This document shows, one piece after another, positions 1 through 64,000 of a DNA stretch of 64,000 bases. Both the position numbers and the translations under genes were made by a program. Position 1 is the stretch's first letter. Each line of letters begins with the position of its first letter. This DNA is from Pararhodobacter marinus (GTDB taxonomy: Bacteria > Pseudomonadota > Alphaproteobacteria > Rhodobacterales > Rhodobacteraceae). The DNA is taken from contig NZ_QEYD01000006.1 of the NCBI RefSeq assembly GCF_003122215.1, positions 248,001 through 312,000 on the forward strand, in the 5' to 3' direction. The notes beneath the pieces were generated by a model. That model worked only from the letters and a program-made list of their open reading frames with translations. It made no database searches and was not told where the DNA came from.

Positions 1-34
1 GATCCGGGGTCCGAAGCGCGGGCCGAGAGCGTCG

Positions 35-709
35 ATGCAGACGCTGGCCATGGGGCAGGCATGGGTCTGGCGCGTATCCGGGCTGGTTGTCTCGGTCTTC
101 GCGGCCCTGCTGATCGCTGCCCTGACGCTCACACCGATTCCGACGCAGACCACGCTCGCGAACGGGCTGGACAAGATCTATCACTTCATCGCCTTCGTCG
201 GGCTGATCTTTCCGCTGATCCTGACCGATTCGCGCCGATGGCCCTGGGCCGTGCCGCTTTGCATCGCCTATGGCGGCCTGATCGAGCTGATCCAGCCGAC
301 CGTCGGACGCTCGGCCGAATGGCTCGATTTCGGCGCCGACGTGACCGGGGTTCTGGCCGGCGCGGCGCTGGCCGAGATCCTGCATGACCGCATTCGCGAC
401 CGCTTCTTTTCCGTCGACGGACTGGTCGATGACGAGGATCTCAGCGACGAAGAGGCCGAAGCCGCGCGGGTCGAAGCGATGCGCAGCGACCTGATGGACG
501 AATTGCGCGTTGTCCTGCGCGAGGAACTCACGACGCTGAAGGACGAGCCGCAGGCAGAGGGGGCGGGCTTTGCCGAGCCTCCTTTCGTCGGCGAGGTAGA
601 GGACACCCCCGGCGGCAGCGCGCGTCCGGTTGACCGGCCCAGCACGCAATCGGGCGACGCGTCGGACGAACCGGTCCTGCGGATCGTGCAGCCGGGGCGC
701 CGCAGCTAA
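35..709 (+). CDS. VanZ-like family membrane protein
   Basis: The first ~125 of 224 residues are hydrophobic, with about four membrane segments (near 13-31, 46-62, 70-87 and 100-116). They carry the pattern of VanZ-like proteins: DKIYHFIAF, then a GGLIELIQP helix, then RSAEWLDFGADVTGVLAG. The family is named for a teicoplanin-resistance accessory protein, but most members have no known function. The last ~95 residues are acidic, glutamate- and arginine-rich, and probably cytosolic; this tail is longer than in minimal VanZ proteins. The start is the first ATG; a second in-frame ATG lies five codons on. The gene ends 10 bp before the convergent DUF2125 gene. Family call from sequence; function unknown. 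Confidence 0.8.
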   Translation: MQTLAMGQAWVWRVSGLVVSVFAALLIAALTLTPIPTQTTLANGLDKIYHFIAFVGLIFPLILTDSRRWPWAVPLCIAYGGLIELIQPTVGRSAEWLDFGADVTGVLAGAALAEILHDRIRDRFFSVDGLVDDEDLSDEEAEAARVEAMRSDLMDELRVVLREELTTLKDEPQAEGAGFAEPPFVGEVEDTPGGSARPVDRPSTQSGDASDEPVLRIVQPGRRS

Positions 710-719
710 CAGCGCCGTT

Positions 720-1763
720 TCACCGAGACAGCACAAGCGGCGGCAGCGTGACCAGCGCGAAGGGGCCCAGCCGCACGACGCCCTCGGTCACGGCGAGCGG
801 AACCTCCAGATCGTCTTCCTGCGCCATCGCGCTGAGCGTGGTATTGGCCATCGCCGCCGCCTCGTCACCGATCAGGCCCGAGGCGCGCAGGATGTCGATC
901 AGCTCTTCCCAGCCCGTTACCGTGGCCGTCACCTCGCCCGAAAGCCGCCCGTCGGCGTCCGGGGACAGCCGGCCTGCAAGCCGCAGATCCACATCGGGCC
1001 AGGCGACGCGCAGCCCGGTAAAGGCCAGATCGGTCAGCCGGGCCTGCGCGCCATCCATCACCAGATGGCGATCGAGCGGGCGATCGGTCTGGCCCTCGCC
1101 ATCGAGCCGCAGAACGTCGAACCGGCGCGGCCACAGGCGCTGCGGGTCCAGCCGGTCCATCTGGGCGGGATCGGGAAACACGGTTTCGGCCAGCGCCACC
1201 AGCTGATGCGTGGTCGCGTCGATCCGGCGGCTGGCCAGCCGAAGCGCGCCCAGCTGCCACGTCGCGGTATTGTCGGGGCCGATTGCGGGTTGCGTGATCT
1301 GCAGATCGACCGCTTCACCCACCAGCGTCACGCGGTCGAGCGGCAGGTCGAGCCCCGGCTCCATCACCATCGAGGCGCGCAGATCCTCGGAATGGATCAG
1401 CATCTCGGTCCCGCCCAGCCGCAGGACCTGATCATGCGGAAAGACCGCCAGCAGGTGGTGCGGTTTGTAGCTGAGCGCGAAGAACTGAACGAAAGGCGCG
1501 GTCCATTCGCCGTCGCTGAGCGTCACGCGCGGTTCGTCGAAGGTCACATCGAACCGGTTGGGAAAGCCCCGGATGTGATAGGTCTCGGCGCTGAGTTCGG
1601 GCGTGCGTTCAAGCCCCTGCGCGATGGCCCGGTCGAGCGCCCGCGTGCCCACGAACCAATAGCCGCACCATGCGATGGTGGCGAGGACCACCAGCACGAT
1701 CACCCCTCTCATGACGCGCATACCCGGCCCCCGTGTTGTTCTTTCGCTGACTGCTGTGTACAT
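720..1763 (-). CDS. DUF2125 domain-containing envelope protein
   Basis: A protein of about 330-347 residues with one N-terminal hydrophobic segment (MRGVIVLVVLATIAWCGYWF) followed by a soluble domain. The segment TYHIRGFPNRFDVTFDEPRV and the later FVQFFALSYKPHH are typical of DUF2125, an alphaproteobacterial family of predicted periplasmic, inner-membrane-anchored proteins of unknown function. Shorter starts at 1721 or 1712 would put the hydrophobic segment at the extreme N terminus and are at least as likely as 1763. No strong ribosome site decides between them. Convergent with the VanZ-like gene and divergent from the cyclotransferase gene. Confidence 0.8.
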   Translation of the reverse strand: MYTAVSERTTRGPGMRVMRGVIVLVVLATIAWCGYWFVGTRALDRAIAQGLERTPELSAETYHIRGFPNRFDVTFDEPRVTLSDGEWTAPFVQFFALSYKPHHLLAVFPHDQVLRLGGTEMLIHSEDLRASMVMEPGLDLPLDRVTLVGEAVDLQITQPAIGPDNTATWQLGALRLASRRIDATTHQLVALAETVFPDPAQMDRLDPQRLWPRRFDVLRLDGEGQTDRPLDRHLVMDGAQARLTDLAFTGLRVAWPDVDLRLAGRLSPDADGRLSGEVTATVTGWEELIDILRASGLIGDEAAAMANTTLSAMAQEDDLEVPLAVTEGVVRLGPFALVTLPPLVLSR

Positions 1764-1827
1764 GGCCGGCAGGCAGGCGACCAGACCCGCGACGGGCGGT
1801 CGCGAAAGTCTGATCGGCAGGTGAGTG

Positions 1828-2367
1828 ATGCGTCCGCTTTGGGTCTTCGGCTATGGATCGCTGGTGTGGAACCCGGGTTTCGCCTGGACCGCGCGGCAAC
1901 TGGCGGTGCTGCCGGGGTTCCGGCGGTCGTTCTGCATGCTGTCGATCCATCATCGCGGCACGGTCGAGAAACCCGGCCTGGTTCTGGCGCTGGACGCGGC
2001 CGAGGGGGCCTCGTGCAACGGGGTCGCCTTCGAGATCGCACCCCAGATCGCCGACGAGACGCTGGAATATCTGCGCGCGCGTGAACTGATCTCGGCGGCC
2101 TATCTGGAACAGGTCCACCCGCTGCGGCTGGACGACGGGCGCGAGGTCGAAGCGGTGGTCTATGTCATCGACCGCCACCACGAGCAGTATCGCGGCGACC
2201 TGACGCTGGAAGAACAGGCGCAGCGCATCGCCGGGGCGACCGGCGGGCGGGGACCCAATTGCGAGTATCTGTACCAGACCGCCGCGCACCTGGCTGCTCT
2301 GGGCCTGCCCGATGACGAGCTGGAATGGCTGTCGGATCGCGTCAAGGTGTTGAAATCGGCGACGTAG
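1828..2367 (+). CDS. ChaC-type gamma-glutamylcyclotransferase
   Basis: The protein starts MRPLWVFGYGSLVWNP, the YGSL substrate-binding loop of gamma-glutamylcyclotransferases. It continues with RRSFCMLSIHHRGT and PGLVLALD, as in ChaC enzymes. Known family members split glutathione into 5-oxoproline and Cys-Gly in the cytosol. The ~179-residue length fits ChaC. The catalytic acid is probably the Glu in the segment AARELISAAYLEQ region, but I cannot fix it without an alignment. I chose the ATG at 1828 over the GTG at 1825 because the AGGTGAG sequence just upstream needs the spacing. Confidence 0.88.
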   Translation: MRPLWVFGYGSLVWNPGFAWTARQLAVLPGFRRSFCMLSIHHRGTVEKPGLVLALDAAEGASCNGVAFEIAPQIADETLEYLRARELISAAYLEQVHPLRLDDGREVEAVVYVIDRHHEQYRGDLTLEEQAQRIAGATGGRGPNCEYLYQTAAHLAALGLPDDELEWLSDRVKVLKSAT

Positions 2368-2425
2368 ACGGTTGGCAAAGCCCTGCGATGCTTCTAGTTT
2401 TAACGAAACTTTGCAGGTGCAGCGA

Positions 2426-3661
2426 ATGGCAAGACAGTTGAGAGCAGGGGCGCTCGGGCCGATCGGGCGGGTCCAGTTCACGCCCCCGCTGCGACAGCTC
2501 ACGCTGATGCTGATCTCGCTGGCGCTGGTCGGCTCGGGCGTGGCGCTGGCCTATCCGCGGATCTCGGGGATCTTCCTGGCCAATATCTGGCTGAACGGCT
2601 TCATCGCGCTGGTCTTCGTGATCGGCGTGATGGCGACCTTCTGGCAGATCAGCCAGCTTTTCTCGTCCGTGCGCTGGATCGGCGGTTTCGTGGCCCAGAC
2701 GCCGGGCCACCAGATCACCATCGCGCCGCGCCTTCTGGCGCCGCTGGCCTCGCTTCTGCGCGCGCATGGCCGCTCGAGCCATATCTCGGCCACCTCGGCA
2801 CGCTCGATCCTCGAATCCGTGGGGACCCGCATCGAGGAAGAGCGCGACATCACGCGCTATCTGGTCAACCTTCTGATTTTCCTTGGCCTTCTGGGCACGT
2901 TCTACGGGCTGGCGACCTCGGTTCCGGCGGTGGTCGAAACCATCCGCTCGCTCGCCCCGCAAGAGGGCGAAACGGCTTTGTCGGGTTTCGGGCGGCTGAT
3001 GAGCGGGCTCGAAGCGCAGATGAGCGGCATGGGTACGGCGTTCTCGTCCTCGCTGCTGGGCCTCGCCGGCTCGCTGGTGGTGGGGATTCTCGAACTCTTC
3101 GCCAGTCAGGCGCAGAACCGCTTCTACCGCGAGCTTGAGGAATGGCTGTCGTCGATCACCCGGCTGGGCACGGCGCTGACCGATAGCGAAGGCGAGGGGG
3201 GCGCGGGATTGTCGGCGGTGGCCGAGGTGCTGGATTCGCTGACCGAGCAGATGGAAGCGATGCGCGTCGTGCAGGAGCGCGCCGAAGAAAGCCGCGAGCG
3301 GCTCGACGAGGCGCTGCAATCGCTGGGACAGGCGATGACGCGGATCGCCCAACGCCTGAATGCCGGCGACAGCGAGACGGGCCGCGCGCTGGAACGGCTG
3401 GCCGACGGGCAGGACCGGATGATCGCGCTGATGCAGCGGCAGGACGATGCCCGCCCGGAAACCGAGGACGAGCCGCATATCGAGGCCGAAACGCGGCTGC
3501 GGCTGCGGTCGATGGACATTCAGCTGGTCCGGATCCTGGAAGAATTGTCCGCGGGCCGGCAGGAAGCGCTGGCCGATCTGCGCAGCGATCTGGCGATGCT
3601 GACGCAAGCCGTACGCATGCTGGGCCGCCAGTCGGGCTATGCCGCGCGGGATGACGAGTAA
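2426..3661 (+). CDS. MotA/TolQ/ExbB-like proton channel subunit with helical tail
   Basis: 411 residues from the ATG at 2426, preceded by AGGTG; an upstream in-frame extension to 2372 looks like read-through of non-coding sequence. Four hydrophobic helices are visible, around residues 20-42, 47-70, 145-170 and 195-220. The third (YLVNLLIFLGLLGTFYGLAT) and fourth (GTAFSSSLLGLAGSLVVG) are the paired pore helices of the MotA/TolQ/ExbB family. The C-terminal ~180 residues are charged and helical (RAEESRERLDEALQSL), probably cytosolic. The stop codon overlaps the next start as TAATG, so the two subunits are translationally coupled. Inferred: an ion-driven membrane stator working with the OmpA-domain protein downstream. 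This is not flagellar MotA, since no flagellar genes are nearby. Confidence 0.85.
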   Translation: MARQLRAGALGPIGRVQFTPPLRQLTLMLISLALVGSGVALAYPRISGIFLANIWLNGFIALVFVIGVMATFWQISQLFSSVRWIGGFVAQTPGHQITIAPRLLAPLASLLRAHGRSSHISATSARSILESVGTRIEEERDITRYLVNLLIFLGLLGTFYGLATSVPAVVETIRSLAPQEGETALSGFGRLMSGLEAQMSGMGTAFSSSLLGLAGSLVVGILELFASQAQNRFYRELEEWLSSITRLGTALTDSEGEGGAGLSAVAEVLDSLTEQMEAMRVVQERAEESRERLDEALQSLGQAMTRIAQRLNAGDSETGRALERLADGQDRMIALMQRQDDARPETEDEPHIEAETRLRLRSMDIQLVRILEELSAGRQEALADLRSDLAMLTQAVRMLGRQSGYAARDDE

Positions 3662-6162
3662 TGGGCCTGTCGCGGCGCGGCAACCAGCGGTTCTCGGCCT
3701 CGATCTGGCCGGGCTTCGTCGATGCGATGACGGCGCTGCTTCTGGTGCTGATGTTCGTTCTGTCGATCTTCATGATCGTCCAGAGCGTCCTGCGCGAGAC
3801 GATTTCGACCCAGGATACTGAACTTCAGGGCCTGACGGCGCAGGTCTCGTCGCTGACCGAGGCGCTGGGCCTGTCGCGCAGCCGCGTGGGACAGCTTGAA
3901 GGGCAGGTCGAGGGGCTCAACGCCGATATCGCCAGTCTTGAGAGCACCGCGCGCCAGCAGGAAGCGACCATCGCCGCTCTGGGCCGCGACCTTCAGGCCC
4001 GCAGTGACGCGCTGACTGAGGCCGAAACCCGCATCACCAGCTTCGAGGCGCAGGTCGCCGCCCTCATCGCCGAGCGCGCCGAGCTGGGCCAGCAACTGGC
4101 CGCAACCGAAGCCGCGCGCGACGAGGCCCTGTCGGAAAGCGAGGCGCTGAATCTGGCGCTGGCGCAGGCGCGCGACGAGATCGACGCCCAGACCGAGGCC
4201 GCGCGGCTGGCCGCTGCCGAGCGCGAGGCGGTCGAGGCCGCGCTGGCCGCGATGCGCGCGCGGGCCGAGGAAACGCAGGCCTCGCTGGCCGAGATGCTGG
4301 CGCGGCTGACGGAAACGGAAGAGGCGCGCGATACCGCGCTGGCTGGTCTGCGCGATGCCGAGGGCGCGCTGGCCTCGCTGCGGCGCACGCAAAGCGAGAC
4401 CGAGACGCAGCTTGCCACGACCCGCGCGGCCCGCGACGCGCTTCAGGCCGAGCGCGACAGCGCCGCCGCCCGACTGGCCGAGCGCGAAGCGGCCCTCACG
4501 GCGTTGCAGGGGCAGGGCGAGGAACAGGCGGCCCGGATCACCGAACTGGAATCCAGCCTGAGCGACGCGGAACTCGCGCGTCAGCAGGCGTTGGCGGACC
4601 TCGCCGCGCTCGATAGCGAAACGCAGGCGCGGATCGCGGAACTTGAAACGCGGATGAACGATGCCGACCTCGCGCGCCAGCAAGCGCTGGCCGAACTGGC
4701 GACGCTCGACAGCACCACGCAGGCTCGCATTGCCGAGCTTGAGACGCAGTTAAGCGAAGCCGACCTCGCCCGCCAGCAAGCGCTGGCCGAACTGGCGACG
4801 CTCGACAGCACCACGCAGGCCCGGATCGCCGAGCTCGAGACGCAGCTGAGCGACACGGACCTCGCCCGCCAGCAGGCGCTGGCCGAACTGGCGCAGCTCG
4901 ACAGCACCACGCAGGCGCGGATAGCGGAACTTGAGACTCAGCTGAGCGAGTCCGACCTCGCCCGCCAGCAGGCCCTTTACGATCTGGCGACGCTCGACAG
5001 CGAGACGCAGGCCCGGATGGCCGAGTTGCAGGCGCGTCTCAGCGACGCCGAGATCGCTCAGGCTCAGGCCGCGGCGCAGGCCGCGCAATCGGCGGCGGCG
5101 CTCGACGAGGCCGAGCGCGCGCGCCTGGCCGAAGCCGCCGCCGCCGAAGCCCTTCGTCGGCGTCTGGCTGAAACCGAGGCCACCCTCAGCGACGGCGAGA
5201 GTACGCGTCTGGCGCAGCTTGCGGCCGCCGAAGCGCTGCGTGCGCGGCTGGCCGAGGCCGATACGGAACTGACGGCGATGACGCTGGCGCTGGAGGAACA
5301 GCGCGCGCGGGCCGAGGAAACGCTGACCCTGCTCGCCGCCGCGCAGGCCGCCCGCGACGAGGCCGAGGCCGCCCGCGACCGAGAGGTGACCGAAGCCGAA
5401 ACCCGCGCCGCGCTTCTGGAATTGGCGCGGCAGGAGCTGGCCGAGGCCGAGGCGGCCTCGAGCGAGGATCAGCAACGCCTGGCTTTGCTCAACGAACAGG
5501 TCGCGCGGCTGCAGCGGCAGGTGGCCGGTCTGCAGGATCTTCTGGGCGAAAGCCAGGCGCGCGAGGCCCAGGCCAGCACGCAGATCGAAGCCCTGGGTAC
5601 CGATCTCAACGCGGCGCTCGCCCGCGTTGCCGCCGAGGAACGCCGCCGCGCCGAGCTGGAAGCGGCCGAGCGCCGCCGTCTCGAAGCCGAGGCCGAGCGG
5701 CTTGAACGCTACCGGTCGGAATTCTTCGGCCAGATGCGCGAGATCCTCGGCGGGCGCGACGGCGTGCAGATCGTCGGCGACCGTTTCGTCTTTCAGTCCG
5801 AAGTCCTGTTCGATGCGGGCTCGGCCGATTTGTCCGCGGCGGGGCGCGCGCAGATCGCCGGGATCGGACAGCTTCTGCTCGACGCCGCCTCCGAGATCCC
5901 CGAGACGATCGACTGGGTTCTGCGCGTCGATGGCCATACCGACAACGCGGCGATCCGTCCGGGCGGTGAATACGCGTCGAACTGGGAACTCAGCCAGGCG
6001 CGCGCGCTGTCGGTGGTGCTGTACCTGATCGACGAGCTGGACTTCCCGCCCGAGCGTCTGGCCGCGACGGGGTTCGGCGAATTCCGCCCGGTCGAACCGG
6101 GTTCCAGCCCCGAAGCCCGCGCCGCCAATCGCCGCATCGAGCTGAAACTGACCGAGCGGTGA
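3661..6162 (+). CDS. MotB/OmpA-like peptidoglycan-binding protein with very long coiled coil
   Basis: 833 residues. A single membrane helix near the N terminus (WPGFVDAMTALLLVLMFVLS) contains Asp21 in the position of the proton-binding Asp of MotB/ExbD/TolR. Residues ~45-690 are almost pure Ala/Glu/Arg/Leu/Gln coiled coil. Within it, residues 301-460 are five consecutive 32-residue repeats with core DLARQQALAEL..LDSTTQARIAELETQL. Residues ~700-833 form an OmpA-C/MotB-type peptidoglycan-binding domain (VLFDAGSADLSAAGRAQI, VDGHTDN, WELSQARA, GFGEFRPV, NRRIELKL). It shares the TAATG junction with the MotA-like gene. Inferred: a stator partner anchored to the cell wall through a long rod. MotB proteins are typically ~300 residues, so the rod is the odd part. 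Confidence 0.88.
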   Translation: MGLSRRGNQRFSASIWPGFVDAMTALLLVLMFVLSIFMIVQSVLRETISTQDTELQGLTAQVSSLTEALGLSRSRVGQLEGQVEGLNADIASLESTARQQEATIAALGRDLQARSDALTEAETRITSFEAQVAALIAERAELGQQLAATEAARDEALSESEALNLALAQARDEIDAQTEAARLAAAEREAVEAALAAMRARAEETQASLAEMLARLTETEEARDTALAGLRDAEGALASLRRTQSETETQLATTRAARDALQAERDSAAARLAEREAALTALQGQGEEQAARITELESSLSDAELARQQALADLAALDSETQARIAELETRMNDADLARQQALAELATLDSTTQARIAELETQLSEADLARQQALAELATLDSTTQARIAELETQLSDTDLARQQALAELAQLDSTTQARIAELETQLSESDLARQQALYDLATLDSETQARMAELQARLSDAEIAQAQAAAQAAQSAAALDEAERARLAEAAAAEALRRRLAETEATLSDGESTRLAQLAAAEALRARLAEADTELTAMTLALEEQRARAEETLTLLAAAQAARDEAEAARDREVTEAETRAALLELARQELAEAEAASSEDQQRLALLNEQVARLQRQVAGLQDLLGESQAREAQASTQIEALGTDLNAALARVAAEERRRAELEAAERRRLEAEAERLERYRSEFFGQMREILGGRDGVQIVGDRFVFQSEVLFDAGSADLSAAGRAQIAGIGQLLLDAASEIPETIDWVLRVDGHTDNAAIRPGGEYASNWELSQARALSVVLYLIDELDFPPERLAATGFGEFRPVEPGSSPEARAANRRIELKLTER
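4561..5040 (+). repeat. Five tandem 96-bp intragenic repeats
   Basis: Five in-frame units of 96 bp encode residues 301-460 of the OmpA-domain protein, followed by a degenerate sixth unit. Units three to five are nearly identical at the protein level. 32 residues equals three heptads plus one hendecad, which keeps a continuous coiled-coil stripe. Copy number could vary by slippage or recombination. Confidence 0.9.
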
Positions 6163-6198
6163 CATCGCCGGGCCGGGATGCGGGCGGCGCCGTTGCCT

Positions 6199-6342
6199 GA
6201 GTATTTAAGGCAGAATGAAGGGGCGCGCGCCGGTCAGCGTTGTTGCCGGTCGTCCTTGTTCCGAAAATATCCACGGGGTTTCCCAAGGGGGGCGTGCCCC
6301 CTTTGGGCGCGGGGAGCGCGAGGGGGCGCGCAGCCCCCTCGC
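6199..6342 (+). repeat. GAGTATTT motif followed by two GC hairpins
   Basis: The 199-bp gap between two convergent genes holds the motif GAGTATTTAAGGCAGAATGA (6199-6218). Similar motifs recur at 46769 and 48991. It also holds two strong inverted repeats: 6282-6307 (CCCAAGGGGGGC / GCCCCCTTTGGG, 2-nt loop, one G-U pair) and 6318-6342 (GCGAGGGGGC / GCCCCCTCGC, 5-nt loop). They probably end transcription in both directions and belong to an intergenic repeat family. Confidence 0.7.
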
Positions 6343-6361
6343 ATCCCGCTCTCTTGTCCCG

Positions 6362-7312
6362 TCAATTCGTGTCCGTGACCGAAGCCGAGCCCAGATCGAC
6401 CTCGGCCACCGGCGTTTCGCCGAACAGAAGCGTCGCCTGCGTCAGCCCCTCGGGGACCAGCCAGATCACGTTGCGCTCGGTCGAATCGCCGATATTCACG
6501 CCGTTGAACTGCGAATCCAGGATCCGGCGCATGAATTGCTCGCCCACCAGCGCCATGTTCCGGCCCTCGGCATCGATCAGACGGAAATTGGACGTGCTCC
6601 AGTTGAAGCGCGGATCGCCGTCGGCCTGGTTCGACCCGGTGCCCGTCACCTCGATTTCCAGATCGGCCAGCACCATGCCGGGCGGCGCGGTGATCGTCGA
6701 CAGGACCGCGTCGTCGCCCGATCCGTCCTCGAGTTCGGCCATGCGGTAGCGGTCGACCGATTGCACGTCGAAGCTGGCGAAGGCGGCGGGATCGTCGGGA
6801 TCCGAGGTCTTGGGGATCGTCACCGGGCCTTCGAAGCTGACGTCGTCGCCGCCGATCAGCAGCGTGGCGGTGCCGGTGCCCTCGGGCACGACGAAAAGGC
6901 TGTTCCAGTGGATATCCTGGTCGGTGTCGGGAAAGTCGCGCGGGCGCCGGCCTGAGAGCGAGCCCGCATGCATCTGCAACTGGCCCCAATATTGATAGCT
7001 GCCTTCGGCTTCCAGCTCGGTCCCGTCGGGCAGGACCAGCTTGATGTCGCGGGAATTGGCGCGGACCTGGTCGACCTCATCGCTCCAGGGGCCGTCGAAG
7101 ACCGCGCGGATATCCACCAGGACATGGCCGGGGATATGGACCACTTCGGTCAGGCCGGCGGGCCGGAAGCCGCGTTCCTGCCAGCTGGTGACATGGGTAT
7201 AGGCGCGCGCGGTCAGGCTGAGCGGGGTGAGCGTGACCTGAGCGAAGGCGGGAAGCGCGGCCGAGGAAACGAGAGATGCCAGGGCAGCGGCCCTGAATGC
7301 GGTGGGCGTCAT
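6362..7312 (-). CDS. Secreted hypothetical protein with two beta-type repeats
   Basis: 316 residues with a clear Sec signal peptide (RAAALASLVSSAALPAFA, cleavage likely after AFA). The mature part seems to hold two related domains. Residues ~60-160 contain HVLVDIRAVFDG, then VVPEGTGTATLLIGG. Residues ~200-305 contain MVLADLEIEVTGTGS, then WLVPEGLTQATLLFG. The shared pattern, a strand-rich start and a closing VPEG.....ATLL(I/F)G strand, points to a duplicated beta-sandwich resembling DUF4352/telokin-like domains. I do not recognise a function. No lipobox, catalytic motif or membrane anchor beyond the signal is visible. It is the last gene before the hairpin cluster and reads away from metG. 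Confidence 0.65.
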   Translation of the reverse strand: MTPTAFRAAALASLVSSAALPAFAQVTLTPLSLTARAYTHVTSWQERGFRPAGLTEVVHIPGHVLVDIRAVFDGPWSDEVDQVRANSRDIKLVLPDGTELEAEGSYQYWGQLQMHAGSLSGRRPRDFPDTDQDIHWNSLFVVPEGTGTATLLIGGDDVSFEGPVTIPKTSDPDDPAAFASFDVQSVDRYRMAELEDGSGDDAVLSTITAPPGMVLADLEIEVTGTGSNQADGDPRFNWSTSNFRLIDAEGRNMALVGEQFMRRILDSQFNGVNIGDSTERNVIWLVPEGLTQATLLFGETPVAEVDLGSASVTDTN

Positions 7313-7395
7313 GTTGAAAAGACCTTTGCAAGAGCCCGCCCGAAATGCGGCGGAACCCTTGCAGCGTCCTTCAGAAGCGCGCGCTGTGTCAAGCT

Positions 7396-7419
7396 TGCGG
7401 GCGCATCGGGGCGCCCGCA
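7396..7419 (-). terminator. metG terminator hairpin
   Basis: Perfect 9-bp inverted repeat TGCGGGCGC / GCGCCCGCA with a 6-nt loop, just past the metG stop codon. There is no long T run, so termination may be weak or Rho-assisted. Confidence 0.6.
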
Positions 7420-7435
7420 GGGTTGTTTGGTGGCG

Positions 7436-9166
7436 TCAGGCCCGCGTGCCGGCAAAGCGGTTTTGCCAGTCCTCGCGCTGTTCGTCGCTGATCTTGGCGA
7501 ACAGCACCTCGGGCGTGGTGAAGGCGTGGCCGACGGGCAGGGCGGCCAGTGCCGCGCCCATATCCGAGGGCCAGGACCAGTCGTCGCAACCCAGCGCTTC
7601 CATGATCGCCCTGGACGCGTCGGGGATGAAGGGCTGCGAGACGACCGCGTAGACGCGGATCAGGTTCAGCGCCAGCCGCACCTGCGCCGCCGCTGCCTCG
7701 GGGTCGGTCTTGAAGGTCGACCATGGCGCCGCTTCCTGCAGGTATTCGTTGCCCAGGACCCAGAAGCCGCGCAGCTCGGCCGCGGATTTGCGCACTTCCA
7801 TCGCTTCCATCTGCGTCTCGAAGGCTTTCAGCCGCGCGCTCAGATCGGCGATCAGCTTTTCTTCGCGCGGGCCATAAGTGCCGCCCTCGGGCAGTTGCTC
7901 GCCGAATTTCGAGCGGCAGAACTTGGTCACGCGGGAGACGAGGTTGCCCAGCACGTCGGCCAGGTCCTTGTTCACCGAGGCCTGGAAATTCTCCCAGGTG
8001 AATTCGCTGTCCGAGCTTTCGGGCGCGTGGCTCAGAAGCCACCAGCGCCAGTAATCGGCAGGCAGGATCGACAGCGCCTGATCCATGAAGACGCCGCGCC
8101 CCTGTGAGGTCGAGAACTGGCCGCCATCGTAGTTCAGGTAATTGAACGACTTGATGTAATCGACCATCTTCCACGGCTCGGTGCCGTCGAAATTGGCGCC
8201 GATCATGGTGGCGGGGAAGCTGAGCGTGTGGAACGGGACGTTGTCCTTGCCCATGAATTCGACATAGCGGACGTCGTCGGCGCCCTTGTCGGTGCGCCAC
8301 CAGCGCTGCCACGCCTCGTCGCCCTTGCCCTGCGCTTCGGCCCATTCGGCGGTGGCGGCGATGTATTCGATCGGCGCGTCGAACCAGACATAGAAGACCT
8401 TGCCTTCCATGCCCGGCCAGTCCTTGTCGCCGTCTTTCACCGGGATGCCCCAGTCCAGGTCGCGGGTGATGCCCCGGTCCTGCAGCCCGTCGCCATCGTC
8501 GAGCCATTTCAGCGCGATCGAGGTGGTCAGGATCGGCCAGTCCTTTTTCGACTTGATCCAGTCGCGCAGCTGGTCGCGCATCTCGCGCTGGCGCAGGAAC
8601 AGGTGCTTGGTTTCGCGCACTTCCAGATCGGTCGAGCCCGAGATGGCCGAGCGCGGGTCGATCAGGTCGGTCGGGTCGAGCTGCTTGGTGCAGTTCTCGC
8701 ACTGGTCGCCGCGCGCGCGGTCATAGCCGCAATTGGGGCAGGTGCCCTCGATGTAGCGGTCGGGCAGGAAGCGCCCGTCGGCATTGGAATAGACCTGTTT
8801 CTCCGACACTTCCGAGATCAGCCCGGCCGCGTTCAGCCGCCCCGCCAGATGCTGGGTCAGCGCGTGGTTCTGCGGGGACGACGAGCGGCCGAAATGGTCA
8901 AAGGACAGCCGGAACCCGGCGGCCAGATCGGCCTGCACGGCATGCATCTCGGCGCAGTATTCGGCGACCGGCTTGCCGGCTTTCTGCGCCGCGATCTCGG
9001 CCGGGGTGCCGTGTTCGTCGGTGGCGCAGATGAACATCACCTCGTGGCCGCGCGCGCGCATGTAGCGGGCATACAGATCGGCGGGAAGCTGGCTGCCGAC
9101 GAGGTTCCCCAGATGCTTGATGCCGTTGATATAGGGCAGGGCCGAGGTGATCAGAATGCGCGCCAT
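7436..9166 (-). CDS. metG: Methionyl-tRNA synthetase
   Basis: About 576 residues from the start [20 protein letters not shown], which carries the class I HIGH-type motif as KHLGN. It contains a zinc knuckle [17 protein letters not shown] (CxxC...CxxC), the [12 protein letters not shown] methionine-pocket region, and a KMSKS-equivalent written [10 protein letters not shown]. The C-terminal anticodon-binding helical domain follows, and no C-terminal dimerisation extension is present. The enzyme charges tRNA-Met in the cytosol. The reading frame stays open upstream to 9415, but the conserved N terminus fixes the start at 9166; the extra 83 residues resemble no MetG sequence. Divergent from the secreted repeat protein. 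Confidence 0.96.
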
Positions 9167-9403
9167 GTCGGGGGTATCCGTGCTGTTCCGGGGGCTGTTG
9201 CGGGGCTGTTCCATGTGCGGCCTAAGGCCTTTCGGTTGCGTCAATACCGCAACGACGCCGCCGCTGCCATCCCCGGAAATGACGCGAAAGCACCTTGCCG
9301 TGAGGCGGGTGCAACATTGTTGACCTTCCCGTCGCGTGCAAGGCAAGCTTTGCGCGCCGCCACGCGGTTGAGACGACAAAAGACCGAACGAGGATTTTTC
9401 AGT

Positions 9404-11200
9404 ATGCGATTGCACCGTGCCCGATTGACGACGACCACGGCGATTGCCGCCTGCCTGCTTCCCCTCGCCGCGTTTCCGGCGCTGGCGCAGGAGCGTGCGC
9501 TGGCGATCGAGGTGGGTCCGGCGACCGATTCCTTTGCGCCCTCGCGCATCGGGCTGCGGGTCTCGGGCCCGACCTCGGAACCGGCTTCAAGCTTCGTGCG
9601 GGGCTGCCGGGGGCAGGTGATGGCCGAGGCCGATGGCGTGGCCTTCGAGGTCACGGCCCCGATGACCACCCTGGCCTTTTCGGCGGCGGGCGAAGGTCTG
9701 GCCAGCATGGTCGTGGGCACCGCCGACGGCCTGTATCGCTGCGCGCTGGCCGATGATCAGGGCTATGTCAGCAACTCGCTGGGCGAGGTTCAGCCGGGTC
9801 GCTACATGGTGTGGCTCGGCACCGAAGAGGGCGGCACGGTCGACGCGCGGCTCTTTGCCTCGGAGCGCGCGGTGTCGGCAATCGAGCTGTTCGGCTTCGA
9901 TGTCAGCCGTCTGGGCGAGCCGCGCAACGGCCGCTTCGTCTATCAGGCCAGCAGCGAAAGCGGGCGGCAGACCTTGCTGACCGGCGCGCCGCTTCTTGCC
10001 GAAACCCCGATCAACCCGCTGTCGCCCGACAGCTGCTGGGGCTATGGCCGGCTCGATGCCGCCGACGCGGTTCTGAGCGTCGAAGAGGCGGGCCAGACGC
10101 TGAGCATCTTCGCCATGTCCCCCCGCGATCTGGTCATGGCGGTGATCGATCCGTCGGGAAGCGTGCATTGCAACGACGACGTCTATCAGCTGAACCCGGC
10201 GATCACGCTGCCCAATGCCGAACCGGGCGATTACCAGATCATCGTCGGCGGCTATTCCTCGGGCGGGGGGGACAGCTATGACCTCTACGCGTCGGCCGGC
10301 GCTCCGGCCTTTGTCGAAACGCAGGTCGACGCCGATGCCGAGCCGCGCGCGGGTCGGGCCACGATCGACGCGGCCTCGGGCGCGGGCGGGCTGCGCCTGA
10401 CCTCGGCACCGCTGTCTGGCGGCACCGATCCGCTCGAGGGGCTGTCGACCGAGGCCTTCTGTGCGGGCTATTCCGACCTGTCGGCGCCCGACATGGTGGT
10501 CACGCTGGACGCCGCCCAGCCGCTTCTGTCGCTTTACGCGCGTGCCGAGACCGACCTGACGCTGGCGATCCGCGCGCCCGACGGCAGCTGGAGCTGCAAC
10601 GACGATTCGTTCCAGCTCAACCCGGGCATCAGCTTCAACAATGCGCAGGCCGGCGAGTACGCGGTCTTCGTGGGCAGCTACATGTCGGGCGAGCAGGGCG
10701 AGTACAATCTCTATGCCTCGCTGGGCCAGCCGAACTGGGAGGGCACCGAGCCCGCCGGCGGTTTCAGCGCTCCCGACTGGCTGAACTACGCGGCCGAGCC
10801 CTCGGTGGCGACGCTGACCTACGGCCCCGAGACGCTGATCGATCCGCGCGTGATCTTCGACATCGCGCCCAGCCAGACCGACTCGTTCGGGATGGCCGAT
10901 GGCTGCGCGGGCTTCCTGACGCCGACGCAGCCCGATCTGGTGGTCGAGGCCGAAGAGGGCCTGCCGCAGCTCATGGTCTACATGGTCAGCGATTCCGACG
11001 GCACGCTGACGGTGGTGGGGCCGGACGGGCAGCTTTACTGCAACGACGATTTCGAACAGCTCAATCCCGGGGTCATGATCCCCAACCCGCAGCCCGGACC
11101 CTACGCGATTTTCGCCGGGACCTATGGCGGAAACGGGGGGATGGCCACGATGGGCGTCACGGTCGCCTCGCCCCAATGGGTCATGGACCGCGAGCATTGA
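9404..11200 (+). CDS. Secreted protein with three PPC-like repeats
   Basis: 598 residues with a Sec signal peptide ([19 protein letters not shown]). I set the start at the ATG at 9404 because of AGGA 9 nt upstream and the signal peptide; the frame is open far upstream as antisense to metG. The mature protein has three ~140-residue repeats. Each has an early Cys, a long beta region, a CNDD..QLNP turn and a closing PGxYxIFVGxY-type strand, as in bacterial pre-peptidase C-terminal-like domains. The Cys pairs are at residues 211/256, 353/398 and 501/546, always 45 apart, so a conserved disulfide per domain is likely. No catalytic motif is seen. It precedes a secreted protease gene reading the same way. 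Confidence 0.75.
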
Positions 11201-11212
11201 TCGACACATACC

Positions 11213-11244
11213 GCCCCCGCCAATCGCGCGGGGGCAGCGCTTTT
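11213..11244 (+). terminator. Rho-independent terminator
   Basis: 8-bp stem GCCCCCGC / GCGGGGGC (11213-11220 with 11228-11235) followed by AGCGC and TTTT, directly after the triple-repeat gene. Confidence 0.7.
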
Positions 11245-11279
11245 GAGGCACCTTATTGATTAACGGTTTGGGGGTTTCC

Positions 11280-12608
11280 ATGCGGGGAAGACATTCACGA
11301 CTGTCACCTTTCGGCCTGATGCTGGGCGCGGTTATCACCTTGGCGGTCCCTGCCGCGTTGCCGGGGCAGGCGCTGGCGCAGGCCAATACCTGCCGCTGGG
11401 CCAATGACAACGAATGCGACGAGGCGCGCTATGGCGGCACCGGCGCCTGCGAAAGCGGCACCGACGCCAATGATTGCCGCACCGAAGCCGCCGCCTGGCA
11501 ACGGCTGATGGATGCCGTCCCGGCCGATATCCGCGCACAGCTGGGCGACGATACCTGCCGCTGGGGCAATGACGGCGAATGCGACGATATCCGCTTTGGC
11601 GGGACCGGGGCCTGCACGCCGGGCACCGATGCGTCGGATTGCCGGGCGATGGCGATCGGTGGCGATGACAGCTGCCGCTGGGCCAATGACGGCGAATGCG
11701 ACGAGCCGGGGATCGGCACCGGCGTCTGCCTGTCGGGCTCGGACGCGACGGATTGCGCGGGACTCGCGGTGATGCGCAACCGCTCGAACCAATGCGCCAC
11801 CGCCTTCAACAATGTCTGCGAAGAGCCGGGATCGGGGCAGGGGACCTGCCGCGCCTATACCGACACCGCCGATTGCATCGGCCGCGACCGCCCGGTGACG
11901 ATGCGCGACCATTACTTCGGCCATGACGACCGGATCATGGTCGATGTCACGCAGATGCCGTGGCGCGCGATGGGGCTGTTGCGGATGGATGAAAGCTCAT
12001 GCACCGCGACCCTGATCGGCCCGCGCCTCTTGGCCACCGCGGCGCATTGCCTGCAAACCGATGACGGGCAGGTGCGCAAGGTGATGGAGTTTCGCGCCGG
12101 CGCCTCGGGCGACGACGATCAGGGCCGCGCGCATGTGGTGCGCACCGTCATCGCGCCCGATTACGACCCCGCCAGCGCGCCGCCCGATGGCGGCAACGGC
12201 AATGACTGGGCGCTGCTGGAACTGGACCGCGATCTGGGGCTGGAGGTGGGGTTCATCCGCCCGCATGTCTTTGACAAGAGCGACCTGGAGCAGATCATGG
12301 CCGGCGATTATCTGGTCAGCCAGGCGGGCTATAGCTGGGATACCGGGGCCTATCCCTCGGGGCACATGGATTGCCAGATCCTGCGCGCCTATCGCGATGG
12401 CTCGATGATCCATACCTGCGACACGACGCGCGGGGACAGCGGCTCGCCGATCTTGCACCGGATGGCGGACGGGGAATGGCGGCTCATCGCCGTGGACAGC
12501 CAGTTCTTCGACCCTCAGCCGCCCTTCCCGCAGATGAGTTCGTCGCATCTGGCCGTCGATACGCGGTCTTTCGCGCAGGCGCTGCGCGACGCGGGGGCGC
12601 TGGACTGA
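11280..12608 (+). CDS. Secreted trypsin-like serine protease with Cys-rich repeats
   Basis: About 442 residues. A signal peptide (MLGAVITLAVPAALPGQALA) is followed by four Cys-rich repeats of the form CRWANDGECD....GTGxCxxGTDAxDC, the fourth degenerate. Then comes a chymotrypsin-fold domain with the full triad: LLATAAHC (His), NDWALLEL (Asp) and TRGDSGSP (Ser). A Cys pair around DSSCTATL/AAHC matches the usual protease disulfide. The repeats resemble Lin-12/Notch-type calcium modules in their spacing of Cys, Asp and Asn, which is an inference. The ATG at 11280 was chosen over the TTG at 11256. Export to the periplasm or outside is expected; the substrate is unknown. Confidence 0.85.
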   Translation: MRGRHSRLSPFGLMLGAVITLAVPAALPGQALAQANTCRWANDNECDEARYGGTGACESGTDANDCRTEAAAWQRLMDAVPADIRAQLGDDTCRWGNDGECDDIRFGGTGACTPGTDASDCRAMAIGGDDSCRWANDGECDEPGIGTGVCLSGSDATDCAGLAVMRNRSNQCATAFNNVCEEPGSGQGTCRAYTDTADCIGRDRPVTMRDHYFGHDDRIMVDVTQMPWRAMGLLRMDESSCTATLIGPRLLATAAHCLQTDDGQVRKVMEFRAGASGDDDQGRAHVVRTVIAPDYDPASAPPDGGNGNDWALLELDRDLGLEVGFIRPHVFDKSDLEQIMAGDYLVSQAGYSWDTGAYPSGHMDCQILRAYRDGSMIHTCDTTRGDSGSPILHRMADGEWRLIAVDSQFFDPQPPFPQMSSSHLAVDTRSFAQALRDAGALD

Positions 12609-12619
12609 TGCGCCATAGT

Positions 12620-12650
12620 CCCGGCGCCGCTGTCGCGCCGGGGCCGCCTT
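12620..12650. terminator. Bidirectional terminator between convergent genes
   Basis: 8-bp stem CCCGGCGC / GCGCCGGG (12620-12627 with 12635-12642), then a GCCGCCTTT tail, in the 42-bp gap between the protease and MFS genes. Confidence 0.55.
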
Positions 12651-13850
12651 TCAGGCCGCGCGGCGGGCGCTGCGGGAATCGAGCGTGACCAGTCCCAGGA
12701 TCAGTCCCAGCGCCACCAGCACAGTGATGTTGAGCACCGCCCAGCCTGACAGCTGGAACAGCACGCCCGCCAGCAACGAGGCCGCGGCGACGAAGGCGAA
12801 GATCATGAAATCCGCCATCCCCTGCAGCGCGACCGATCCCGCCGCTGCCGAGGCCCGGGCGATCATCACCGTCGAGCCGGTATAGGCAAAGTTCCAGCCG
12901 ACCCCGAGCAGGATCAGCGTGCCCCAGAAATTCGCCCGAGCCTCGCCGGACAGCGCCAGCACGGCACCCGCGACGACCAGCACGATCCCCGTGATCATGA
13001 CCGGGCGATAGCCGTAGCGGTCGATCAGCCGCCCGGTGACGAAGCTGGGCGCGAACATGCCGATGATATGCCACTGGATACCCAGCGCCGCGTCGGCCTC
13101 GGAAAAGCCGCAGGCGATCATCGCCAGCGGCGCGGCGGTCATGGTGAAGGTCATCGAGCCATAGGCGAAGGCGCCGCAGATCACCGCGATGACATAGGCG
13201 CGTGTCAGCGGGGGAAGGCCATGGCGACCGCGCGGCAGCGGCGTCGCCGGCTGGGCTATGGGGGTCCTGGGCAGGCGCAAACCGGCAAGGAAGGGCAGGG
13301 TGAGCGCGGCCAGCATCGCCTGCCCCAGGAACGCCGCGACATAGGGTGCGCCGATGATCATGTCGTTGGAATGGATGGCGATCTGCGGCCCGATCACCGC
13401 CGAGCCGATCCCGCCCAGCAGCACCACCGACACCGCCCGCGCGCGCAGGCCCGAGGGCAGGCCTTGCTGCGCGGCGAAGCGGAAACTCTGCACGCAGGCG
13501 ATGTTGAGCCCGAAGAGCAGCGCGCCCAGGCAGAAAAGAAGGAACGATCCGGTATAGACGCCCCAGGCGCAGGTCAGCGCGCCCGTCACCGCGACCAGCG
13601 CCCCGCCCAGATAGACGGGCCGGCGCCCGAAACGGCCGAAAAGCAGCGCCGCCGGGATCGTGGCGATGCAGGTGCCCACCATGAACATCGAAACCGGCAG
13701 CGTGACCAGGTAGGGCGACGGCGCCAGCATGGCCCCGATCAACCCGCCCAGCGACACCATGATCGGCGGCAGCGCCCCGGCAAAGGCCTGCGACAGCATC
13801 AGCAGGTAAACGTTTCGGGGAAGCCGGGCCTTCGGCTCTGTTGACGCCAT
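12651..13850 (-). CDS. MFS transporter
   Basis: 399 residues from the ATG at 13850, the first Met of the conserved part (RNVYLLMLSQAFAGALPPIM). The GGAAAGG upstream supports it, and the longer frame to 14078 is not MFS-like. About 12 hydrophobic helices are visible. The MFS signature LFGRFGRRPVYLGG follows helix 2, and RLIDRYGYRPVMITG is the matching loop in the second half. The overall pattern fits drug/metabolite antiporters of the DHA1 type, but the substrate cannot be read from the sequence. It is monocistronic. Confidence 0.85.
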   Translation of the reverse strand: MASTEPKARLPRNVYLLMLSQAFAGALPPIMVSLGGLIGAMLAPSPYLVTLPVSMFMVGTCIATIPAALLFGRFGRRPVYLGGALVAVTGALTCAWGVYTGSFLLFCLGALLFGLNIACVQSFRFAAQQGLPSGLRARAVSVVLLGGIGSAVIGPQIAIHSNDMIIGAPYVAAFLGQAMLAALTLPFLAGLRLPRTPIAQPATPLPRGRHGLPPLTRAYVIAVICGAFAYGSMTFTMTAAPLAMIACGFSEADAALGIQWHIIGMFAPSFVTGRLIDRYGYRPVMITGIVLVVAGAVLALSGEARANFWGTLILLGVGWNFAYTGSTVMIARASAAAGSVALQGMADFMIFAFVAAASLLAGVLFQLSGWAVLNITVLVALGLILGLVTLDSRSARRAA

Positions 13851-14889
13851 CTCGGGGCCTTTCCTTGGCACGGCGGGTCGGGGCCTGAAATCCACGCGGT
13901 CCCCGGTTCCCGAAGCGTGGATCATGCCCGAGAACACTGCACAAGTGCAATAAGCCACCGCGCCGGATCCCGGCGCCGGGCGACACGTGTCCCGTTGCCG
14001 GAGGGGGGAGGGGGAATGTCGGAAAGCGGCGCTCGGACGGCCCGGGATCCGGACAAGCTTTGGGCCTGCTTTCGGCACGCGGCCATGCGACGGCGACGCA
14101 TCAGTGCGCAGGGGAATGCGTGCCGGCGGGGATTGCTGTCATTCGCCGTCGACGTCGGTCTCTTTGGTCGATGATACCTGCCACGTTCGTGCCGGCCTCT
14201 GAGCGCGCGCGCCCGGCGTTGTCTCCGTTGGCTATCGCAACGCCCAATGTCCGGTTCGCGGGGCGCGACCCCAGGCCCATACCCGCGCGTCAGGATGTCG
14301 ACCCTCACAGCGCGATCGTTCAGACTGGCAGCCTCAAAGGACCCAGGTTCCGGGCAATTGTCGGCCCGGCCGGTGACACACTGAATCTTGTCAGGGATTC
14401 GCCCCCGGTTCTGCCCTTTGGTCTCACGGTTTCTCAGGCTCATCGGGAGGCCGGCCCTGTGATACGCGCGCCTGTGACCGAAACCAGCGTTCATTGTCCT
14501 CCATTGGTCGCTCGCCCGAGCTGTGGAACGGCAAGCGGAAACGCGGATCCGCCACGCGATCCCCGCCTGGCGTTGCGTGTCGCGCGCTGTGCCGCCGGTG
14601 AGAGACGGCGGTGGTCTGATTTGGTCTTCTGCCTGACCTCCGGCGCTTCGAACCATCAGCCTCGCCTCTCCCGCACTTAGTGTTCCTGAAGCGGCGGCGC
14701 GTGACCCGCATCTCAGCGACACTGCTGAACGCTTCGGCGTACATCGTCCGACGCGCCCTCGCGGTTACAGGCGCGACGCTCCCCGCATACATGCGCCCCG
14801 CCTGTGCCGGGCGGCGTATGGTTGCTCTATCAGTCGCTTTCTTCGCCTCATTTCTCTTCTTTCTGCCGACGCCTTTCCCGGCGCCGCCA
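13851..14889. other. Gene-free stretch of about 1 kb
   Basis: Between the MFS start and the end of cheD I see no credible gene. Open frames on both strands (for example 14060-14680 plus and 13922-14722 minus) have Arg/Pro/Ser-rich translations with no domain and no ribosome site. The part nearest 13850 should hold the MFS promoter. The stretch may be decayed or structural DNA. Confidence 0.5.
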
Positions 14890-15456
14890 TCAGAACAGCG
14901 TCACCGCATCGGGCTTGGCGCTGCGCGGCGGCGGTGGCGGAGGCGGTGGCGCGACGATGGCGGCATCCATCGCACCGCTGACATGGATAATGCGGACTTT
15001 GCCGGTTACCGGGTGGAAATTGATCCGTCTTGCATCCGTGCCGCCCAGGTCCTGCGCGCGCACCGGGAAATCTTCGGCGCGCAGATAGCGCAGGGCAAAT
15101 TCCGCGTTCTTGGGGCCGATATCGCCGAAGCGTCCGCTCATCCGCGATCCACCAAACACCTTGGCCTGCAGCGTCGAGCGGCTCGCCCCGCTCTTGAGGA
15201 GGTGATTGATCAGCAATTCCATCGCGTTGGCGCCGTATTTCAAACTCGTGGCCTCGCCGTCGCGGGCGTCTGCCAGAAGGTAATGGTTCATGCCGCCTAT
15301 CCGGCACGCCGGATCATAAAGACAGACCGACACGCATGAGCCCAGCACGGTTGACAGGACGAGTTCGGGATCCGACGAGACGAGATACTCACCGCGGATG
15401 ACGGGGACGGTCCGGGTTCGGTACCCTTCTGGCCAATTCTGGAACTGCTGTTTCAC
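14890..15456 (-). CDS. cheD: Chemoreceptor glutamine deamidase CheD
   Basis: 188 residues. CheD deamidates selected glutamines on chemoreceptors and in some bacteria interacts with CheC. The catalytic core is visible as VLGSCVSVCLYD (Cys41) and GGMNHYLL (His58), 17 residues apart as in characterised CheD. The conserved KVFGGSRM and GPKNAEF segments follow. The C terminus ends in an unusual run of eight prolines before RSAKPDAVTLF. The GTG start overlaps the cheB stop as GTGA, so translation is coupled to cheB. It is the last gene of the che operon. Confidence 0.93.
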   Translation of the reverse strand: MKQQFQNWPEGYRTRTVPVIRGEYLVSSDPELVLSTVLGSCVSVCLYDPACRIGGMNHYLLADARDGEATSLKYGANAMELLINHLLKSGASRSTLQAKVFGGSRMSGRFGDIGPKNAEFALRYLRAEDFPVRAQDLGGTDARRINFHPVTGKVRIIHVSGAMDAAIVAPPPPPPPPRSAKPDAVTLF

Positions 15457-16436
15457 GCTTTTACCTTTTGCCTGGCATTCAGAAGGGCGGAGCCGATTGC
15501 CGAGAGGGGAAGCTCGCGCTCGGCCGCGCCGATCTGCACCGCGTAGCCGGGCATGCCATACACGACCGAGGTTTCGCGATCCTGAGCGATGGTCCGTGCC
15601 CCGGCCCGGCGCAGCGCCAGTAATCCCTCGGCCCCGTCGCGGCCCATTCCGGTCAGCAACGCCGCGGTCACGCGGTTGGCCATCGGCAGCGCCGAGTGGA
15701 AAAGCGCGTCGACCGACGGGCGGTGCCCCGAGATCCGGGCGCCGGATTGCAACGTGCAGGCATGCGGCGCGCGGGGGGCGAGGACGAGATGATGGTCAGC
15801 GCCCGGTGCCAGCAGCACCCGGCCGGGCGTCGGCACATCGCCGTCGCCGGCCTCGCGCACTTCGGGCGCGGCGTTGCGGTCGAGAAGCCGTGCAAGCCCG
15901 GCGCTGTAGGAGGCGCCGGTATGCTGCACGATCAGCGTCGGCGGACAATCCGCGGGGAACATATCGAGGATCGCAAGCAACGCGTCGATCCCTCCGGTCG
16001 AGGAGCCGATCAGGATAAGGCGCGACTCGCCGTCGTGACCCACCGAACGCAGCAGACCCGCGCTGGCCCGGGAAGGCGGTTGCGTTCCCGCGCCCACCGC
16101 CCGGTGGAGCCGGGCCAGAATGGCGTCGTCGGGTTGATCGGGATCAAGCAGGCGATCGGCACCGATGCCCCCGGCATGGGTGGACTGCCCCTTTGCCCGG
16201 AATGCCAGCCAGGCGACGCCCAGGGTGCGGAACAGCAGATCCATCATTTCGAATTCCGGCCGCGCGACCAGCGAGGCCGAAAGAATGACAAGTTGCGGGG
16301 GCCGATGTTCGACCGCGTTGAAGGTTTGCGTGAGATCGCTGCACAGGTCGGTCACGGCGATCCCGCGCAAGTCCGACAGCCGTTGCGCAAGGTGGCGGAG
16401 CGTTGTCTTGTCCGATTCAGCAAGGATTACCCGCAT
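15453..16436 (-). CDS. cheB: Chemotaxis methylesterase CheB with degenerate receiver domain
   Basis: 327 residues. The C-terminal half is a standard CheB methylesterase: GSSTGG (Ser146), VQHTG (His172) and TGMGRDGAEG (Asp267) form the triad that removes methyl groups from receptor glutamates. The N-terminal ~105 residues fit a receiver fold but have lost the phosphorylation pocket. Where CheB normally has LDVEMP there is VILSASLV, with Ser53 in the Asp position, and the acidic pair near the N terminus is reduced to AESD. Phosphorylation by CheA at the usual site is therefore impossible, and another mode of control is likely. Overlaps cheD by 4 nt. Confidence 0.92.
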   Translation of the reverse strand: MRVILAESDKTTLRHLAQRLSDLRGIAVTDLCSDLTQTFNAVEHRPPQLVILSASLVARPEFEMMDLLFRTLGVAWLAFRAKGQSTHAGGIGADRLLDPDQPDDAILARLHRAVGAGTQPPSRASAGLLRSVGHDGESRLILIGSSTGGIDALLAILDMFPADCPPTLIVQHTGASYSAGLARLLDRNAAPEVREAGDGDVPTPGRVLLAPGADHHLVLAPRAPHACTLQSGARISGHRPSVDALFHSALPMANRVTAALLTGMGRDGAEGLLALRRAGARTIAQDRETSVVYGMPGYAVQIGAAERELPLSAIGSALLNARQKVKA

Positions 16437-16465
16437 TTTGGCGCCTCCGCTCCCTCTCCTGATCG

Positions 16466-18868
16466 TTAAAAGTCGTGCCAGCGGCCGGAATTGGCGGCGA
16501 CGCCCAGCATGTCGTCGGTATCGGCCTCGGTGTCGCTGTCTGCGAGTTCCGCGCGCCAGGCATCCGTTGTATCGACCGGCACTGCCGGCAAGACGAACTC
16601 GGTCGTCTCAAGCGGTTCGGGCAACTCGGCTGCGTCGCTGTCGCGCGATGCGACGGACCGGCCGGTATCTGGCGCGATCTGGCCGTGCGCGGCGGTCCGG
16701 AATTGCCCGATGCGCTGATCCAGAGCCTCGGATTCGTGGCGCAGGGTCGTCGACGCGGCCGTGACCTCTTCAACCATGGCCGCGTTTTGCTGCGTGACCT
16801 GATCGAGCTGTGACACGCCGATATTGATCTCGTTCAGGCCGGCGCTCTGTTCGCGGGCGCCGGTGGCGATGGTGCCGATGAGGGTGTCGATATTACCGAC
16901 GCGCTCGATGATCATGGTCAGGGTGTCGCCCGCCCGTCCGACCAGATTGACGCCGGTCTCGACCTGTTCCGTGCTGCCGGTGATCAGCGTCTTGATCTGA
17001 CGGGCCGCATCGGAGGTGCGCTGGGCCAGCGCGCGGACCTCGGAGGCCACAACGGCGAAACCGCGCCCCGCATCGCCGGCGCGCGCGGCCTCGACCCCGG
17101 CATTGAGCGCAAGCAGGTTGGTCTGAAAGGCGATATCGTCGATCACGCCGATGATCTGCGAGATTTCGCTCGAGGATTTGCGGATCAGCGACATGGCCGA
17201 GACGGCTTCGGACACCACCAGGCCGCTTTTCTCGGCTTCCTTGCGCGCGTCGGCGACCGCCGCTTCGACTTCCGAGGCGCTGTCGGCGGCGGCGCGGACA
17301 CTCGCCGTCAGCTCGTCAAGCGCGGCGGCGGTTTCTTCAAGCGTGGCGGCCTGGCTTTCAGTGCGATGCGAGAGGTCGTCCGACGAGGCGCTGATCTCTT
17401 CCGCGCGCGCCCGGATCTCGGCGGCATTGGTGGAAATGGCGTGGATCAATCGCTCCATCGTTTCGACCGTCGCGTTGAAATCGATGCGCAAACTGTCGTA
17501 ATCCTGCGAGAAAGCGTGATCGAGCCTCAGATCCAGCCGGCCGCTGGCCAGCTCACGCAGCCCGCCGCGCAAGGCGGCAACAACCTGAGATTGCTCTTCG
17601 CGCGCGGCTTCCTGCGCCGCGCGGGATTTTCGCGCCTGCAGAAGCTGATCGCGGAAAGAGGCCAGGGCACGGGACAAGCCGCCGATCTCGTCGTGGCGCT
17701 CGGTGCCGGTGACAGGGCTTGTGAAATCCTCGTCGGCGATCCGGGTCATGGATTGCGCGAAGGCATTCAGAGGCCGGGTGATCGACCGTGCGACAAGGTA
17801 GCCGATGCCGAGTGAGGCGACGGTACAGAGCACGATGAAGATCGCCGCCCGCTGCACGAAGTCGCTCAACGCGGCGTAATGCGCGGCATGGTCGAGCTCG
17901 ACGACGACGGACATCGGAAAGCCGCGCGCTTCAAAACTGTGAACGGCGGCATCGACCGATGCGCCGCCGAGCCCCGGCGTGTCGGGGAAGAAGCGGGTTT
18001 CGGCATTGCGGGCAGCCGAGACCTGCGCGAGGTCGGGCAAGGGATCGAGCAAGGCCAGGTCGCTGTCGAGGGACAGGGTGCTGCGCAGCCGACCATCCGC
18101 GCCCAGCAGGTAAACGATATCCTCGGGGCCCAGCCCCGTCGCGGCACCGAGCGCGGCTTCGGCGGCGGCAAAGGATAGGCGGATGACGATCACGCCAAGC
18201 GCGGGTGCCTCGGGGTTGTCCCGATCAACCATGCGGCGGGCGATGAAAACGGCGGCTTCGGCACTGCCCGTGGTGGAGACTTCCACATCCGAACCGATAT
18301 TGCGGGGTGCCGGGCTGGCCATCGCTTCCCGCCAGATGCGGGTCAGAGGGGCGTCTGCGAAATCGTCGGATGCCAGAGACACGCCGAAATTGTCCCCTTT
18401 TTCGATGGAATAGATGACATCTCCCGACGGGGTGATGAGCAGCAGGTCCTGGTAGCCGAAAAGATCGCGATGGCGCGTCAGAAAACCATGAAACTGCTCA
18501 TGGACCGCTTCATAGGCCGGACGTGCCATGCTTGCGGTTGCCGTGCCGTCATAGGCGGCGCGGATATCGTCCAGCCATCCGGGCGCCTGCAGCGTGACCG
18601 CCTGCGTGAAAGCCTGCATGGCGGGCGGCGCCAGGGTTCCCTGTGCAAGATCGGCCGCCGCGCGGTGCATTGCCTCCAGCCACCGGCTGAAACTGGCCTG
18701 CGCCTGCGCCGCAGAACTGCGCGCCAGCTCCTCGACGCGGGTCTGGATATCGGCCCGGAACAACGTGTAGTAAAGCGCGCTCGAGGCGCCGAGCATCACC
18801 ACCAGGGCGATCACGATGAGGATCGGCAAGCGAAGGCTGATTCTGGTATTCGCAACAAGGCTGTACAT
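16466..18868 (-). CDS. Methyl-accepting chemotaxis protein with periplasmic sensor domain
   Basis: 800 residues. The first membrane helix ([21 protein letters not shown]) is at ~14-34. A periplasmic domain of about 290 residues follows, probably a double-Cache type ([36 protein letters not shown]). Then come a second helix ([17 protein letters not shown]), a HAMP domain ([14 protein letters not shown]) and a methyl-accepting signalling domain. The receptor tip reads [23 protein letters not shown]. The last five residues, RWHDF, resemble the CheR/CheB-docking pentapeptide found at the end of high-abundance receptors (xWxxF). AAGGA lies upstream of the ATG. The ligand is unknown. Confidence 0.92.
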
Positions 18869-18949
18869 GCGCGTTCCTTACGTCCGGCCTGCGGCGCCAC
18901 GCGGCAGGGGCCGAAACTACAGTGTCTTTGCGGTCCCGGTTCGCGGGTC

Positions 18950-19300
18950 CTAGAAGAGTTCGATCAACGGGCTGTTGCCCGGCTGTGGGGGTGGTCTGCC
19001 TTCGACGGCGGCCATGAAGCGGCGCCGGTTCCGCTCGAGCAGGAGCCCGGCAAGGGGCAGGGAATTCTCCGACATCAGGCCGGGCGGAAGATCCTTTGCC
19101 AGCTGCTGCGTGACATGTTCGAGGTCCTGCAGTATCTGCACGGCGAGGTCGAAATCCTGCGCTGCGCGCCGCGTTTCGGGCGTCGTGGGGGCAACGATCA
19201 TCGAGGCCTCGTAGCGCAGGAGCATCTGTCGGATCTCCTCAAGCGCATCGGAGAGCGAGGCGAGCAAGGGGGGGATCGGTAGAGGGGCCGAGAGGCTCAT
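18950..19300 (-). CDS. Small helical che-operon protein, candidate CheZ/CheT-like phosphatase
   Basis: 116 residues, predicted almost entirely helical. Residues 48-66 read QDFDLAVQILQDLEHVTQQ. This contains a DxxxQ motif (Asp51, Gln55) on an amphipathic helix, in a setting close to the catalytic AQDFQDLTGQ helix of enterobacterial CheZ as I recall it. CheZ and the alphaproteobacterial CheT use such Asp/Gln residues to dephosphorylate CheY-P. The start overlaps the cheY stop by 4 nt (ATGA), so it is made together with CheY. The hydrophobic C-terminal end (GNSPLIELF) could be a CheY-binding tail, as CheZ also binds CheY through its C terminus. The phosphatase role is an inference; no database match was run. 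Confidence 0.6.
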   Translation of the reverse strand: MSLSAPLPIPPLLASLSDALEEIRQMLLRYEASMIVAPTTPETRRAAQDFDLAVQILQDLEHVTQQLAKDLPPGLMSENSLPLAGLLLERNRRRFMAAVEGRPPPQPGNSPLIELF

Positions 19301-19683
19301 AGCTTGCCCACGACCGCTTCGATCGAGGCCTTCAGGCTGGGCGTGGTAAAGGGTTTCTTGATCAGGTTGTTGAGCCCGAGTTTCACCCCGCGTTCGAGGA
19401 TCTCCTGGCTGGGCGAGCCGGTGATCAGGATGAAGCCGATCTTCGCGGTCATCTTGTTGGCGCGCAGCCTTTCAAGCAGATCGAGCCCGCTCATGCCCGG
19501 CATGTTGTAATCGCTGATCACCAGATGCGCAGGATTCACCGCCAGGCGGTTGAGCGCCTCGGGGCCCGAGGTCTGGAAGTCGATATTCTTGATGCCGATC
19601 TCTTCGAGGCTTTGCGTCATCAGGCCCCGACTTACCGACATATCGTCAACGATCATGACTTTCAGAGCGTCTTTCAGAGCCAT
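19297..19683 (-). CDS. cheY: CheY response regulator (operon copy 2)
   Basis: 128 residues, a stand-alone receiver domain. The phosphorylation pocket is intact: Asp13/Asp14 in MIVDDMS, acceptor Asp58 in VISDYNMPGMSG, Thr88 in ILITGS, and the Lys in LIKKPF. There is no output domain, so it should act by binding the flagellar switch or serve as a phosphate sink. It lies between cheR and the candidate phosphatase gene, overlapping the latter by 4 nt. Confidence 0.93.
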   Translation of the reverse strand: MALKDALKVMIVDDMSVSRGLMTQSLEEIGIKNIDFQTSGPEALNRLAVNPAHLVISDYNMPGMSGLDLLERLRANKMTAKIGFILITGSPSQEILERGVKLGLNNLIKKPFTTPSLKASIEAVVGKL

Positions 19684-19695
19684 TGTCTATCCGTT

Positions 19696-20565
19696 TCAAT
19701 TCTTCGCGTTGATCTTGCGATACGAGGTGATGCCGATGGGGCTGAGACCGAGCTCGGGCGGGTTGGGGATGCGTTCGGAATGCCCGATGAAAAGCAGCCC
19801 ATCGGGGGCGAGGATCTCCGAAAACCGCTCCCACAAGGTTTTCTGCGTCGCCTTGTCGAAATAGATGGCCACGTTCCGGCACATGACGATCTGGAACTGC
19901 CCGGCGAAGGGCCAGGGCTGGACCAGGTTGAGGCGGCGAAAGGTGATGAGTGCCTTCAATTCCGGGCGCACGGCGATATCGCGCGCGGCAGGCTCCTGCG
20001 CCGGGTCAAAGACCCGGGCTTTCAGCTGCGGGGTCGGGAACGCGGCGGTCTTCGCCTCGTAGAGCCCCGATTGCGCTGTCTTGAGCACTCCGAGATCGAT
20101 ATCCGTCGCAAGAATTTTCACATCATAGCGCGCGGCATCGGGCAGAACGGCGAGCAGCGAGGCGGCGAGAGAATAGGGTTCCTGCCCCGACGAGCAGCCG
20201 GCCGACCAGATCCGGATTCTGTGCCCGGCTTTCGCCCGGGCGGCCAGAGATGCGGCGAATTCCGTTTCGATCGTCTCAAAATGATGGGTTTCGCGGTAGA
20301 AATGCGTGACATTCGTGGTCAGCGCTGAAACGAAATGCTCGCTCTCGACGGTGTCGCCGGATTCGATGACAGCGCAATAGGCCTTGAAGTCAGTCAGCCC
20401 GACGGCCTTGAGCCGGCGGCCCAGTCGCGAGCGGATAAGAGGTTTCTTCGCAGGGTCAAGATTGAGACCCCAGCCGGCCTTGGCGATCCGGGCGATACGC
20501 TGGAAATCGTCCTCGGAAAGCTGCGCCTCGCCGGTATCGAGGATTGGAGGCCCGTCGATGCTCAT
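19696..20565 (-). CDS. cheR: Chemotaxis methyltransferase CheR
   Basis: 289 residues. The N-terminal all-helical domain (LSEDDFQRIARIAKAGWGLNL, KKPLIRSRLGRRL) is followed by the SAM-binding fold with RIWSAGCSSGQEPYSLA, ILATDIDLGVL and IVMCRNVAIYFDK. CheR methylates receptor glutamates, opposing CheB. No C-terminal TPR extension is present. Its start codon overlaps the cheW stop by 4 nt. Confidence 0.95.
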   Translation of the reverse strand: MSIDGPPILDTGEAQLSEDDFQRIARIAKAGWGLNLDPAKKPLIRSRLGRRLKAVGLTDFKAYCAVIESGDTVESEHFVSALTTNVTHFYRETHHFETIETEFAASLAARAKAGHRIRIWSAGCSSGQEPYSLAASLLAVLPDAARYDVKILATDIDLGVLKTAQSGLYEAKTAAFPTPQLKARVFDPAQEPAARDIAVRPELKALITFRRLNLVQPWPFAGQFQIVMCRNVAIYFDKATQKTLWERFSEILAPDGLLFIGHSERIPNPPELGLSPIGITSYRKINAKN

Positions 20566-21029
20566 GCGGCTTCCTCTCCGTCATTGGCGAAGAGCGCCGA
20601 GAGGTCGAGCACCCGCAGCATGACGTCCTCGACCGGCAATAGCCCGGTCACATGCGAGGTGCCGCCGTCGCGCCGCAACGTGGGGTTGGGACGGATGGTT
20701 TCGCTGTTCACAGACAGGATTTCCGAGACGGAATCGACAAGCAGCCCCATGATCCGGCTGCCGATGGCGACCACGACCACGATGTTGCGCGACCCGATTT
20801 CTGTCGTGCCCAACCCCAGCCGGCCGGCCAGATCGATGATCGGGATCACCGCGCCGCGCAGGTTCATCACCCCGAGGACCGAATCTTCGGAGAAGGGGAG
20901 CGCGGTGACCTGGCTCCAGCGCCGGATCTCGCGGATCGAGGTGATCTCGACGCAGAATCCCTGGCCACCGGCCGAGAGAGAGACGAATTCGATGATGTTG
21001 CCGCGGTCGGTCGTGTCGTCGTCGGTCAT
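20562..21029 (-). CDS. cheW: Chemotaxis coupling protein CheW
   Basis: 155 residues covering one CheW domain: GFCVEITSIREIRRW, FSEDSVLGVMNLRGAVIPIIDLAGRLG, IGSRIMGLLVDSVSEIL. It links receptors to CheA in the signalling array. It starts one base after the cheA stop codon and overlaps cheR by 4 nt. Confidence 0.94.
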   Translation of the reverse strand: MTDDDTTDRGNIIEFVSLSAGGQGFCVEITSIREIRRWSQVTALPFSEDSVLGVMNLRGAVIPIIDLAGRLGLGTTEIGSRNIVVVVAIGSRIMGLLVDSVSEILSVNSETIRPNPTLRRDGGTSHVTGLLPVEDVMLRVLDLSALFANDGEEAA

Positions 21030-21030
21030 G

Positions 21031-23181
21031 TCAGGCCTCCAGTTCGATGAGGGGACGGTTGTTGCGGCGGGGCGAGACCAGTTCCACCAGCGCTTCGGAA
21101 TCGATGATCAGGGCGATCTTGCCATCGCCGAGGATTGTGGCCGCGGCTATGCCGTTGACGGCGCCGTAATTGCCTTCGAGGCTCTTGATCACCACCTGCC
21201 GCTGGTCCTGGATCGAATCGACGGCGACCGCGATGCTGGTCCCGCCCGCGTCGAGCAGGACATAGGACCGGTCGCGCTTTTGCGAGCCGGCACTATGCAT
21301 GCCGAACGTCTTCGCGAGATCGACCACGGGGACATAGGCGCCGCGCACCGAAAGCACGCGTTCGCCCGTGCCGATTTCGTGAATGTCCGAGCGACTGGGG
21401 CGAACGGTCTCGACCACGCTGGCCAAGGGGAGAACCATGGTCTCTTCGCCGACGCCGATCACCATCCCGTCAAGCACGGCAAGCGTCAGCGGCAGCGAAA
21501 TGGTAAAGGTCGAACCCTGGCCATGGACGCTGGAAATGCCGACCTTGCCGCCGAGCGAGGCAATAGTCGTCTTGACCACATCCATGCCCACGCCACGGCC
21601 GGACAGATTGGTGATGCTGTCGGCGGTCGAGAACCCCGGCGCGAAGAGCAGGTTGTCGATTTCGGCCTCGGTCAGCTTGGCGTCGGGAGGCACGAGCCCC
21701 TTGTCCATGGCCTTGGCGAGAATGCGTTCGCGGTCGAGCCCGGCACCGTCATCGGCAACTTCGATCACCACATTGCCCGAGCGATGCGCGGCGGTCAGGC
21801 GAACCTTGCCGATCTCGGGCTTGCCCGCGGCGCGGCGTTTTTCGGCCGTTTCCAAGCCGTGATCGACGGAATTGCGCAGCATATGCGTCAGCGGATCAGC
21901 GAGGCGCTCGAGGATCGTCTTGTCAATCTCGGTGGTTTCGCCTTCGCTGATGAAATTGACGGGCTTGCCGGTTGCGTCCGCCGCTTCGCGCACGACACGG
22001 CCCATGCGCTGAAACAGCGTCTTCACCGGCTGTGCGCGGATCGACATCACGCCTTCCTGGATTTCGCGTGCGAGGTAGCGGTAGTCGTCGAGCGCGGCCA
22101 TGATCTCGGAATCGTTGCCGACGCCGCAGCTTTCGAGTTTCTGGCTGATCACCGCATGATTGATGATCAGCTCGCCCACGCTGTTGATCAGCCGGTCGAC
22201 GCGTTCGGGATCGACGCGCAGGGTTGTCTGCACCGGGTTGGCCGCCCTGTTGGCGCCGCGCGGCGCTTGAGGAGACTTGTCGGTTGCTCGGAACGGGGCG
22301 ACACCCGTTTCGGGCGCAGCCGGGGCTTCGGGCGCTGGGGCAATATGGAGTTCAAATGCATGGGCCTGAGCCGAGGCCGTGGCGGGCTCTTCGGGGGCCG
22401 GGGCTGCGGACCAGTCGGCGTCGGCTTCACCCGGCAAGAGGGCGCGGATGTCGAGGTCGCACAAACCGGTGGCGAAGGCGAAGACGTCCCCGACCGCATC
22501 GGTCTCGGCGCCGCCGAGCAATCGCAGGTGCCAGGTCAGATATGCGCCGTCGAAGTCGAAAGCGTCGAGCGGGGGGACATCGCCTGTCTCGCAGCGCACG
22601 GCCAGGTCGCCCAGTTCGGCGAGCGCCGAGAGGAAACGCTGCGGCTCGTGGCCGTTGACATAGAAGGCAGCCAGCGGCTTGAAGCGGATGACGAGGCCCG
22701 TATCCGGCGCCGGGGCGTCATCGCTTTCCGGCACTTCGATCGGCAGAAGGGTAACGGGCGCGAAGACGAAGTCGGGTTCGGGCGGCGCATCGGCGGAGAC
22801 CGCCTTCGCGGTGGCTTCCAAGTCGGCGATCAGGTCACGGACCGGGTCGAGCGAGGCCGAGCCTTCCTGCCTTGTCGTATCGACCAGAACCGCCAGCGCG
22901 TCCGAGGCGCGGGTGATCAGGCGCAGCACGTCGGGTGTGATATCGAGCGCGTCCGAGCGGATCAGGTCGAGCACGGTTTCGTAGGCATGCGTGAAGGTGA
23001 CGAGGTCGGCATAGCCGAAGGCCCCCGCCGCGCCCTTGATCGAATGGACGGCGCGAAAGATCGCATGGATGGTTTCGCTGTCCCACGCGCCCGAGGCGAG
23101 CGCATCGAGACCTTCGGTCAGGTGTTCGATCAGCTCTTCGCATTCGGCGAAGAAGGTTTCGCGCAGGGAATCGTTGCTCAT
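21031..23181 (-). CDS. cheA: Chemotaxis histidine kinase CheA
   Basis: 716 residues from the ATG at 23181, which overlaps the cheY stop as ATGA; the longer frame to 23253 runs inside cheY. Domain order: HPt (AVHSIKGAAGAFG, phospho-His46), a long Ala/Pro-rich linker region that may hold a diverged P2, and the P3 dimerisation helices (RVDRLINSVGELIINHAVIS). These are followed by the HATPase domain (RNSVDHGLE, VADDGAGLDRE, GRGVGMDVV) and a C-terminal CheW-like domain. It autophosphorylates in response to receptors and passes phosphate to the two CheY proteins. CheB in this operon lacks an acceptor site. Confidence 0.95.
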   Translation of the reverse strand: MSNDSLRETFFAECEELIEHLTEGLDALASGAWDSETIHAIFRAVHSIKGAAGAFGYADLVTFTHAYETVLDLIRSDALDITPDVLRLITRASDALAVLVDTTRQEGSASLDPVRDLIADLEATAKAVSADAPPEPDFVFAPVTLLPIEVPESDDAPAPDTGLVIRFKPLAAFYVNGHEPQRFLSALAELGDLAVRCETGDVPPLDAFDFDGAYLTWHLRLLGGAETDAVGDVFAFATGLCDLDIRALLPGEADADWSAAPAPEEPATASAQAHAFELHIAPAPEAPAAPETGVAPFRATDKSPQAPRGANRAANPVQTTLRVDPERVDRLINSVGELIINHAVISQKLESCGVGNDSEIMAALDDYRYLAREIQEGVMSIRAQPVKTLFQRMGRVVREAADATGKPVNFISEGETTEIDKTILERLADPLTHMLRNSVDHGLETAEKRRAAGKPEIGKVRLTAAHRSGNVVIEVADDGAGLDRERILAKAMDKGLVPPDAKLTEAEIDNLLFAPGFSTADSITNLSGRGVGMDVVKTTIASLGGKVGISSVHGQGSTFTISLPLTLAVLDGMVIGVGEETMVLPLASVVETVRPSRSDIHEIGTGERVLSVRGAYVPVVDLAKTFGMHSAGSQKRDRSYVLLDAGGTSIAVAVDSIQDQRQVVIKSLEGNYGAVNGIAAATILGDGKIALIIDSEALVELVSPRRNNRPLIELEA

Positions 23182-23558
23182 CCCTTGTCGGCTCCCGTGA
23201 CCAGCTTGAGGATATCGACCAGCTGCCGATCCTCGAACGGTTTGACGATCCACCCGGTGGCGCCGAGACTCCGCGCCTTTTCCTTGAAATCGTTCGAATT
23301 CTCCGTTGTCAGGACAAGGATGGGCACGCGGCGGTTCGCATCGCCCCCGCGGATCGCGGCGATCACGCCGAAACCGTCGAGCTTGGGCATGTTGATGTCG
23401 GTGATGACCGCGTCGAAGCGCATGTTCTGAAAGGTGGAAACCCCGTCTTCGCCATCCACTGCGGTGGTCACGTCGAACCCGGCATCGACCAGCGTTTGCG
23501 TCACCAGCTGGCGGATGGTGCGGGAATCATCGATGGCGAGAATCGCTTTCTCGGTCAT
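23178..23558 (-). CDS. cheY: CheY response regulator (operon copy 1)
   Basis: 126 residues, a single receiver domain with Asp10/Asp11 (LAIDDSRTIRQ), acceptor Asp54 (VITDINMPKLDG), Thr in VLTTENS and the Lys in IVKPF. It is closer to classical CheY proteins encoded next to cheA than the second copy. It overlaps both neighbours by 4 nt. Confidence 0.93.
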   Translation of the reverse strand: MTEKAILAIDDSRTIRQLVTQTLVDAGFDVTTAVDGEDGVSTFQNMRFDAVITDINMPKLDGFGVIAAIRGGDANRRVPILVLTTENSNDFKEKARSLGATGWIVKPFEDRQLVDILKLVTGADKG

Positions 23559-23869
23559 GTCGGCGTCTCCGAGGTCAGGGGATCGGCATTCGGGCTGCCC
23601 GCGAGCAGCGTGGCCAGACCCAGCGCGATCAGGCTGTCACGGGCGGCGTCCGAGGCCGCGCCCAGATGCAGGTCGGCGCCCGCGGCGCGTGCGGCGCGGC
23701 GGGCGGCGAGCAAGAGCTGCGCAACCTGGGCCGGGATCGGTCCCGCCGATGCGGCGTCGATCACGACCCCTCGGGCGGCGCTGGTCCGAAGCGCTTCGAT
23801 CACGCCGAGGGGCGCGTCGGTCCAGGCATCGGGATCGAGAACGAGGTGGTCTGGGGCGGTATCGGCCAA
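23555..23869 (-). CDS. STAS-domain protein at head of che operon
   Basis: 104 residues that fit a STAS (anti-sigma-antagonist-like) fold: a VVIDAASAGPIPAQVAQLLLAARRAA helix-strand unit followed by GADLHLG and DSLIALGLATLL. Similar small STAS proteins open many alphaproteobacterial che operons; their role is not established. The start appears to be TTG (AAAGGTG upstream), which would lower translation. The stop overlaps the cheY start by 4 nt. Confidence 0.65.
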   Translation of the reverse strand: MADTAPDHLVLDPDAWTDAPLGVIEALRTSAARGVVIDAASAGPIPAQVAQLLLAARRAARAAGADLHLGAASDAARDSLIALGLATLLAGSPNADPLTSETPT

Positions 23870-24297
23870 GGTGGCACCTTTCGGCTGCTGGAACGTCCTG
23901 GCCTTCGTGTTTCGCAGCCAACCCTTAAGAATGCGTTCCTCTCCGACGATCCTTTTTCGCGCCTTCGTCCCGATGTCCGGGGCCGGAAAGGTCGCGCACT
24001 TCCCGGGCGTGAGCGCGGGCAGGCGGCTGCGGGTCGACGCCCGTCTCCTGCGGTCGGGGTGGCGGGTGCACCTTGGTATTCGTGCAGGAAAACCAGTGCC
24101 TTGTCGGGTGCTCTTAGCCTAGTGAGCGGGCCTTCACGCCGCCCGGTCTGAACAGAGCCGCGCTATTCCTGCGACGTTGGGGAGACGGGGCGCGGTGCGC
24201 CCTGACGGACCGCACAAGGTTCACGGTCGCGTGGGCCCGAAGCGTGCGCTCATACAACATGCCAGAAACGATTCGCGCCGCGTGTCACTGGCCGCTG
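23870..24297. other. 428-bp intergenic region upstream of che operon
   Basis: The region lies upstream of the chemotaxis operon (reading left) and downstream of tonB. It must hold the che promoter, but I see no convincing -35/-10 or -24/-12 pair. It contains no credible gene. Confidence 0.5.
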
Positions 24298-25347
24298 TCA
24301 GCGTCCGACGAATTCGAAGGAGAAGCTGCGTTGTGCCCCCGGCGGCGGGGCCGGGAAGGGTGCCGCGCGGCGGATGTGGTCGAGGGCGGCCTGGTCGAGC
24401 TCGGCGCTGCCCGAGCGCCGCGCGAGGCTGGCCGAGGCCAGCCCGCCATGGGCGGCGATGGTGAAGGCCACGACCGCGCTGCCGCGCGCGCGCAGGCGGA
24501 CCTGACGCACGCGCTGGATGCGGCGCATCACCTGGCCGGGATAATTGGAGGCCGTGGCGTTGCCGGCCGCGCTGGCCTGTGGTGCCGGGCTGGGCGCGCT
24601 TTGCGCGGCCGCGCCGGTGCTGCCATCCGAGGCGCCGCGTCGCGCGTTGCGGTCGCTGTCGCCTGCAGCCTGCGCGGCGGCGGCTGCCTGCGCGCGCTCG
24701 GCTTCGGCCCGCTGTTGTTCCTCGCGCTGTTCTTCTCGCTGGCGCTCGAGGGCGTCGAAATCAGGGCGTTGCGGCGGGCGCGTGGTGCTGGAATCGGCCT
24801 CGCGCACGGCGATGTCGGGGCGGGCCTCTGCGGTGACGGTGTCGGGCTCGACGCTTTGCGCGGGGGCGAAGCCTGTGGGGGCGGCGATCTCGGGGGGCGT
24901 GGTTTCGACCGGCTCCGCTGAGGTGAGGGGCGGGGTCAGAAGACGGGGCGCGTCGAGCGCGGCGAGCGGCGTGTTGGGTGCGGCCCCCGCCGCAACGAGA
25001 CCCGAAGGCGCCACGCTCTCGGGCGCCGTTTCGCGCGTTTCGCTACGCGGCGCGGCTTCGGTGGCGCTGGCCGGCGCGGGAGCGGGCCGGGGGGTATCGG
25101 GCGCGGGCTCGGCTTCGGTCGTGGCGGCGGTGGAGGGGCGCGAGGGGATGGCGCCTTGGGTGAAATCCTCGAACGCGCTGCCAAGGGCTGCGGGCGTCGA
25201 GGCCGCGCCCCCCTCGATCCGGATCTCGGGATCGGCGGGCAGCAGCGCGGCCAGCACCGTGCCATGCGCCACCACCGACACGGCGCCCGTCAGAAGCGCG
25301 ACACGCCAGGTCAGGCCCGAAGACAGGGCTTGGGTCGGAGGGGGCAT
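24298..25347 (-). CDS. tonB: TonB energy transducer
   Basis: About 349 residues from the ATG at 25347, which places the single membrane anchor (VALLTGAVSVVAHGTVLAALL) at the N terminus. The frame also stays open to 25455, inside exbD. A long Pro/Ala/Glu periplasmic spanner follows, including a charged stretch with ERQREEQREEQQRAEAE. The C-terminal TonB domain is YPGQVMRRIQRVRQVRLRARG...AHGGLASASLARRSGSAELDQAALD. It carries proton-motive energy from ExbB/ExbD to outer-membrane receptors, very likely HmuR encoded across the divergent promoter. Last gene of the energiser operon. Confidence 0.9.
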   Translation of the reverse strand: MPPPTQALSSGLTWRVALLTGAVSVVAHGTVLAALLPADPEIRIEGGAASTPAALGSAFEDFTQGAIPSRPSTAATTEAEPAPDTPRPAPAPASATEAAPRSETRETAPESVAPSGLVAAGAAPNTPLAALDAPRLLTPPLTSAEPVETTPPEIAAPTGFAPAQSVEPDTVTAEARPDIAVREADSSTTRPPQRPDFDALERQREEQREEQQRAEAERAQAAAAAQAAGDSDRNARRGASDGSTGAAAQSAPSPAPQASAAGNATASNYPGQVMRRIQRVRQVRLRARGSAVVAFTIAAHGGLASASLARRSGSAELDQAALDHIRRAAPFPAPPPGAQRSFSFEFVGR

Positions 25348-25441
25348 CAGGCTTGCCTCGTCGATTGACGGAAAAACATCAGGGAATGCGACAGAGAGCC
25401 TGACTCTCCCATCAGGATTGCAGAATTTCTGAAATGTCTGA

Positions 25442-25852
25442 TCATTCGACTCCAACCTCCGTCACGGCCTCGGGTTGCCCGCGCTCGCCCAGCAGCACGA
25501 TGCGCTCGGCCCCGCCTGCGCTCAACGTCGAGGCCAGGGCGACCAGTGTTGCGGCGGACACGCTGCGATCGGGCAGGATGCGCGCGACGCGCGGCTCGGA
25601 CAGGGTCGCGAGATACGCCTCGGCGTCGGTCTCGGCGCCGCCATGGCGCAACGTGCCGTCTTCCATCAGCACCAAGGCTTCGGGCGGGGCCTGCACGTCG
25701 AGATCGGCGATGCGCACCAGCGCGATGCCGTCGCCGGGCGAGGGCGCGATTGAGCCCGCGATCAGGAAGAAGATCAGCATCAGGAAGACGACGTTGATCA
25801 GGCCGATGGTCGGCTCTCCCTTCGCGCGGGTCGGCGGGGGAACGAGGCTCAT
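25442..25852 (-). CDS. exbD: ExbD/TolR-type protein (second copy)
   Basis: 136 residues with one N-terminal membrane helix (IGLINVVFLMLIFFLIAGS) and a periplasmic domain. The helix has Asn (LINVVF) where ExbD proteins carry the proton-binding Asp (as in LIDVIF of its neighbour), so this copy may not conduct protons. The start overlaps the stop of the first exbD by 4 nt. Confidence 0.85.
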   Translation of the reverse strand: MSLVPPPTRAKGEPTIGLINVVFLMLIFFLIAGSIAPSPGDGIALVRIADLDVQAPPEALVLMEDGTLRHGGAETDAEAYLATLSEPRVARILPDRSVSAATLVALASTLSAGGAERIVLLGERGQPEAVTEVGVE

Positions 25853-26223
25853 GGCAGCACTCGGATCCGGAACGCGGCGCCCCGAAGCGCGGCCAGCACA
25901 TCGACCAGCCGCTGCGCATCGACACCCTCGCCCAGAGCGATCAGCACCATGCCGTCCTCGCCCGCGAGCGGGGTCAGATGCCGGGCCAGCCCGTCGAGCG
26001 GGACGGTTTCTGCATTCACCCGCAGATCCCCGGGCGCGAGTTGCACGAAGACCGGCGCGGCCTGACCCTGCGAGCCGCCGGGGGCGCCCGGGGTGAGGTC
26101 GAGCTCGCCCAGCCGGGTGAAGGTCGAGGTCAGCATGAAGAACAGCAACAGCAGAAAGATGACGTCGATCAGCGAGGTGAGCGACAGCGCGCTGCGCCGC
26201 CTTGGCGCGACAAGCTCAGTCAT
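25849..26223 (-). CDS. exbD: ExbD/TolR-type protein (first copy)
   Basis: About 124 residues from the ATG at 26223. The helix SLTSLIDVIFLLLLFFML carries the expected proton-binding Asp of ExbD/TolR. The periplasmic domain ends GVDAQRLVDVLAALRGA..RIRVLP. It forms a channel with ExbB and energises TonB. It starts two bases after the exbB stop and overlaps the second exbD by 4 nt. Confidence 0.9.
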   Translation of the reverse strand: MTELVAPRRRSALSLTSLIDVIFLLLLFFMLTSTFTRLGELDLTPGAPGGSQGQAAPVFVQLAPGDLRVNAETVPLDGLARHLTPLAGEDGMVLIALGEGVDAQRLVDVLAALRGAAFRIRVLP

Positions 26224-26854
26224 CGTTCCCCACACCCGCGCAGAGCGCCGTGTCGATGATCCGCTCGGCCATCCGCGCCTCGCGGGCGATGCGCGCGTCG
26301 AACCAGGTCAGCACCAGCGAGGCGGGCATGGCCACCGCAAGGCCCACGGCGGTGGTCAGAAGCGCGACCCAGATGCCGCCCGCCAGCGCCGAGGGATCGA
26401 CCGCCGCGCCCGCCGCCTGCAGGCCCTGAAACGCCTCGATCATGCCCAGAACGGTGCCGAACAGACCGAGAAGCGGCGCCACCTGCGCGACGGAATCGAG
26501 CAGCCGCAGCCCCGCGCCCAGACGGGCCAGCCGCTCGGCGGCAAGGCTGGTGAGCCGCGCGCGCAGGGCGGTGTCGTCCCGGCGCGTTTCGGCCGCGCTC
26601 AGCGCCGCGACGGCCAGCGCGGCCAGATGGCTGGGCGCCTGCGCCGCGCCGTCGCGGGCAAGCGCGGTATCGCCCCGGTCCCAGGCGGTGAGCGCGGTGT
26701 CGAGCCGGTCGTGGCGGCCCACGCCCAGCCGCAGGAATTGCCACAGCTTGGCCAGGATCAGCGCCAGCGCGATGGCCGACATGGCGATCAGGATCATCAC
26801 GACCGGGCCGCCCAGATCGGCGACGCGACCCAGCGCTTCCAGCAGCGGCGTCAT
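26216..26854 (-). CDS. exbB: ExbB/MotA/TolQ proton channel protein
   Basis: 212 residues with three membrane helices: GPVVMILIAMSAIALALILAKLW at the N terminus, then APLLGLFGTVLGMIEAFQGL, then ALLTTAVGLAVAMPASLVL. This is the ExbB pattern. It partners ExbD and TonB to power outer-membrane uptake. The start overlaps the upstream secreted-protein gene by 4 nt. Confidence 0.93.
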   Translation of the reverse strand: MTPLLEALGRVADLGGPVVMILIAMSAIALALILAKLWQFLRLGVGRHDRLDTALTAWDRGDTALARDGAAQAPSHLAALAVAALSAAETRRDDTALRARLTSLAAERLARLGAGLRLLDSVAQVAPLLGLFGTVLGMIEAFQGLQAAGAAVDPSALAGGIWVALLTTAVGLAVAMPASLVLTWFDARIAREARMAERIIDTALCAGVGNDD

Positions 26855-27255
26855 TGCAGCACCTCGACCGGCACGCGGCTTTCCAGCGCCAGCGGTTGCG
26901 CGCAGCCCGGGCCCTCGGGTTCGCAGGCGCTGACCCCGTTGATGAGCAGGCGCGAGACCTGATCGCAGGCCAGCCCGGCGATCTCGAAGGACCGAACGCG
27001 CATCCGTCCGGCAGGCAGGTCCTGCATGTCGAGCAATGTCAGCGCCGCTACCCGGCCGTCGGGGTCGAACAGCACCGCTTCCAGCACCAGCCGCTCAAGA
27101 TCCGCGCCCGAATCGTTCTGCGCGACGAAAACCATCTGGCAGGCCCCGTCGCGCGGATGCAGCGCGTTCAGTTCCAGATGTACGGGATCGGTTTGCGCAG
27201 TCGCCGGGCTTGCGGCCAACAGGGCGAGGGCAAAGAGACGCGAAAGGACGGCCAT
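26851..27255 (-). CDS. Secreted protein opening the tonB operon
   Basis: 134 residues from the ATG at 27255, where a signal peptide begins (MAVLSRLFALALLAASPATA). The upstream in-frame extension to 27342 lies in the shared promoter and is not signal-like. The mature part is small and has a Cys pair (CDQVSRLLINGVSACEPEGPGC). I recognise no domain. Its place as first gene of the tonB-exb operon suggests a periplasmic accessory role in heme or iron uptake. Confidence 0.65.
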   Translation of the reverse strand: MAVLSRLFALALLAASPATAQTDPVHLELNALHPRDGACQMVFVAQNDSGADLERLVLEAVLFDPDGRVAALTLLDMQDLPAGRMRVRSFEIAGLACDQVSRLLINGVSACEPEGPGCAQPLALESRVPVEVLQ

Positions 27256-27365
27256 GACAGCTCCATACCGGGAAAGGATCGTTGGCTGGCCGGCTGGCTG
27301 GCGTCTGTGGGAAACCCGCAAGGTTCGGGAACCACTGGGCAAATTTCCGCTTGCAAGTCCTCGCT

Positions 27366-27396
27366 AAATTGCCTTAGTGAATTTGTCAAGTATAGC
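27366..27396 (+). promoter_or_regulatory. Candidate hmuS promoter and iron-control palindrome
   Basis: A -35-like TTGCCT (27369-27374) and -10-like TATAGC (27391-27396) are separated by 16 nt, about 80 nt upstream of hmuS. The inverted repeat AAATT-N9-AATTT (27366-27384) overlaps this promoter and could be the site of an iron regulator (Fur, Irr or RirA class). It does not exactly match a consensus I can quote. Confidence 0.4.
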
Positions 27397-27476
27397 GCCC
27401 GACGCCGGGTGCAGCGCATCCAGCCCTTCGCCAGACGCCGCTCAGAAAGCCGTATTCTGTCCCGAAAGGAGTGCCG

Positions 27477-28577
27477 ATGAGCCTCGTTCAAGCTGAATCC
27501 CAAACCGAATCCCGGTTCGATTCCCCCGCCTCCCTGCGCGCGGCGAAGGCGGAGAATCCGAAAAGCCGGGCCCGTGATCTGGCCGCCACGCTGGGCGTGA
27601 GCGAGGGCGAGCTGGTCGCCGCGATGGTCGATGGCGACAGCGTGGTGCGGATCGATCCGTCGCTCGACCGGCTGATTCCCGCGCTAAAGACGCTGGGGCC
27701 GGTCATGGCACTGACGCGCAACGAAAGCTGTGTGCACGAAAAGGACGGTCCTTATCTTGATTACCATTCGGGCCAGCATGCCTCGATGGTCCTGGGGCCC
27801 GATATCGACCTGCGGATGTTCCCGCGTCACTGGGTCCATGCCTTTGCGCTCGATGACGGCGAGAAGCGCTCGGTTCAGGTGTTCGATGCGGCGGGCGACG
27901 CGATCCACAAGGTGCATCTGCGCCCGGCCTCGGACGTGGCGGCCTTTACGGCGCTGGTGTCGGATCTGCGGCTCGACGACCAGTCGGATCGCATCGAGAC
28001 CGCGCCCCGCGCCCCGGTCGAGGCGGCGAAGTCCAATCCCGACAAGCTGGACGTGCTGCGGGCCGAATGGGACAAGCTGACCGACACGCACCAGTTCCTG
28101 CGCCTGACCTCGAAGCTGAAGATGAACCGGTTGGGCGCTTACCGGATCGCGGGCGAACCCTATGCCGTGGCCCTGCAACCGGCCGCCGTGGCCGAGACGC
28201 TGCGCCGCTGCGCCGAGGGTGCGGTGCCGGTGATGATCTTCGTGGGCAATGCCGGCTGCATCCAGATCCATGGCGGCACGATCCACCGGGTCGAGCCGAT
28301 GGGGCCGTGGATCAACGTGCTGGATCCGGGTTTCAACCTGCATCTGCGCGACGACCATATCGCCGAAGTCTGGCTGGTTTCGAAACCCACGCGCCACGGA
28401 ATGGCCGTGTCGATAGAGGCCTTCGACGCCAAGGGCGGGCTGATCCTGCAGATCTTCGGCCAGCGCGCGCCGGGGTCCGAACAGGCCGCTGACGCTGCCG
28501 ATACCAAGGCGCCGCTGCCAGGGACCGAAGGCTGGTTCGCGGTGACGCAGACCCTGCGCGAGACGATGGGGGCGTGA
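27477..28577 (+). CDS. hmuS: Heme-degrading/heme-transfer protein HmuS
   Basis: 366 residues from the ATG at 27477, with AAGGAG ideally placed; a GTG two codons upstream overlaps that site. The HemS/ChuX-type fold appears as two similar halves: an N-terminal one with SRARDLAATLGVSEGELVAA and ALTRNESCVHEKDGPY, and a C-terminal one with LTDTHQFLRLTSKLKMNRLGAYR, NAGCIQIHGGTIHRVE and WINVLDPGFNLHLRDDHI. It receives heme from the ABC importer in the cytosol and stores or degrades it. First gene of the heme operon. Confidence 0.93.
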   Translation: MSLVQAESQTESRFDSPASLRAAKAENPKSRARDLAATLGVSEGELVAAMVDGDSVVRIDPSLDRLIPALKTLGPVMALTRNESCVHEKDGPYLDYHSGQHASMVLGPDIDLRMFPRHWVHAFALDDGEKRSVQVFDAAGDAIHKVHLRPASDVAAFTALVSDLRLDDQSDRIETAPRAPVEAAKSNPDKLDVLRAEWDKLTDTHQFLRLTSKLKMNRLGAYRIAGEPYAVALQPAAVAETLRRCAEGAVPVMIFVGNAGCIQIHGGTIHRVEPMGPWINVLDPGFNLHLRDDHIAEVWLVSKPTRHGMAVSIEAFDAKGGLILQIFGQRAPGSEQAADAADTKAPLPGTEGWFAVTQTLRETMGA

Positions 28578-28579
28578 TC

Positions 28580-29407
28580 ATGCGCGCAAGTCTGAGCGTG
28601 ACGCTGGCGCTGGCGGCGGGGGGCTTCGCGCTGCCCGCTCCGGCGCAGGAGCGGATCGTCGTGGCGGGCTCGGCCCTGTGCGAGATCGCCGCGGCGCTGG
28701 ATGCGACCGACCGCTTGGTCGGGCGCGACACGACCTGCACCTATCCCGAAAGCATGGCAGACCTCCCCGATATGGGCTATCTGCGCGCGCTGTCGGCCGA
28801 GGGGCTGCTGTCGCTGAACCCCGACCTGATCCTTGCCGATGTGGATGCCGGCCCGCCGGAAACCATGGATCTGGTTGCCGCGACCGATGTGCCGGTGGTG
28901 CGGGTCGAGGCCGATTTCACCGAAGCCGGCGTGCTCGCGCGGATCGATGCGGTGGCGCAGGCTCTGGGCGTCGATGGCGGGCCGCTGGCCGCGCAGGTCG
29001 GCGCCGAGTTCGAGGCGCTGGCCGAGGCGCGCGGCGGATCCGAGCCGGTCCGCGCGATGTTCATCCTGTCGGCTGCCGGGGGCAGGGTGCTGGCCTCGGG
29101 CGAGGGCACGGCGGCATCGGGGATGCTGGCTCTTGCCGGGGCCGAGAACGCGATCACCGGGTTCGACGGTTATCGCCAGCTGACGGACGAGGCGATCACC
29201 GCCGCCGCGCCCGATGCCATCGTCATGATGGACCGTGCCGGCGATCATGCGCTCGATGACGCGGCGATCATCGCGCATCCCGCCTTGAGCCTGACGCCCG
29301 CCGCGCAAGACGGTCGCATCGTGCGGATGGACGGGGTGTATCTCTTGGGCTTCGGCCCGCGCACGCCTGCCGCCGCGCGCGATCTGATGACCGCGCTGCA
29401 GGAGTGA
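28580..29407 (+). CDS. hmuT: Heme ABC transporter substrate-binding protein HmuT
   Basis: 275 residues from the ATG at 28580 (a GTG at 28574 overlaps the hmuS stop and is also possible). A signal peptide (SVTLALAAGGFALPAPAQ) is followed by a class III binding-protein fold: RIVVAGSALCEIAAALDATDRLVGRD, TCTYPESMADLPDMGYLRALSAEGLLSLNPDLILA in overlapping segments. It captures heme in the periplasm for HmuUV. It is 2 bp from the hmuS stop and 4 bp from hmuU. Confidence 0.92.
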   Translation: MRASLSVTLALAAGGFALPAPAQERIVVAGSALCEIAAALDATDRLVGRDTTCTYPESMADLPDMGYLRALSAEGLLSLNPDLILADVDAGPPETMDLVAATDVPVVRVEADFTEAGVLARIDAVAQALGVDGGPLAAQVGAEFEALAEARGGSEPVRAMFILSAAGGRVLASGEGTAASGMLALAGAENAITGFDGYRQLTDEAITAAAPDAIVMMDRAGDHALDDAAIIAHPALSLTPAAQDGRIVRMDGVYLLGFGPRTPAAARDLMTALQE

Positions 29408-29411
29408 CGGC

Positions 29412-30485
29412 ATGGTCTCGCTCCCCTTCATCCTGACCGCGGGCGCCGAGGGCGACCGCAGCCGCCGCGCCGCGCGCGCGGTGGTGCTGCTGGCGCTGGC
29501 GCTGGCGGTGGTCTCGGCCCTGTCGCTGCGGGTGGGCGCCTCGGGCGTTTCCCCGCTGGCGGTGCTGGGCGACTGGTTGACGGGGGGCGAGATTTCGACG
29601 CGCGACCGGGTGATCCTGCTCGACATCCGGCTGCCCCGGCTGCTGACCGGCATCCTCGTGGGCGCCGCGCTGGCCGTGTCGGGGGCGGTGCTGCAGGGCC
29701 TGTTCCGCAACCCGCTGGCCGATCCGGGTATCGTCGGCGTCAGCGCGGGCGCCAGCCTGGGGGCGGTGATGGCGATCGTGCTGGGGGGATTTCTGCCTGC
29801 AACCTATGCCAGCTGGGCGGGGATGCAGATGGTACCGCTGGCCGCTTTCATCGGAAGCTGGGCCTCGACGCTGATCCTGTACCGGGTGGCGACGCGGGCA
29901 GGGCGGACCTCTGTCGCGACGATGCTTCTGGCCGGGATCGCCTTGGGCGCGCTGTCGGGCGCGGCGACCGGGGTGATGGTCTATCTGGCCGACGACACGC
30001 AGCTGCGCGACCTGACTTTCTGGGGCATGGGGTCGCTGGCGGGCGCGAGCTGGACGAAGCTCGCCGCCGCCGCGCCGGTGATGATCGCGGGCCTTGCCGC
30101 CGCGCCATGGCTCGCACGCGCGCTCAACGCGCTGGCCTTGGGCGAGGCGGCGGCGATGCACCTTGGGATCCGGGTGCAGCGGATGAAGTCGCTCGCCATC
30201 CTGTCGGTCGCGGCGAGCGTGGGCGCGGCGGTGGCGATCTCGGGCGGGATCGGCTTCATCGGGATCGTCGTGCCGCACCTTTTGCGGCTGGCAGTGGGGC
30301 CCGATCACCGGTTCCTGCTGCCGATGTCGGCGCTTCTGGGTGCTGCGCTTTTGCTGTTGGCCGACATGGTCTCGCGCGTGATCGTGGCGCCCGCCGAGCT
30401 GCCCATCGGCATCGTCACCGCGCTGGCGGGCGGGCCGGTCTTCCTGTGGATCCTGCTGCGCAAGCGCGGCCTGGTGGATATCTGA
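29412..30485 (+). CDS. hmuU: Heme ABC transporter permease HmuU
   Basis: 357 residues with about ten membrane helices and FecCD-family motifs: RLPRLLTGILVGAALAVSGA, QGLFRNPLADPGIVGVSAGAS, SGGIGFIGIVVPHLLR and PAELPIGIVTALAGGPVF. It forms the membrane channel for heme import. It is followed one base later by hmuV. Confidence 0.94.
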   Translation: MVSLPFILTAGAEGDRSRRAARAVVLLALALAVVSALSLRVGASGVSPLAVLGDWLTGGEISTRDRVILLDIRLPRLLTGILVGAALAVSGAVLQGLFRNPLADPGIVGVSAGASLGAVMAIVLGGFLPATYASWAGMQMVPLAAFIGSWASTLILYRVATRAGRTSVATMLLAGIALGALSGAATGVMVYLADDTQLRDLTFWGMGSLAGASWTKLAAAAPVMIAGLAAAPWLARALNALALGEAAAMHLGIRVQRMKSLAILSVAASVGAAVAISGGIGFIGIVVPHLLRLAVGPDHRFLLPMSALLGAALLLLADMVSRVIVAPAELPIGIVTALAGGPVFLWILLRKRGLVDI

Positions 30486-30486
30486 C

Positions 30487-31269
30487 ATGCTGAGCACCGA
30501 AGACATCACCGTGACGCTGGGCCGTCGTCAGATCCTGCACGGCGTCGATTTCCGCGCCGAGGCGGGACAGGTGACCTGTATCGTCGGGCCCAACGGCTCG
30601 GGCAAGACAACCCTGATGCGGGCGATCACCGGCGAGGTGCCGTTCCGGGGCCGCGTGCGGCTGGACGGCGACGACACCGCCGCGATGGCGCCCGAGCTGA
30701 TGGCCGAGCGCCGCGCGGTGCTGCCGCAAACCCTGCCGATGGCCTTTCCGTTTACCGTGCTCGAAGTCGTGCGGCTGGGCCTGATCGGCCGTGCCGCGCT
30801 GAGCGCCGAGGCGGCCGCGCTTCCCCACCGTGCGCTCGAACAGGTGGGGCTGTCGGGCTATGCCGGACGCCTGTTCCAGGAATTGTCGGGCGGCGAGCAG
30901 CAACGCGCGCATTTCGCCCGCGTGCTGGTGCAGGTCTGGCGCCCGGTGGTCGAGGGACGTCCGCGCTGGCTGTTGCTGGACGAACCCGTCGCCGCGCTGG
31001 ATATCGGTCACCAGTTGCAGGTGATGCGCATCGCGCGCGATTTCGCCGCGCAGGGGGGCGGTGTGATCGCTGTGATGCACGATCTGAACCTGACCGCGAT
31101 GACCGCCGACCGCGTCTGCCTGATGCATGAGGGGCGCGTCCTGGCGCAGGGCCGTCCCGAGACGGTCTTCACCGATGCCACGCTGGGCCATGCCTATGGC
31201 TGCGCCCTGCGTGTGAGCACGCCACCGCCTGACGGGGGCGTGTTCGTGCTGCCACAGGCCGCCGCCTGA
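30487..31269 (+). CDS. hmuV: Heme ABC transporter ATPase HmuV
   Basis: 260 residues with Walker A GPNGSGKTT, signature LSGGEQQRAHFARVL, Walker B WLLLDEP and the switch His in VMHDLNLT. It powers HmuU. The start ATG lies one base after the hmuU stop. Confidence 0.95.
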   Translation: MLSTEDITVTLGRRQILHGVDFRAEAGQVTCIVGPNGSGKTTLMRAITGEVPFRGRVRLDGDDTAAMAPELMAERRAVLPQTLPMAFPFTVLEVVRLGLIGRAALSAEAAALPHRALEQVGLSGYAGRLFQELSGGEQQRAHFARVLVQVWRPVVEGRPRWLLLDEPVAALDIGHQLQVMRIARDFAAQGGGVIAVMHDLNLTAMTADRVCLMHEGRVLAQGRPETVFTDATLGHAYGCALRVSTPPPDGGVFVLPQAAA

Positions 31270-31337
31270 GCGCGGCCACCCGGATAGAACGCCAGCCAAG
31301 CGCCAGCGCCAACAAGAACCGATAAACGGGGGACGAT

Positions 31338-33428
31338 ATGTCACCGAATTTCAGGCGCTTCGGCGCCGTCTCGACCCTTGCGCTGGCCGCCGCGCTGGCG
31401 CTGCCCGCGCCCGCCATGGCGCAAGAGACCGACGAGAGCGTGTTCACCATGCTCGGGCGCATCATTCTGGGCGCAGGCCGTGCGCGCGTCGCCATCGACA
31501 CGCCGCAGGCTGTCACCGCGCTGGAGGCCGAGGATATCGAGCGCGAACAGGCCTCGACGCCCGGCGACCTGCTGCGCGCCGTTCCGGGGGCCGAAGCCTT
31601 TGGCGGTGCCGCGATGACCGGGCAGTTCCTGAACATCCGGGGTGTCGGTACCTCGACTTCGTCGGATGAAAACCGCATCGTCGTCACCATCGACGGGGTG
31701 CAGAAATACTACGAGCAATACCGCGTCGGGTCGCATTTCGGCGAGCCGGAGCTGTATCGCCGGGTCGAAGTGCTGCGCGGCCCCGGCTCGTCGCTGCTCT
31801 ATGGATCGGGGGCGATCGGCGGCGTCGTCGCGTTCGAGACGCGCGAGGCGTCGGATTTCCTGACCGGCGGATCGGATACCGCCCTGCGCCTGCGCACCGG
31901 TGGCAATTCGAATGGTGGCGGCGTCTTCGGTTCGGCCATCTTCGCGCATCGCTTCAACGAGCGGGTCGAGATCATGGCGGCGCTCACTGGCCGGTCCGAG
32001 GGCGATTACGAATCCGGCGACGGCTCGACCGTGACGGGATCGAACATGGACTCGCAATCGGCGCTTATCAGCGGGACGATCGGGCTGAGCGACAACAGCG
32101 AGCAGCGGCTGCGTTTCTCGCTGTCGCGCTGGTACACCGAGGGCGAGCAGGTCCCGTATTCCGCCTACGGGAATTTCGCGATCTTCGGCAATGTCGACCG
32201 GACCGTCACCGACGATACCGCGCAGATCACCTGGGAGAACCCGGCCTCGGACAATCCGTGGGTCGACGCGCGGGTGCAATTGTCGTGGAGCCGCTCGATG
32301 GTCGAGCAGGAAAACGCGACCAATTACCCCGGCTATCCCTTCGCGCCGCCCTCGGGGCTGTGGCAGGATTCGACCTATGCCTACGAGGGCGTCAGTCTGG
32401 ATGCGCGCAACACCGTCACCATGATGGGCCAGAGCTGGGAAAACTACCTGACCTTCGGCGGCACGGTTTCGACCCGCGACCGGCTGACCGAGGTGGGCGG
32501 CGGCGGTTATGCCTCGCAGCCCGGCGGGACCAGCGACAATTTCGGTCTGTTCGTGCAGAACGAGTTCATCCTGAACGACCGTTTCACGCTTCTGGCCGCG
32601 CTGCGCTATGACCATACCGAGCTGACCGCGACCTCGGGCGCGGATGCCAGCCTGCTGGGCGTTCCGGTCACGCATTCGGGCTCGGCCGCCTCGCTTGCCG
32701 CGCATTACGACATCAACGACAGCTGGTCGGTTTTCGGCTCGCTGGCGGAAACCACCCGTCTGCCCACGATCGACGAGGTTTTCGACAGCGTCGACGTGTC
32801 GCTGCCCGATCCGCTGGGCCTGCGCCCGGAACATGCACGCACGGTCGAACTGGGCTTTTCGTGGCAGGGGCGGGATGTCTTTGCCTCGGGCGACGCGCTG
32901 GACGTGAAGGTCACGGCCTTCAACAACCAGTTCCGCGACATGATCACCCGCACCGGCGGCGGCGTCCCGTTTACCAATATCGGACGGGCGCGGATCCGCG
33001 GGATCGAGCTGGAAGCGTCTTACGAGGGCGAATACTGGTTCGGTCGGGTGGCCGCCAGCGCCATCGAGGGCGTCAACCAGGTGACGGGCGATGTTCTGGC
33101 CTCGACGCCGGCGCATCAGGTGATGCTGGAACTGGGCCGCCGTCTGCCGCAATACAATCTGGAGCTCGGCTGGCGCGGGACCTTCGCGCACGGCATGACC
33201 ACCGCCTCGGGCGACCGGGTGTCGGGCTACGGGGTGCATGACATCTACATGACCTGGCGTCCCGACCAGGGCGTCTTGCGCGGGACCGAGATCCAGCTCG
33301 CGGTCAACAACCTGCTGGACCGGCAATATTACAACGCGCTGGATGTCGGCGGCTACGGCTTCGCCTTCTCCAACCCGCGTCAGGGCCGCGACGTGCGCCT
33401 GACACTGGGCCGGACTTTCAACTTCTGA
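31338..33428 (+). CDS. hmuR: TonB-dependent heme receptor
   Basis: 696 residues. A signal peptide (TLALAAALALPAPAMAQ) is followed by a plug domain (EQASTPGDLLRAVPGAEAFGG, NIRGVGTSTSSDENRIVV, RVEVLRGPGSSLLYGSGAIGG), a 22-strand-type barrel and a C-terminal Phe (LTLGRTFNF). Its position after hmuV makes it the heme or hemoprotein receptor. The FRAP-type heme motif is not obvious, so direct heme binding is inferred from context. GGGGGA precedes the ATG. It lies 68 bp after hmuV and may have its own control. Confidence 0.92.
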   Translation: MSPNFRRFGAVSTLALAAALALPAPAMAQETDESVFTMLGRIILGAGRARVAIDTPQAVTALEAEDIEREQASTPGDLLRAVPGAEAFGGAAMTGQFLNIRGVGTSTSSDENRIVVTIDGVQKYYEQYRVGSHFGEPELYRRVEVLRGPGSSLLYGSGAIGGVVAFETREASDFLTGGSDTALRLRTGGNSNGGGVFGSAIFAHRFNERVEIMAALTGRSEGDYESGDGSTVTGSNMDSQSALISGTIGLSDNSEQRLRFSLSRWYTEGEQVPYSAYGNFAIFGNVDRTVTDDTAQITWENPASDNPWVDARVQLSWSRSMVEQENATNYPGYPFAPPSGLWQDSTYAYEGVSLDARNTVTMMGQSWENYLTFGGTVSTRDRLTEVGGGGYASQPGGTSDNFGLFVQNEFILNDRFTLLAALRYDHTELTATSGADASLLGVPVTHSGSAASLAAHYDINDSWSVFGSLAETTRLPTIDEVFDSVDVSLPDPLGLRPEHARTVELGFSWQGRDVFASGDALDVKVTAFNNQFRDMITRTGGGVPFTNIGRARIRGIELEASYEGEYWFGRVAASAIEGVNQVTGDVLASTPAHQVMLELGRRLPQYNLELGWRGTFAHGMTTASGDRVSGYGVHDIYMTWRPDQGVLRGTEIQLAVNNLLDRQYYNALDVGGYGFAFSNPRQGRDVRLTLGRTFNF

Positions 33429-33501
33429 GTCCCGCTTCCGAGATCCGCGCGGTGGCCTGCTCCCTCGGGGCGTCGCGCGGGACACGCCGCTCCGGTCAGG
33501 G

Positions 33502-34428
33502 TCAGACCGGGGCGGACAGGTCACCGATGCGGCCGGGCAGAGCCCCGGCCGTTTCGCGCACCACCTCGGCGATTTCTCCCAACTGCTTGGCCAGCGGGCT
33601 GGAATTGCGCCAGATCATGCCGATCGTGCGCCGGGGCTGCGGATCGGGGAAGCGCGCGATGGCCACATCGGCCGAGCGGGTCTCCACCGCGACTGCCATT
33701 TCCGGGATCAGCGTCACGCCGATACCCGCGCCCACCATCTGCACCAGCGTCGACAGCGACGAGCCGTCGAGCAATTCGCGCGGCAGGGCGGTCTGCAGCT
33801 TGCAGAAGCTCAGGGCCTGATCACGGAAGCAATGCCCCTCTTCCAGCAGCAGGAGCCGCATCTCGCGCAGCAAGTCGGGTGTGGGGACGGGCAGGTTCGC
33901 CTCGGGCTTGGGCCGGACCAGCACGAAATCCTCGGAGAACAGCGCAACCTCGGTAAAGGCGGGTTCCGAGACGGGCAGGGCGACGATGGCGGTATCGAGC
34001 CGCCCGTCATGCAGTTCAGCCAGCAGCTTGGGCGTCACCGTCTCGCGCACATGCAGGTCGAGATCGGCGTTCTGCCGGGTCAGCGTGCCGATGAGCGAGG
34101 GCAGCAGATAGGGCGCGATGGTGGGGATCACGCCCAGCCGCAGCCGGCCCACCAGCCGCTCGCGCGAGGCGCGCGCCAGATCTTCCAGCTCATCGACCGA
34201 GCGCAGGATTCCGCGCACACGGTCCGAGAACTCTTCGCCAAAGGCCGTCAGCCGCACCTGGCGCGCGCCACGCTCGAACAGGGCGGTGCCGAGGGATTCT
34301 TCTAAGTCCTTGATCTGCATGGACAAAGCGGGTTGCGAGATGGCGCAGGCATCGGCGGCTCGGCCGAAATGGCCATGCTGGGCGAGGGCCTCGAAATAGC
34401 GGAACTGCTTGAGGGACAGGTTGATCAT
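33502..34428 (-). CDS. oxyR: OxyR peroxide-sensing LysR regulator
   Basis: 308 residues. The N-terminal HTH is LKQFRYFEALAQHGHFGRAA. The effector domain carries the redox pair Cys200 and Cys209 in EEGHCFRDQALSFC, matching Cys199/Cys208 of E. coli OxyR, which form a disulfide on reaction with peroxide. Divergent from katG, its expected target. Convergent with hmuR. Confidence 0.95.
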   Translation of the reverse strand: MINLSLKQFRYFEALAQHGHFGRAADACAISQPALSMQIKDLEESLGTALFERGARQVRLTAFGEEFSDRVRGILRSVDELEDLARASRERLVGRLRLGVIPTIAPYLLPSLIGTLTRQNADLDLHVRETVTPKLLAELHDGRLDTAIVALPVSEPAFTEVALFSEDFVLVRPKPEANLPVPTPDLLREMRLLLLEEGHCFRDQALSFCKLQTALPRELLDGSSLSTLVQMVGAGIGVTLIPEMAVAVETRSADVAIARFPDPQPRRTIGMIWRNSSPLAKQLGEIAEVVRETAGALPGRIGDLSAPV

Positions 34429-34433
34429 AAGGG

Positions 34434-34459
34434 GATCTTATCAGGGCTATCAGGAGATC
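34434..34459. promoter_or_regulatory. Candidate OxyR operator between oxyR and katG
   Basis: Inverted repeat GATCT-N16-AGATC close to the oxyR start, in the 171-bp divergent intergenic region. The AT-rich stretch to 34500 is the likely katG promoter area. The site is inferred from symmetry and context only. Confidence 0.35.
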
Positions 34460-34500
34460 AAACTTAAACTAATCAAAACCCTTTGCTAGAGTGATTCTAA

Positions 34501-36765
<2,265 letters not shown>

Positions 36766-36787
36766 GATCCGGTCGTATGAACGAAAG

Positions 36788-36821
36788 CGGGCGCGGTCGA
36801 AAGACCGCGCCCGTTGCTTTT
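36788..36821 (+). terminator. Strong katG terminator
   Basis: Perfect 11-bp stem CGGGCGCGGTC / GACCGCGCCCG closed by a GAAA tetraloop, then TTGCTTTT. It lies between convergent katG and galE and could serve both. Confidence 0.85.
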
Positions 36822-36849
36822 GTGTCTGAGGTGGGCCTGCGCCGCAATC

Positions 36850-37836
36850 TCAGCCCGGATAGCCGCCGGTCTTGTGCCAGGTCCAGGCGTCCTTGATCAT
36901 CGTCTTCAGAGACGAGCGCGCCGGGTCCCAGCCCAGCTCGGTCAGCGCCGCGTGACTGCCTGAAACAAGGCTGGTCGCATCGCCGCCGCGCCGGGGCCCG
37001 TAACGGTGGGGCACCTTGTGGCCGGTCGCCGCGCGGGCATGGCCGATCACTTCCTTGACCGTGAATCCCGCCCCGGTGCCGAGGTTGAACACCCGGCTGC
37101 CCTTGTCGTCGAGCAGCCATTCAAGGCCCAGCACATGCGCCTCGACCAGATCCATCACATGGACATAGTCGCGCACGCAGGTGCCGTCATGGGTATCGTA
37201 ATCGTCGCCATGGATCACCAGTTCGGGGCGCTGGCCGTCGATGGCTTCCAGCATCACCGGGATCAGATGCGTTTCGGGACGGTGGCATTCGCCAATCTCG
37301 GCCTCGGGGTCGGCGCCCGCCACGTTGAAATAGCGGAAGATCACCGTGCGCAGGCCATGCGCGGCGCGGAAGTCGCGCAGAATCTCCTCGACCGCGCGTT
37401 TCGACGAACCATAGGCGTTGATCGGTTCCTGCCGGCAATCTTCGGTCAGAAGCACGCCATCCTGTTCGCCATAGGTGGCGCAGGTCGAGGAAAAGACAAA
37501 GTCCAGAACGCCATGCGCGACCGCCGCCTCGACCAACGACAGCGACCCCATCACGTTGTTGCGCCAGTACTTGCCCGGGTCGGACATCGCCTCGCCCACC
37601 TGGCTGAAGGCGGCGAAATGCATGACGGCGACCGGCTGGTACTCGGCAAAGGCGCGGTCCAGCGCGGCGCGGTCCATCAGGTCGCCCTGAACCAGCGGTC
37701 CGAACTTGACGGCCTGCGCCCAGCCGGTGGAAAGATTGTCATAGGTGACAGGCACATAGCCCTTCGCCGCCAAGACCTTGCAGGCATGCGAGCCGATATA
37801 GCCCGCACCCCCGGTGACGAGAACGTGTTTCGTCAT
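36850..37836 (-). CDS. galE: UDP-glucose 4-epimerase
   Basis: 328 residues. NAD-binding GGAGYIGSHACK at the N terminus, MHFAAFSQVGEA, the catalytic YGSSK pair (with SSTCATYG upstream) and RYFNVAGADP mark GalE. It interconverts UDP-glucose and UDP-galactose for surface polysaccharides. It is 25 bp downstream of galU in the same direction, so one transcript is likely. Confidence 0.94.
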   Translation of the reverse strand: MTKHVLVTGGAGYIGSHACKVLAAKGYVPVTYDNLSTGWAQAVKFGPLVQGDLMDRAALDRAFAEYQPVAVMHFAAFSQVGEAMSDPGKYWRNNVMGSLSLVEAAVAHGVLDFVFSSTCATYGEQDGVLLTEDCRQEPINAYGSSKRAVEEILRDFRAAHGLRTVIFRYFNVAGADPEAEIGECHRPETHLIPVMLEAIDGQRPELVIHGDDYDTHDGTCVRDYVHVMDLVEAHVLGLEWLLDDKGSRVFNLGTGAGFTVKEVIGHARAATGHKVPHRYGPRRGGDATSLVSGSHAALTELGWDPARSSLKTMIKDAWTWHKTGGYPG

Positions 37837-37861
37837 CCCGCCCTGTCCTCCGCGCGGTCGC

Positions 37862-38782
37862 TCAGCGACCGGCTTTGGACGAGGACGAGGCCGGTGCAGC
37901 CCCGTCCCGTTCGGCCAGACGCTCGCGCATCAGGTCATAGAACTTGTCGCGGAATTCCTCGTGGTCGATGGCGTAATCGACGATGGCGTTGAGATAGCCG
38001 AATTTCGAGCCGCAATCGTAGCGATGCGCCGACATTTCCATCGCCGCGACCTTGCCCTGGTCGGCCAGGATGTCGATGGCGTCGGCCAGCTGGATCTCGC
38101 CGCCCGCGCCGGGTTCGAGCTTGCGCAGGATATCGAAGATCTCGGCGTTGAACACGTAGCGGCCCATCGAGGCCAGGTGCGAGGGTGCGTCTTCCAGCTT
38201 CGGCTTCTCGACCAGACCCGCCACGGTGACGCGGCCATCGGGGCCTTTGGGGCCGGGTTTGACGATCCCGTATTTGTGGACCACGTCGTCTTCGACCTCG
38301 GTCACGCACAGATAATTGGTCGGGTTCTGCTCGTAGGCGGCGACCATCTCGGCGGTGGGCAGGGTGCTGCCCTTCATCAGGTCGTCGGCCAGCAGCACCG
38401 CGAAGGGCGCATCGCCCACGGCGGGCGCGGCGCAAAGCACGGCATCGCCGAGGCCCTTGGGTTCGGGCTGGCGGATGAAGATACAGTTGATGCCTTCGGG
38501 GATGATGTTGCGCACCATGTCGCGTTCCTTGTGCTTGCCCTTCTGGGACAGCTGGAACTCAAGCTCGAGATTGGCGTCGAAATGGTCGCCGATGGCGCGC
38601 TTGGGACGGCCCGTCACGAAAATGATGTCGGTGATGCCGGCCGCAATCGCCTCTTCGACGGCGTATTGGACGATGGGTTTGTCGATGATCGGCAACAATT
38701 CTTTCGGCATCGCTTTCGTCGCGGGCAGGAACCGCGTTCCGAGACCTGCAACCGGGAACACTGCTTTCCGAATTCTTGTCAT
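37862..38782 (-). CDS. galU: UTP-glucose-1-phosphate uridylyltransferase
   Basis: 306 residues. The nucleotidyltransferase signature AVFPVAGLGTRFLPATKAMPKE appears in overlapping form at the N terminus, with QYAVEEAIAAGI, QPEPKGLGDAVLCAAP and the ADDLM metal-binding region. It makes UDP-glucose, the substrate of GalE next door. It opens the galU-galE unit. Confidence 0.95.
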   Translation of the reverse strand: MTRIRKAVFPVAGLGTRFLPATKAMPKELLPIIDKPIVQYAVEEAIAAGITDIIFVTGRPKRAIGDHFDANLELEFQLSQKGKHKERDMVRNIIPEGINCIFIRQPEPKGLGDAVLCAAPAVGDAPFAVLLADDLMKGSTLPTAEMVAAYEQNPTNYLCVTEVEDDVVHKYGIVKPGPKGPDGRVTVAGLVEKPKLEDAPSHLASMGRYVFNAEIFDILRKLEPGAGGEIQLADAIDILADQGKVAAMEMSAHRYDCGSKFGYLNAIVDYAIDHEEFRDKFYDLMRERLAERDGAAPASSSSKAGR

Positions 38783-38967
38783 GATCTTCGCAATCCGTCG
38801 TTGAAACTTGTTTGGGCGCCCTCGTTCTACGACTCCGGCCCATCATCGGCAACAGGCATGTCCTGCAGGGGCCGGGACGCGGCAACAATCGGCTTTCATC
38901 GCGCCATCGGGCACATCACGGCGCAACAAAGACGCGCGGCAGGGGCGCCGCGCGCGTCGGTCTGCCC

Positions 38968-40420
38968 TCAATCTAGCCGTCGTGCGGGATTCATCAATCC
39001 CATGACCCATTCAAGCACGATGAAGCCGGCAATCGTGGCGAAGGTCGCGGCAAAGGCGCTTTGCCAGCCCGCAAGCTGCGCGGCATCGGCGGCGCTTGCA
39101 CGGCCCAGCACCGCGCCCGCCTCGGTGCCGCCGGGGGCCAGCACGAACAGCACGAGCGAGGTCAGCGCCGTGCCCACCACCGCGCCGCTGGAGCGAAAGA
39201 AGGTCATCGCCCCGGCGGCCCGCCCGCCCGCGCGTGCGGTCGGGCGCCGTGTTCTGCACCACGGTGTTCATCACCGACATGACGGTGCCCAGCGTCAGCC
39301 CGACGGTCAGATAGGTGCCCATCAGCGCCGGACGCCCCATCGTCGCGCCCTGCATGGCCAGGATCAGGATCGCGCCCGCGCAGAGCGGCAAGGTGAGCGA
39401 GGGAAACAGCAGCGTGCGCCCGGTCAGCGTGATCAGGTTGCCGGTGACGAACCCGGCTGCACCCAGCGACACGGTCAGCGCCAGCATCGCCGAGGCGGTC
39501 GCCACCGCGCCGTCGCCGCGCAGGATCGCGTGGAACAGCGGGATCGTCGTGATCAGGGACACCATCGCCGCGCCGTGGCAGAACACCATGACCGAGGCGC
39601 GGTTGATCGCCGGAACCCGGAACAGGGCCGGCGGAAACAAGGGATTGCGCGCGCGTTTCTCGCTGATGACCAGCCCTGCCAGACCCGCCGCGCCGATCAG
39701 CGCACCCAGCAGCGCCACCCAGCGCAGATGCGCGTCGCCGATCAGCTCGATCGCGGCGGTCACACCCAGCACCAGGGTCAGCAGGGCAAGGAAGCCGCGC
39801 AGGTCGAAGGCCCGGTCCGGGGGCTCCGAGGCGCTGGGGATCGGCTGACGGGCCAGCAGCACCATCGCCAGCAGCGCCAGCGGCACGGTGCCCAGAAACA
39901 GGCTGCGCCAGCCCAGGGTCGCCACGAGGATCCCGCCGATGAACGGCCCCAGCGTCGAGGCCAGCATGACAATCGCGGCAAGGTTGCCCTGCGCCCGCCC
40001 GCGGTTGCGCGGTGCAACAAGATCGGCGATCAGCGCCTGGCTCAGCGCCATCAGCCCGCCGCCGCCCAGCCCCTGAACCAGCCGGCCCGCGGCCAGGACC
40101 GAGATATTGCCCGCCACCGTACAGAGGAGCGCGCCCGCGATATAGACCGTCAGCGCGGCCATCATCATCCGTTTGCGCCCCATCATGTCGCCCAGAAGCC
40201 CGTAAAGCGGCCCGGCCACGGTCAGCGCGATCATGTAGCCCATCACCAGCCAGGGCAGGCGCCTGAGCTGTCCCAGATCGGCGCCGATATCGGGAAGTGC
40301 GACCGAGACCATGGTCTGGTTCGCGATGGCCAGAAAGACCGGCACGCCGATCAGCGGCAGCAGCATCAGCGGCTGTGCAGGGGCAGTCGGGGCAGACGGG
40401 TTCGGGGCTGCGTCGGACAC
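38968..40420 (-). pseudogene. MFS (DHA2-type) transporter gene with frameshift
   Basis: From a GTG at 40420 (AGGAA 7 nt upstream) the frame encodes a normal MFS transporter: IANQTMVSVALPDIGADLG, LLGDMMGRKRMMM, RLVQGLGGGGLMALSQALIADL. It runs as far as VMNTVVQNTAPDRT near 39240, then turns into Arg-rich nonsense to a stop at 39011. The missing end is in another frame: RAGGRAAGAMTFFRSSGAVVGTAL then two more helices, ending at 38968. The switch lies in a GC-rich run of GGGC units at about 39205-39240 and equals one extra base. Either a recent inactivation or a sequencing error; an intact product would be ~480 residues. Confidence 0.85.
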
Positions 40421-40447
40421 GCGATGTTCCTGACGAAGAACGGGAAA

Positions 40448-40478
40448 AGGCGCCGCCCGGTCGGGGCGGCGCCTTTCA
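40448..40478 (-). terminator. ligC terminator
   Basis: Perfect 11-bp stem AGGCGCCGCCC / GGGCGGCGCCT with a 5-nt loop. On the minus strand it is followed by TTTTCCC, ending the ligABC transcript before the MFS gene. Confidence 0.8.
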
Positions 40479-40509
40479 TTAACACGTTAATCGAGCGGCG
40501 TGAAGCGCC

Positions 40510-41454
40510 TCAGCCGAAGCTTTTCTCGATCTTGTCGAGCGTCTTCATCGCCGCCAGCACATCATGCACCGAACCGTTCGGCTCGCGCTTTTCCTGAATG
40601 GCCGAGATGAATTCGCGGTCGATCAGCTCGATGCCGTTGTTCGACACCGCCACCCCGTCCAGATCGATCGGGTTTTCCTTGCCGTCGAACAGATCGTCAT
40701 AGCGTGCCAGATAGGTACCGTTGTCGCAGATATAGCGGAAGAACGTGCCGAACGGCCCGTCATTGTTGAACGACAGCGACAGGGTGCAGATCGCGCCCTT
40801 GGGCGTCTTCATGCCGATGGACATGTCCATGGCGATGCCCAGCTCGGGGTGATGCGGACCTTCCAGACCGAAGGCCTTATCGACCACTTCGCCGGTCTGA
40901 TACTGGAACAGGTCGACCGTGTGGCAGGCATGGTGCCACAGCAAGTGGTCGGTCCAGCTGCGCGGTTCGCCCTTGGCGTTCAGGTTCGAGCGACGCATGA
41001 AATACGTCTGCACGTCCATCTGCTGGATCTTCAGCTCGCCCGCGGCGATCTTGTTGTGGATCCACTGATGCGACGGGTTGAAGCGCCGGACCTGACCGGC
41101 CATGGCCAGAACACCGGTTTCCTTCTGCACTTTGCAGATCGCCTCGGAATCCTCGAGGCTGTCGGCCATCGGGATCTCGATCAGCACCGGCTTGCCCGCC
41201 TTCATGCAGGCGATGGCCTGCTCGGCGTGCATTTGCGTGGGCGTGGCCAGGATCACCGCGTCGACATCGTCGCGTGCAAGGCACTCGTCGAGATCGGTGG
41301 CGGCATGGGCGATCCCGCGTTCGGCGGCGAGGGCGTCGATCTTTTCACGGGTCGGCCCCATGACCGAGGTCACGGTCACTTCCTCGATCGCGGCCAGCGC
41401 GTCGAGATGCTTGATCCCGAAGGCGCCATAGGCGCCGGCGACACAGATACGCAT
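40510..41454 (-). CDS. ligC: 4-carboxy-2-hydroxymuconate-6-semialdehyde dehydrogenase
   Basis: 314 residues of the Gfo/Idh/MocA family: NAD(P)-binding GAYGAFGIKHLDAL at the N terminus, VILATPTQMHAEQAIACMKAGKPVLIEIPM, then a substrate domain with DHLLWHHACHTVDLF. Downstream of ligA-ligB this is LigC, which oxidises the ring-opened product of protocatechuate to 2-pyrone-4,6-dicarboxylate. Length and context fit well. It lies 18 bp from ligB. Confidence 0.92.
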   Translation of the reverse strand: MRICVAGAYGAFGIKHLDALAAIEEVTVTSVMGPTREKIDALAAERGIAHAATDLDECLARDDVDAVILATPTQMHAEQAIACMKAGKPVLIEIPMADSLEDSEAICKVQKETGVLAMAGQVRRFNPSHQWIHNKIAAGELKIQQMDVQTYFMRRSNLNAKGEPRSWTDHLLWHHACHTVDLFQYQTGEVVDKAFGLEGPHHPELGIAMDMSIGMKTPKGAICTLSLSFNNDGPFGTFFRYICDNGTYLARYDDLFDGKENPIDLDGVAVSNNGIELIDREFISAIQEKREPNGSVHDVLAAMKTLDKIEKSFG

Positions 41455-41472
41455 GTCTCGTCTCCCTGTTGC

Positions 41473-42746
<1,274 letters not shown>

Positions 42747-42830
42747 TGCTTTTTCTCCCGTTTATCGTGGCGCTCCGGGATCCGTCGCGCGGTTGTCGAT
42801 CAATCGCGCCGGGGGGCACCCGATCGCGCG

Positions 42831-42861
42831 ATGTATACATGGAAGCGCCCGGACAGGCCAA
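42831..42861 (-). promoter_or_regulatory. Candidate ligA promoter with ATGTATACAT palindrome
   Basis: A perfect 10-bp palindrome ATGTATACAT (42831-42840) contains a -10-like TATACA on the minus strand. A -35-like TTGGCC lies 18 nt upstream (42856-42861). This would start ligABC about 85 nt before ligA. Prediction only. Confidence 0.4.
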
Positions 42862-42895
42862 TTGAATCCCGACGCCGGCCATTGAAAAAAGCTAT

Positions 42896-44182
42896 TCATC
42901 CCTCTCGCGCTCCGGCCGTGCGCCGCGCCGCATCGTCGCTTTCGGCGGGCGCCTGTGCCACCGGCGCGGCGGCGCGCAGCAGGTCCATGAACCGCGCCTG
43001 CGTCGCCGTCGGGCGCCAGCTTTGGCGATACGTCAACCCGATGCTGCGCCAGTTGTTGCTGAGCGCGACGTCGAGCGGCGCGATATGCCCGTCCGAGAGT
43101 TCCGTGGCCACCTGGTGCAACGATACAATCGAGACATAGTCGCCCGCCGCCAGAAGTCCACGCAGGAAAACCAGCGACGACGAGACGACGCGCACCGGCG
43201 TCTGTGGGCGTTCCTGAATGCGCAGCGTCTCGAACAGGTAGCTTCCGGCGGGGGTGGATTTGGGCGGCGCGACCCATGGATAGGCCAGCGTGTCCTCCAG
43301 CGTCACGCCTTTCCTGCCCGCCAGCGGATGGTCGGGATGGGCGACGATGGCCATTGCATCGTCGAACAGCGGCTCCTGTATGACGTCGTCGGCGGGCGAG
43401 GGGCTGCGCAGCGCACCGATCAGGCAATCGAGATCGCCCTCGCGCAGGCTGCGCAGAAGCTCGGGATAGCGGCCATCGACCACGCGGACTTGCACGCCCT
43501 GCGTCTCGGATATCAGCGCATGGGTGGCGGCGGGGACGATCGAGCTGCGCGCCAGCGGCAGCGAGCCCAGCGTGAAGGTGCCGCGATCATTGCCCAGTTC
43601 GCGGCCAATTTCCTCGAATCCCTGCCGGATCTCGGCCGAGGCGAGTTTCGCCCCCAGAACAAAGGCTTGCGCGGCCGAGGTCAGCTCGACCCCGCTGACC
43701 GTGGTCTGGAAGAAGGGTACGCAGGCAATGTCTTCGAGACTGCGCGCGGCGCGGTGCACGGTGGGTTGCGACAGCCCCAGTTGCTGGGCCGCGACGGTAA
43801 AACTGCCGCTGCCCGCCACCGCGATGATCGCCCGAAGCTGCGCCGCGGTGACCAGATGGTCGAAAGCCGGGCGCGGGCCGCCGGTGCGGGGGCCCGGCGC
43901 CTCGCGCAGCCCGCTACGGAGCGCGGCGCGCGCGCCGTTATGCAGATGCGTCAGCGCCGCTTCGACCCGGTTGACGAACAGCGCGCCGGCCTCGGTCGGG
44001 GTGAAAAGACGGGTACGCCGCACGAGCAGGGGCGTGCCGATATCGGCCTCCAGCCGGGCGATGGCCTGCGTCGCGGCGGGCTGCGACAGGCGGCAGCGCT
44101 CGGCCGCCGTCGAGACCGAGCCGGAACGGACGGTTTCCAGAAACACCCGCATGTGCCGGAGGTTCGGCAACGCCTCGGTCAT
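42896..44182 (-). CDS. LysR-type regulator with two tandem HTH domains
   Basis: 428 residues from the ATG at 44182, with GAGG 7 nt upstream; the TTG at 44194 is less likely. LysR regulators are ~300 residues with one HTH. Here residues ~8-66 (MRVFLETVRSGSVSTAAERC, LSQPAATQAIARLEADIG) and ~112-170 (LRAIIAVAGSGSFTVAAQQL, LSQPTVHRAARSLED) are both complete winged HTHs, followed by one periplasmic-binding-like effector domain. It lies between ligABC (same direction) and ligI (divergent). It is therefore the likely controller of protocatechuate 4,5-cleavage genes. Confidence 0.88.
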   Translation of the reverse strand: MTEALPNLRHMRVFLETVRSGSVSTAAERCRLSQPAATQAIARLEADIGTPLLVRRTRLFTPTEAGALFVNRVEAALTHLHNGARAALRSGLREAPGPRTGGPRPAFDHLVTAAQLRAIIAVAGSGSFTVAAQQLGLSQPTVHRAARSLEDIACVPFFQTTVSGVELTSAAQAFVLGAKLASAEIRQGFEEIGRELGNDRGTFTLGSLPLARSSIVPAATHALISETQGVQVRVVDGRYPELLRSLREGDLDCLIGALRSPSPADDVIQEPLFDDAMAIVAHPDHPLAGRKGVTLEDTLAYPWVAPPKSTPAGSYLFETLRIQERPQTPVRVVSSSLVFLRGLLAAGDYVSIVSLHQVATELSDGHIAPLDVALSNNWRSIGLTYRQSWRPTATQARFMDLLRAAAPVAQAPAESDDAARRTAGAREG

Positions 44183-44192
44183 CTTGCGCCTC

Positions 44193-44209
44193 AATAGCCA
44201 AAAGTTATT
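44193..44209. promoter_or_regulatory. LysR-type operator upstream of ligI
   Basis: AATA-N9-TATT containing a T-N11-A core (T44195, A44207), the usual shape of a LysR-type binding site. It lies between the divergent regulator and ligI. Confidence 0.5.
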
Positions 44210-44300
44210 CTAGGGCCGGCTTTCGAAATAGGCAATTGCCCCCGGCTGGCGCATGGTGCGCCGCGAAGGCAAGGCCCGCTGTCCAGGGAGAGATGCGCGC

Positions 44301-45194
44301 ATGACGACCCAACCGCAACCGATGGATGCCGACTGGCTTGTGGTTCACCCCAATCCCAAGAAGCCCGATTACGTTCTGCCCAAGGGCGCGGTCGACGCGC
44401 ATTGCCACGTCTTCGGCCCCTCGGCCGAATTCCCCTATGCGCCGGAACGCAAATATACGCCCGGCGATCAGGGCAAGGACAAGTTGTTCGCGCTGCGCGA
44501 TTACCTCGGCTTCGAGCGCAACGTGATCGTGCAGGCGACCTGCCACGGCAAGGATAACCGCGCAATGGTCGATGCCTGTATCGCCGCGGGCGACAAGGCG
44601 CGCGGCGTGGCTTCGGTCGGCAAGGACATCACGCGCGAGGAACTGAAGGAGCTGCACGAAGGCGGCGTGCGCGGCGTGCGCTTCAACTTCGTGAAACGTC
44701 TGGTCGACGCCACCCCGCCCGAGGTTTTCCTGGGCATTGCCGACAAGATCCAGGAATTCGGCTGGTCCACCGTCGTCTATTTCGAGGCGCAGGATCTGGA
44801 AGGGCTCGAGCCCTTCCTCGCCAAGCTGCCCGGGATCATCGTCGTCGACCATATGGGCCGCCCCGACGTGACCAAGGGCGTCGATCACCCGGATTTTCAG
44901 CGCTTCATCAATCTGATGGCGAATAACGAGAATATCTGGACCAAGGTAACCTGCCCCGAGCGCCTGACCAAGGCGGGCGAGCCCTATGACGATGTCGTTC
45001 CCTATTATCAGGCGATCGTCGACAAATTCGAGGACCGGGTCCTGTGGGGCACCGACTGGCCGCATCCCAACATGAAGTCGCACATGCCGGACGACGGGCT
45101 GCTGGTCGATTACATCCTGCGCATCACCCGGACCGAGGAACAGCGCCAGAAACTGCTGGTCGACAATCCGATGCGGCTTTACTGGGCCGACTGA
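44301..45194 (+). CDS. ligI: 2-pyrone-4,6-dicarboxylate hydrolase
   Basis: 297 residues from the ATG at 44301 (GGGAGAG upstream). Amidohydrolase fold with VDAHCHVFGP near the N terminus, VRGVRFNFV, IIVVDHMGRPDV and VLWGTDWPHPN with the conserved Asp. It opens the pyrone made by LigC to 4-oxalomesaconate. It is alone on the plus strand, divergent from the double-HTH regulator. The next enzymes (LigJ, LigK) are not in this window. Confidence 0.93.
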   Translation: MTTQPQPMDADWLVVHPNPKKPDYVLPKGAVDAHCHVFGPSAEFPYAPERKYTPGDQGKDKLFALRDYLGFERNVIVQATCHGKDNRAMVDACIAAGDKARGVASVGKDITREELKELHEGGVRGVRFNFVKRLVDATPPEVFLGIADKIQEFGWSTVVYFEAQDLEGLEPFLAKLPGIIVVDHMGRPDVTKGVDHPDFQRFINLMANNENIWTKVTCPERLTKAGEPYDDVVPYYQAIVDKFEDRVLWGTDWPHPNMKSHMPDDGLLVDYILRITRTEEQRQKLLVDNPMRLYWAD

Positions 45195-45219
45195 CCGTCG
45201 GAACCGGAACACGACTATC

Positions 45220-45247
45220 AAGGGGCGTCCGAAAGGGCGCCCCTTTT
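45220..45247 (+). terminator. ligI terminator
   Basis: 11-bp stem AAGGGGCGTCC / GGGCGCCCCTT (one G-U pair) closed by a GAAA tetraloop, followed by TT, 26 bp after the ligI stop. Confidence 0.8.
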
Positions 45248-45322
45248 GCCTGTGACGGGGTGGCCCCCGGCGCATAAGTTTTCCGTCGCGACTATTCGAT
45301 TGCCGTCCCGCGCGCGCCCGAT

Positions 45323-45336
45323 TTGATTCAGGTCAA
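45323..45336. promoter_or_regulatory. FNR/FnrL-like box upstream of second LigAB pair
   Basis: TTGAT-TCAG-GTCAA, one base from the FNR consensus TTGAT-N4-ATCAA, 54 bp before the start codon at 45391. It suggests control by an FNR/FnrL/Dnr-family regulator responding to oxygen or nitric oxide. Confidence 0.5.
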
Positions 45337-45390
45337 AAACGCGCGATTGCGCACATGAGACAGTCGGGCATGAGCGAAGGAGGACCCGCC

Positions 45391-45750
45391 ATGCACGACA
45401 TGCCCGGCTACGATTATCATATCGACATCCCCGGTACCGTCCTGTTCGACGGCAAGCAGGCCATGAAAGGCTATGCGCTGAACAAGATGTGCTACGATTT
45501 CAACAAGGCCGAGAACCGTGAAGCCTTCAAGGCCGACGAGGAAGGCTGGATGGCCAGATACGGCCTGAACGAGGAGCAGAAAGCCGCGATCCGGTCGCGC
45601 GATATCCTCGCCATGATCGATGCGGGCGGGAATATCTATTACCTCGCCAAGCTTGCCGGCATCTTCAAGCTCTCGGTTCAGGATGTCGGCGGTCTGCAGA
45701 CCGGCCGCACCACCGAGGAATTCCAGCAATATCTCGCCAGTCAGGCGTAA
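45391..45750 (+). CDS. LigA-like dioxygenase alpha subunit (second copy)
   Basis: 119 residues from the ATG at 45391, which has AAGGAGG 8 nt upstream; the frame is open a little further. LigA pattern: IPGTVLFDGKQAMKGYALNKMC, KAENREAFKADEEGWM and MIDAGGNIYYLAKLAG. It is clearly a paralogue of the 42.4-kb LigA but more divergent. It pairs with the LigB-like gene 15 bp downstream. Confidence 0.88.
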   Translation: MHDMPGYDYHIDIPGTVLFDGKQAMKGYALNKMCYDFNKAENREAFKADEEGWMARYGLNEEQKAAIRSRDILAMIDAGGNIYYLAKLAGIFKLSVQDVGGLQTGRTTEEFQQYLASQA

Positions 45751-45765
45751 GGGGAGGTTAACCCA

Positions 45766-46611
45766 ATGGCCCGCATTCTCGGTGGCATCACCACCTCGCA
45801 TATTCCGGCGGTCGGCAACGCGATCCAGAAGGAGCTCTACGACGATCCGTACTGGAAGCCCTTCTTCGACGGCTATCCGAAGGTCCATCAGTGGATTCAG
45901 GACAACAAGCCCGATTACGTGATCAATATCTACAACGATCACGGGCTGGGTTTCTTTCTGGACCGGATGCCGACCTTCGCCATCGGCGCGGCGCATGAAT
46001 ACCGCAACGAGGACGAAGGCTGGGGCCTGCCCGCGCTGCCGCCGTTCCCCGGCGCGCCGGAATTGTCGTGGCACATCATCGAAAGCCTCGTGGCGGACGA
46101 GTTCGACATCACCTCGTGCCAGGAACTGGCGGTGGATCACGGCTTCGTCGTGCCGATGCAGCTGTTCTGGCCGGGCGCGCCCAACAATCCCGACATGCCG
46201 CGCGCGGTGCCGATCTCGGCCAATACCGTGCAGCACCCGATCCCGACGCTGAACCGCGCGCTGAACTTCGGCAAGGCCCTGCGCAAGGCGCTGCTGTCCT
46301 TCCCCGAGGACGCCAAGATCGTCGTTCTGGGCACGGGCGGGCTGTCGCACCAGCTTGACGGTCAGCGCGCGGGCTTCATCAACAAGGAGTTCGACCAGTA
46401 TTGTCTGGAAAACATCGTCCACAACCCCGAAGAGCTGACCAAGATCACCCGTCAGGAACTGGTGAAACAGGCGGGCGCGCAGGGGACCGAGTTCCTGATG
46501 TGGATGATGATGCGCGGCGCGCTGGGCGACGAGGTCAACGAGATCACCCGCAACTACCATATCCCGATCTCGAACACGGCGGCGGGCACGTTGCTGCTGG
46601 AATGCGCCTGA
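45766..46611 (+). CDS. LigB-like class III extradiol dioxygenase (second copy)
   Basis: 281 residues. It keeps all iron and catalytic residues of LigB: His12 (TTSHIPAVG), the His in YNDHGLGFF, the Glu in GTEFLMW and the His in GTGGLSHQLD. Around the pocket it differs: EYRNEDEGWGLPALPPFPG instead of [12 protein letters not shown]. The substrate may thus be protocatechuate or a relative such as gallate or 3-O-methylgallate. GGGAGG precedes the ATG. It ends before the hairpin repeats at 46.7 kb. Confidence 0.87.
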   Translation: MARILGGITTSHIPAVGNAIQKELYDDPYWKPFFDGYPKVHQWIQDNKPDYVINIYNDHGLGFFLDRMPTFAIGAAHEYRNEDEGWGLPALPPFPGAPELSWHIIESLVADEFDITSCQELAVDHGFVVPMQLFWPGAPNNPDMPRAVPISANTVQHPIPTLNRALNFGKALRKALLSFPEDAKIVVLGTGGLSHQLDGQRAGFINKEFDQYCLENIVHNPEELTKITRQELVKQAGAQGTEFLMWMMMRGALGDEVNEITRNYHIPISNTAAGTLLLECA

Positions 46612-46652
46612 GCACCGGGGATGGTGTGTGATGAGGGGACCATGCCGGTAGA

Positions 46653-46791
46653 GCCGGGGGGCTGCCGCCCCCCGGACCCCCCGCTTCAAGGAGGGTTTTC
46701 CACCCTCCTTGAAAATCCTCCCGCCCCCCTTCAAGGAGGGTTTCCGCCCTCCTTGAAAATCCTCCCGGGAGTATTTTTCGGCAAAGTGAAG
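46653..46791 (+). repeat. Hairpin repeats plus GAGTATTT motif between convergent genes
   Basis: A GGGGGGC/GCCCCCC hairpin is followed by two tandem 38-39-nt units (46685-46723 and 46730-46767). Each unit has an 11-bp hairpin TTCAAGGAGGG / CCCTCCTTGAA and ends AAATCCTCCCG. Then comes GAGTATTTTTCGGCAAAGTG (46769-46788), related to the motifs at 6199 and 48991. Probably terminator-like and part of a dispersed repeat family. Confidence 0.75.
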
Positions 46792-46792
46792 A

Positions 46793-48945
<2,153 letters not shown>

Positions 48946-48965
48946 GCGGGCGCGACGTCCAGGCA

Positions 48966-49095
48966 CCGGGGGCCAGCCCCCGGACCCCCGGGATATTTAA
49001 GGAACAAAGACGCGGTGAACGCAGCTTTGACGCGGCATCCTTGTGCTGGAGACATCCTCGGGGAGGGCGGAGGCCAGGAGGGGGGCAGTGCCCCC
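48966..49095 (+). repeat. GC hairpins and GGATATTT motif after pobA
   Basis: The gap between convergent pobA and the EamA gene holds a CCGGGGGCC..GGCCCCCGG-type inverted repeat near 48966-48983. It also holds GGATATTTAAGGAACAAAGA (48991-49010), the third member of the GAGTATTT motif family, and a GGGGGC-AGT-GCCCCC hairpin (49081-49095). It probably terminates transcription from both sides. Confidence 0.65.
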
Positions 49096-49105
49096 ATTGT
49101 CGCCG

Positions 49106-49951
49106 CTAGCGCTGGCGCGGCGGCAGGATGGCCAGCGCGACGCCCGCCAGCACGAGGACCGAGGCGGCGATGGCGCCTGGGCTCAGCGTCTCGGCCAGGA
49201 GCAAGGCGCCGGCGGCGATGGCGATCACCGGGACGGTCAGCTGCGCGACGGCGGCGCGGGCGGCGCCCAGTTCCGGCAGGATCCTGTACCACAGCGCGTA
49301 GCCCAGACCCGAGGTGACGGCGCCCGACAGGAGGGCGAGCCCGACACCGCCCGCCGTGACATTCCCGAGCCCCGCGGGAAGGCAGGCCAGCGCGACGAGG
49401 GGCGTGGCGAGGATGAAATTGCCGGCAGTGGCGCCCAGCGGGTCGCGCGCGCTCCGTCCCGCAAGGGAATAGAGGCCCCAGCCCAGCCCGGCTGCGCCCA
49501 TCGTCAGGGCGGCCCAGACGGAGGGGATTGCGTCGCTTCCGGGCAGCAGCAGCGCCGCAAGCCCGGCCAGCGCCAGCGCGGCCCCGGCAAGGCGGCGCGG
49601 GGAGGGGCGGTCGCCCGCAAGCGTGGCGCCGGCCAGCATCGTGACCTGCACCGTGGCAAAGAGCACGAGCGCGCCGATCCCCGCATCGAGGGCAAGATAG
49701 GCGACGGAGAAGCCCACGAGATAGAGCGTGAGCCAGAGCGCGGGCAGGAGATGGGCCCGGCCCGCCCGGAAGGGTGCGCCGCGTGGGCCGAAGGCGCGCG
49801 CGAGCAGGATCAGCACCAGCGCGCCCGATGCCACGCGGATCAGCGCGAAGGGCAGGGCTTCGATCAGCCCCGCCCCGAGTGCCGCGCGGTTGAGGAGCGA
49901 ATTCGCGGCGAAGGCGGTCATCACCAGCGCGCTGAGCGCGAAGAGCCGCAT
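49106..49951 (-). CDS. EamA/DMT family transporter
   Basis: 281 residues with ten hydrophobic helices in two similar EamA halves (ALIRVASGALVLILLARAFG in the first, TSGLGYALWYRILPELGAARA and AVAQLTVPVIAIAAGALLL in the second). The family exports amino acids and other small metabolites; the substrate is unknown. It lies 12 bp after the aminotransferase gene on the same strand. Confidence 0.87.
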   Translation of the reverse strand: MRLFALSALVMTAFAANSLLNRAALGAGLIEALPFALIRVASGALVLILLARAFGPRGAPFRAGRAHLLPALWLTLYLVGFSVAYLALDAGIGALVLFATVQVTMLAGATLAGDRPSPRRLAGAALALAGLAALLLPGSDAIPSVWAALTMGAAGLGWGLYSLAGRSARDPLGATAGNFILATPLVALACLPAGLGNVTAGGVGLALLSGAVTSGLGYALWYRILPELGAARAAVAQLTVPVIAIAAGALLLAETLSPGAIAASVLVLAGVALAILPPRQR

Positions 49952-49963
49952 CGCCGCGCGTTC

Positions 49964-51106
49964 TCAGGCGCCGGTCGCGGGCTCGGCCACGGCCTTGAGC
50001 GCCGCGTCGAGCCGGGCGAGCGTGCCGGGCACGTCCTTGAGCTTGTCGAGGCCGAACAGGCCGATGCGGAAGGTGCGGAAGCCTTCGGGCTCGTCCACCA
50101 TCAGCGGCACGCCCGCGGCGATCTGGAAGCCCGCCGCCGCGAAGGCCGAGCCGTTCTGCAGATCCGCGCGGTCGGTATGGCAGACCACCACGCCCGGCGC
50201 GCCGAAGCCATTGGCGGCAAGTGGCGGGTAGCCATAGGCTTCGAGCAGCGCGCGCGCCCCTTTCCCCAGCGCGCATTGCGCCGATTTGGCCGCGTCGAAG
50301 CCCATCTCGCGGGTTTCGACCATGGCGTCGCGCAGGCCCGCCAGCGCGTCGGTCGGCATCGTCGCGTGATAGGCATGCCCGCCGTCTTCATAGGCTTTCA
50401 TGATCGCGCGCCATTTCTTCAGGTCCAGCGCGAAGCTGTCCGATGTCGTGGCCTCGAGCCGCTTTTCCGCGCGGGGGCCCATGACGACGATCCCCGCCGA
50501 GGGCGACGCGCTCCAGCCCTTCTGCGGCGCCGAGACCAGCACGTCGACGCCCAGCGCCTTCATGTCGACCCAGGCCGCGCCCGAGGCGATGCAGTCCAGC
50601 ACCATCAGCGCGCCCACCTCGTGCGCGGCGGTGGCCAGCGCCTTGATATAGGCGTCAGGCAGGATCATCCCGGCCGAGGTTTCGACATGCGGCGCGAAGA
50701 CCGCTTCGGGTTTCTCGGCGAGGATCCGTTGCGTGACTTCCTCGATCGGGGCGGGGGCGAAGGGGGCCTGCACGCCATTTCCGGCGGGGCGGGCCTTCAT
50801 CACCTCGGTCTCGCTGTTGAGCTGGCCCGCGTCGAAGATCGCGCTCCAGCGGAAGCTGAACAGCCCGTTGCGCACCACGAGGCATTTGCCGCGCGCGAAT
50901 TGCCGGGCGACCGATTCCATCGCAAAGGTCCCGCCGCCGGGGACCAGCGCCACGGCGCTGCCGTTGTAGACCTCTTTCAACATCTCCGAGATGTCGCGCA
51001 TGACGCCTTGAAAACGCTGCGACATATGGTTGAGCGAACGGTCGGTGAAGACGACCGAGAACTCGTCGAGTCCGCCGGGATCGATATGGTCGTGGAGGGC
51101 GGGCAT
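49964..51106 (-). CDS. Class V aminotransferase
   Basis: 380 residues, fold type I PLP enzyme. The PLP-binding Lys is in VSAPQKGWSASPSAGIV, the cofactor Asp in MVLDCIASGAAW, and GGGTFAMESVARQF binds the phosphate. It resembles alanine-glyoxylate/serine-pyruvate type aminotransferases, but the donor and acceptor cannot be fixed. It is placed upstream of the EamA exporter, so amino acid turnover and efflux may be linked. Confidence 0.85.
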   Translation of the reverse strand: MPALHDHIDPGGLDEFSVVFTDRSLNHMSQRFQGVMRDISEMLKEVYNGSAVALVPGGGTFAMESVARQFARGKCLVVRNGLFSFRWSAIFDAGQLNSETEVMKARPAGNGVQAPFAPAPIEEVTQRILAEKPEAVFAPHVETSAGMILPDAYIKALATAAHEVGALMVLDCIASGAAWVDMKALGVDVLVSAPQKGWSASPSAGIVVMGPRAEKRLEATTSDSFALDLKKWRAIMKAYEDGGHAYHATMPTDALAGLRDAMVETREMGFDAAKSAQCALGKGARALLEAYGYPPLAANGFGAPGVVVCHTDRADLQNGSAFAAAGFQIAAGVPLMVDEPEGFRTFRIGLFGLDKLKDVPGTLARLDAALKAVAEPATGA

Positions 51107-51139
51107 CGGATTCTCCGTGTTTGAACGCGAGGGGGCAAC

Positions 51140-51862
51140 TTATGGCGCGCGGGCAGCGGGCGCAATGTCGCCTGCAGCCAGAAGATCGGACACCGTGACC
51201 AGCCGGAATCCCCGTGCGTGCAGCCCGTCGATGATCTGCGGCAGCGCGTCGCGGGTCGCTCCTCGGCTGTCATCCATCGCGTGCAACAGGATGATCGAGC
51301 CCGCTTCTGCGGTCGCGATCGCGTCGCGCGCGATGCGTTCGGCCCCCGCATTGGGGTCGCTGTCGGGTTCGACGTCCCACATCACCGTGACCCGCCCCTG
51401 CCGGTCGAGCACCCAGGGCAACACCACCAGCCGTTTGCCGAAGGGCGGGCGGAAGGGGATCGGCCCTTCGTAACCTGCCGCGCGAATCGCCGCGTCGGTC
51501 CGGGCGAGTTCGTCCTCGACCCACGCGGGGCGCACCAGCACCATCCGCTCATGGCTGAAGGAATGGTTGCCGATCTCGTGCCCCGCGGCGATGAGCGCGC
51601 GCAACTCGGCCTCGTGCAGCCGGGCCTCGCGCCCGGTGACGAAGAAGGTCGCGCGCACGCCGCGCCCGGCCAGGACGCCCAGAAGCTGCTCGGTCTGCCC
51701 CGGCACCGGGCCGTCATCGAAGGTCAGCGCAACCAGCGGCTGCCCGGTTTCGACCCGGGCCACGACCGTGCCGAACAGCTGGAAGCCGCGCGCTTTGGAA
51801 AGCAGGTAGGCACCGCCGGTCAGCACGGCGAGAGCCAGCAGGAGGGCGAGTAGGCGTTTCAT
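51140..51862 (-). CDS. Polysaccharide deacetylase (NodB-type)
   Basis: 240 residues with an N-terminal hydrophobic anchor or signal (LLALLLALAVLTGGAYLLS). The NodB motifs are complete: TFDDGP (motif 1, catalytic Asp and metal Asp), HEIGNHSFSH (motif 2, metal His pair), RPPFGKR (motif 3) and IILLHAMD (motif 5, catalytic His). It probably removes acetyl groups from a cell-wall or surface glycan in the periplasm. Confidence 0.9.
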   Translation of the reverse strand: MKRLLALLLALAVLTGGAYLLSKARGFQLFGTVVARVETGQPLVALTFDDGPVPGQTEQLLGVLAGRGVRATFFVTGREARLHEAELRALIAAGHEIGNHSFSHERMVLVRPAWVEDELARTDAAIRAAGYEGPIPFRPPFGKRLVVLPWVLDRQGRVTVMWDVEPDSDPNAGAERIARDAIATAEAGSIILLHAMDDSRGATRDALPQIIDGLHARGFRLVTVSDLLAAGDIAPAARAP

Positions 51863-51911
51863 GGTCTCAGCTTCTCTTGCCCGACGGGGCTGCGTCCAGC
51901 CCCGGTGGCGG

Positions 51912-52517
51912 TCACAGCCCGCCGATGAGCGCCCAGGCGCCGAGACCGGCCAGCATCACCGCCGAGCCGCGCGCGACCCACAAGGCGAAACCGGCGGGCA
52001 GGCGGCTGCGCGTGGCGGCAACGGCGCCCGACAGGAAGGCCCACCATGCCAGAGAGCCCAGGAACACGCCCGACACCGCGACGGCCGCCTGGGCGATGCC
52101 CGGATCCTCGGCCAGTCCCAGCCCCGCGAACATCGCCACGAAGGACAGGATCGTTGCCGGGTTGGCGATGGTCAGCGCGAAGGTGGTGGCGGCCGTCGCG
52201 ACCAGCGTCCGGGCATCGGCGCGCGCGGCCCGGGCGGGCTGTCCCGCCTGGCGCCAGCCCCGGATCGCCAGCGCGACGAGCAACAGCCCGCCCGCGATCC
52301 GCACCAAACCCGCGCCGCTGTCCAGAACGCCTGCCAGCGCCGCGAAGCCGAAGGCGGCGACGCCCGCATAGGCCGCGTCCGCCAGCGCCGTGCCGAAGCC
52401 GCCCGCGAATCCGGCGGCGAAGCCCGCCTGCAGCGTGCGCGCGATGCACAGGGCGCCGATCGGGCCCAGTGGGGCAGCGACGGCAAGGCCGAGGATCAGG
52501 GCTTTGAGAAACAGCAT
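51912..52517 (-). CDS. LysE/RhtB family amino-acid exporter
   Basis: 201 residues with six hydrophobic helices. The LysE-type start (LKALILGLAVAAPLGPIGALCIARTL) and the TFALTIANPATILSFVAMF segment are characteristic. It exports amino acids. It begins one base after the stop of the Lrp-type regulator, which should control it, as in other lrp-lysE pairs. Confidence 0.88.
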   Translation of the reverse strand: MLFLKALILGLAVAAPLGPIGALCIARTLQAGFAAGFAGGFGTALADAAYAGVAAFGFAALAGVLDSGAGLVRIAGGLLLVALAIRGWRQAGQPARAARADARTLVATAATTFALTIANPATILSFVAMFAGLGLAEDPGIAQAAVAVSGVFLGSLAWWAFLSGAVAATRSRLPAGFALWVARGSAVMLAGLGAWALIGGL

Positions 52518-52518
52518 G

Positions 52519-52968
52519 TCACCGGGCTTTCGGCACGAAGGTGTCCGGCACCGCCGAGGACAGGGCCAGCACGCTTTCCGACCGCGCCACCATGCCCCGC
52601 GCCTTCAGCGTGGCGAGGAAAGCCTCGAGCCCGGCCAGCGACTGCGTGCGCAGCTTGATCAGGTAGGACCACGCGCCGGTGACGTGATGGCATTCCAGAA
52701 TCGCCGGATCGTCGGCGGCGAGCGCGCGGAACGCGGCCTCGTCCGCCTGCTCGGGCAGGGCGATCCAGACGAAGGCGAGGACCGGCAGGCCCAGCGCCTC
52801 GGGGTCGGCTTCGAGCGTGAAGCGCCGGATCACGCCTTGCGCCGTGAGGCGGCGGAGCCGGTCGTTCACGGCCGACGTCGACAGGCCCACATTCTGGCCG
52901 ATATCGGCCAGCGCCCGTCGGGCATCGGCAGAAAGAAGGTCGATAATTTTGCGGTCAATATCATCCAT
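52519..52968 (-). CDS. Lrp/AsnC family regulator
   Basis: 149 residues. An N-terminal HTH (DRKIIDLLSADARRALADIG, LSTSAVNDRLRRL) is followed by a RAM domain (VLAFVWIALPEQADEAAFRAL, ILECHHVTGAWSYLIKLRTQ) that binds amino acids. It probably controls the LysE exporter one base downstream. Confidence 0.92.
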   Translation of the reverse strand: MDDIDRKIIDLLSADARRALADIGQNVGLSTSAVNDRLRRLTAQGVIRRFTLEADPEALGLPVLAFVWIALPEQADEAAFRALAADDPAILECHHVTGAWSYLIKLRTQSLAGLEAFLATLKARGMVARSESVLALSSAVPDTFVPKAR

Positions 52969-53093
52969 GGCTGAAATATTAACGGCAATTTAATGATTCG
53001 GCGATCAAAATATCGGTTCCGACACCGCATCCGTCAGACCGACCCGCGCCCCCTTGCCCTTGCGCGCACAAGACGCTATCCCTTCGGAACCTG

Positions 53094-53167
53094 GCGGGTA
53101 TGGTGTAATGGTAGCGCCTCAGCCTTCCAAGCTGATGGTGCGGGTTCGATTCCCGCTACCCGCTCCA
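53094..53167 (+). tRNA. tRNA-Gly(TCC)
   Basis: 74-nt tRNA with acceptor stem GCGGGTA / TACCCGC, D arm with TAATGGTAG, anticodon loop CTTCCAA (anticodon TCC), T arm GCGGGTTCGATTCCCGC and encoded CCA. Reads glycine codons GGA/GGG. Confidence 0.95.
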
Positions 53168-53195
53168 GGATCCCCGATAGTGTGCAGATCCTGCG

Positions 53196-53792
53196 TCAGG
53201 CGATGCTGTCATATAGCGCGTAATCCTCGGCCATGCGCTCGGCCAGCCGCGCGCGAAGCGCGTCGGGAAGGTCGCGGTCGCCCTCGGGCGAGACGTTCTC
53301 TTTCGGCAGCTCGATGGCGAAATCGAGCCGGTCCTCCAGATACGCCACGAAGCCGCCGATATCCTCGTAGCGAAACAGCCGGTCGACACCACAGGGCGCG
53401 TCGTCGAAGCCTTTCAGGAAATCCGCTTGCGAGCCGACATCGGCCAGTGAGTGGCGCGGATCGTGCAGGTAGGCTTCGGCGAAATCGGCGAAACTCAGGC
53501 CCCGGGTGCCGGCATGCATGTCCAGATTGTCGTCGCGCAGGCGCGAGCGATACCACGATCCCAGCCAGTCGACAGGCTCGCGGATCAGCGCCAGCGCGGT
53601 GAAATCGCCGCCCGCCATCTCGCGCAGATAGGGGCGCAGGTAGCGTTGCCACGTGCGCGCATCGGTATGCTTGAGCGCGGCGGGCTGCATCACGGAAAGG
53701 GCGGCAAGAGACCCGAGCGCGGCCTCGATGGCCGTGGAGCCCGTCTTTGGGGTCGCCAGCAGCACAAGCCGCTGTTTCCAGAATACTAGCAT
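53196..53792 (-). CDS. Sulfotransferase-family protein
   Basis: 198 residues. The N terminus has a PAPS 5'-phosphosulfate loop (LLATPKTGSTAIEAAL), then ALIREPVDWLGSWYRSRL, which fits the 3'-phosphate-binding segment. This is the sulfotransferase fold found in bacterial glycan- or lipid-sulfating enzymes. It is short for the family and the acceptor is unknown. It lies just after tRNA-Gly, convergent with it. Confidence 0.75.
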   Translation of the reverse strand: MLVFWKQRLVLLATPKTGSTAIEAALGSLAALSVMQPAALKHTDARTWQRYLRPYLREMAGGDFTALALIREPVDWLGSWYRSRLRDDNLDMHAGTRGLSFADFAEAYLHDPRHSLADVGSQADFLKGFDDAPCGVDRLFRYEDIGGFVAYLEDRLDFAIELPKENVSPEGDRDLPDALRARLAERMAEDYALYDSIA

Positions 53793-53882
53793 AGAGACCC
53801 GCGCAACGTCGTTCTGAACGGTTTATTAACCAAATGCAGGCGAAGTTGAAACACCCGCAATAAAGCTTGAAATGTTCCGGTT

Positions 53883-53916
53883 TTGTGCTCATATTGCGCG
53901 AGAACAAGATAAGAAC
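53883..53916 (+). promoter_or_regulatory. recA promoter with LexA box
   Basis: The -35 TTGTGC (53883-53888) and -10 AAGATA (53906-53911) are 17 nt apart. The alphaproteobacterial SOS box GAAC-N7-GAAC (53902-53916) covers the -10, so LexA binding would block transcription. Confidence 0.85.
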
Positions 53917-53965
53917 AGACGCAGTATTGCTGCCCCCTCCGGGCTGTGAAATAAGAGGTCAGACC

Positions 53966-55036
53966 ATGGCAACCGCGAGCCTTCTCGACATGCAAGACAA
54001 ACGCTCTCAGGACAAGCAGAAAGCGCTCGATTCGGCGCTGGCGCAGATCGAGCGGCAGTTCGGCAAGGGCTCGATCATGAAGCTCGGCGCCGACAACCCC
54101 GTGGCCGAGATCGAATCGACCTCGACGGGGTCGCTCGGTCTCGACATCGCGCTGGGGATCGGCGGTCTGCCCAAGGGGCGGATCATCGAAATCTACGGCC
54201 CGGAAAGCTCGGGCAAGACGACGCTGACGCTGCATGTGCTGGCGGAAGAGCAGAAGAAGGGCGGCGTCTGCGCATTCGTCGACGCCGAACACGCGCTCGA
54301 TCCGCAATATGCCAAGCGGCTGGGCGTCGATCTGAACGAATTGCTGATCTCGCAGCCCGATACGGGCGAACAGGCGCTGGAAATCGTCGACACGCTGGTG
54401 CGGTCGGGCGCGGTGTCGGTGGTGGTGGTCGACTCGGTCGCCGCGCTGACGCCCAAATCCGAACTCGAAGGCGATATGGGCGACAGCAATGTCGGCGTTC
54501 ATGCCCGCCTGATGAGCCAGGCGATGCGCAAGCTCACCGGCTCGATCTCGCGCTCGAACTGCATGGTGATCTTCATCAACCAGATCCGCATGAAGATCGG
54601 TGTCATGTTCGGCTCGCCCGAAACCACCACCGGTGGCAATGCGCTGAAATTCTACGCCTCCGTGCGGCTCGATATCCGCCGGATCGGTTCGATCAAGGAC
54701 CGCGAAGAGATCGTCGGCAACCAGACCCGCGTGAAGGTGGTCAAGAACAAGGTCGCCCCGCCTTTCAAGCAGGTCGAATTCGACATCATGTATGGCGAAG
54801 GGATTTCCAAGACCGGCGAGCTTCTGGATATCGGCGTCAAGGCCGGCGTCGTCGAGAAATCGGGCTCGTGGTATTCCTATGGCGACGAACGGATCGGGCA
54901 GGGGCGTGAGAATGCCAAGAACTACCTGAAAGCCAATCAGCAGATCGCCCACGAGATCGAGGACAAGATTCGCGCCGCCAATGGTCTGGATTTCCAGATG
55001 GGCAGCAGCGACGACGGCGATGTGCTCGAAGAGTGA
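53966..55036 (+). CDS. recA: Recombinase RecA
   Basis: 356 residues from the ATG at 53966 (AGAGG upstream; the frame is open further but inside the promoter). Walker [10 protein letters not shown], the DNA-binding loop region [42 protein letters not shown] and a short acidic C terminus ([10 protein letters not shown]) are all typical. It catalyses strand exchange and LexA self-cleavage. Its stop overlaps the next gene by 4 nt. Confidence 0.98.
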
Positions 55037-55584
55037 CCTTCGTCAGCCGCGCTGAACTGGACGCGGCGTTGCCGGATATCCTGTCCGCGCCCAAGGATGG
55101 TGCGGAGATCGGAATGCTTTGCCGGCGTCCCGTGCGCAATGGTCGACGCTTCGTCGACCGGATCGAGGTCACGCGTGAGCAGGGCATTCCCGGCGAGCGT
55201 TGGCTGAATGAACCCTGGCTGCGGCTGCCCGACGGCAGGCCGCATCCGGGGATCCAGATCTGCATCCTGTCGCGCCGGGTGCTCGACCTCGTTTGGCGGG
55301 ACCGGGAAACCGTGCTGCATCCGGGCGATACCTTCGTCGTCGACATGGATCTGGGCCACGAGAACCTTCCCGAGGCTACGCTCTTGCAGGCGGGCAGCGC
55401 GGTCTTGCGCGTGTCGGAAATCTTCAACGATGCCTGCGTGAAATGGAACGCGCGTTACGGGGCCGCGTCCCGCGACTGGATCAACGCGCCCGACAATCGG
55501 CGCCACCGTCTGCGCGGCATCCTGTGCAGCGTCGAGCGGGACGGGGAGATCCAGAACGGCGATCTCTTGACGAAGTGTCGCTGA
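55033..55584 (+). CDS. MOSC-domain-like protein coupled to recA
   Basis: 183 residues with a MOSC-type pattern: [54 protein letters not shown]. The single Cys in DACVKW is in the position of the MOSC sulfur-carrier Cys. Known MOSC domains act on sulfur or molybdenum cofactors. The GTG start overlaps the recA stop (GTGA), so it is translated with recA. There is no recX in this position. Confidence 0.75.
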
Positions 55585-56811
55585 CAGGATTCCGCTGAGG
55601 ACCGGGTGGCGGGGCGGTCCGGACTTGCCGCGCATGTCCGTCGCCGGGGCGGTCATGGGTTTCGAGCCTGCGCCGGGATGACCCAAATTGATGTCCGTGA
55701 AGGACGCGTGTCGCAAAAGAACCGGCATCGACGGCTGTGGTTTTACCGGCGTAACCCCTGAAGGTACACGCCTATCGGGCGCTGGCAGGCAGGGCAGGGC
55801 GAATGGTTCCGGTCTCGGTCAGGCAATGCCCGGCGCTTGCCGTCGTTCCGGCAGGCTTTCCCGCGACAGGGCGCTTTGACGGGCGGCAGCGCTGACCGGG
55901 AGTGGAGTCGTGGCTCCGGACCGAAGCGTTAAGGTTAACCCCAATCGTGGGGCGGAGTGGACCCGCGCCCAGGACGGCGCGGCTTGGTGAACCGGAGTCC
56001 GGCCCCCTGAGGCCAAAGCGATCTTCGGTTGATGGTCCGGATAAATCAAACCTGAGACGTTCCAGCGCCCTTTCCTGTTGACAGCAGTAGCGAGGCGCAC
56101 ACGCAGCTGCCACGTCAAGATTGACACCCAGGGTGCATCGGGTGACGGCGAGCGACGGCAAGACGCGACCAATTCTCTGGCTGGGTGGCCACGCGAGGGG
56201 GGGGCGGATTAACGCACCGAAGATCAGCAGCCTACCGTACCGGGCGCGAACCGGGCCGGAAGCGGGACGTTTGATTCGTGAAAGGTTACTGGTTCACAGC
56301 CCATGGCACGCGCATGTCTCCCGAACAGGGAAAGTCGGGAATGGCGCTGCTGGGCCGCAAGAGTCCACCGTGGTCAACAAGCGAAAGACCGACGGCGCCA
56401 CAGAAAAACAGGGTTAACCTGCTTGCGACCGACGGGCGCGCGCGTGGTCGTCTGAAGAGGTGCTACGCGCGCCCAAACGGCAGAAAGCGACCCAGATTGA
56501 AGCGTTAAGCTTAACCCTTTTCGTGGTCCCGAGAGGTTGAACAGCACCTCAAGGGACGCGGGACAAAGCCCGTGCCGATGCGATGGGACAGCGTTCGCGG
56601 TGCGATGGAGCGGTTTTCCGGTGAGGAAGGCAATTGCCCAAGCGTCTCGCCCGGCGCCTGAAATGCGGGGCAGCCAGATTGAGGCGTTGGATTGCCGGAG
56701 ACGACCGTCACCCAGAGGACATCCTCGGCGTCGTTGCCCGGACCACTGCATCAAGATCAACGGGCCTGGCCCCGTCGCACCGCGCAAGGGCGACCATCGC
56801 GTTGGCGGTCC
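55585..56811. other. 1.2-kb gene-free island with GTTAAG-type palindromes
   Basis: No credible gene on either strand; open frames are short and Arg-rich. Two related 39-nt elements occur (55919-55957 and 56495-56533, 30 of 39 identical), centred on GAAGCGTTAAG.TTAACCC. A third GGTTAACC lies at 56412-56419, and a partial CCAGATTGAGGCGTT at about 56674. It could be decayed repeats, a structured RNA region or a protein-binding locus. Confidence 0.6.
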
Positions 56812-57228
56812 TCATTCCCACCAGCGGTCGATGCGGGCGATGTCGTCGTCGGACCACCCCAGATGATGCGCCAGTTCGTGCACGAAGACATGCGTCACCA
56901 GCGCGTCCAGCGCCACGTCGCCCCGCGCGCACCATTCATCGAGGATCGCTGCGCGGAAAAGCCAGATCATGTCGGGCTGAACCGCGACGTCGAACAGGGA
57001 TTTCTCGGTCAGCGGGATGCCCTCGTAAAGGCCCGTCAGGTCCAGCGGGTCGTCCATGCCGAGCGCCTCGAGCATGTCATCCGGGGCAATCTCGGCCACC
57101 TGCAGGATGACGCCCCGCGCGGCCTCGGCGAACGGGCTGGGCAGGTCCGCGCGCGCGGCCTCGGCAAGGGCTTCGATGTCGTCAAGGCTGGGCGCGGCGC
57201 GGGCGCGCCAGAAATCCGGGGTCGTCAT
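56812..57228 (-). CDS. Metallopeptidase (zincin-like) family protein
   Basis: 138 residues from the ATG at 57228. Near the C terminus it has VFVHELAHHLGWSDDDI, an HExxH zinc site with a third ligand probably in the following Asp/His region. It matches the small 'metallopeptidase family' (DUF1025-like) proteins common in alphaproteobacteria. It has no signal peptide, so it is cytosolic. The substrate is unknown. Confidence 0.8.
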   Translation of the reverse strand: MTTPDFWRARAAPSLDDIEALAEAARADLPSPFAEAARGVILQVAEIAPDDMLEALGMDDPLDLTGLYEGIPLTEKSLFDVAVQPDMIWLFRAAILDEWCARGDVALDALVTHVFVHELAHHLGWSDDDIARIDRWWE

Positions 57229-57263
57229 GGGGGCTCGGACAGGGTGAGGGGGGCCGTTACGTC

Positions 57264-58241
57264 TCAGACAGAGCCGTCGCCCCGGCGCCATGCGCCCGGG
57301 CTGGTGCCATAAAACGCGCGGAAGGCGCGGGCGAAGGGGGCGGGGTCGCCATAGCCCACGGCGAAGGCGATGTCGCTCACGCTGAGCGGTGCGTGATGCG
57401 GGTCGCGCAGAAGCCGGGCGGCGCGGGCCAGACGCTCGCGGCTGAGCGCGGCAGCAAAACCGTCCTCTTCGGCGGCGAGCAGGCGCTGGATCTGGCGCGC
57501 GGACATCCCGATCTCGGCCGCGCAATCGGCCAGAGACCAGCCCTGCCGCGTCGCGTTCGCCCGGATCGACGCGCGGATCCGCAACGCGGCGCTGTCCTGT
57601 GCAGGCGGGGCATCCTCGGCGGTCAGCGCGACGAGCTTCAGGAAGACCTCGTGCAGCCCGGCCAGCGCGCCGTGACGCTGGGCGGTATCGGTGAGCGCGC
57701 GGGCGGCTTCGAGGCAGAGCGCCCCATAGACCGGATGATCGGACAGCCGGTGCGGGCCCGGCGCGAAGGCGGACCCGACGGCGGATTTCGGCACCATGAG
57801 CGAGGCCACGCGCAGCCCCGAGCGGCGGGAATGGTCCAGCGTGAAGGGGGCGTCGGAGTCAAAGAGCCCCACCTCGCCCGGACGAAGCGCCATCGTCCGC
57901 CCGGCCTGCGTGATCGCGCAGATCCCGCCCAGTTGCAGGTTCACATACCAGCAGGGCATGGGCGAGGCGGCAATCTCGGCCCCGGTGCGCAGAACCGTAT
58001 GGCTGCGCGCCGAGACGATGTTGAGCGCGCCCGCCTGCTCGCCGCCCGGCATGTCATGGGAATGCACGCCCGCGCGGAACTCGGCGCGCGCGTCGCGGCC
58101 CAGCTCGGGCCGGAGCGGCATGAAGGCGGCGCAGATCCCCTCGCGGTAGTAATCGAACGCCTCGCCCCGGGCGACGTCGCGGGTATCCCACACGCGCGGC
58201 AGGCTGGCGCTTTCGGTCACGGGAGCGGCGGATCGGGTCAT
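57264..58241 (-). CDS. AraC-family regulator
   Basis: 325 residues from the ATG at 58241. The N-terminal half has a beta-rich AraC-binding-like domain (CWYVNLQLGGICAITQAGRT, MALRPGEVGLFDSDAPF). The C-terminal half has two HTHs (WSLADCAAEIGMSARQIQRL and LSVSDIAFAVGYGDPAPFAR). The frame is open far upstream but overlaps the divergent hydrolase. It probably regulates the divergent alpha/beta hydrolase gene. Confidence 0.88.
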   Translation of the reverse strand: MTRSAAPVTESASLPRVWDTRDVARGEAFDYYREGICAAFMPLRPELGRDARAEFRAGVHSHDMPGGEQAGALNIVSARSHTVLRTGAEIAASPMPCWYVNLQLGGICAITQAGRTMALRPGEVGLFDSDAPFTLDHSRRSGLRVASLMVPKSAVGSAFAPGPHRLSDHPVYGALCLEAARALTDTAQRHGALAGLHEVFLKLVALTAEDAPPAQDSAALRIRASIRANATRQGWSLADCAAEIGMSARQIQRLLAAEEDGFAAALSRERLARAARLLRDPHHAPLSVSDIAFAVGYGDPAPFARAFRAFYGTSPGAWRRGDGSV

Positions 58242-58301
58242 GGCGCGATGATGCCCCGACTGGCAGGCTTGCGTCCAGTCAAAGCTGAGGGAGGAATGCT
58301 C

Positions 58302-59027
58302 ATGACGACCTATGTTCTGGTTCACGGCGCCTGGCATACCGGCACCGAATTCGAACCCGTGGCCGAAGCTATTCGCGCCGAGGGCCATATCGTCCATTGC
58401 CCCACCATCGCCGGCAACCGTCCGGGCGAAAGCAAGGATGTGGGGCTGAATGCGGCGATTGCGTCGATCGTCGATTACCTGTCGGAGAACGATCTGAGCG
58501 ACGTGGTGCTGCTGGGCCATTCCTATGGCGGGATGGTGATCACCGGCGTGGCCGACCGCGCGGCGGACCGGATCCGCAGGCTGGTCTACTGGAACGCCTT
58601 CGTCCCCAATGACGGCGAGGCGCTCAACGACATGGTGCCGCCGCATTACGTCGCCTTGTTCGACGGGGTCTCGGCGGCGAGCGCGGACAACACGGTGATG
58701 CTGCCCTTCCCGATCTGGCGCGAGGCTTTCATCAACGACGCCGATCTGGCATTGGCCGAGCGGGCGTTCGGGGTGCTGAACCCGCATCCTTATGCGACCT
58801 TCACCGACAAGATCGCGCTGTCGAAGAACCCGGCCGAGATGGCGCTGCCGAAATCCTACCTGCTCTGCACCGAGGATTGCGCGCTGCCGCAGAGCCTGGG
58901 CTGGCATCCGCGGCTGTCGGAAAAGCTGGGCCTGTTCCGGCTGGTGGCGATCCCCGGCAGCCACGAGCTGTGCTTCACCGATCCGAAGGCGCTGGCGGCG
59001 GGGATCCTGAAAGCCGGGCGCGACTGA
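58302..59027 (+). CDS. Alpha/beta hydrolase (EstC-like)
   Basis: 241 residues. An N-terminal VLVHGAWHTGTEF oxyanion loop, the nucleophile elbow LLGHSYGGMVI and the catalytic His in PGSHELCF match the pyrethroid-hydrolase/salicylate-esterase-like alpha/beta hydrolases. The acid is likely Asp in CTEDCALPQ. GGGAGG lies 8 nt before the ATG at 58302. Divergent from the AraC regulator. Confidence 0.85.
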   Translation: MTTYVLVHGAWHTGTEFEPVAEAIRAEGHIVHCPTIAGNRPGESKDVGLNAAIASIVDYLSENDLSDVVLLGHSYGGMVITGVADRAADRIRRLVYWNAFVPNDGEALNDMVPPHYVALFDGVSAASADNTVMLPFPIWREAFINDADLALAERAFGVLNPHPYATFTDKIALSKNPAEMALPKSYLLCTEDCALPQSLGWHPRLSEKLGLFRLVAIPGSHELCFTDPKALAAGILKAGRD

Positions 59028-59101
59028 GAGACGGGCGAAGGGGGCGACGAACTGGACAAATCACGGCGGCTGGTTCAAGACAGCGCCAACAGGAGTTCAC
59101 G

Positions 59102-60427
59102 ATGACCGTCACCCGTTTCGCCCCGTCGCCCACCGGCTATCTGCACATCGGCAACCTGCGCACGGCGCTGTTCAATTACCTGATCGCCCGCAAGACGGGC
59201 GGTCAGTTCATCCTGCGTCTGGACGACACCGACCGCGAGCGGTCGAAGCAGGAATACGTGGACGGCATCAAGCGCGATCTGGAATGGCTGGGCCTGGAAT
59301 GGGACCGGGTCGAGCGGCAGTCCGAAAGGCTGGACCGCTATGCCGAGGTGGCCGACCAGCTGCGCGCGGCGGGCCGGTTCTATGAGTGCTTCGAAAGCCC
59401 GACCGAACTGGATCTCAAGCGCAAGAAGCAGCTCAACATGGGCAAGCCGCCGGTCTATGACCGCTCGGCCCTGGCGCTGAGCGATGCCGACCGCGAGAAG
59501 CTGCGCGCCGAGGGGCGCGAGGGCTACTGGCGCTTCCAGCTCGATCTGGAGCGGATCGAATGGACCGACGGCATTCTGGGCGACATTTCCATCGACGCGG
59601 CCTCGGTCTCGGACCCGGTGCTGATCCGCGCGGACGGGCAGGTGCTGTATACTTTCGCGTCGTCGGTCGATGACACCGATATGGGCGTCACGCATATCGT
59701 CCGGGGCGGCGACCATGTGACGAATACCGCGACGCAGATCCAGATCATCAAGGCGATCGGTGGCACGCCCCCTGAATTCGCCCACCATTCGCTGCTGACC
59801 GGCCCGCAGGGTGAGGCCCTGTCGAAACGGCTGGGCACGCTCAGCCTGCGGGACCTGCGCGAGCAGGGGGTCGAGCGGATGGCGCTGCTCAGCCTTATGG
59901 CTCGTCTCGGGTCCTCTCAGCCGGTCGAACTGCGCGCCGATCTCGACGAGATCGCTGACGGTTTCGAGCTGTCGCAATTCGGCTCGGCGCCCACCAAGTT
60001 CGATGCCGAGGATCTGTGGCCGCTGACCCGCGCGCATGTTCAGGCGCTGCCTTACGAGGCCGTGGCCGACCACCTGTCGCAGATCGGCGTGCCCGACGAC
60101 ATCGCCCCGGCCTTCTGGGGTGTCGCGCGCGAGAATGTCACCCGGCTGCAGGATGTCGATGCGTGGTGGACGCTGTGCCGTGACGGGGCCGAGCCCGAGG
60201 TCGCGCCCGAGGATGCCGAGTTCATCGCCGAGGCGATGGCCCTGCTGCCGCCGCCGCCTTACGGCCCGACCGCGTGGTCGGACTGGACCGGCGCGGTCAA
60301 GCAGGCGACGGGCCGCAAGGGCAAGGGCCTGTTCATGCCGCTGCGCAAGGCACTGACCGGGATGAGCCACGGGCCGGATATGGGCACGCTGATGCCGCTT
60401 CTGCAGAAAGTGCCGGGCAAGAACTAA
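59102..60427 (+). CDS. gltX: Glutamyl-tRNA synthetase
   Basis: 441 residues. The class I HIGH motif is in APSPTGYLHIGNLRTALFNY and the KMSKS equivalent in EALSKRLGTLSLRD. VRGGDHVTNTATQIQI and the C-terminal anticodon-binding helical domain are present. It charges tRNA-Glu (and, in many alphaproteobacteria, one of two paralogues charges tRNA-Gln). No second gltX is in this window. AGGAG precedes the ATG. Confidence 0.96.
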   Translation: MTVTRFAPSPTGYLHIGNLRTALFNYLIARKTGGQFILRLDDTDRERSKQEYVDGIKRDLEWLGLEWDRVERQSERLDRYAEVADQLRAAGRFYECFESPTELDLKRKKQLNMGKPPVYDRSALALSDADREKLRAEGREGYWRFQLDLERIEWTDGILGDISIDAASVSDPVLIRADGQVLYTFASSVDDTDMGVTHIVRGGDHVTNTATQIQIIKAIGGTPPEFAHHSLLTGPQGEALSKRLGTLSLRDLREQGVERMALLSLMARLGSSQPVELRADLDEIADGFELSQFGSAPTKFDAEDLWPLTRAHVQALPYEAVADHLSQIGVPDDIAPAFWGVARENVTRLQDVDAWWTLCRDGAEPEVAPEDAEFIAEAMALLPPPPYGPTAWSDWTGAVKQATGRKGKGLFMPLRKALTGMSHGPDMGTLMPLLQKVPGKN

Positions 60428-60450
60428 GCGCCGCCGCGCCGCAGATGGGA

Positions 60451-60478
60451 AAAACGCCGCCCCGAAGGGCGGCGTTTT
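60451..60478. terminator. Bidirectional terminator after gltX
   Basis: Perfect 12-bp stem AAAACGCCGCCC / GGGCGGCGTTTT with CGAA loop. The T tracts on both strands let it end gltX and the convergent NUDIX gene. Confidence 0.9.
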
Positions 60479-60550
60479 GCGTTCAGGTCGAGGCCAGCGC
60501 CGGTGTCTGCGTCCCGGTCACGCCCGCCGCGCCGCCGACGGCCAAGGGGT

Positions 60551-61270
60551 TCAGGCCAGGCGGCGGAACACCGACTCGCCCGAGGAATTGTCGAAGAACG
60601 GCACCGAATCCTGCAGCCCTTCGAGCACCAGCGCCTCGGCTTCGGCCAGCACCACTTCGGTGATGAAGGGCAGGTCCAGCGCGCGGGCCTCGGCCAGCGG
60701 AATCCAGTGCAGGTGACTCAGCTCGTCCGTGGCGCGCGAAAAATCGTCGAGATCGCCGACGATATCCTCGGCCCGCGCGAGGAAGAACCGCGCATCAAAG
60801 CGGCGCGGGCGACCCGGCGGCGTCACGGCGCGAAAGATGAAGCGCAACCCGTCACCGGCGGGCACCAGTCCGGTTTCGGCAAACCCGGCCCAGTCCTCGG
60901 GCACCGGTCCGATCCAGGGGCCGGGTCGCCCCAGTCTCAGCCCCGATTCTTCCCACAATTCGCGCACGGCGGCGGCGGCCATGGCTTCGGGCGGGGGGCA
61001 GGTTTTGGTCACCGGCTGCTGCGACAGACGGGCGATCTCCGAAGCGGGCAGCGGCGATGCCAGAGCGATCCGGCGGTCGCCCGGGTCGATGGCGCCGCCC
61101 GGAAAAACGTATTTCGACGGCATGAAAGCCGCGCCCGCGCCCCGCTGCCCCATCAGCACGCGCGGAGACGCGGTGTCCCCGTCGCGCACCAGAACGATGG
61201 TGGCGGCATCGCGAATGGGCGGGCTTTGGACGCGCGCTGCCGGGCCGTGTTCCGGGGCGTCCGCGCTCAC
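60551..61270 (-). CDS. NUDIX hydrolase with interrupted Nudix box
   Basis: 239 residues from a GTG at 61270 that overlaps the DUF983 stop (GTGA). The second half of the Nudix box is intact (EAMAAAAVRELWEESGL, the E-x7-REUxEExGU part), but the leading GGAIDPGD is about 35 residues upstream, so the box is split by an insertion. Such an insertion is known in NUDT19-type CoA diphosphatases. It probably cleaves a nucleoside diphosphate derivative such as CoA; the substrate is uncertain. Confidence 0.85.
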   Translation of the reverse strand: MSADAPEHGPAARVQSPPIRDAATIVLVRDGDTASPRVLMGQRGAGAAFMPSKYVFPGGAIDPGDRRIALASPLPASEIARLSQQPVTKTCPPPEAMAAAAVRELWEESGLRLGRPGPWIGPVPEDWAGFAETGLVPAGDGLRFIFRAVTPPGRPRRFDARFFLARAEDIVGDLDDFSRATDELSHLHWIPLAEARALDLPFITEVVLAEAEALVLEGLQDSVPFFDNSSGESVFRRLA

Positions 61271-61665
61271 ATGTCGCCCCCGAAACCGTGCATCCGGCGC
61301 GACCATTGCAGCGCGACCAGCGCCCCCTTGAAGCGGGGCAACAGGAACAGCGCCATGGCCAGCGCCACGCCCCAGCACAGGGCGATCATGACCCAGGGTT
61401 CGGGCCGGAACGCCAGGAACACGGCCAGGTACAGCGCCATGATCACCTTGCCCACGACAAGGATCGTCAGATAGGCGGGGCCGTCATCGGCGCGGTGATG
61501 GTGAAAATCCTCGCCGCAATCGGGACAGGCATCGGCGACCTTCAGATAACCCTTCATGATCCGCCCCGTGCCGCAATGCGGGCAACGACGCATCCAGCCA
61601 CGGCGCAGGGCCGCGCCCAGCGGGCGGTCGTCGACGGGTTCGGTCGTGGTAACACTCAGGGTCAT
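61267..61665 (-). CDS. DUF983 membrane protein
   Basis: 132 residues. Two CxxC motifs (RRCPHCGTG and DACPDCGEDF) form a zinc ribbon before two membrane helices (YLTILVVGKVIMALYLAVFL, VMIALCWGVALAMALFLLP). This is DUF983, often found near cytochrome oxidase genes in alphaproteobacteria; its role is not settled. It is coupled to the NUDIX gene by GTGA. Confidence 0.9.
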   Translation of the reverse strand: MTLSVTTTEPVDDRPLGAALRRGWMRRCPHCGTGRIMKGYLKVADACPDCGEDFHHHRADDGPAYLTILVVGKVIMALYLAVFLAFRPEPWVMIALCWGVALAMALFLLPRFKGALVALQWSRRMHGFGGDM

Positions 61666-61904
61666 GGCGGGCCTGTCTGCCGCTTGGCGGCGTCACGGGG
61701 GCGGGCGGCAAATCGCGTCCGCGCGGTATCTGGGATGAATGCCGCAAAGATGGGCGATGCAAAGATGCAGGTCAAGTTCAGCTCTGCGCAAAAAACCTGC
61801 CCGGGGCTGCGACGGAATGTCCGGAACCGCCCGTTAGACAGATATCGAAGCGCCGCCGATACCTCGTAACCCTCGCAGGGCGCTCTGATCCAAAGGAGAG
61901 CACG

Positions 61905-62594
61905 ATGAACACCAAGACCCTGACTGCCGTCGCCCTGATCCTGGCTGCCCTGCCGGTCGCGGGCTTTGCCCAGAGCGCGGGCGCGCCCGCCCGTCCGACA
62001 CCGCCGGTGCTGGATTTCGCCACCGCCGATGCCGATGGCTCGGGCGCGATCAGCGCCGAGGAATGGACGGCCTATGCCGGGACGCTGCGCGACGGGATGC
62101 GCGCGCAGCGGATCGAGGCCCGCGTCGACGCGATCATCGAGGCCGCCGATGCCGATGGCAATGGCGCGCTGACCCGCGACGAGATGATCGCCGGCATGAC
62201 GGTCATGGCCGACGAGCGCGGCGCGATGCGCGACGGGCGCCGGATGGGCGGTCACTTCGGCATGATGGGCGACCATGACGGCGGGCACGGGATGCGCGGG
62301 CATCACGGTCGTCGGGATGACGACGACCGGCGCGGCCGCTGGGACGGCGAGCGCCGGGGAGAGGGCCGCGCCGACGCCCGGGGTGAAGGCCGGGGCGAAG
62401 GTCGGGGTGAAGGTCGGATGGCCGAGCGCCCGATGCGGGGCGAGCGGACGGGCGACGATCAGGGCGCCGGCGGGCGCGGCATGATGGGCTTTGCCCGGAT
62501 CGATGCCGACCGCAACGGCGAGATCAGCCCCGATGAGCTGGCCCATGCGCAGGCGATGCTGACCTGGATGGCGCAGCGTCCGGTCCGGAACTGA
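61905..62594 (+). CDS. Secreted EF-hand protein
   Basis: 229 residues with signal peptide (TAVALILAALPVAGFA|QS). Three EF-hand loops are visible: DADGSGAISAEE, DADGNGALTRDE and DADRNGEISPDE. Between the second and third is a His/Met/Gly- and Arg/Glu-rich stretch with a short GEGR tandem repeat, a possible metal-binding or disordered linker. GGAGAG precedes the ATG. It is followed by an ECF sigma factor and a metal-sensor-like gene, suggesting a cation-responsive envelope system. Confidence 0.9.
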   Translation: MNTKTLTAVALILAALPVAGFAQSAGAPARPTPPVLDFATADADGSGAISAEEWTAYAGTLRDGMRAQRIEARVDAIIEAADADGNGALTRDEMIAGMTVMADERGAMRDGRRMGGHFGMMGDHDGGHGMRGHHGRRDDDDRRGRWDGERRGEGRADARGEGRGEGRGEGRMAERPMRGERTGDDQGAGGRGMMGFARIDADRNGEISPDELAHAQAMLTWMAQRPVRN

Positions 62595-62716
62595 GTTGCA
62601 TGAACCCGGCCCGGGCGCTACCCGTCGGGATGTTCGCGACAGGCGGCGCCCGGGCCACTCCTTCGGCTTTGCCGCGCTTGTTTCGACCTTTGATGCCACG
62701 GGATACGACAGCCAGC

Positions 62717-63316
62717 ATGACCTTGTCCCCCAGCACGGGATCCGGTGAGACCGATCCGGGCGGCCTGAGCGACGACGCGCTCCTGGCCCGCTACGCCGAG
62801 GGGGATCCGTCGGCGGCGCGGCTGTTGCTGGACCGGCTGGCGCCGCGCGTCCTGCGCCTGGCCTACCGGCTGTTGCAGGATCAGGCCGAGGCCGAGGACG
62901 TGACGCAAGAGGCGATGCTGCGGCTCTGGCAGATCGCCCCCGACTGGCAGCCAGGCGGGGCGAAGCCCTCGACCTGGCTGCACCGGGTGGCGGCCAATCT
63001 GGCGACCGACCGGCTGCGAAAGCGGCGCGGCGTGGCGCTCGACAGCATCCCCGAGCCCGATGACCCGTCCCCGGGCGCGGCCGAGGGCATGATCGAGGCC
63101 GACCGGCGCATCGCGCTGGACACGGCGCTGGGACAATTGCCCGACCGCCAGCGGGTCGCCGTGGTGTTGCGCCATCTCGAAGGGTTGACCAATCCCGAGA
63201 TCGGTGCGGCGATGGGGATCGGGGTCGAGGCGGTCGAAAGCCTGACCGCGCGCGGAAAACGCCGCCTTGCCCAGCTTCTGGCCGGGCGGCGGGACGAATT
63301 GGGGTATGAGCGATGA
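62717..63316 (+). CDS. ECF RNA polymerase sigma factor
   Basis: About 199 residues from the ATG at 62717 (starts at 62693 or 62600 are possible). Region 2: AYRLLQDQAEAEDVTQEAMLRLWQIAPDW and STWLHRVAANLATDRLRKRR; region 4: LGQLPDRQRVAVVLRHLEGLTNPEIGAAMG. It overlaps the next gene by 4 nt (ATGA). Coupled to a membrane protein and a periplasmic sensor, it probably reports envelope or metal stress. Confidence 0.93.
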   Translation: MTLSPSTGSGETDPGGLSDDALLARYAEGDPSAARLLLDRLAPRVLRLAYRLLQDQAEAEDVTQEAMLRLWQIAPDWQPGGAKPSTWLHRVAANLATDRLRKRRGVALDSIPEPDDPSPGAAEGMIEADRRIALDTALGQLPDRQRVAVVLRHLEGLTNPEIGAAMGIGVEAVESLTARGKRRLAQLLAGRRDELGYER

Positions 63317-63753
63317 GTGATGATCGAAACCGGGAAGACCGGGATCCGTTCGACGCGCGGGCCGACGCGCCCGCGGACGCGGCGCTCGATGCGCTGTTTG
63401 CCGAAGCGCGCGATGCGGCAGCCGGGCCTTTGCCCGTCACGTTGCGCGAGGCTTTGCTGGCCGATGCCCGCCGGGTGCAGCCGCTGCCCGTCCGCGTATC
63501 GTGGGGCGCCCGGATCCGGGCGCTGCTGGCCGATTTCGGCGGCGCGCCGTCGCTTGCCGGAGTGGGCGCCGCGGGTCTGGCAGGGCTCTGGATCGGCATT
63601 GCCGCGCCGGGGCCGACCGCGGATCTGGTCAGTTCGTTCTGGCAGGGGGCGTCCGGTGTCGCGCCGGGCGTCGCCGCATGGACTTCCGAGGGGACGGTAT
63701 TGGATTATACCGGCGCCGAGCTTTTGACGCTGCTCGACAGCGAAACGGATTGA
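63313..63753 (+). CDS. Putative membrane anti-sigma-like protein
   Basis: 146 residues: an N-terminal soluble part of ~70 residues (ADAALDALFAEARDAAAG), one membrane helix (SLAGVGAAGLAGLWIGIAAPG) and a short periplasmic end. The size, topology and ATGA coupling to the ECF sigma gene suggest an anti-sigma factor, though no zinc-binding HxxxCxxC motif is present. Confidence 0.65.
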   Translation: MSDDRNREDRDPFDARADAPADAALDALFAEARDAAAGPLPVTLREALLADARRVQPLPVRVSWGARIRALLADFGGAPSLAGVGAAGLAGLWIGIAAPGPTADLVSSFWQGASGVAPGVAAWTSEGTVLDYTGAELLTLLDSETD

Positions 63754-63760
63754 GACCGCG

Positions 63761-64000
63761 ATGAGTGACCCGCAAAACCCCACGCCCCGCCCGCCGCGAC
63801 CCGATCGTCGGCTGCGCCGCCTGCGTCTGGCGCTGATCGCGTCGGTGATGGTCAACGTTCTGGTGATCGGCGTTCTGGTGGGCGGCGCGATCCGCCACAA
63901 ACCCTTTTCGCCGCCGCCGGGGCAGGTGGACATGCGCGCGATGTGGCGCGCGATGCCCGACGAGATGCGCCGCGAGATGCGGGCTTTCGTGCGGGAACGG
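63761..64000 (+). CDS. Periplasmic heavy-metal sensor-like protein (truncated by window)
   Basis: First 80 residues of a gene that continues past the right edge. A short Pro/Arg-rich N terminus is followed by one membrane helix (LALIASVMVNVLVIGVLVGG) and a Met/Arg-rich helical start (RAMWRAMPDEMRREMRAF), as in CnrX/CpxP-type periplasmic sensors. It lies 7 bp after the anti-sigma-like gene, so probably the sensor of the sigma factor. Confidence 0.7.
   Translation, partial: MSDPQNPTPRPPRPDRRLRRLRLALIASVMVNVLVIGVLVGGAIRHKPFSPPPGQVDMRAMWRAMPDEMRREMRAFVRER

Follow-up and report, generated by a model that had tools for sequence, protein, structure and literature searches.

The window analysed here, a 64,000-nucleotide stretch of a Pararhodobacter marinus contig, carries a chemotaxis operon whose genes lie on the minus strand in the order STAS protein-cheY1-cheA-cheW-cheR-cheY2-X-mcp-cheB-cheD. 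The gene of interest, X (18950..19300, 116 aa), overlaps cheY2 (19297..19683) by ATGA. A sequence-only reading had described a helical protein of this length, coupled to cheY and carrying the motif QDFDLAVQ; the ORF is genuine, its start codon lies inside the cheY2 stop region, and the numbering of the motif is right (Q48 D49 F50 D51 L52 A53 V54 Q55; codons Q48-Q55 at 19136..19159, minus strand). The protein ends in a hydrophobic tail, PLIELF (18953..18970, minus strand), a candidate docking peptide. Identification of cheY2 is based on its ORF and Pfam match, with the CheY2 of 1P6Q as best PDB match, and the best PDB match of the cheR ORF (19696..20565, minus strand) is 1AF7, a chemotaxis receptor methyltransferase CheR. 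Further upstream, a cheW-like ORF (20562..21029) and a cheA-like ORF (21031..23253) are named from their positions and from the same gene order in two annotated relatives, followed by cheY1 (23178..23558; ORF and Pfam). The outermost gene (23555..23869) encodes a STAS-domain protein, CheS-like by domain and position, which matches Pfam STAS_2 below the cut-off (E 6e-4); a STAS protein is annotated at the same operon place in the two relatives. On the other side of X lie mcp (16466..18868; ORF and Pfam), with a pentapeptide-like end, cheB (15453..16436), in which Pfam recognises the methylesterase domain only and no receiver, and cheD (14890..15456; ORF and Pfam), whose product ends DAVTLF.

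The X protein of the window matches no Pfam family at E ≤ 1 and none in NCBIfam, where two matches (E 0.11 and 0.29) are regarded as chance. In two annotated records of relatives the gene is labelled hypothetical. In a plain protein search, X was detected in 6 of 60 genomes, its own among them; all six belong to its genus, which was represented by 18 of the genomes searched. The alignment of these six proteins keeps QDFDLAxQ and P-x-I-[DE]-L-F, with an extension after the latter in four. The X profile A1 gave matches in 12 of 395 genomes of the family and in 1 of 387 of the class, the own genome being counted in both. Ten of the family matches were weak; seven of these lie after cheY2, and the other three (L013, L017, L018), at loci without cheY2, were dropped. 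Given how fast the protein diverges, A1 greatly underestimates the number of family genomes with X, and the survey was therefore based on synteny.

The CheY2 of the window has matches at E ≤ 1e-25 in 164 of the 395 family genomes, its own included. The loci read comprised the 30 best-scoring ones, 60 spread down the listed ranking and those from the protein and profile searches, 105 in all; after subtraction of four duplicates and the three loci without cheY2, 98 slots remained, from 94 CheY2-matching genomes (that of the window excluded) and four genomes of the same genus found in the protein search. The other 69 CheY2-matching family genomes lie outside this sample. An X gene follows cheY2 in 95 of the 98 slots, with ORF lengths of 96-200 aa, and all 95 proteins contain Q-x-x-D-x-x-x-Q. 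In the remaining three slots (L060, L066, L086) cheB comes directly after cheY2, and the X profile finds no X elsewhere within those loci. It should be mentioned that, where open frames overlapped in the slot, the frame with the motif was chosen. A choice of frame blind to the motif (highest GC3) gives the motif in 90 of 98 slots; the eight misses are the three slots without X and five in which the wrong frame was picked, the motif being present in the other one. When the slot proteins were shuffled (500 shuffles), D...Q appeared in 35.7 of 98 on average, and Q..D...Q in 2.2 of 98 on average with a maximum of 8. The DxxxQ motif alone is thus not significant; its conservation across X proteins is. 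X is distributed much more widely in the family than similarity search shows.

Alignment A2 contains 95 rows, the window protein and 94 of the 95 slot proteins, L104 being omitted because its start is uncertain. Pairwise identities have a median of 21%, and clustering at 40% identity leaves 67 groups. No columns are invariant except Met1, Q48, D51 and Q55; the next best are F116 (73 F, 5 W and 3 L among the 81 rows with a residue) and L88 (84 of 95). Non-conservation of D51 and Q55 among orthologues, named in the sequence-only reading as a reason to abandon its proposal, did not occur. The resemblance of AQDF to the catalytic stretch of CheZ, to which that reading had also pointed, holds in the genus of the window and fails in the wider family, where D49 and F50 are not conserved, though Q48 is. 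As judged from A2, Q48 belongs to the signature beside D51 and Q55, and Q-x-x-D-x-x-x-Q is the sharper motif. Three polar residues fixed at i, i+3 and i+7 of one helix amid such fast drift likely form an active site.

When genomes were scanned with the CheY2 sequence of 1P6Q, 79 other loci were recovered besides that of S. meliloti 4H41 (100% identity). In the S. meliloti locus cheB, cheY2 and cheD are followed by a 124-aa protein that contains VLQGIDLAVQ and ends GDFEAF. This protein was identified as CheT by its position, its motif and the description in a review (PMC12654446), not by accession. According to that review, S. meliloti CheT has a DXXXQ motif and a predicted structure highly similar to CheZ, enhances the dephosphorylation of one of two CheYs and not of the other, and occurs in a complex with CheR. 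CheT is found in 80 of 80 Rhizobiaceae loci; these proteins were selected for their similarity to that of S. meliloti, blind to the motif, and all 80 have Q..D...Q. A CheT profile (A3) made from 24 of these was aligned with A2 by hhalign, and the two match end to end over 117 columns (probability 98.8; E 8.4e-17, a pairwise value that is not database-calibrated), with the D, the Q and the tail in register and an identity of 15% in the aligned region. The idea of a CheT-type protein is borne out by this profile match, the common motif, the operon setting and the common tail, and assignment of X to the recently described CheT family is supported. X and the CheT of S. meliloti and other Rhizobiaceae share Q..D...Q, a similar length, a hydrophobic C-terminal tail and a che cluster with cheY2 and cheD. 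A second cheY, present in the window by ORF and Pfam, is also described for the S. meliloti cluster in PMC8429497. They differ in gene position, X being coupled to cheY2 ahead of mcp-cheB-cheD whereas S. meliloti cheT follows cheD, and in the tail itself, IELF in X vs FEAF or FDFF in CheT.

Proteins of this kind also occur elsewhere in the class. Among 30 CheD loci of class genomes, the X profile found proteins with Q..D...Q in five, three clearly (L137, L138 and L134; E 1e-12 to 2e-8) and two weakly (L135 and L110; 3e-4 and 2e-3); with the CheT profile, L137 and L138 are recovered too, and L134 weakly. CheT-like proteins are therefore not confined to Rhizobiaceae and the family of the window. 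A literature search, weak in its poor coverage of subscription journals, returned no recognisable paper on CheT in Rhodobacterales. The R. sphaeroides operon cheOp1 is said to contain a 'cheX' (PMC7277832). X thus adds to a known family; what is new is the place of Q48 in the signature, the wider family distribution and the idea about the tail set out below.

AlphaFold, run with the 95-row alignment, gave a model of pLDDT 83.7 and pTM 0.72; it replaced an initial run with 6 sequences (pLDDT 60.9). The model agrees with the helical nature expected earlier. It has helices at 9-34, 41-70 and 89-100; the first two form a hairpin, whose second helix bears the D51/Q55 motif, and the motif falls within two ten-residue blocks of pLDDT 84 and 93. 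In the last nine residues, tail included, pLDDT is below 50. At E ≤ 10 Foldseek returned 95 matches, of which none reaches E ≤ 0.001; no CheZ is among the 50 matches listed, which all have E > 1 and are mostly helical hairpins or bundles (among others Esx/WXG and PE proteins, histidine kinases and interleukin-4). The predicted hairpin and short third helix would be compatible with a CheZ-like action as a dimer, without showing such action. Searches of PDB sequences with A1, A2 and A3 turned up helical but unrelated proteins, the best of which, keratin (E 5e-4), was rejected as coiled-coil noise.

The tail recurs in X, in CheT and in CheD. A hydrophobic C-terminal peptide such as VELF, IDLF or EIQWF stands at or near the end of 79 of the 95 X proteins, 63 of them recognised by rule and 16 by eye (five of the latter with a longer extension after the motif), and 16 proteins are without it. 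CheT ends GD[FIL][DE]xF in 78 of 80 proteins, and GAFEAF and GEFDFF in the remaining two. CheD ends EFF in all 80 Rhizobiaceae; among 41 CheD proteins from other loci, that of the window included, 38 end in LF with at most one further residue and the rest in LELL or TVFF. Of 28 CheD proteins recognised in 30 loci that partly overlap with these, 27 have such an LF-type end. It is noted that the CheD end (14893-14910 in the window) is mostly [VI][ETD]LF or [IV]EFF across the alphaproteobacterial loci, the same kind of sequence as in CheT and X. The likeness of these tails suggests a common docking partner and a common docking peptide on X, CheT and alphaproteobacterial CheD. A targeted literature search found no paper on this likeness. 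We know of no report of a C-terminal tail common to CheT or X and CheD.

CheZ acts by inserting an acidic and an amide side chain into the active site of CheY, the glutamine orienting the attacking water. Since X is homologous to S. meliloti CheT, as characterised in the review, we infer its function from that protein: X is quite probably this organism's CheT, a small protein of helical structure that would hasten the dephosphorylation of a CheY. Made together with CheY2, it would insert D51 and Q55, one helical turn apart, into the CheY active site, where Q55 would orient the attacking water; these two residues are equated with the CheZ pair by the analogy of their spacing. Q48, on the same face of the helix (i, i+3, i+7), may complete the contact with CheY. 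A linker would then lead to the hydrophobic IELF peptide, which may dock X to a partner, with the adaptation enzymes as first candidates and CheY as second. The adaptation enzymes are placed first because CheD has a similar tail and because S. meliloti CheT is reported to bind CheR. The coupling to cheY2 hints at CheY2 as the substrate or at matched amounts of the two proteins, and at no more.

A different use of the same surface is conceivable. X could be a relative of CheT devoid of phosphatase activity, an adaptor that holds CheY2 together with CheR (or CheD or CheB), with the polar stripe as its binding surface. The tail common to X and CheD, the CheT-CheR complex reported in PMC12654446, and the extreme divergence outside the invariant stripe would all fit such an adaptor. 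However, an invariant Asp and Gln with the spacing of CheZ are what a water-activating site requires, and the related S. meliloti CheT is reported there to be active; we consider the adaptor unlikely.

The proposed catalytic residues also raise the question of whether X is a divergent true CheZ, as its local likeness (AQDF-DL..Q to AQDFQDLTGQ) and the hydrophobic tail at both C-termini might suggest. The comparison speaks strongly against it. Thirty loci yielded 28 CheZ ORFs, and a CheZ profile (A4) was made from 20 of them; against it, neither X (E 0.12) nor CheT (E 0.43) gives a match in hhalign. At E ≤ 0.02 the 95 members together match 18 Pfam families, CheZ (PF04344) not being one of them, and the kinship to CheZ considered in the sequence-only reading is not supported. 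In the genome of the window CheZ was not found, the E. coli control being positive. A4 keeps Q143, D144, T146, G147 and Q148, whereas X keeps only Q, D and Q, at another spacing; the D-x-x-x-Q spacing is common to both proteins, and probably the chemistry as well, but the flanking residues differ. Moreover, X is about half the size of CheZ, and the listed fold matches hold no CheZ. That X is a true CheZ is thus very improbable, and its likeness to CheZ, as judged from these profiles, is local and mechanistic, not one of kinship. The CheC/CheX/FliY phosphatases, whose motif is ExxN, have the same job as that proposed for X, and they have no Pfam match in X (E ≤ 1) or in the 95 members (E ≤ 0.02). 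The Pfam matches that do occur are to scattered helical families with one or two X members each (the best Snapin/Pallidin, E 1e-4, in one member) and are put down to coiled-coil noise. Least credible of all is a phosphotransfer (HPt-like) or unrelated helical protein standing in the operon by chance: helical hairpins are common and the fold matches listed all have E > 1, but A2 has no invariant or near-invariant His, unlike what an HPt phospho-acceptor requires, the slot and the motif are retained in 95 of 98 cases, and X is homologous to CheT.

With X taken as a CheT, its tail may be considered further. The like tail of CheD makes a partner other than, or besides, CheY plausible. CheR would be the first candidate, because CheT is reported to bind it and because the tail resembles the C-terminal pentapeptides of receptors (NWETF, docking CheR/CheB), being likewise short, acidic-hydrophobic and F-ending, as in the DFEAF of S. 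meliloti CheT. As described in PMC7390727, these pentapeptides mostly have W at position 2, with F at position 5 and acidic residues elsewhere. The receptors at the loci end WEDF, WEEF, WADF, WQDF or WHDF, whereas in the tails of X and CheD position 2 is mostly V or I and the residue before F mostly L. The mcp product of the window ends RWHDF (16469-16483), the only WxxF end seen among the six MCP matches of the genome; L226 was read unreliably in this respect.

Three comparisons bear on the partner of the tail. Loss of the tail does not track loss of CheD, which is present in 75 of 80 genomes searched, including 15 of 16 with a tail-less X; where the CheD locus of such a tail-less-X genome could be read, CheD has retained its own tail (7 of 7). 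A long beta-loop marks the pentapeptide-binding CheRs, according to PMC3062574. Genomes with and without the tail are not told apart by the length of this loop (measurable in 59 and 10 CheRs, respectively). Aligned with the CheR of the window, Salmonella CheR is gapless at the beta-loop, and methyltransferase 1 of 5Y4R, which we take to be P. aeruginosa CheR1, has gaps of 3 residues in all. Ruegeria sp. TM1040 has an X without a clear tail, yet a receptor ending LWQDF, which argues against a strict need of CheR as partner. Taken together, these sequence comparisons do not single out CheR. On the TM1040 megaplasmid (L139, 7389-14384), the 6.6 kb that follow X (TM1040_RS01440) carry no annotated cheB or cheD, in a gene table that is incomplete.

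We tentatively raise the possibility, speculative as it is, that the CheT and CheD tails are one docking peptide, [G/D]-x-[V/I/F]-[E/D/T]-[L/F]-F, which would compete with receptor pentapeptides for a single pocket on an adaptation enzyme, CheR first and CheB second, and so couple termination of the signal to adaptation. The common tail offers a testable link between the two processes, and the three residues Q48, D51 and Q55 together with one tail peptide are defined targets for mutation, for instance in Ruegeria sp. TM1040 or Phaeobacter inhibens. For rhizobia, the main explanation of how CheY-P is switched off in alphaproteobacteria that lack CheZ has been a phosphate sink (CheY1 and CheS; PMC8429497); a CheT-type protein is now placed after cheY2 in 95 of 98 sampled slots of the family of the window. 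The STAS protein upstream of cheY1 (23555-23869) resembles S. meliloti CheS in domain and operon place, and the operon may combine the CheS sink route with CheT.

Two further features of the genome and the operon are recorded here. The genome has six matches to flagellar rod genes, of which the two listed lie on contig C30, the window being on contig C27; FliM (PF02154) was not found in it, although these rod genes are present, and the genome perhaps encodes a divergent FliM. The second feature concerns CheB. If the tail proposal were true, coupling through CheT might replace the missing feedback from CheA to CheB where the CheB receiver looks degenerate, as in the window. The receiver-like N-terminus of the CheB there (15453-16436) appears by eye to be degenerate and to have lost the acidic pair; Pfam was run on this CheB only. 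Degenerate-looking receivers are also seen in CheB of L021, L024, L029, L033, L038, L049, L052, L055, L061, L067, L073, L078, L092, L245, L248 and L251; the phospho-acceptor Asp is lost in many of these proteins and apparently retained in some, e.g. L052 and L078. CheB may be uncoupled from CheA in these operons, to judge from such sequences. The CheB of the three X-less loci (L060, L066, L086) has no receiver, and the receivers of L014, L015 and S. meliloti (L141) look intact by eye.
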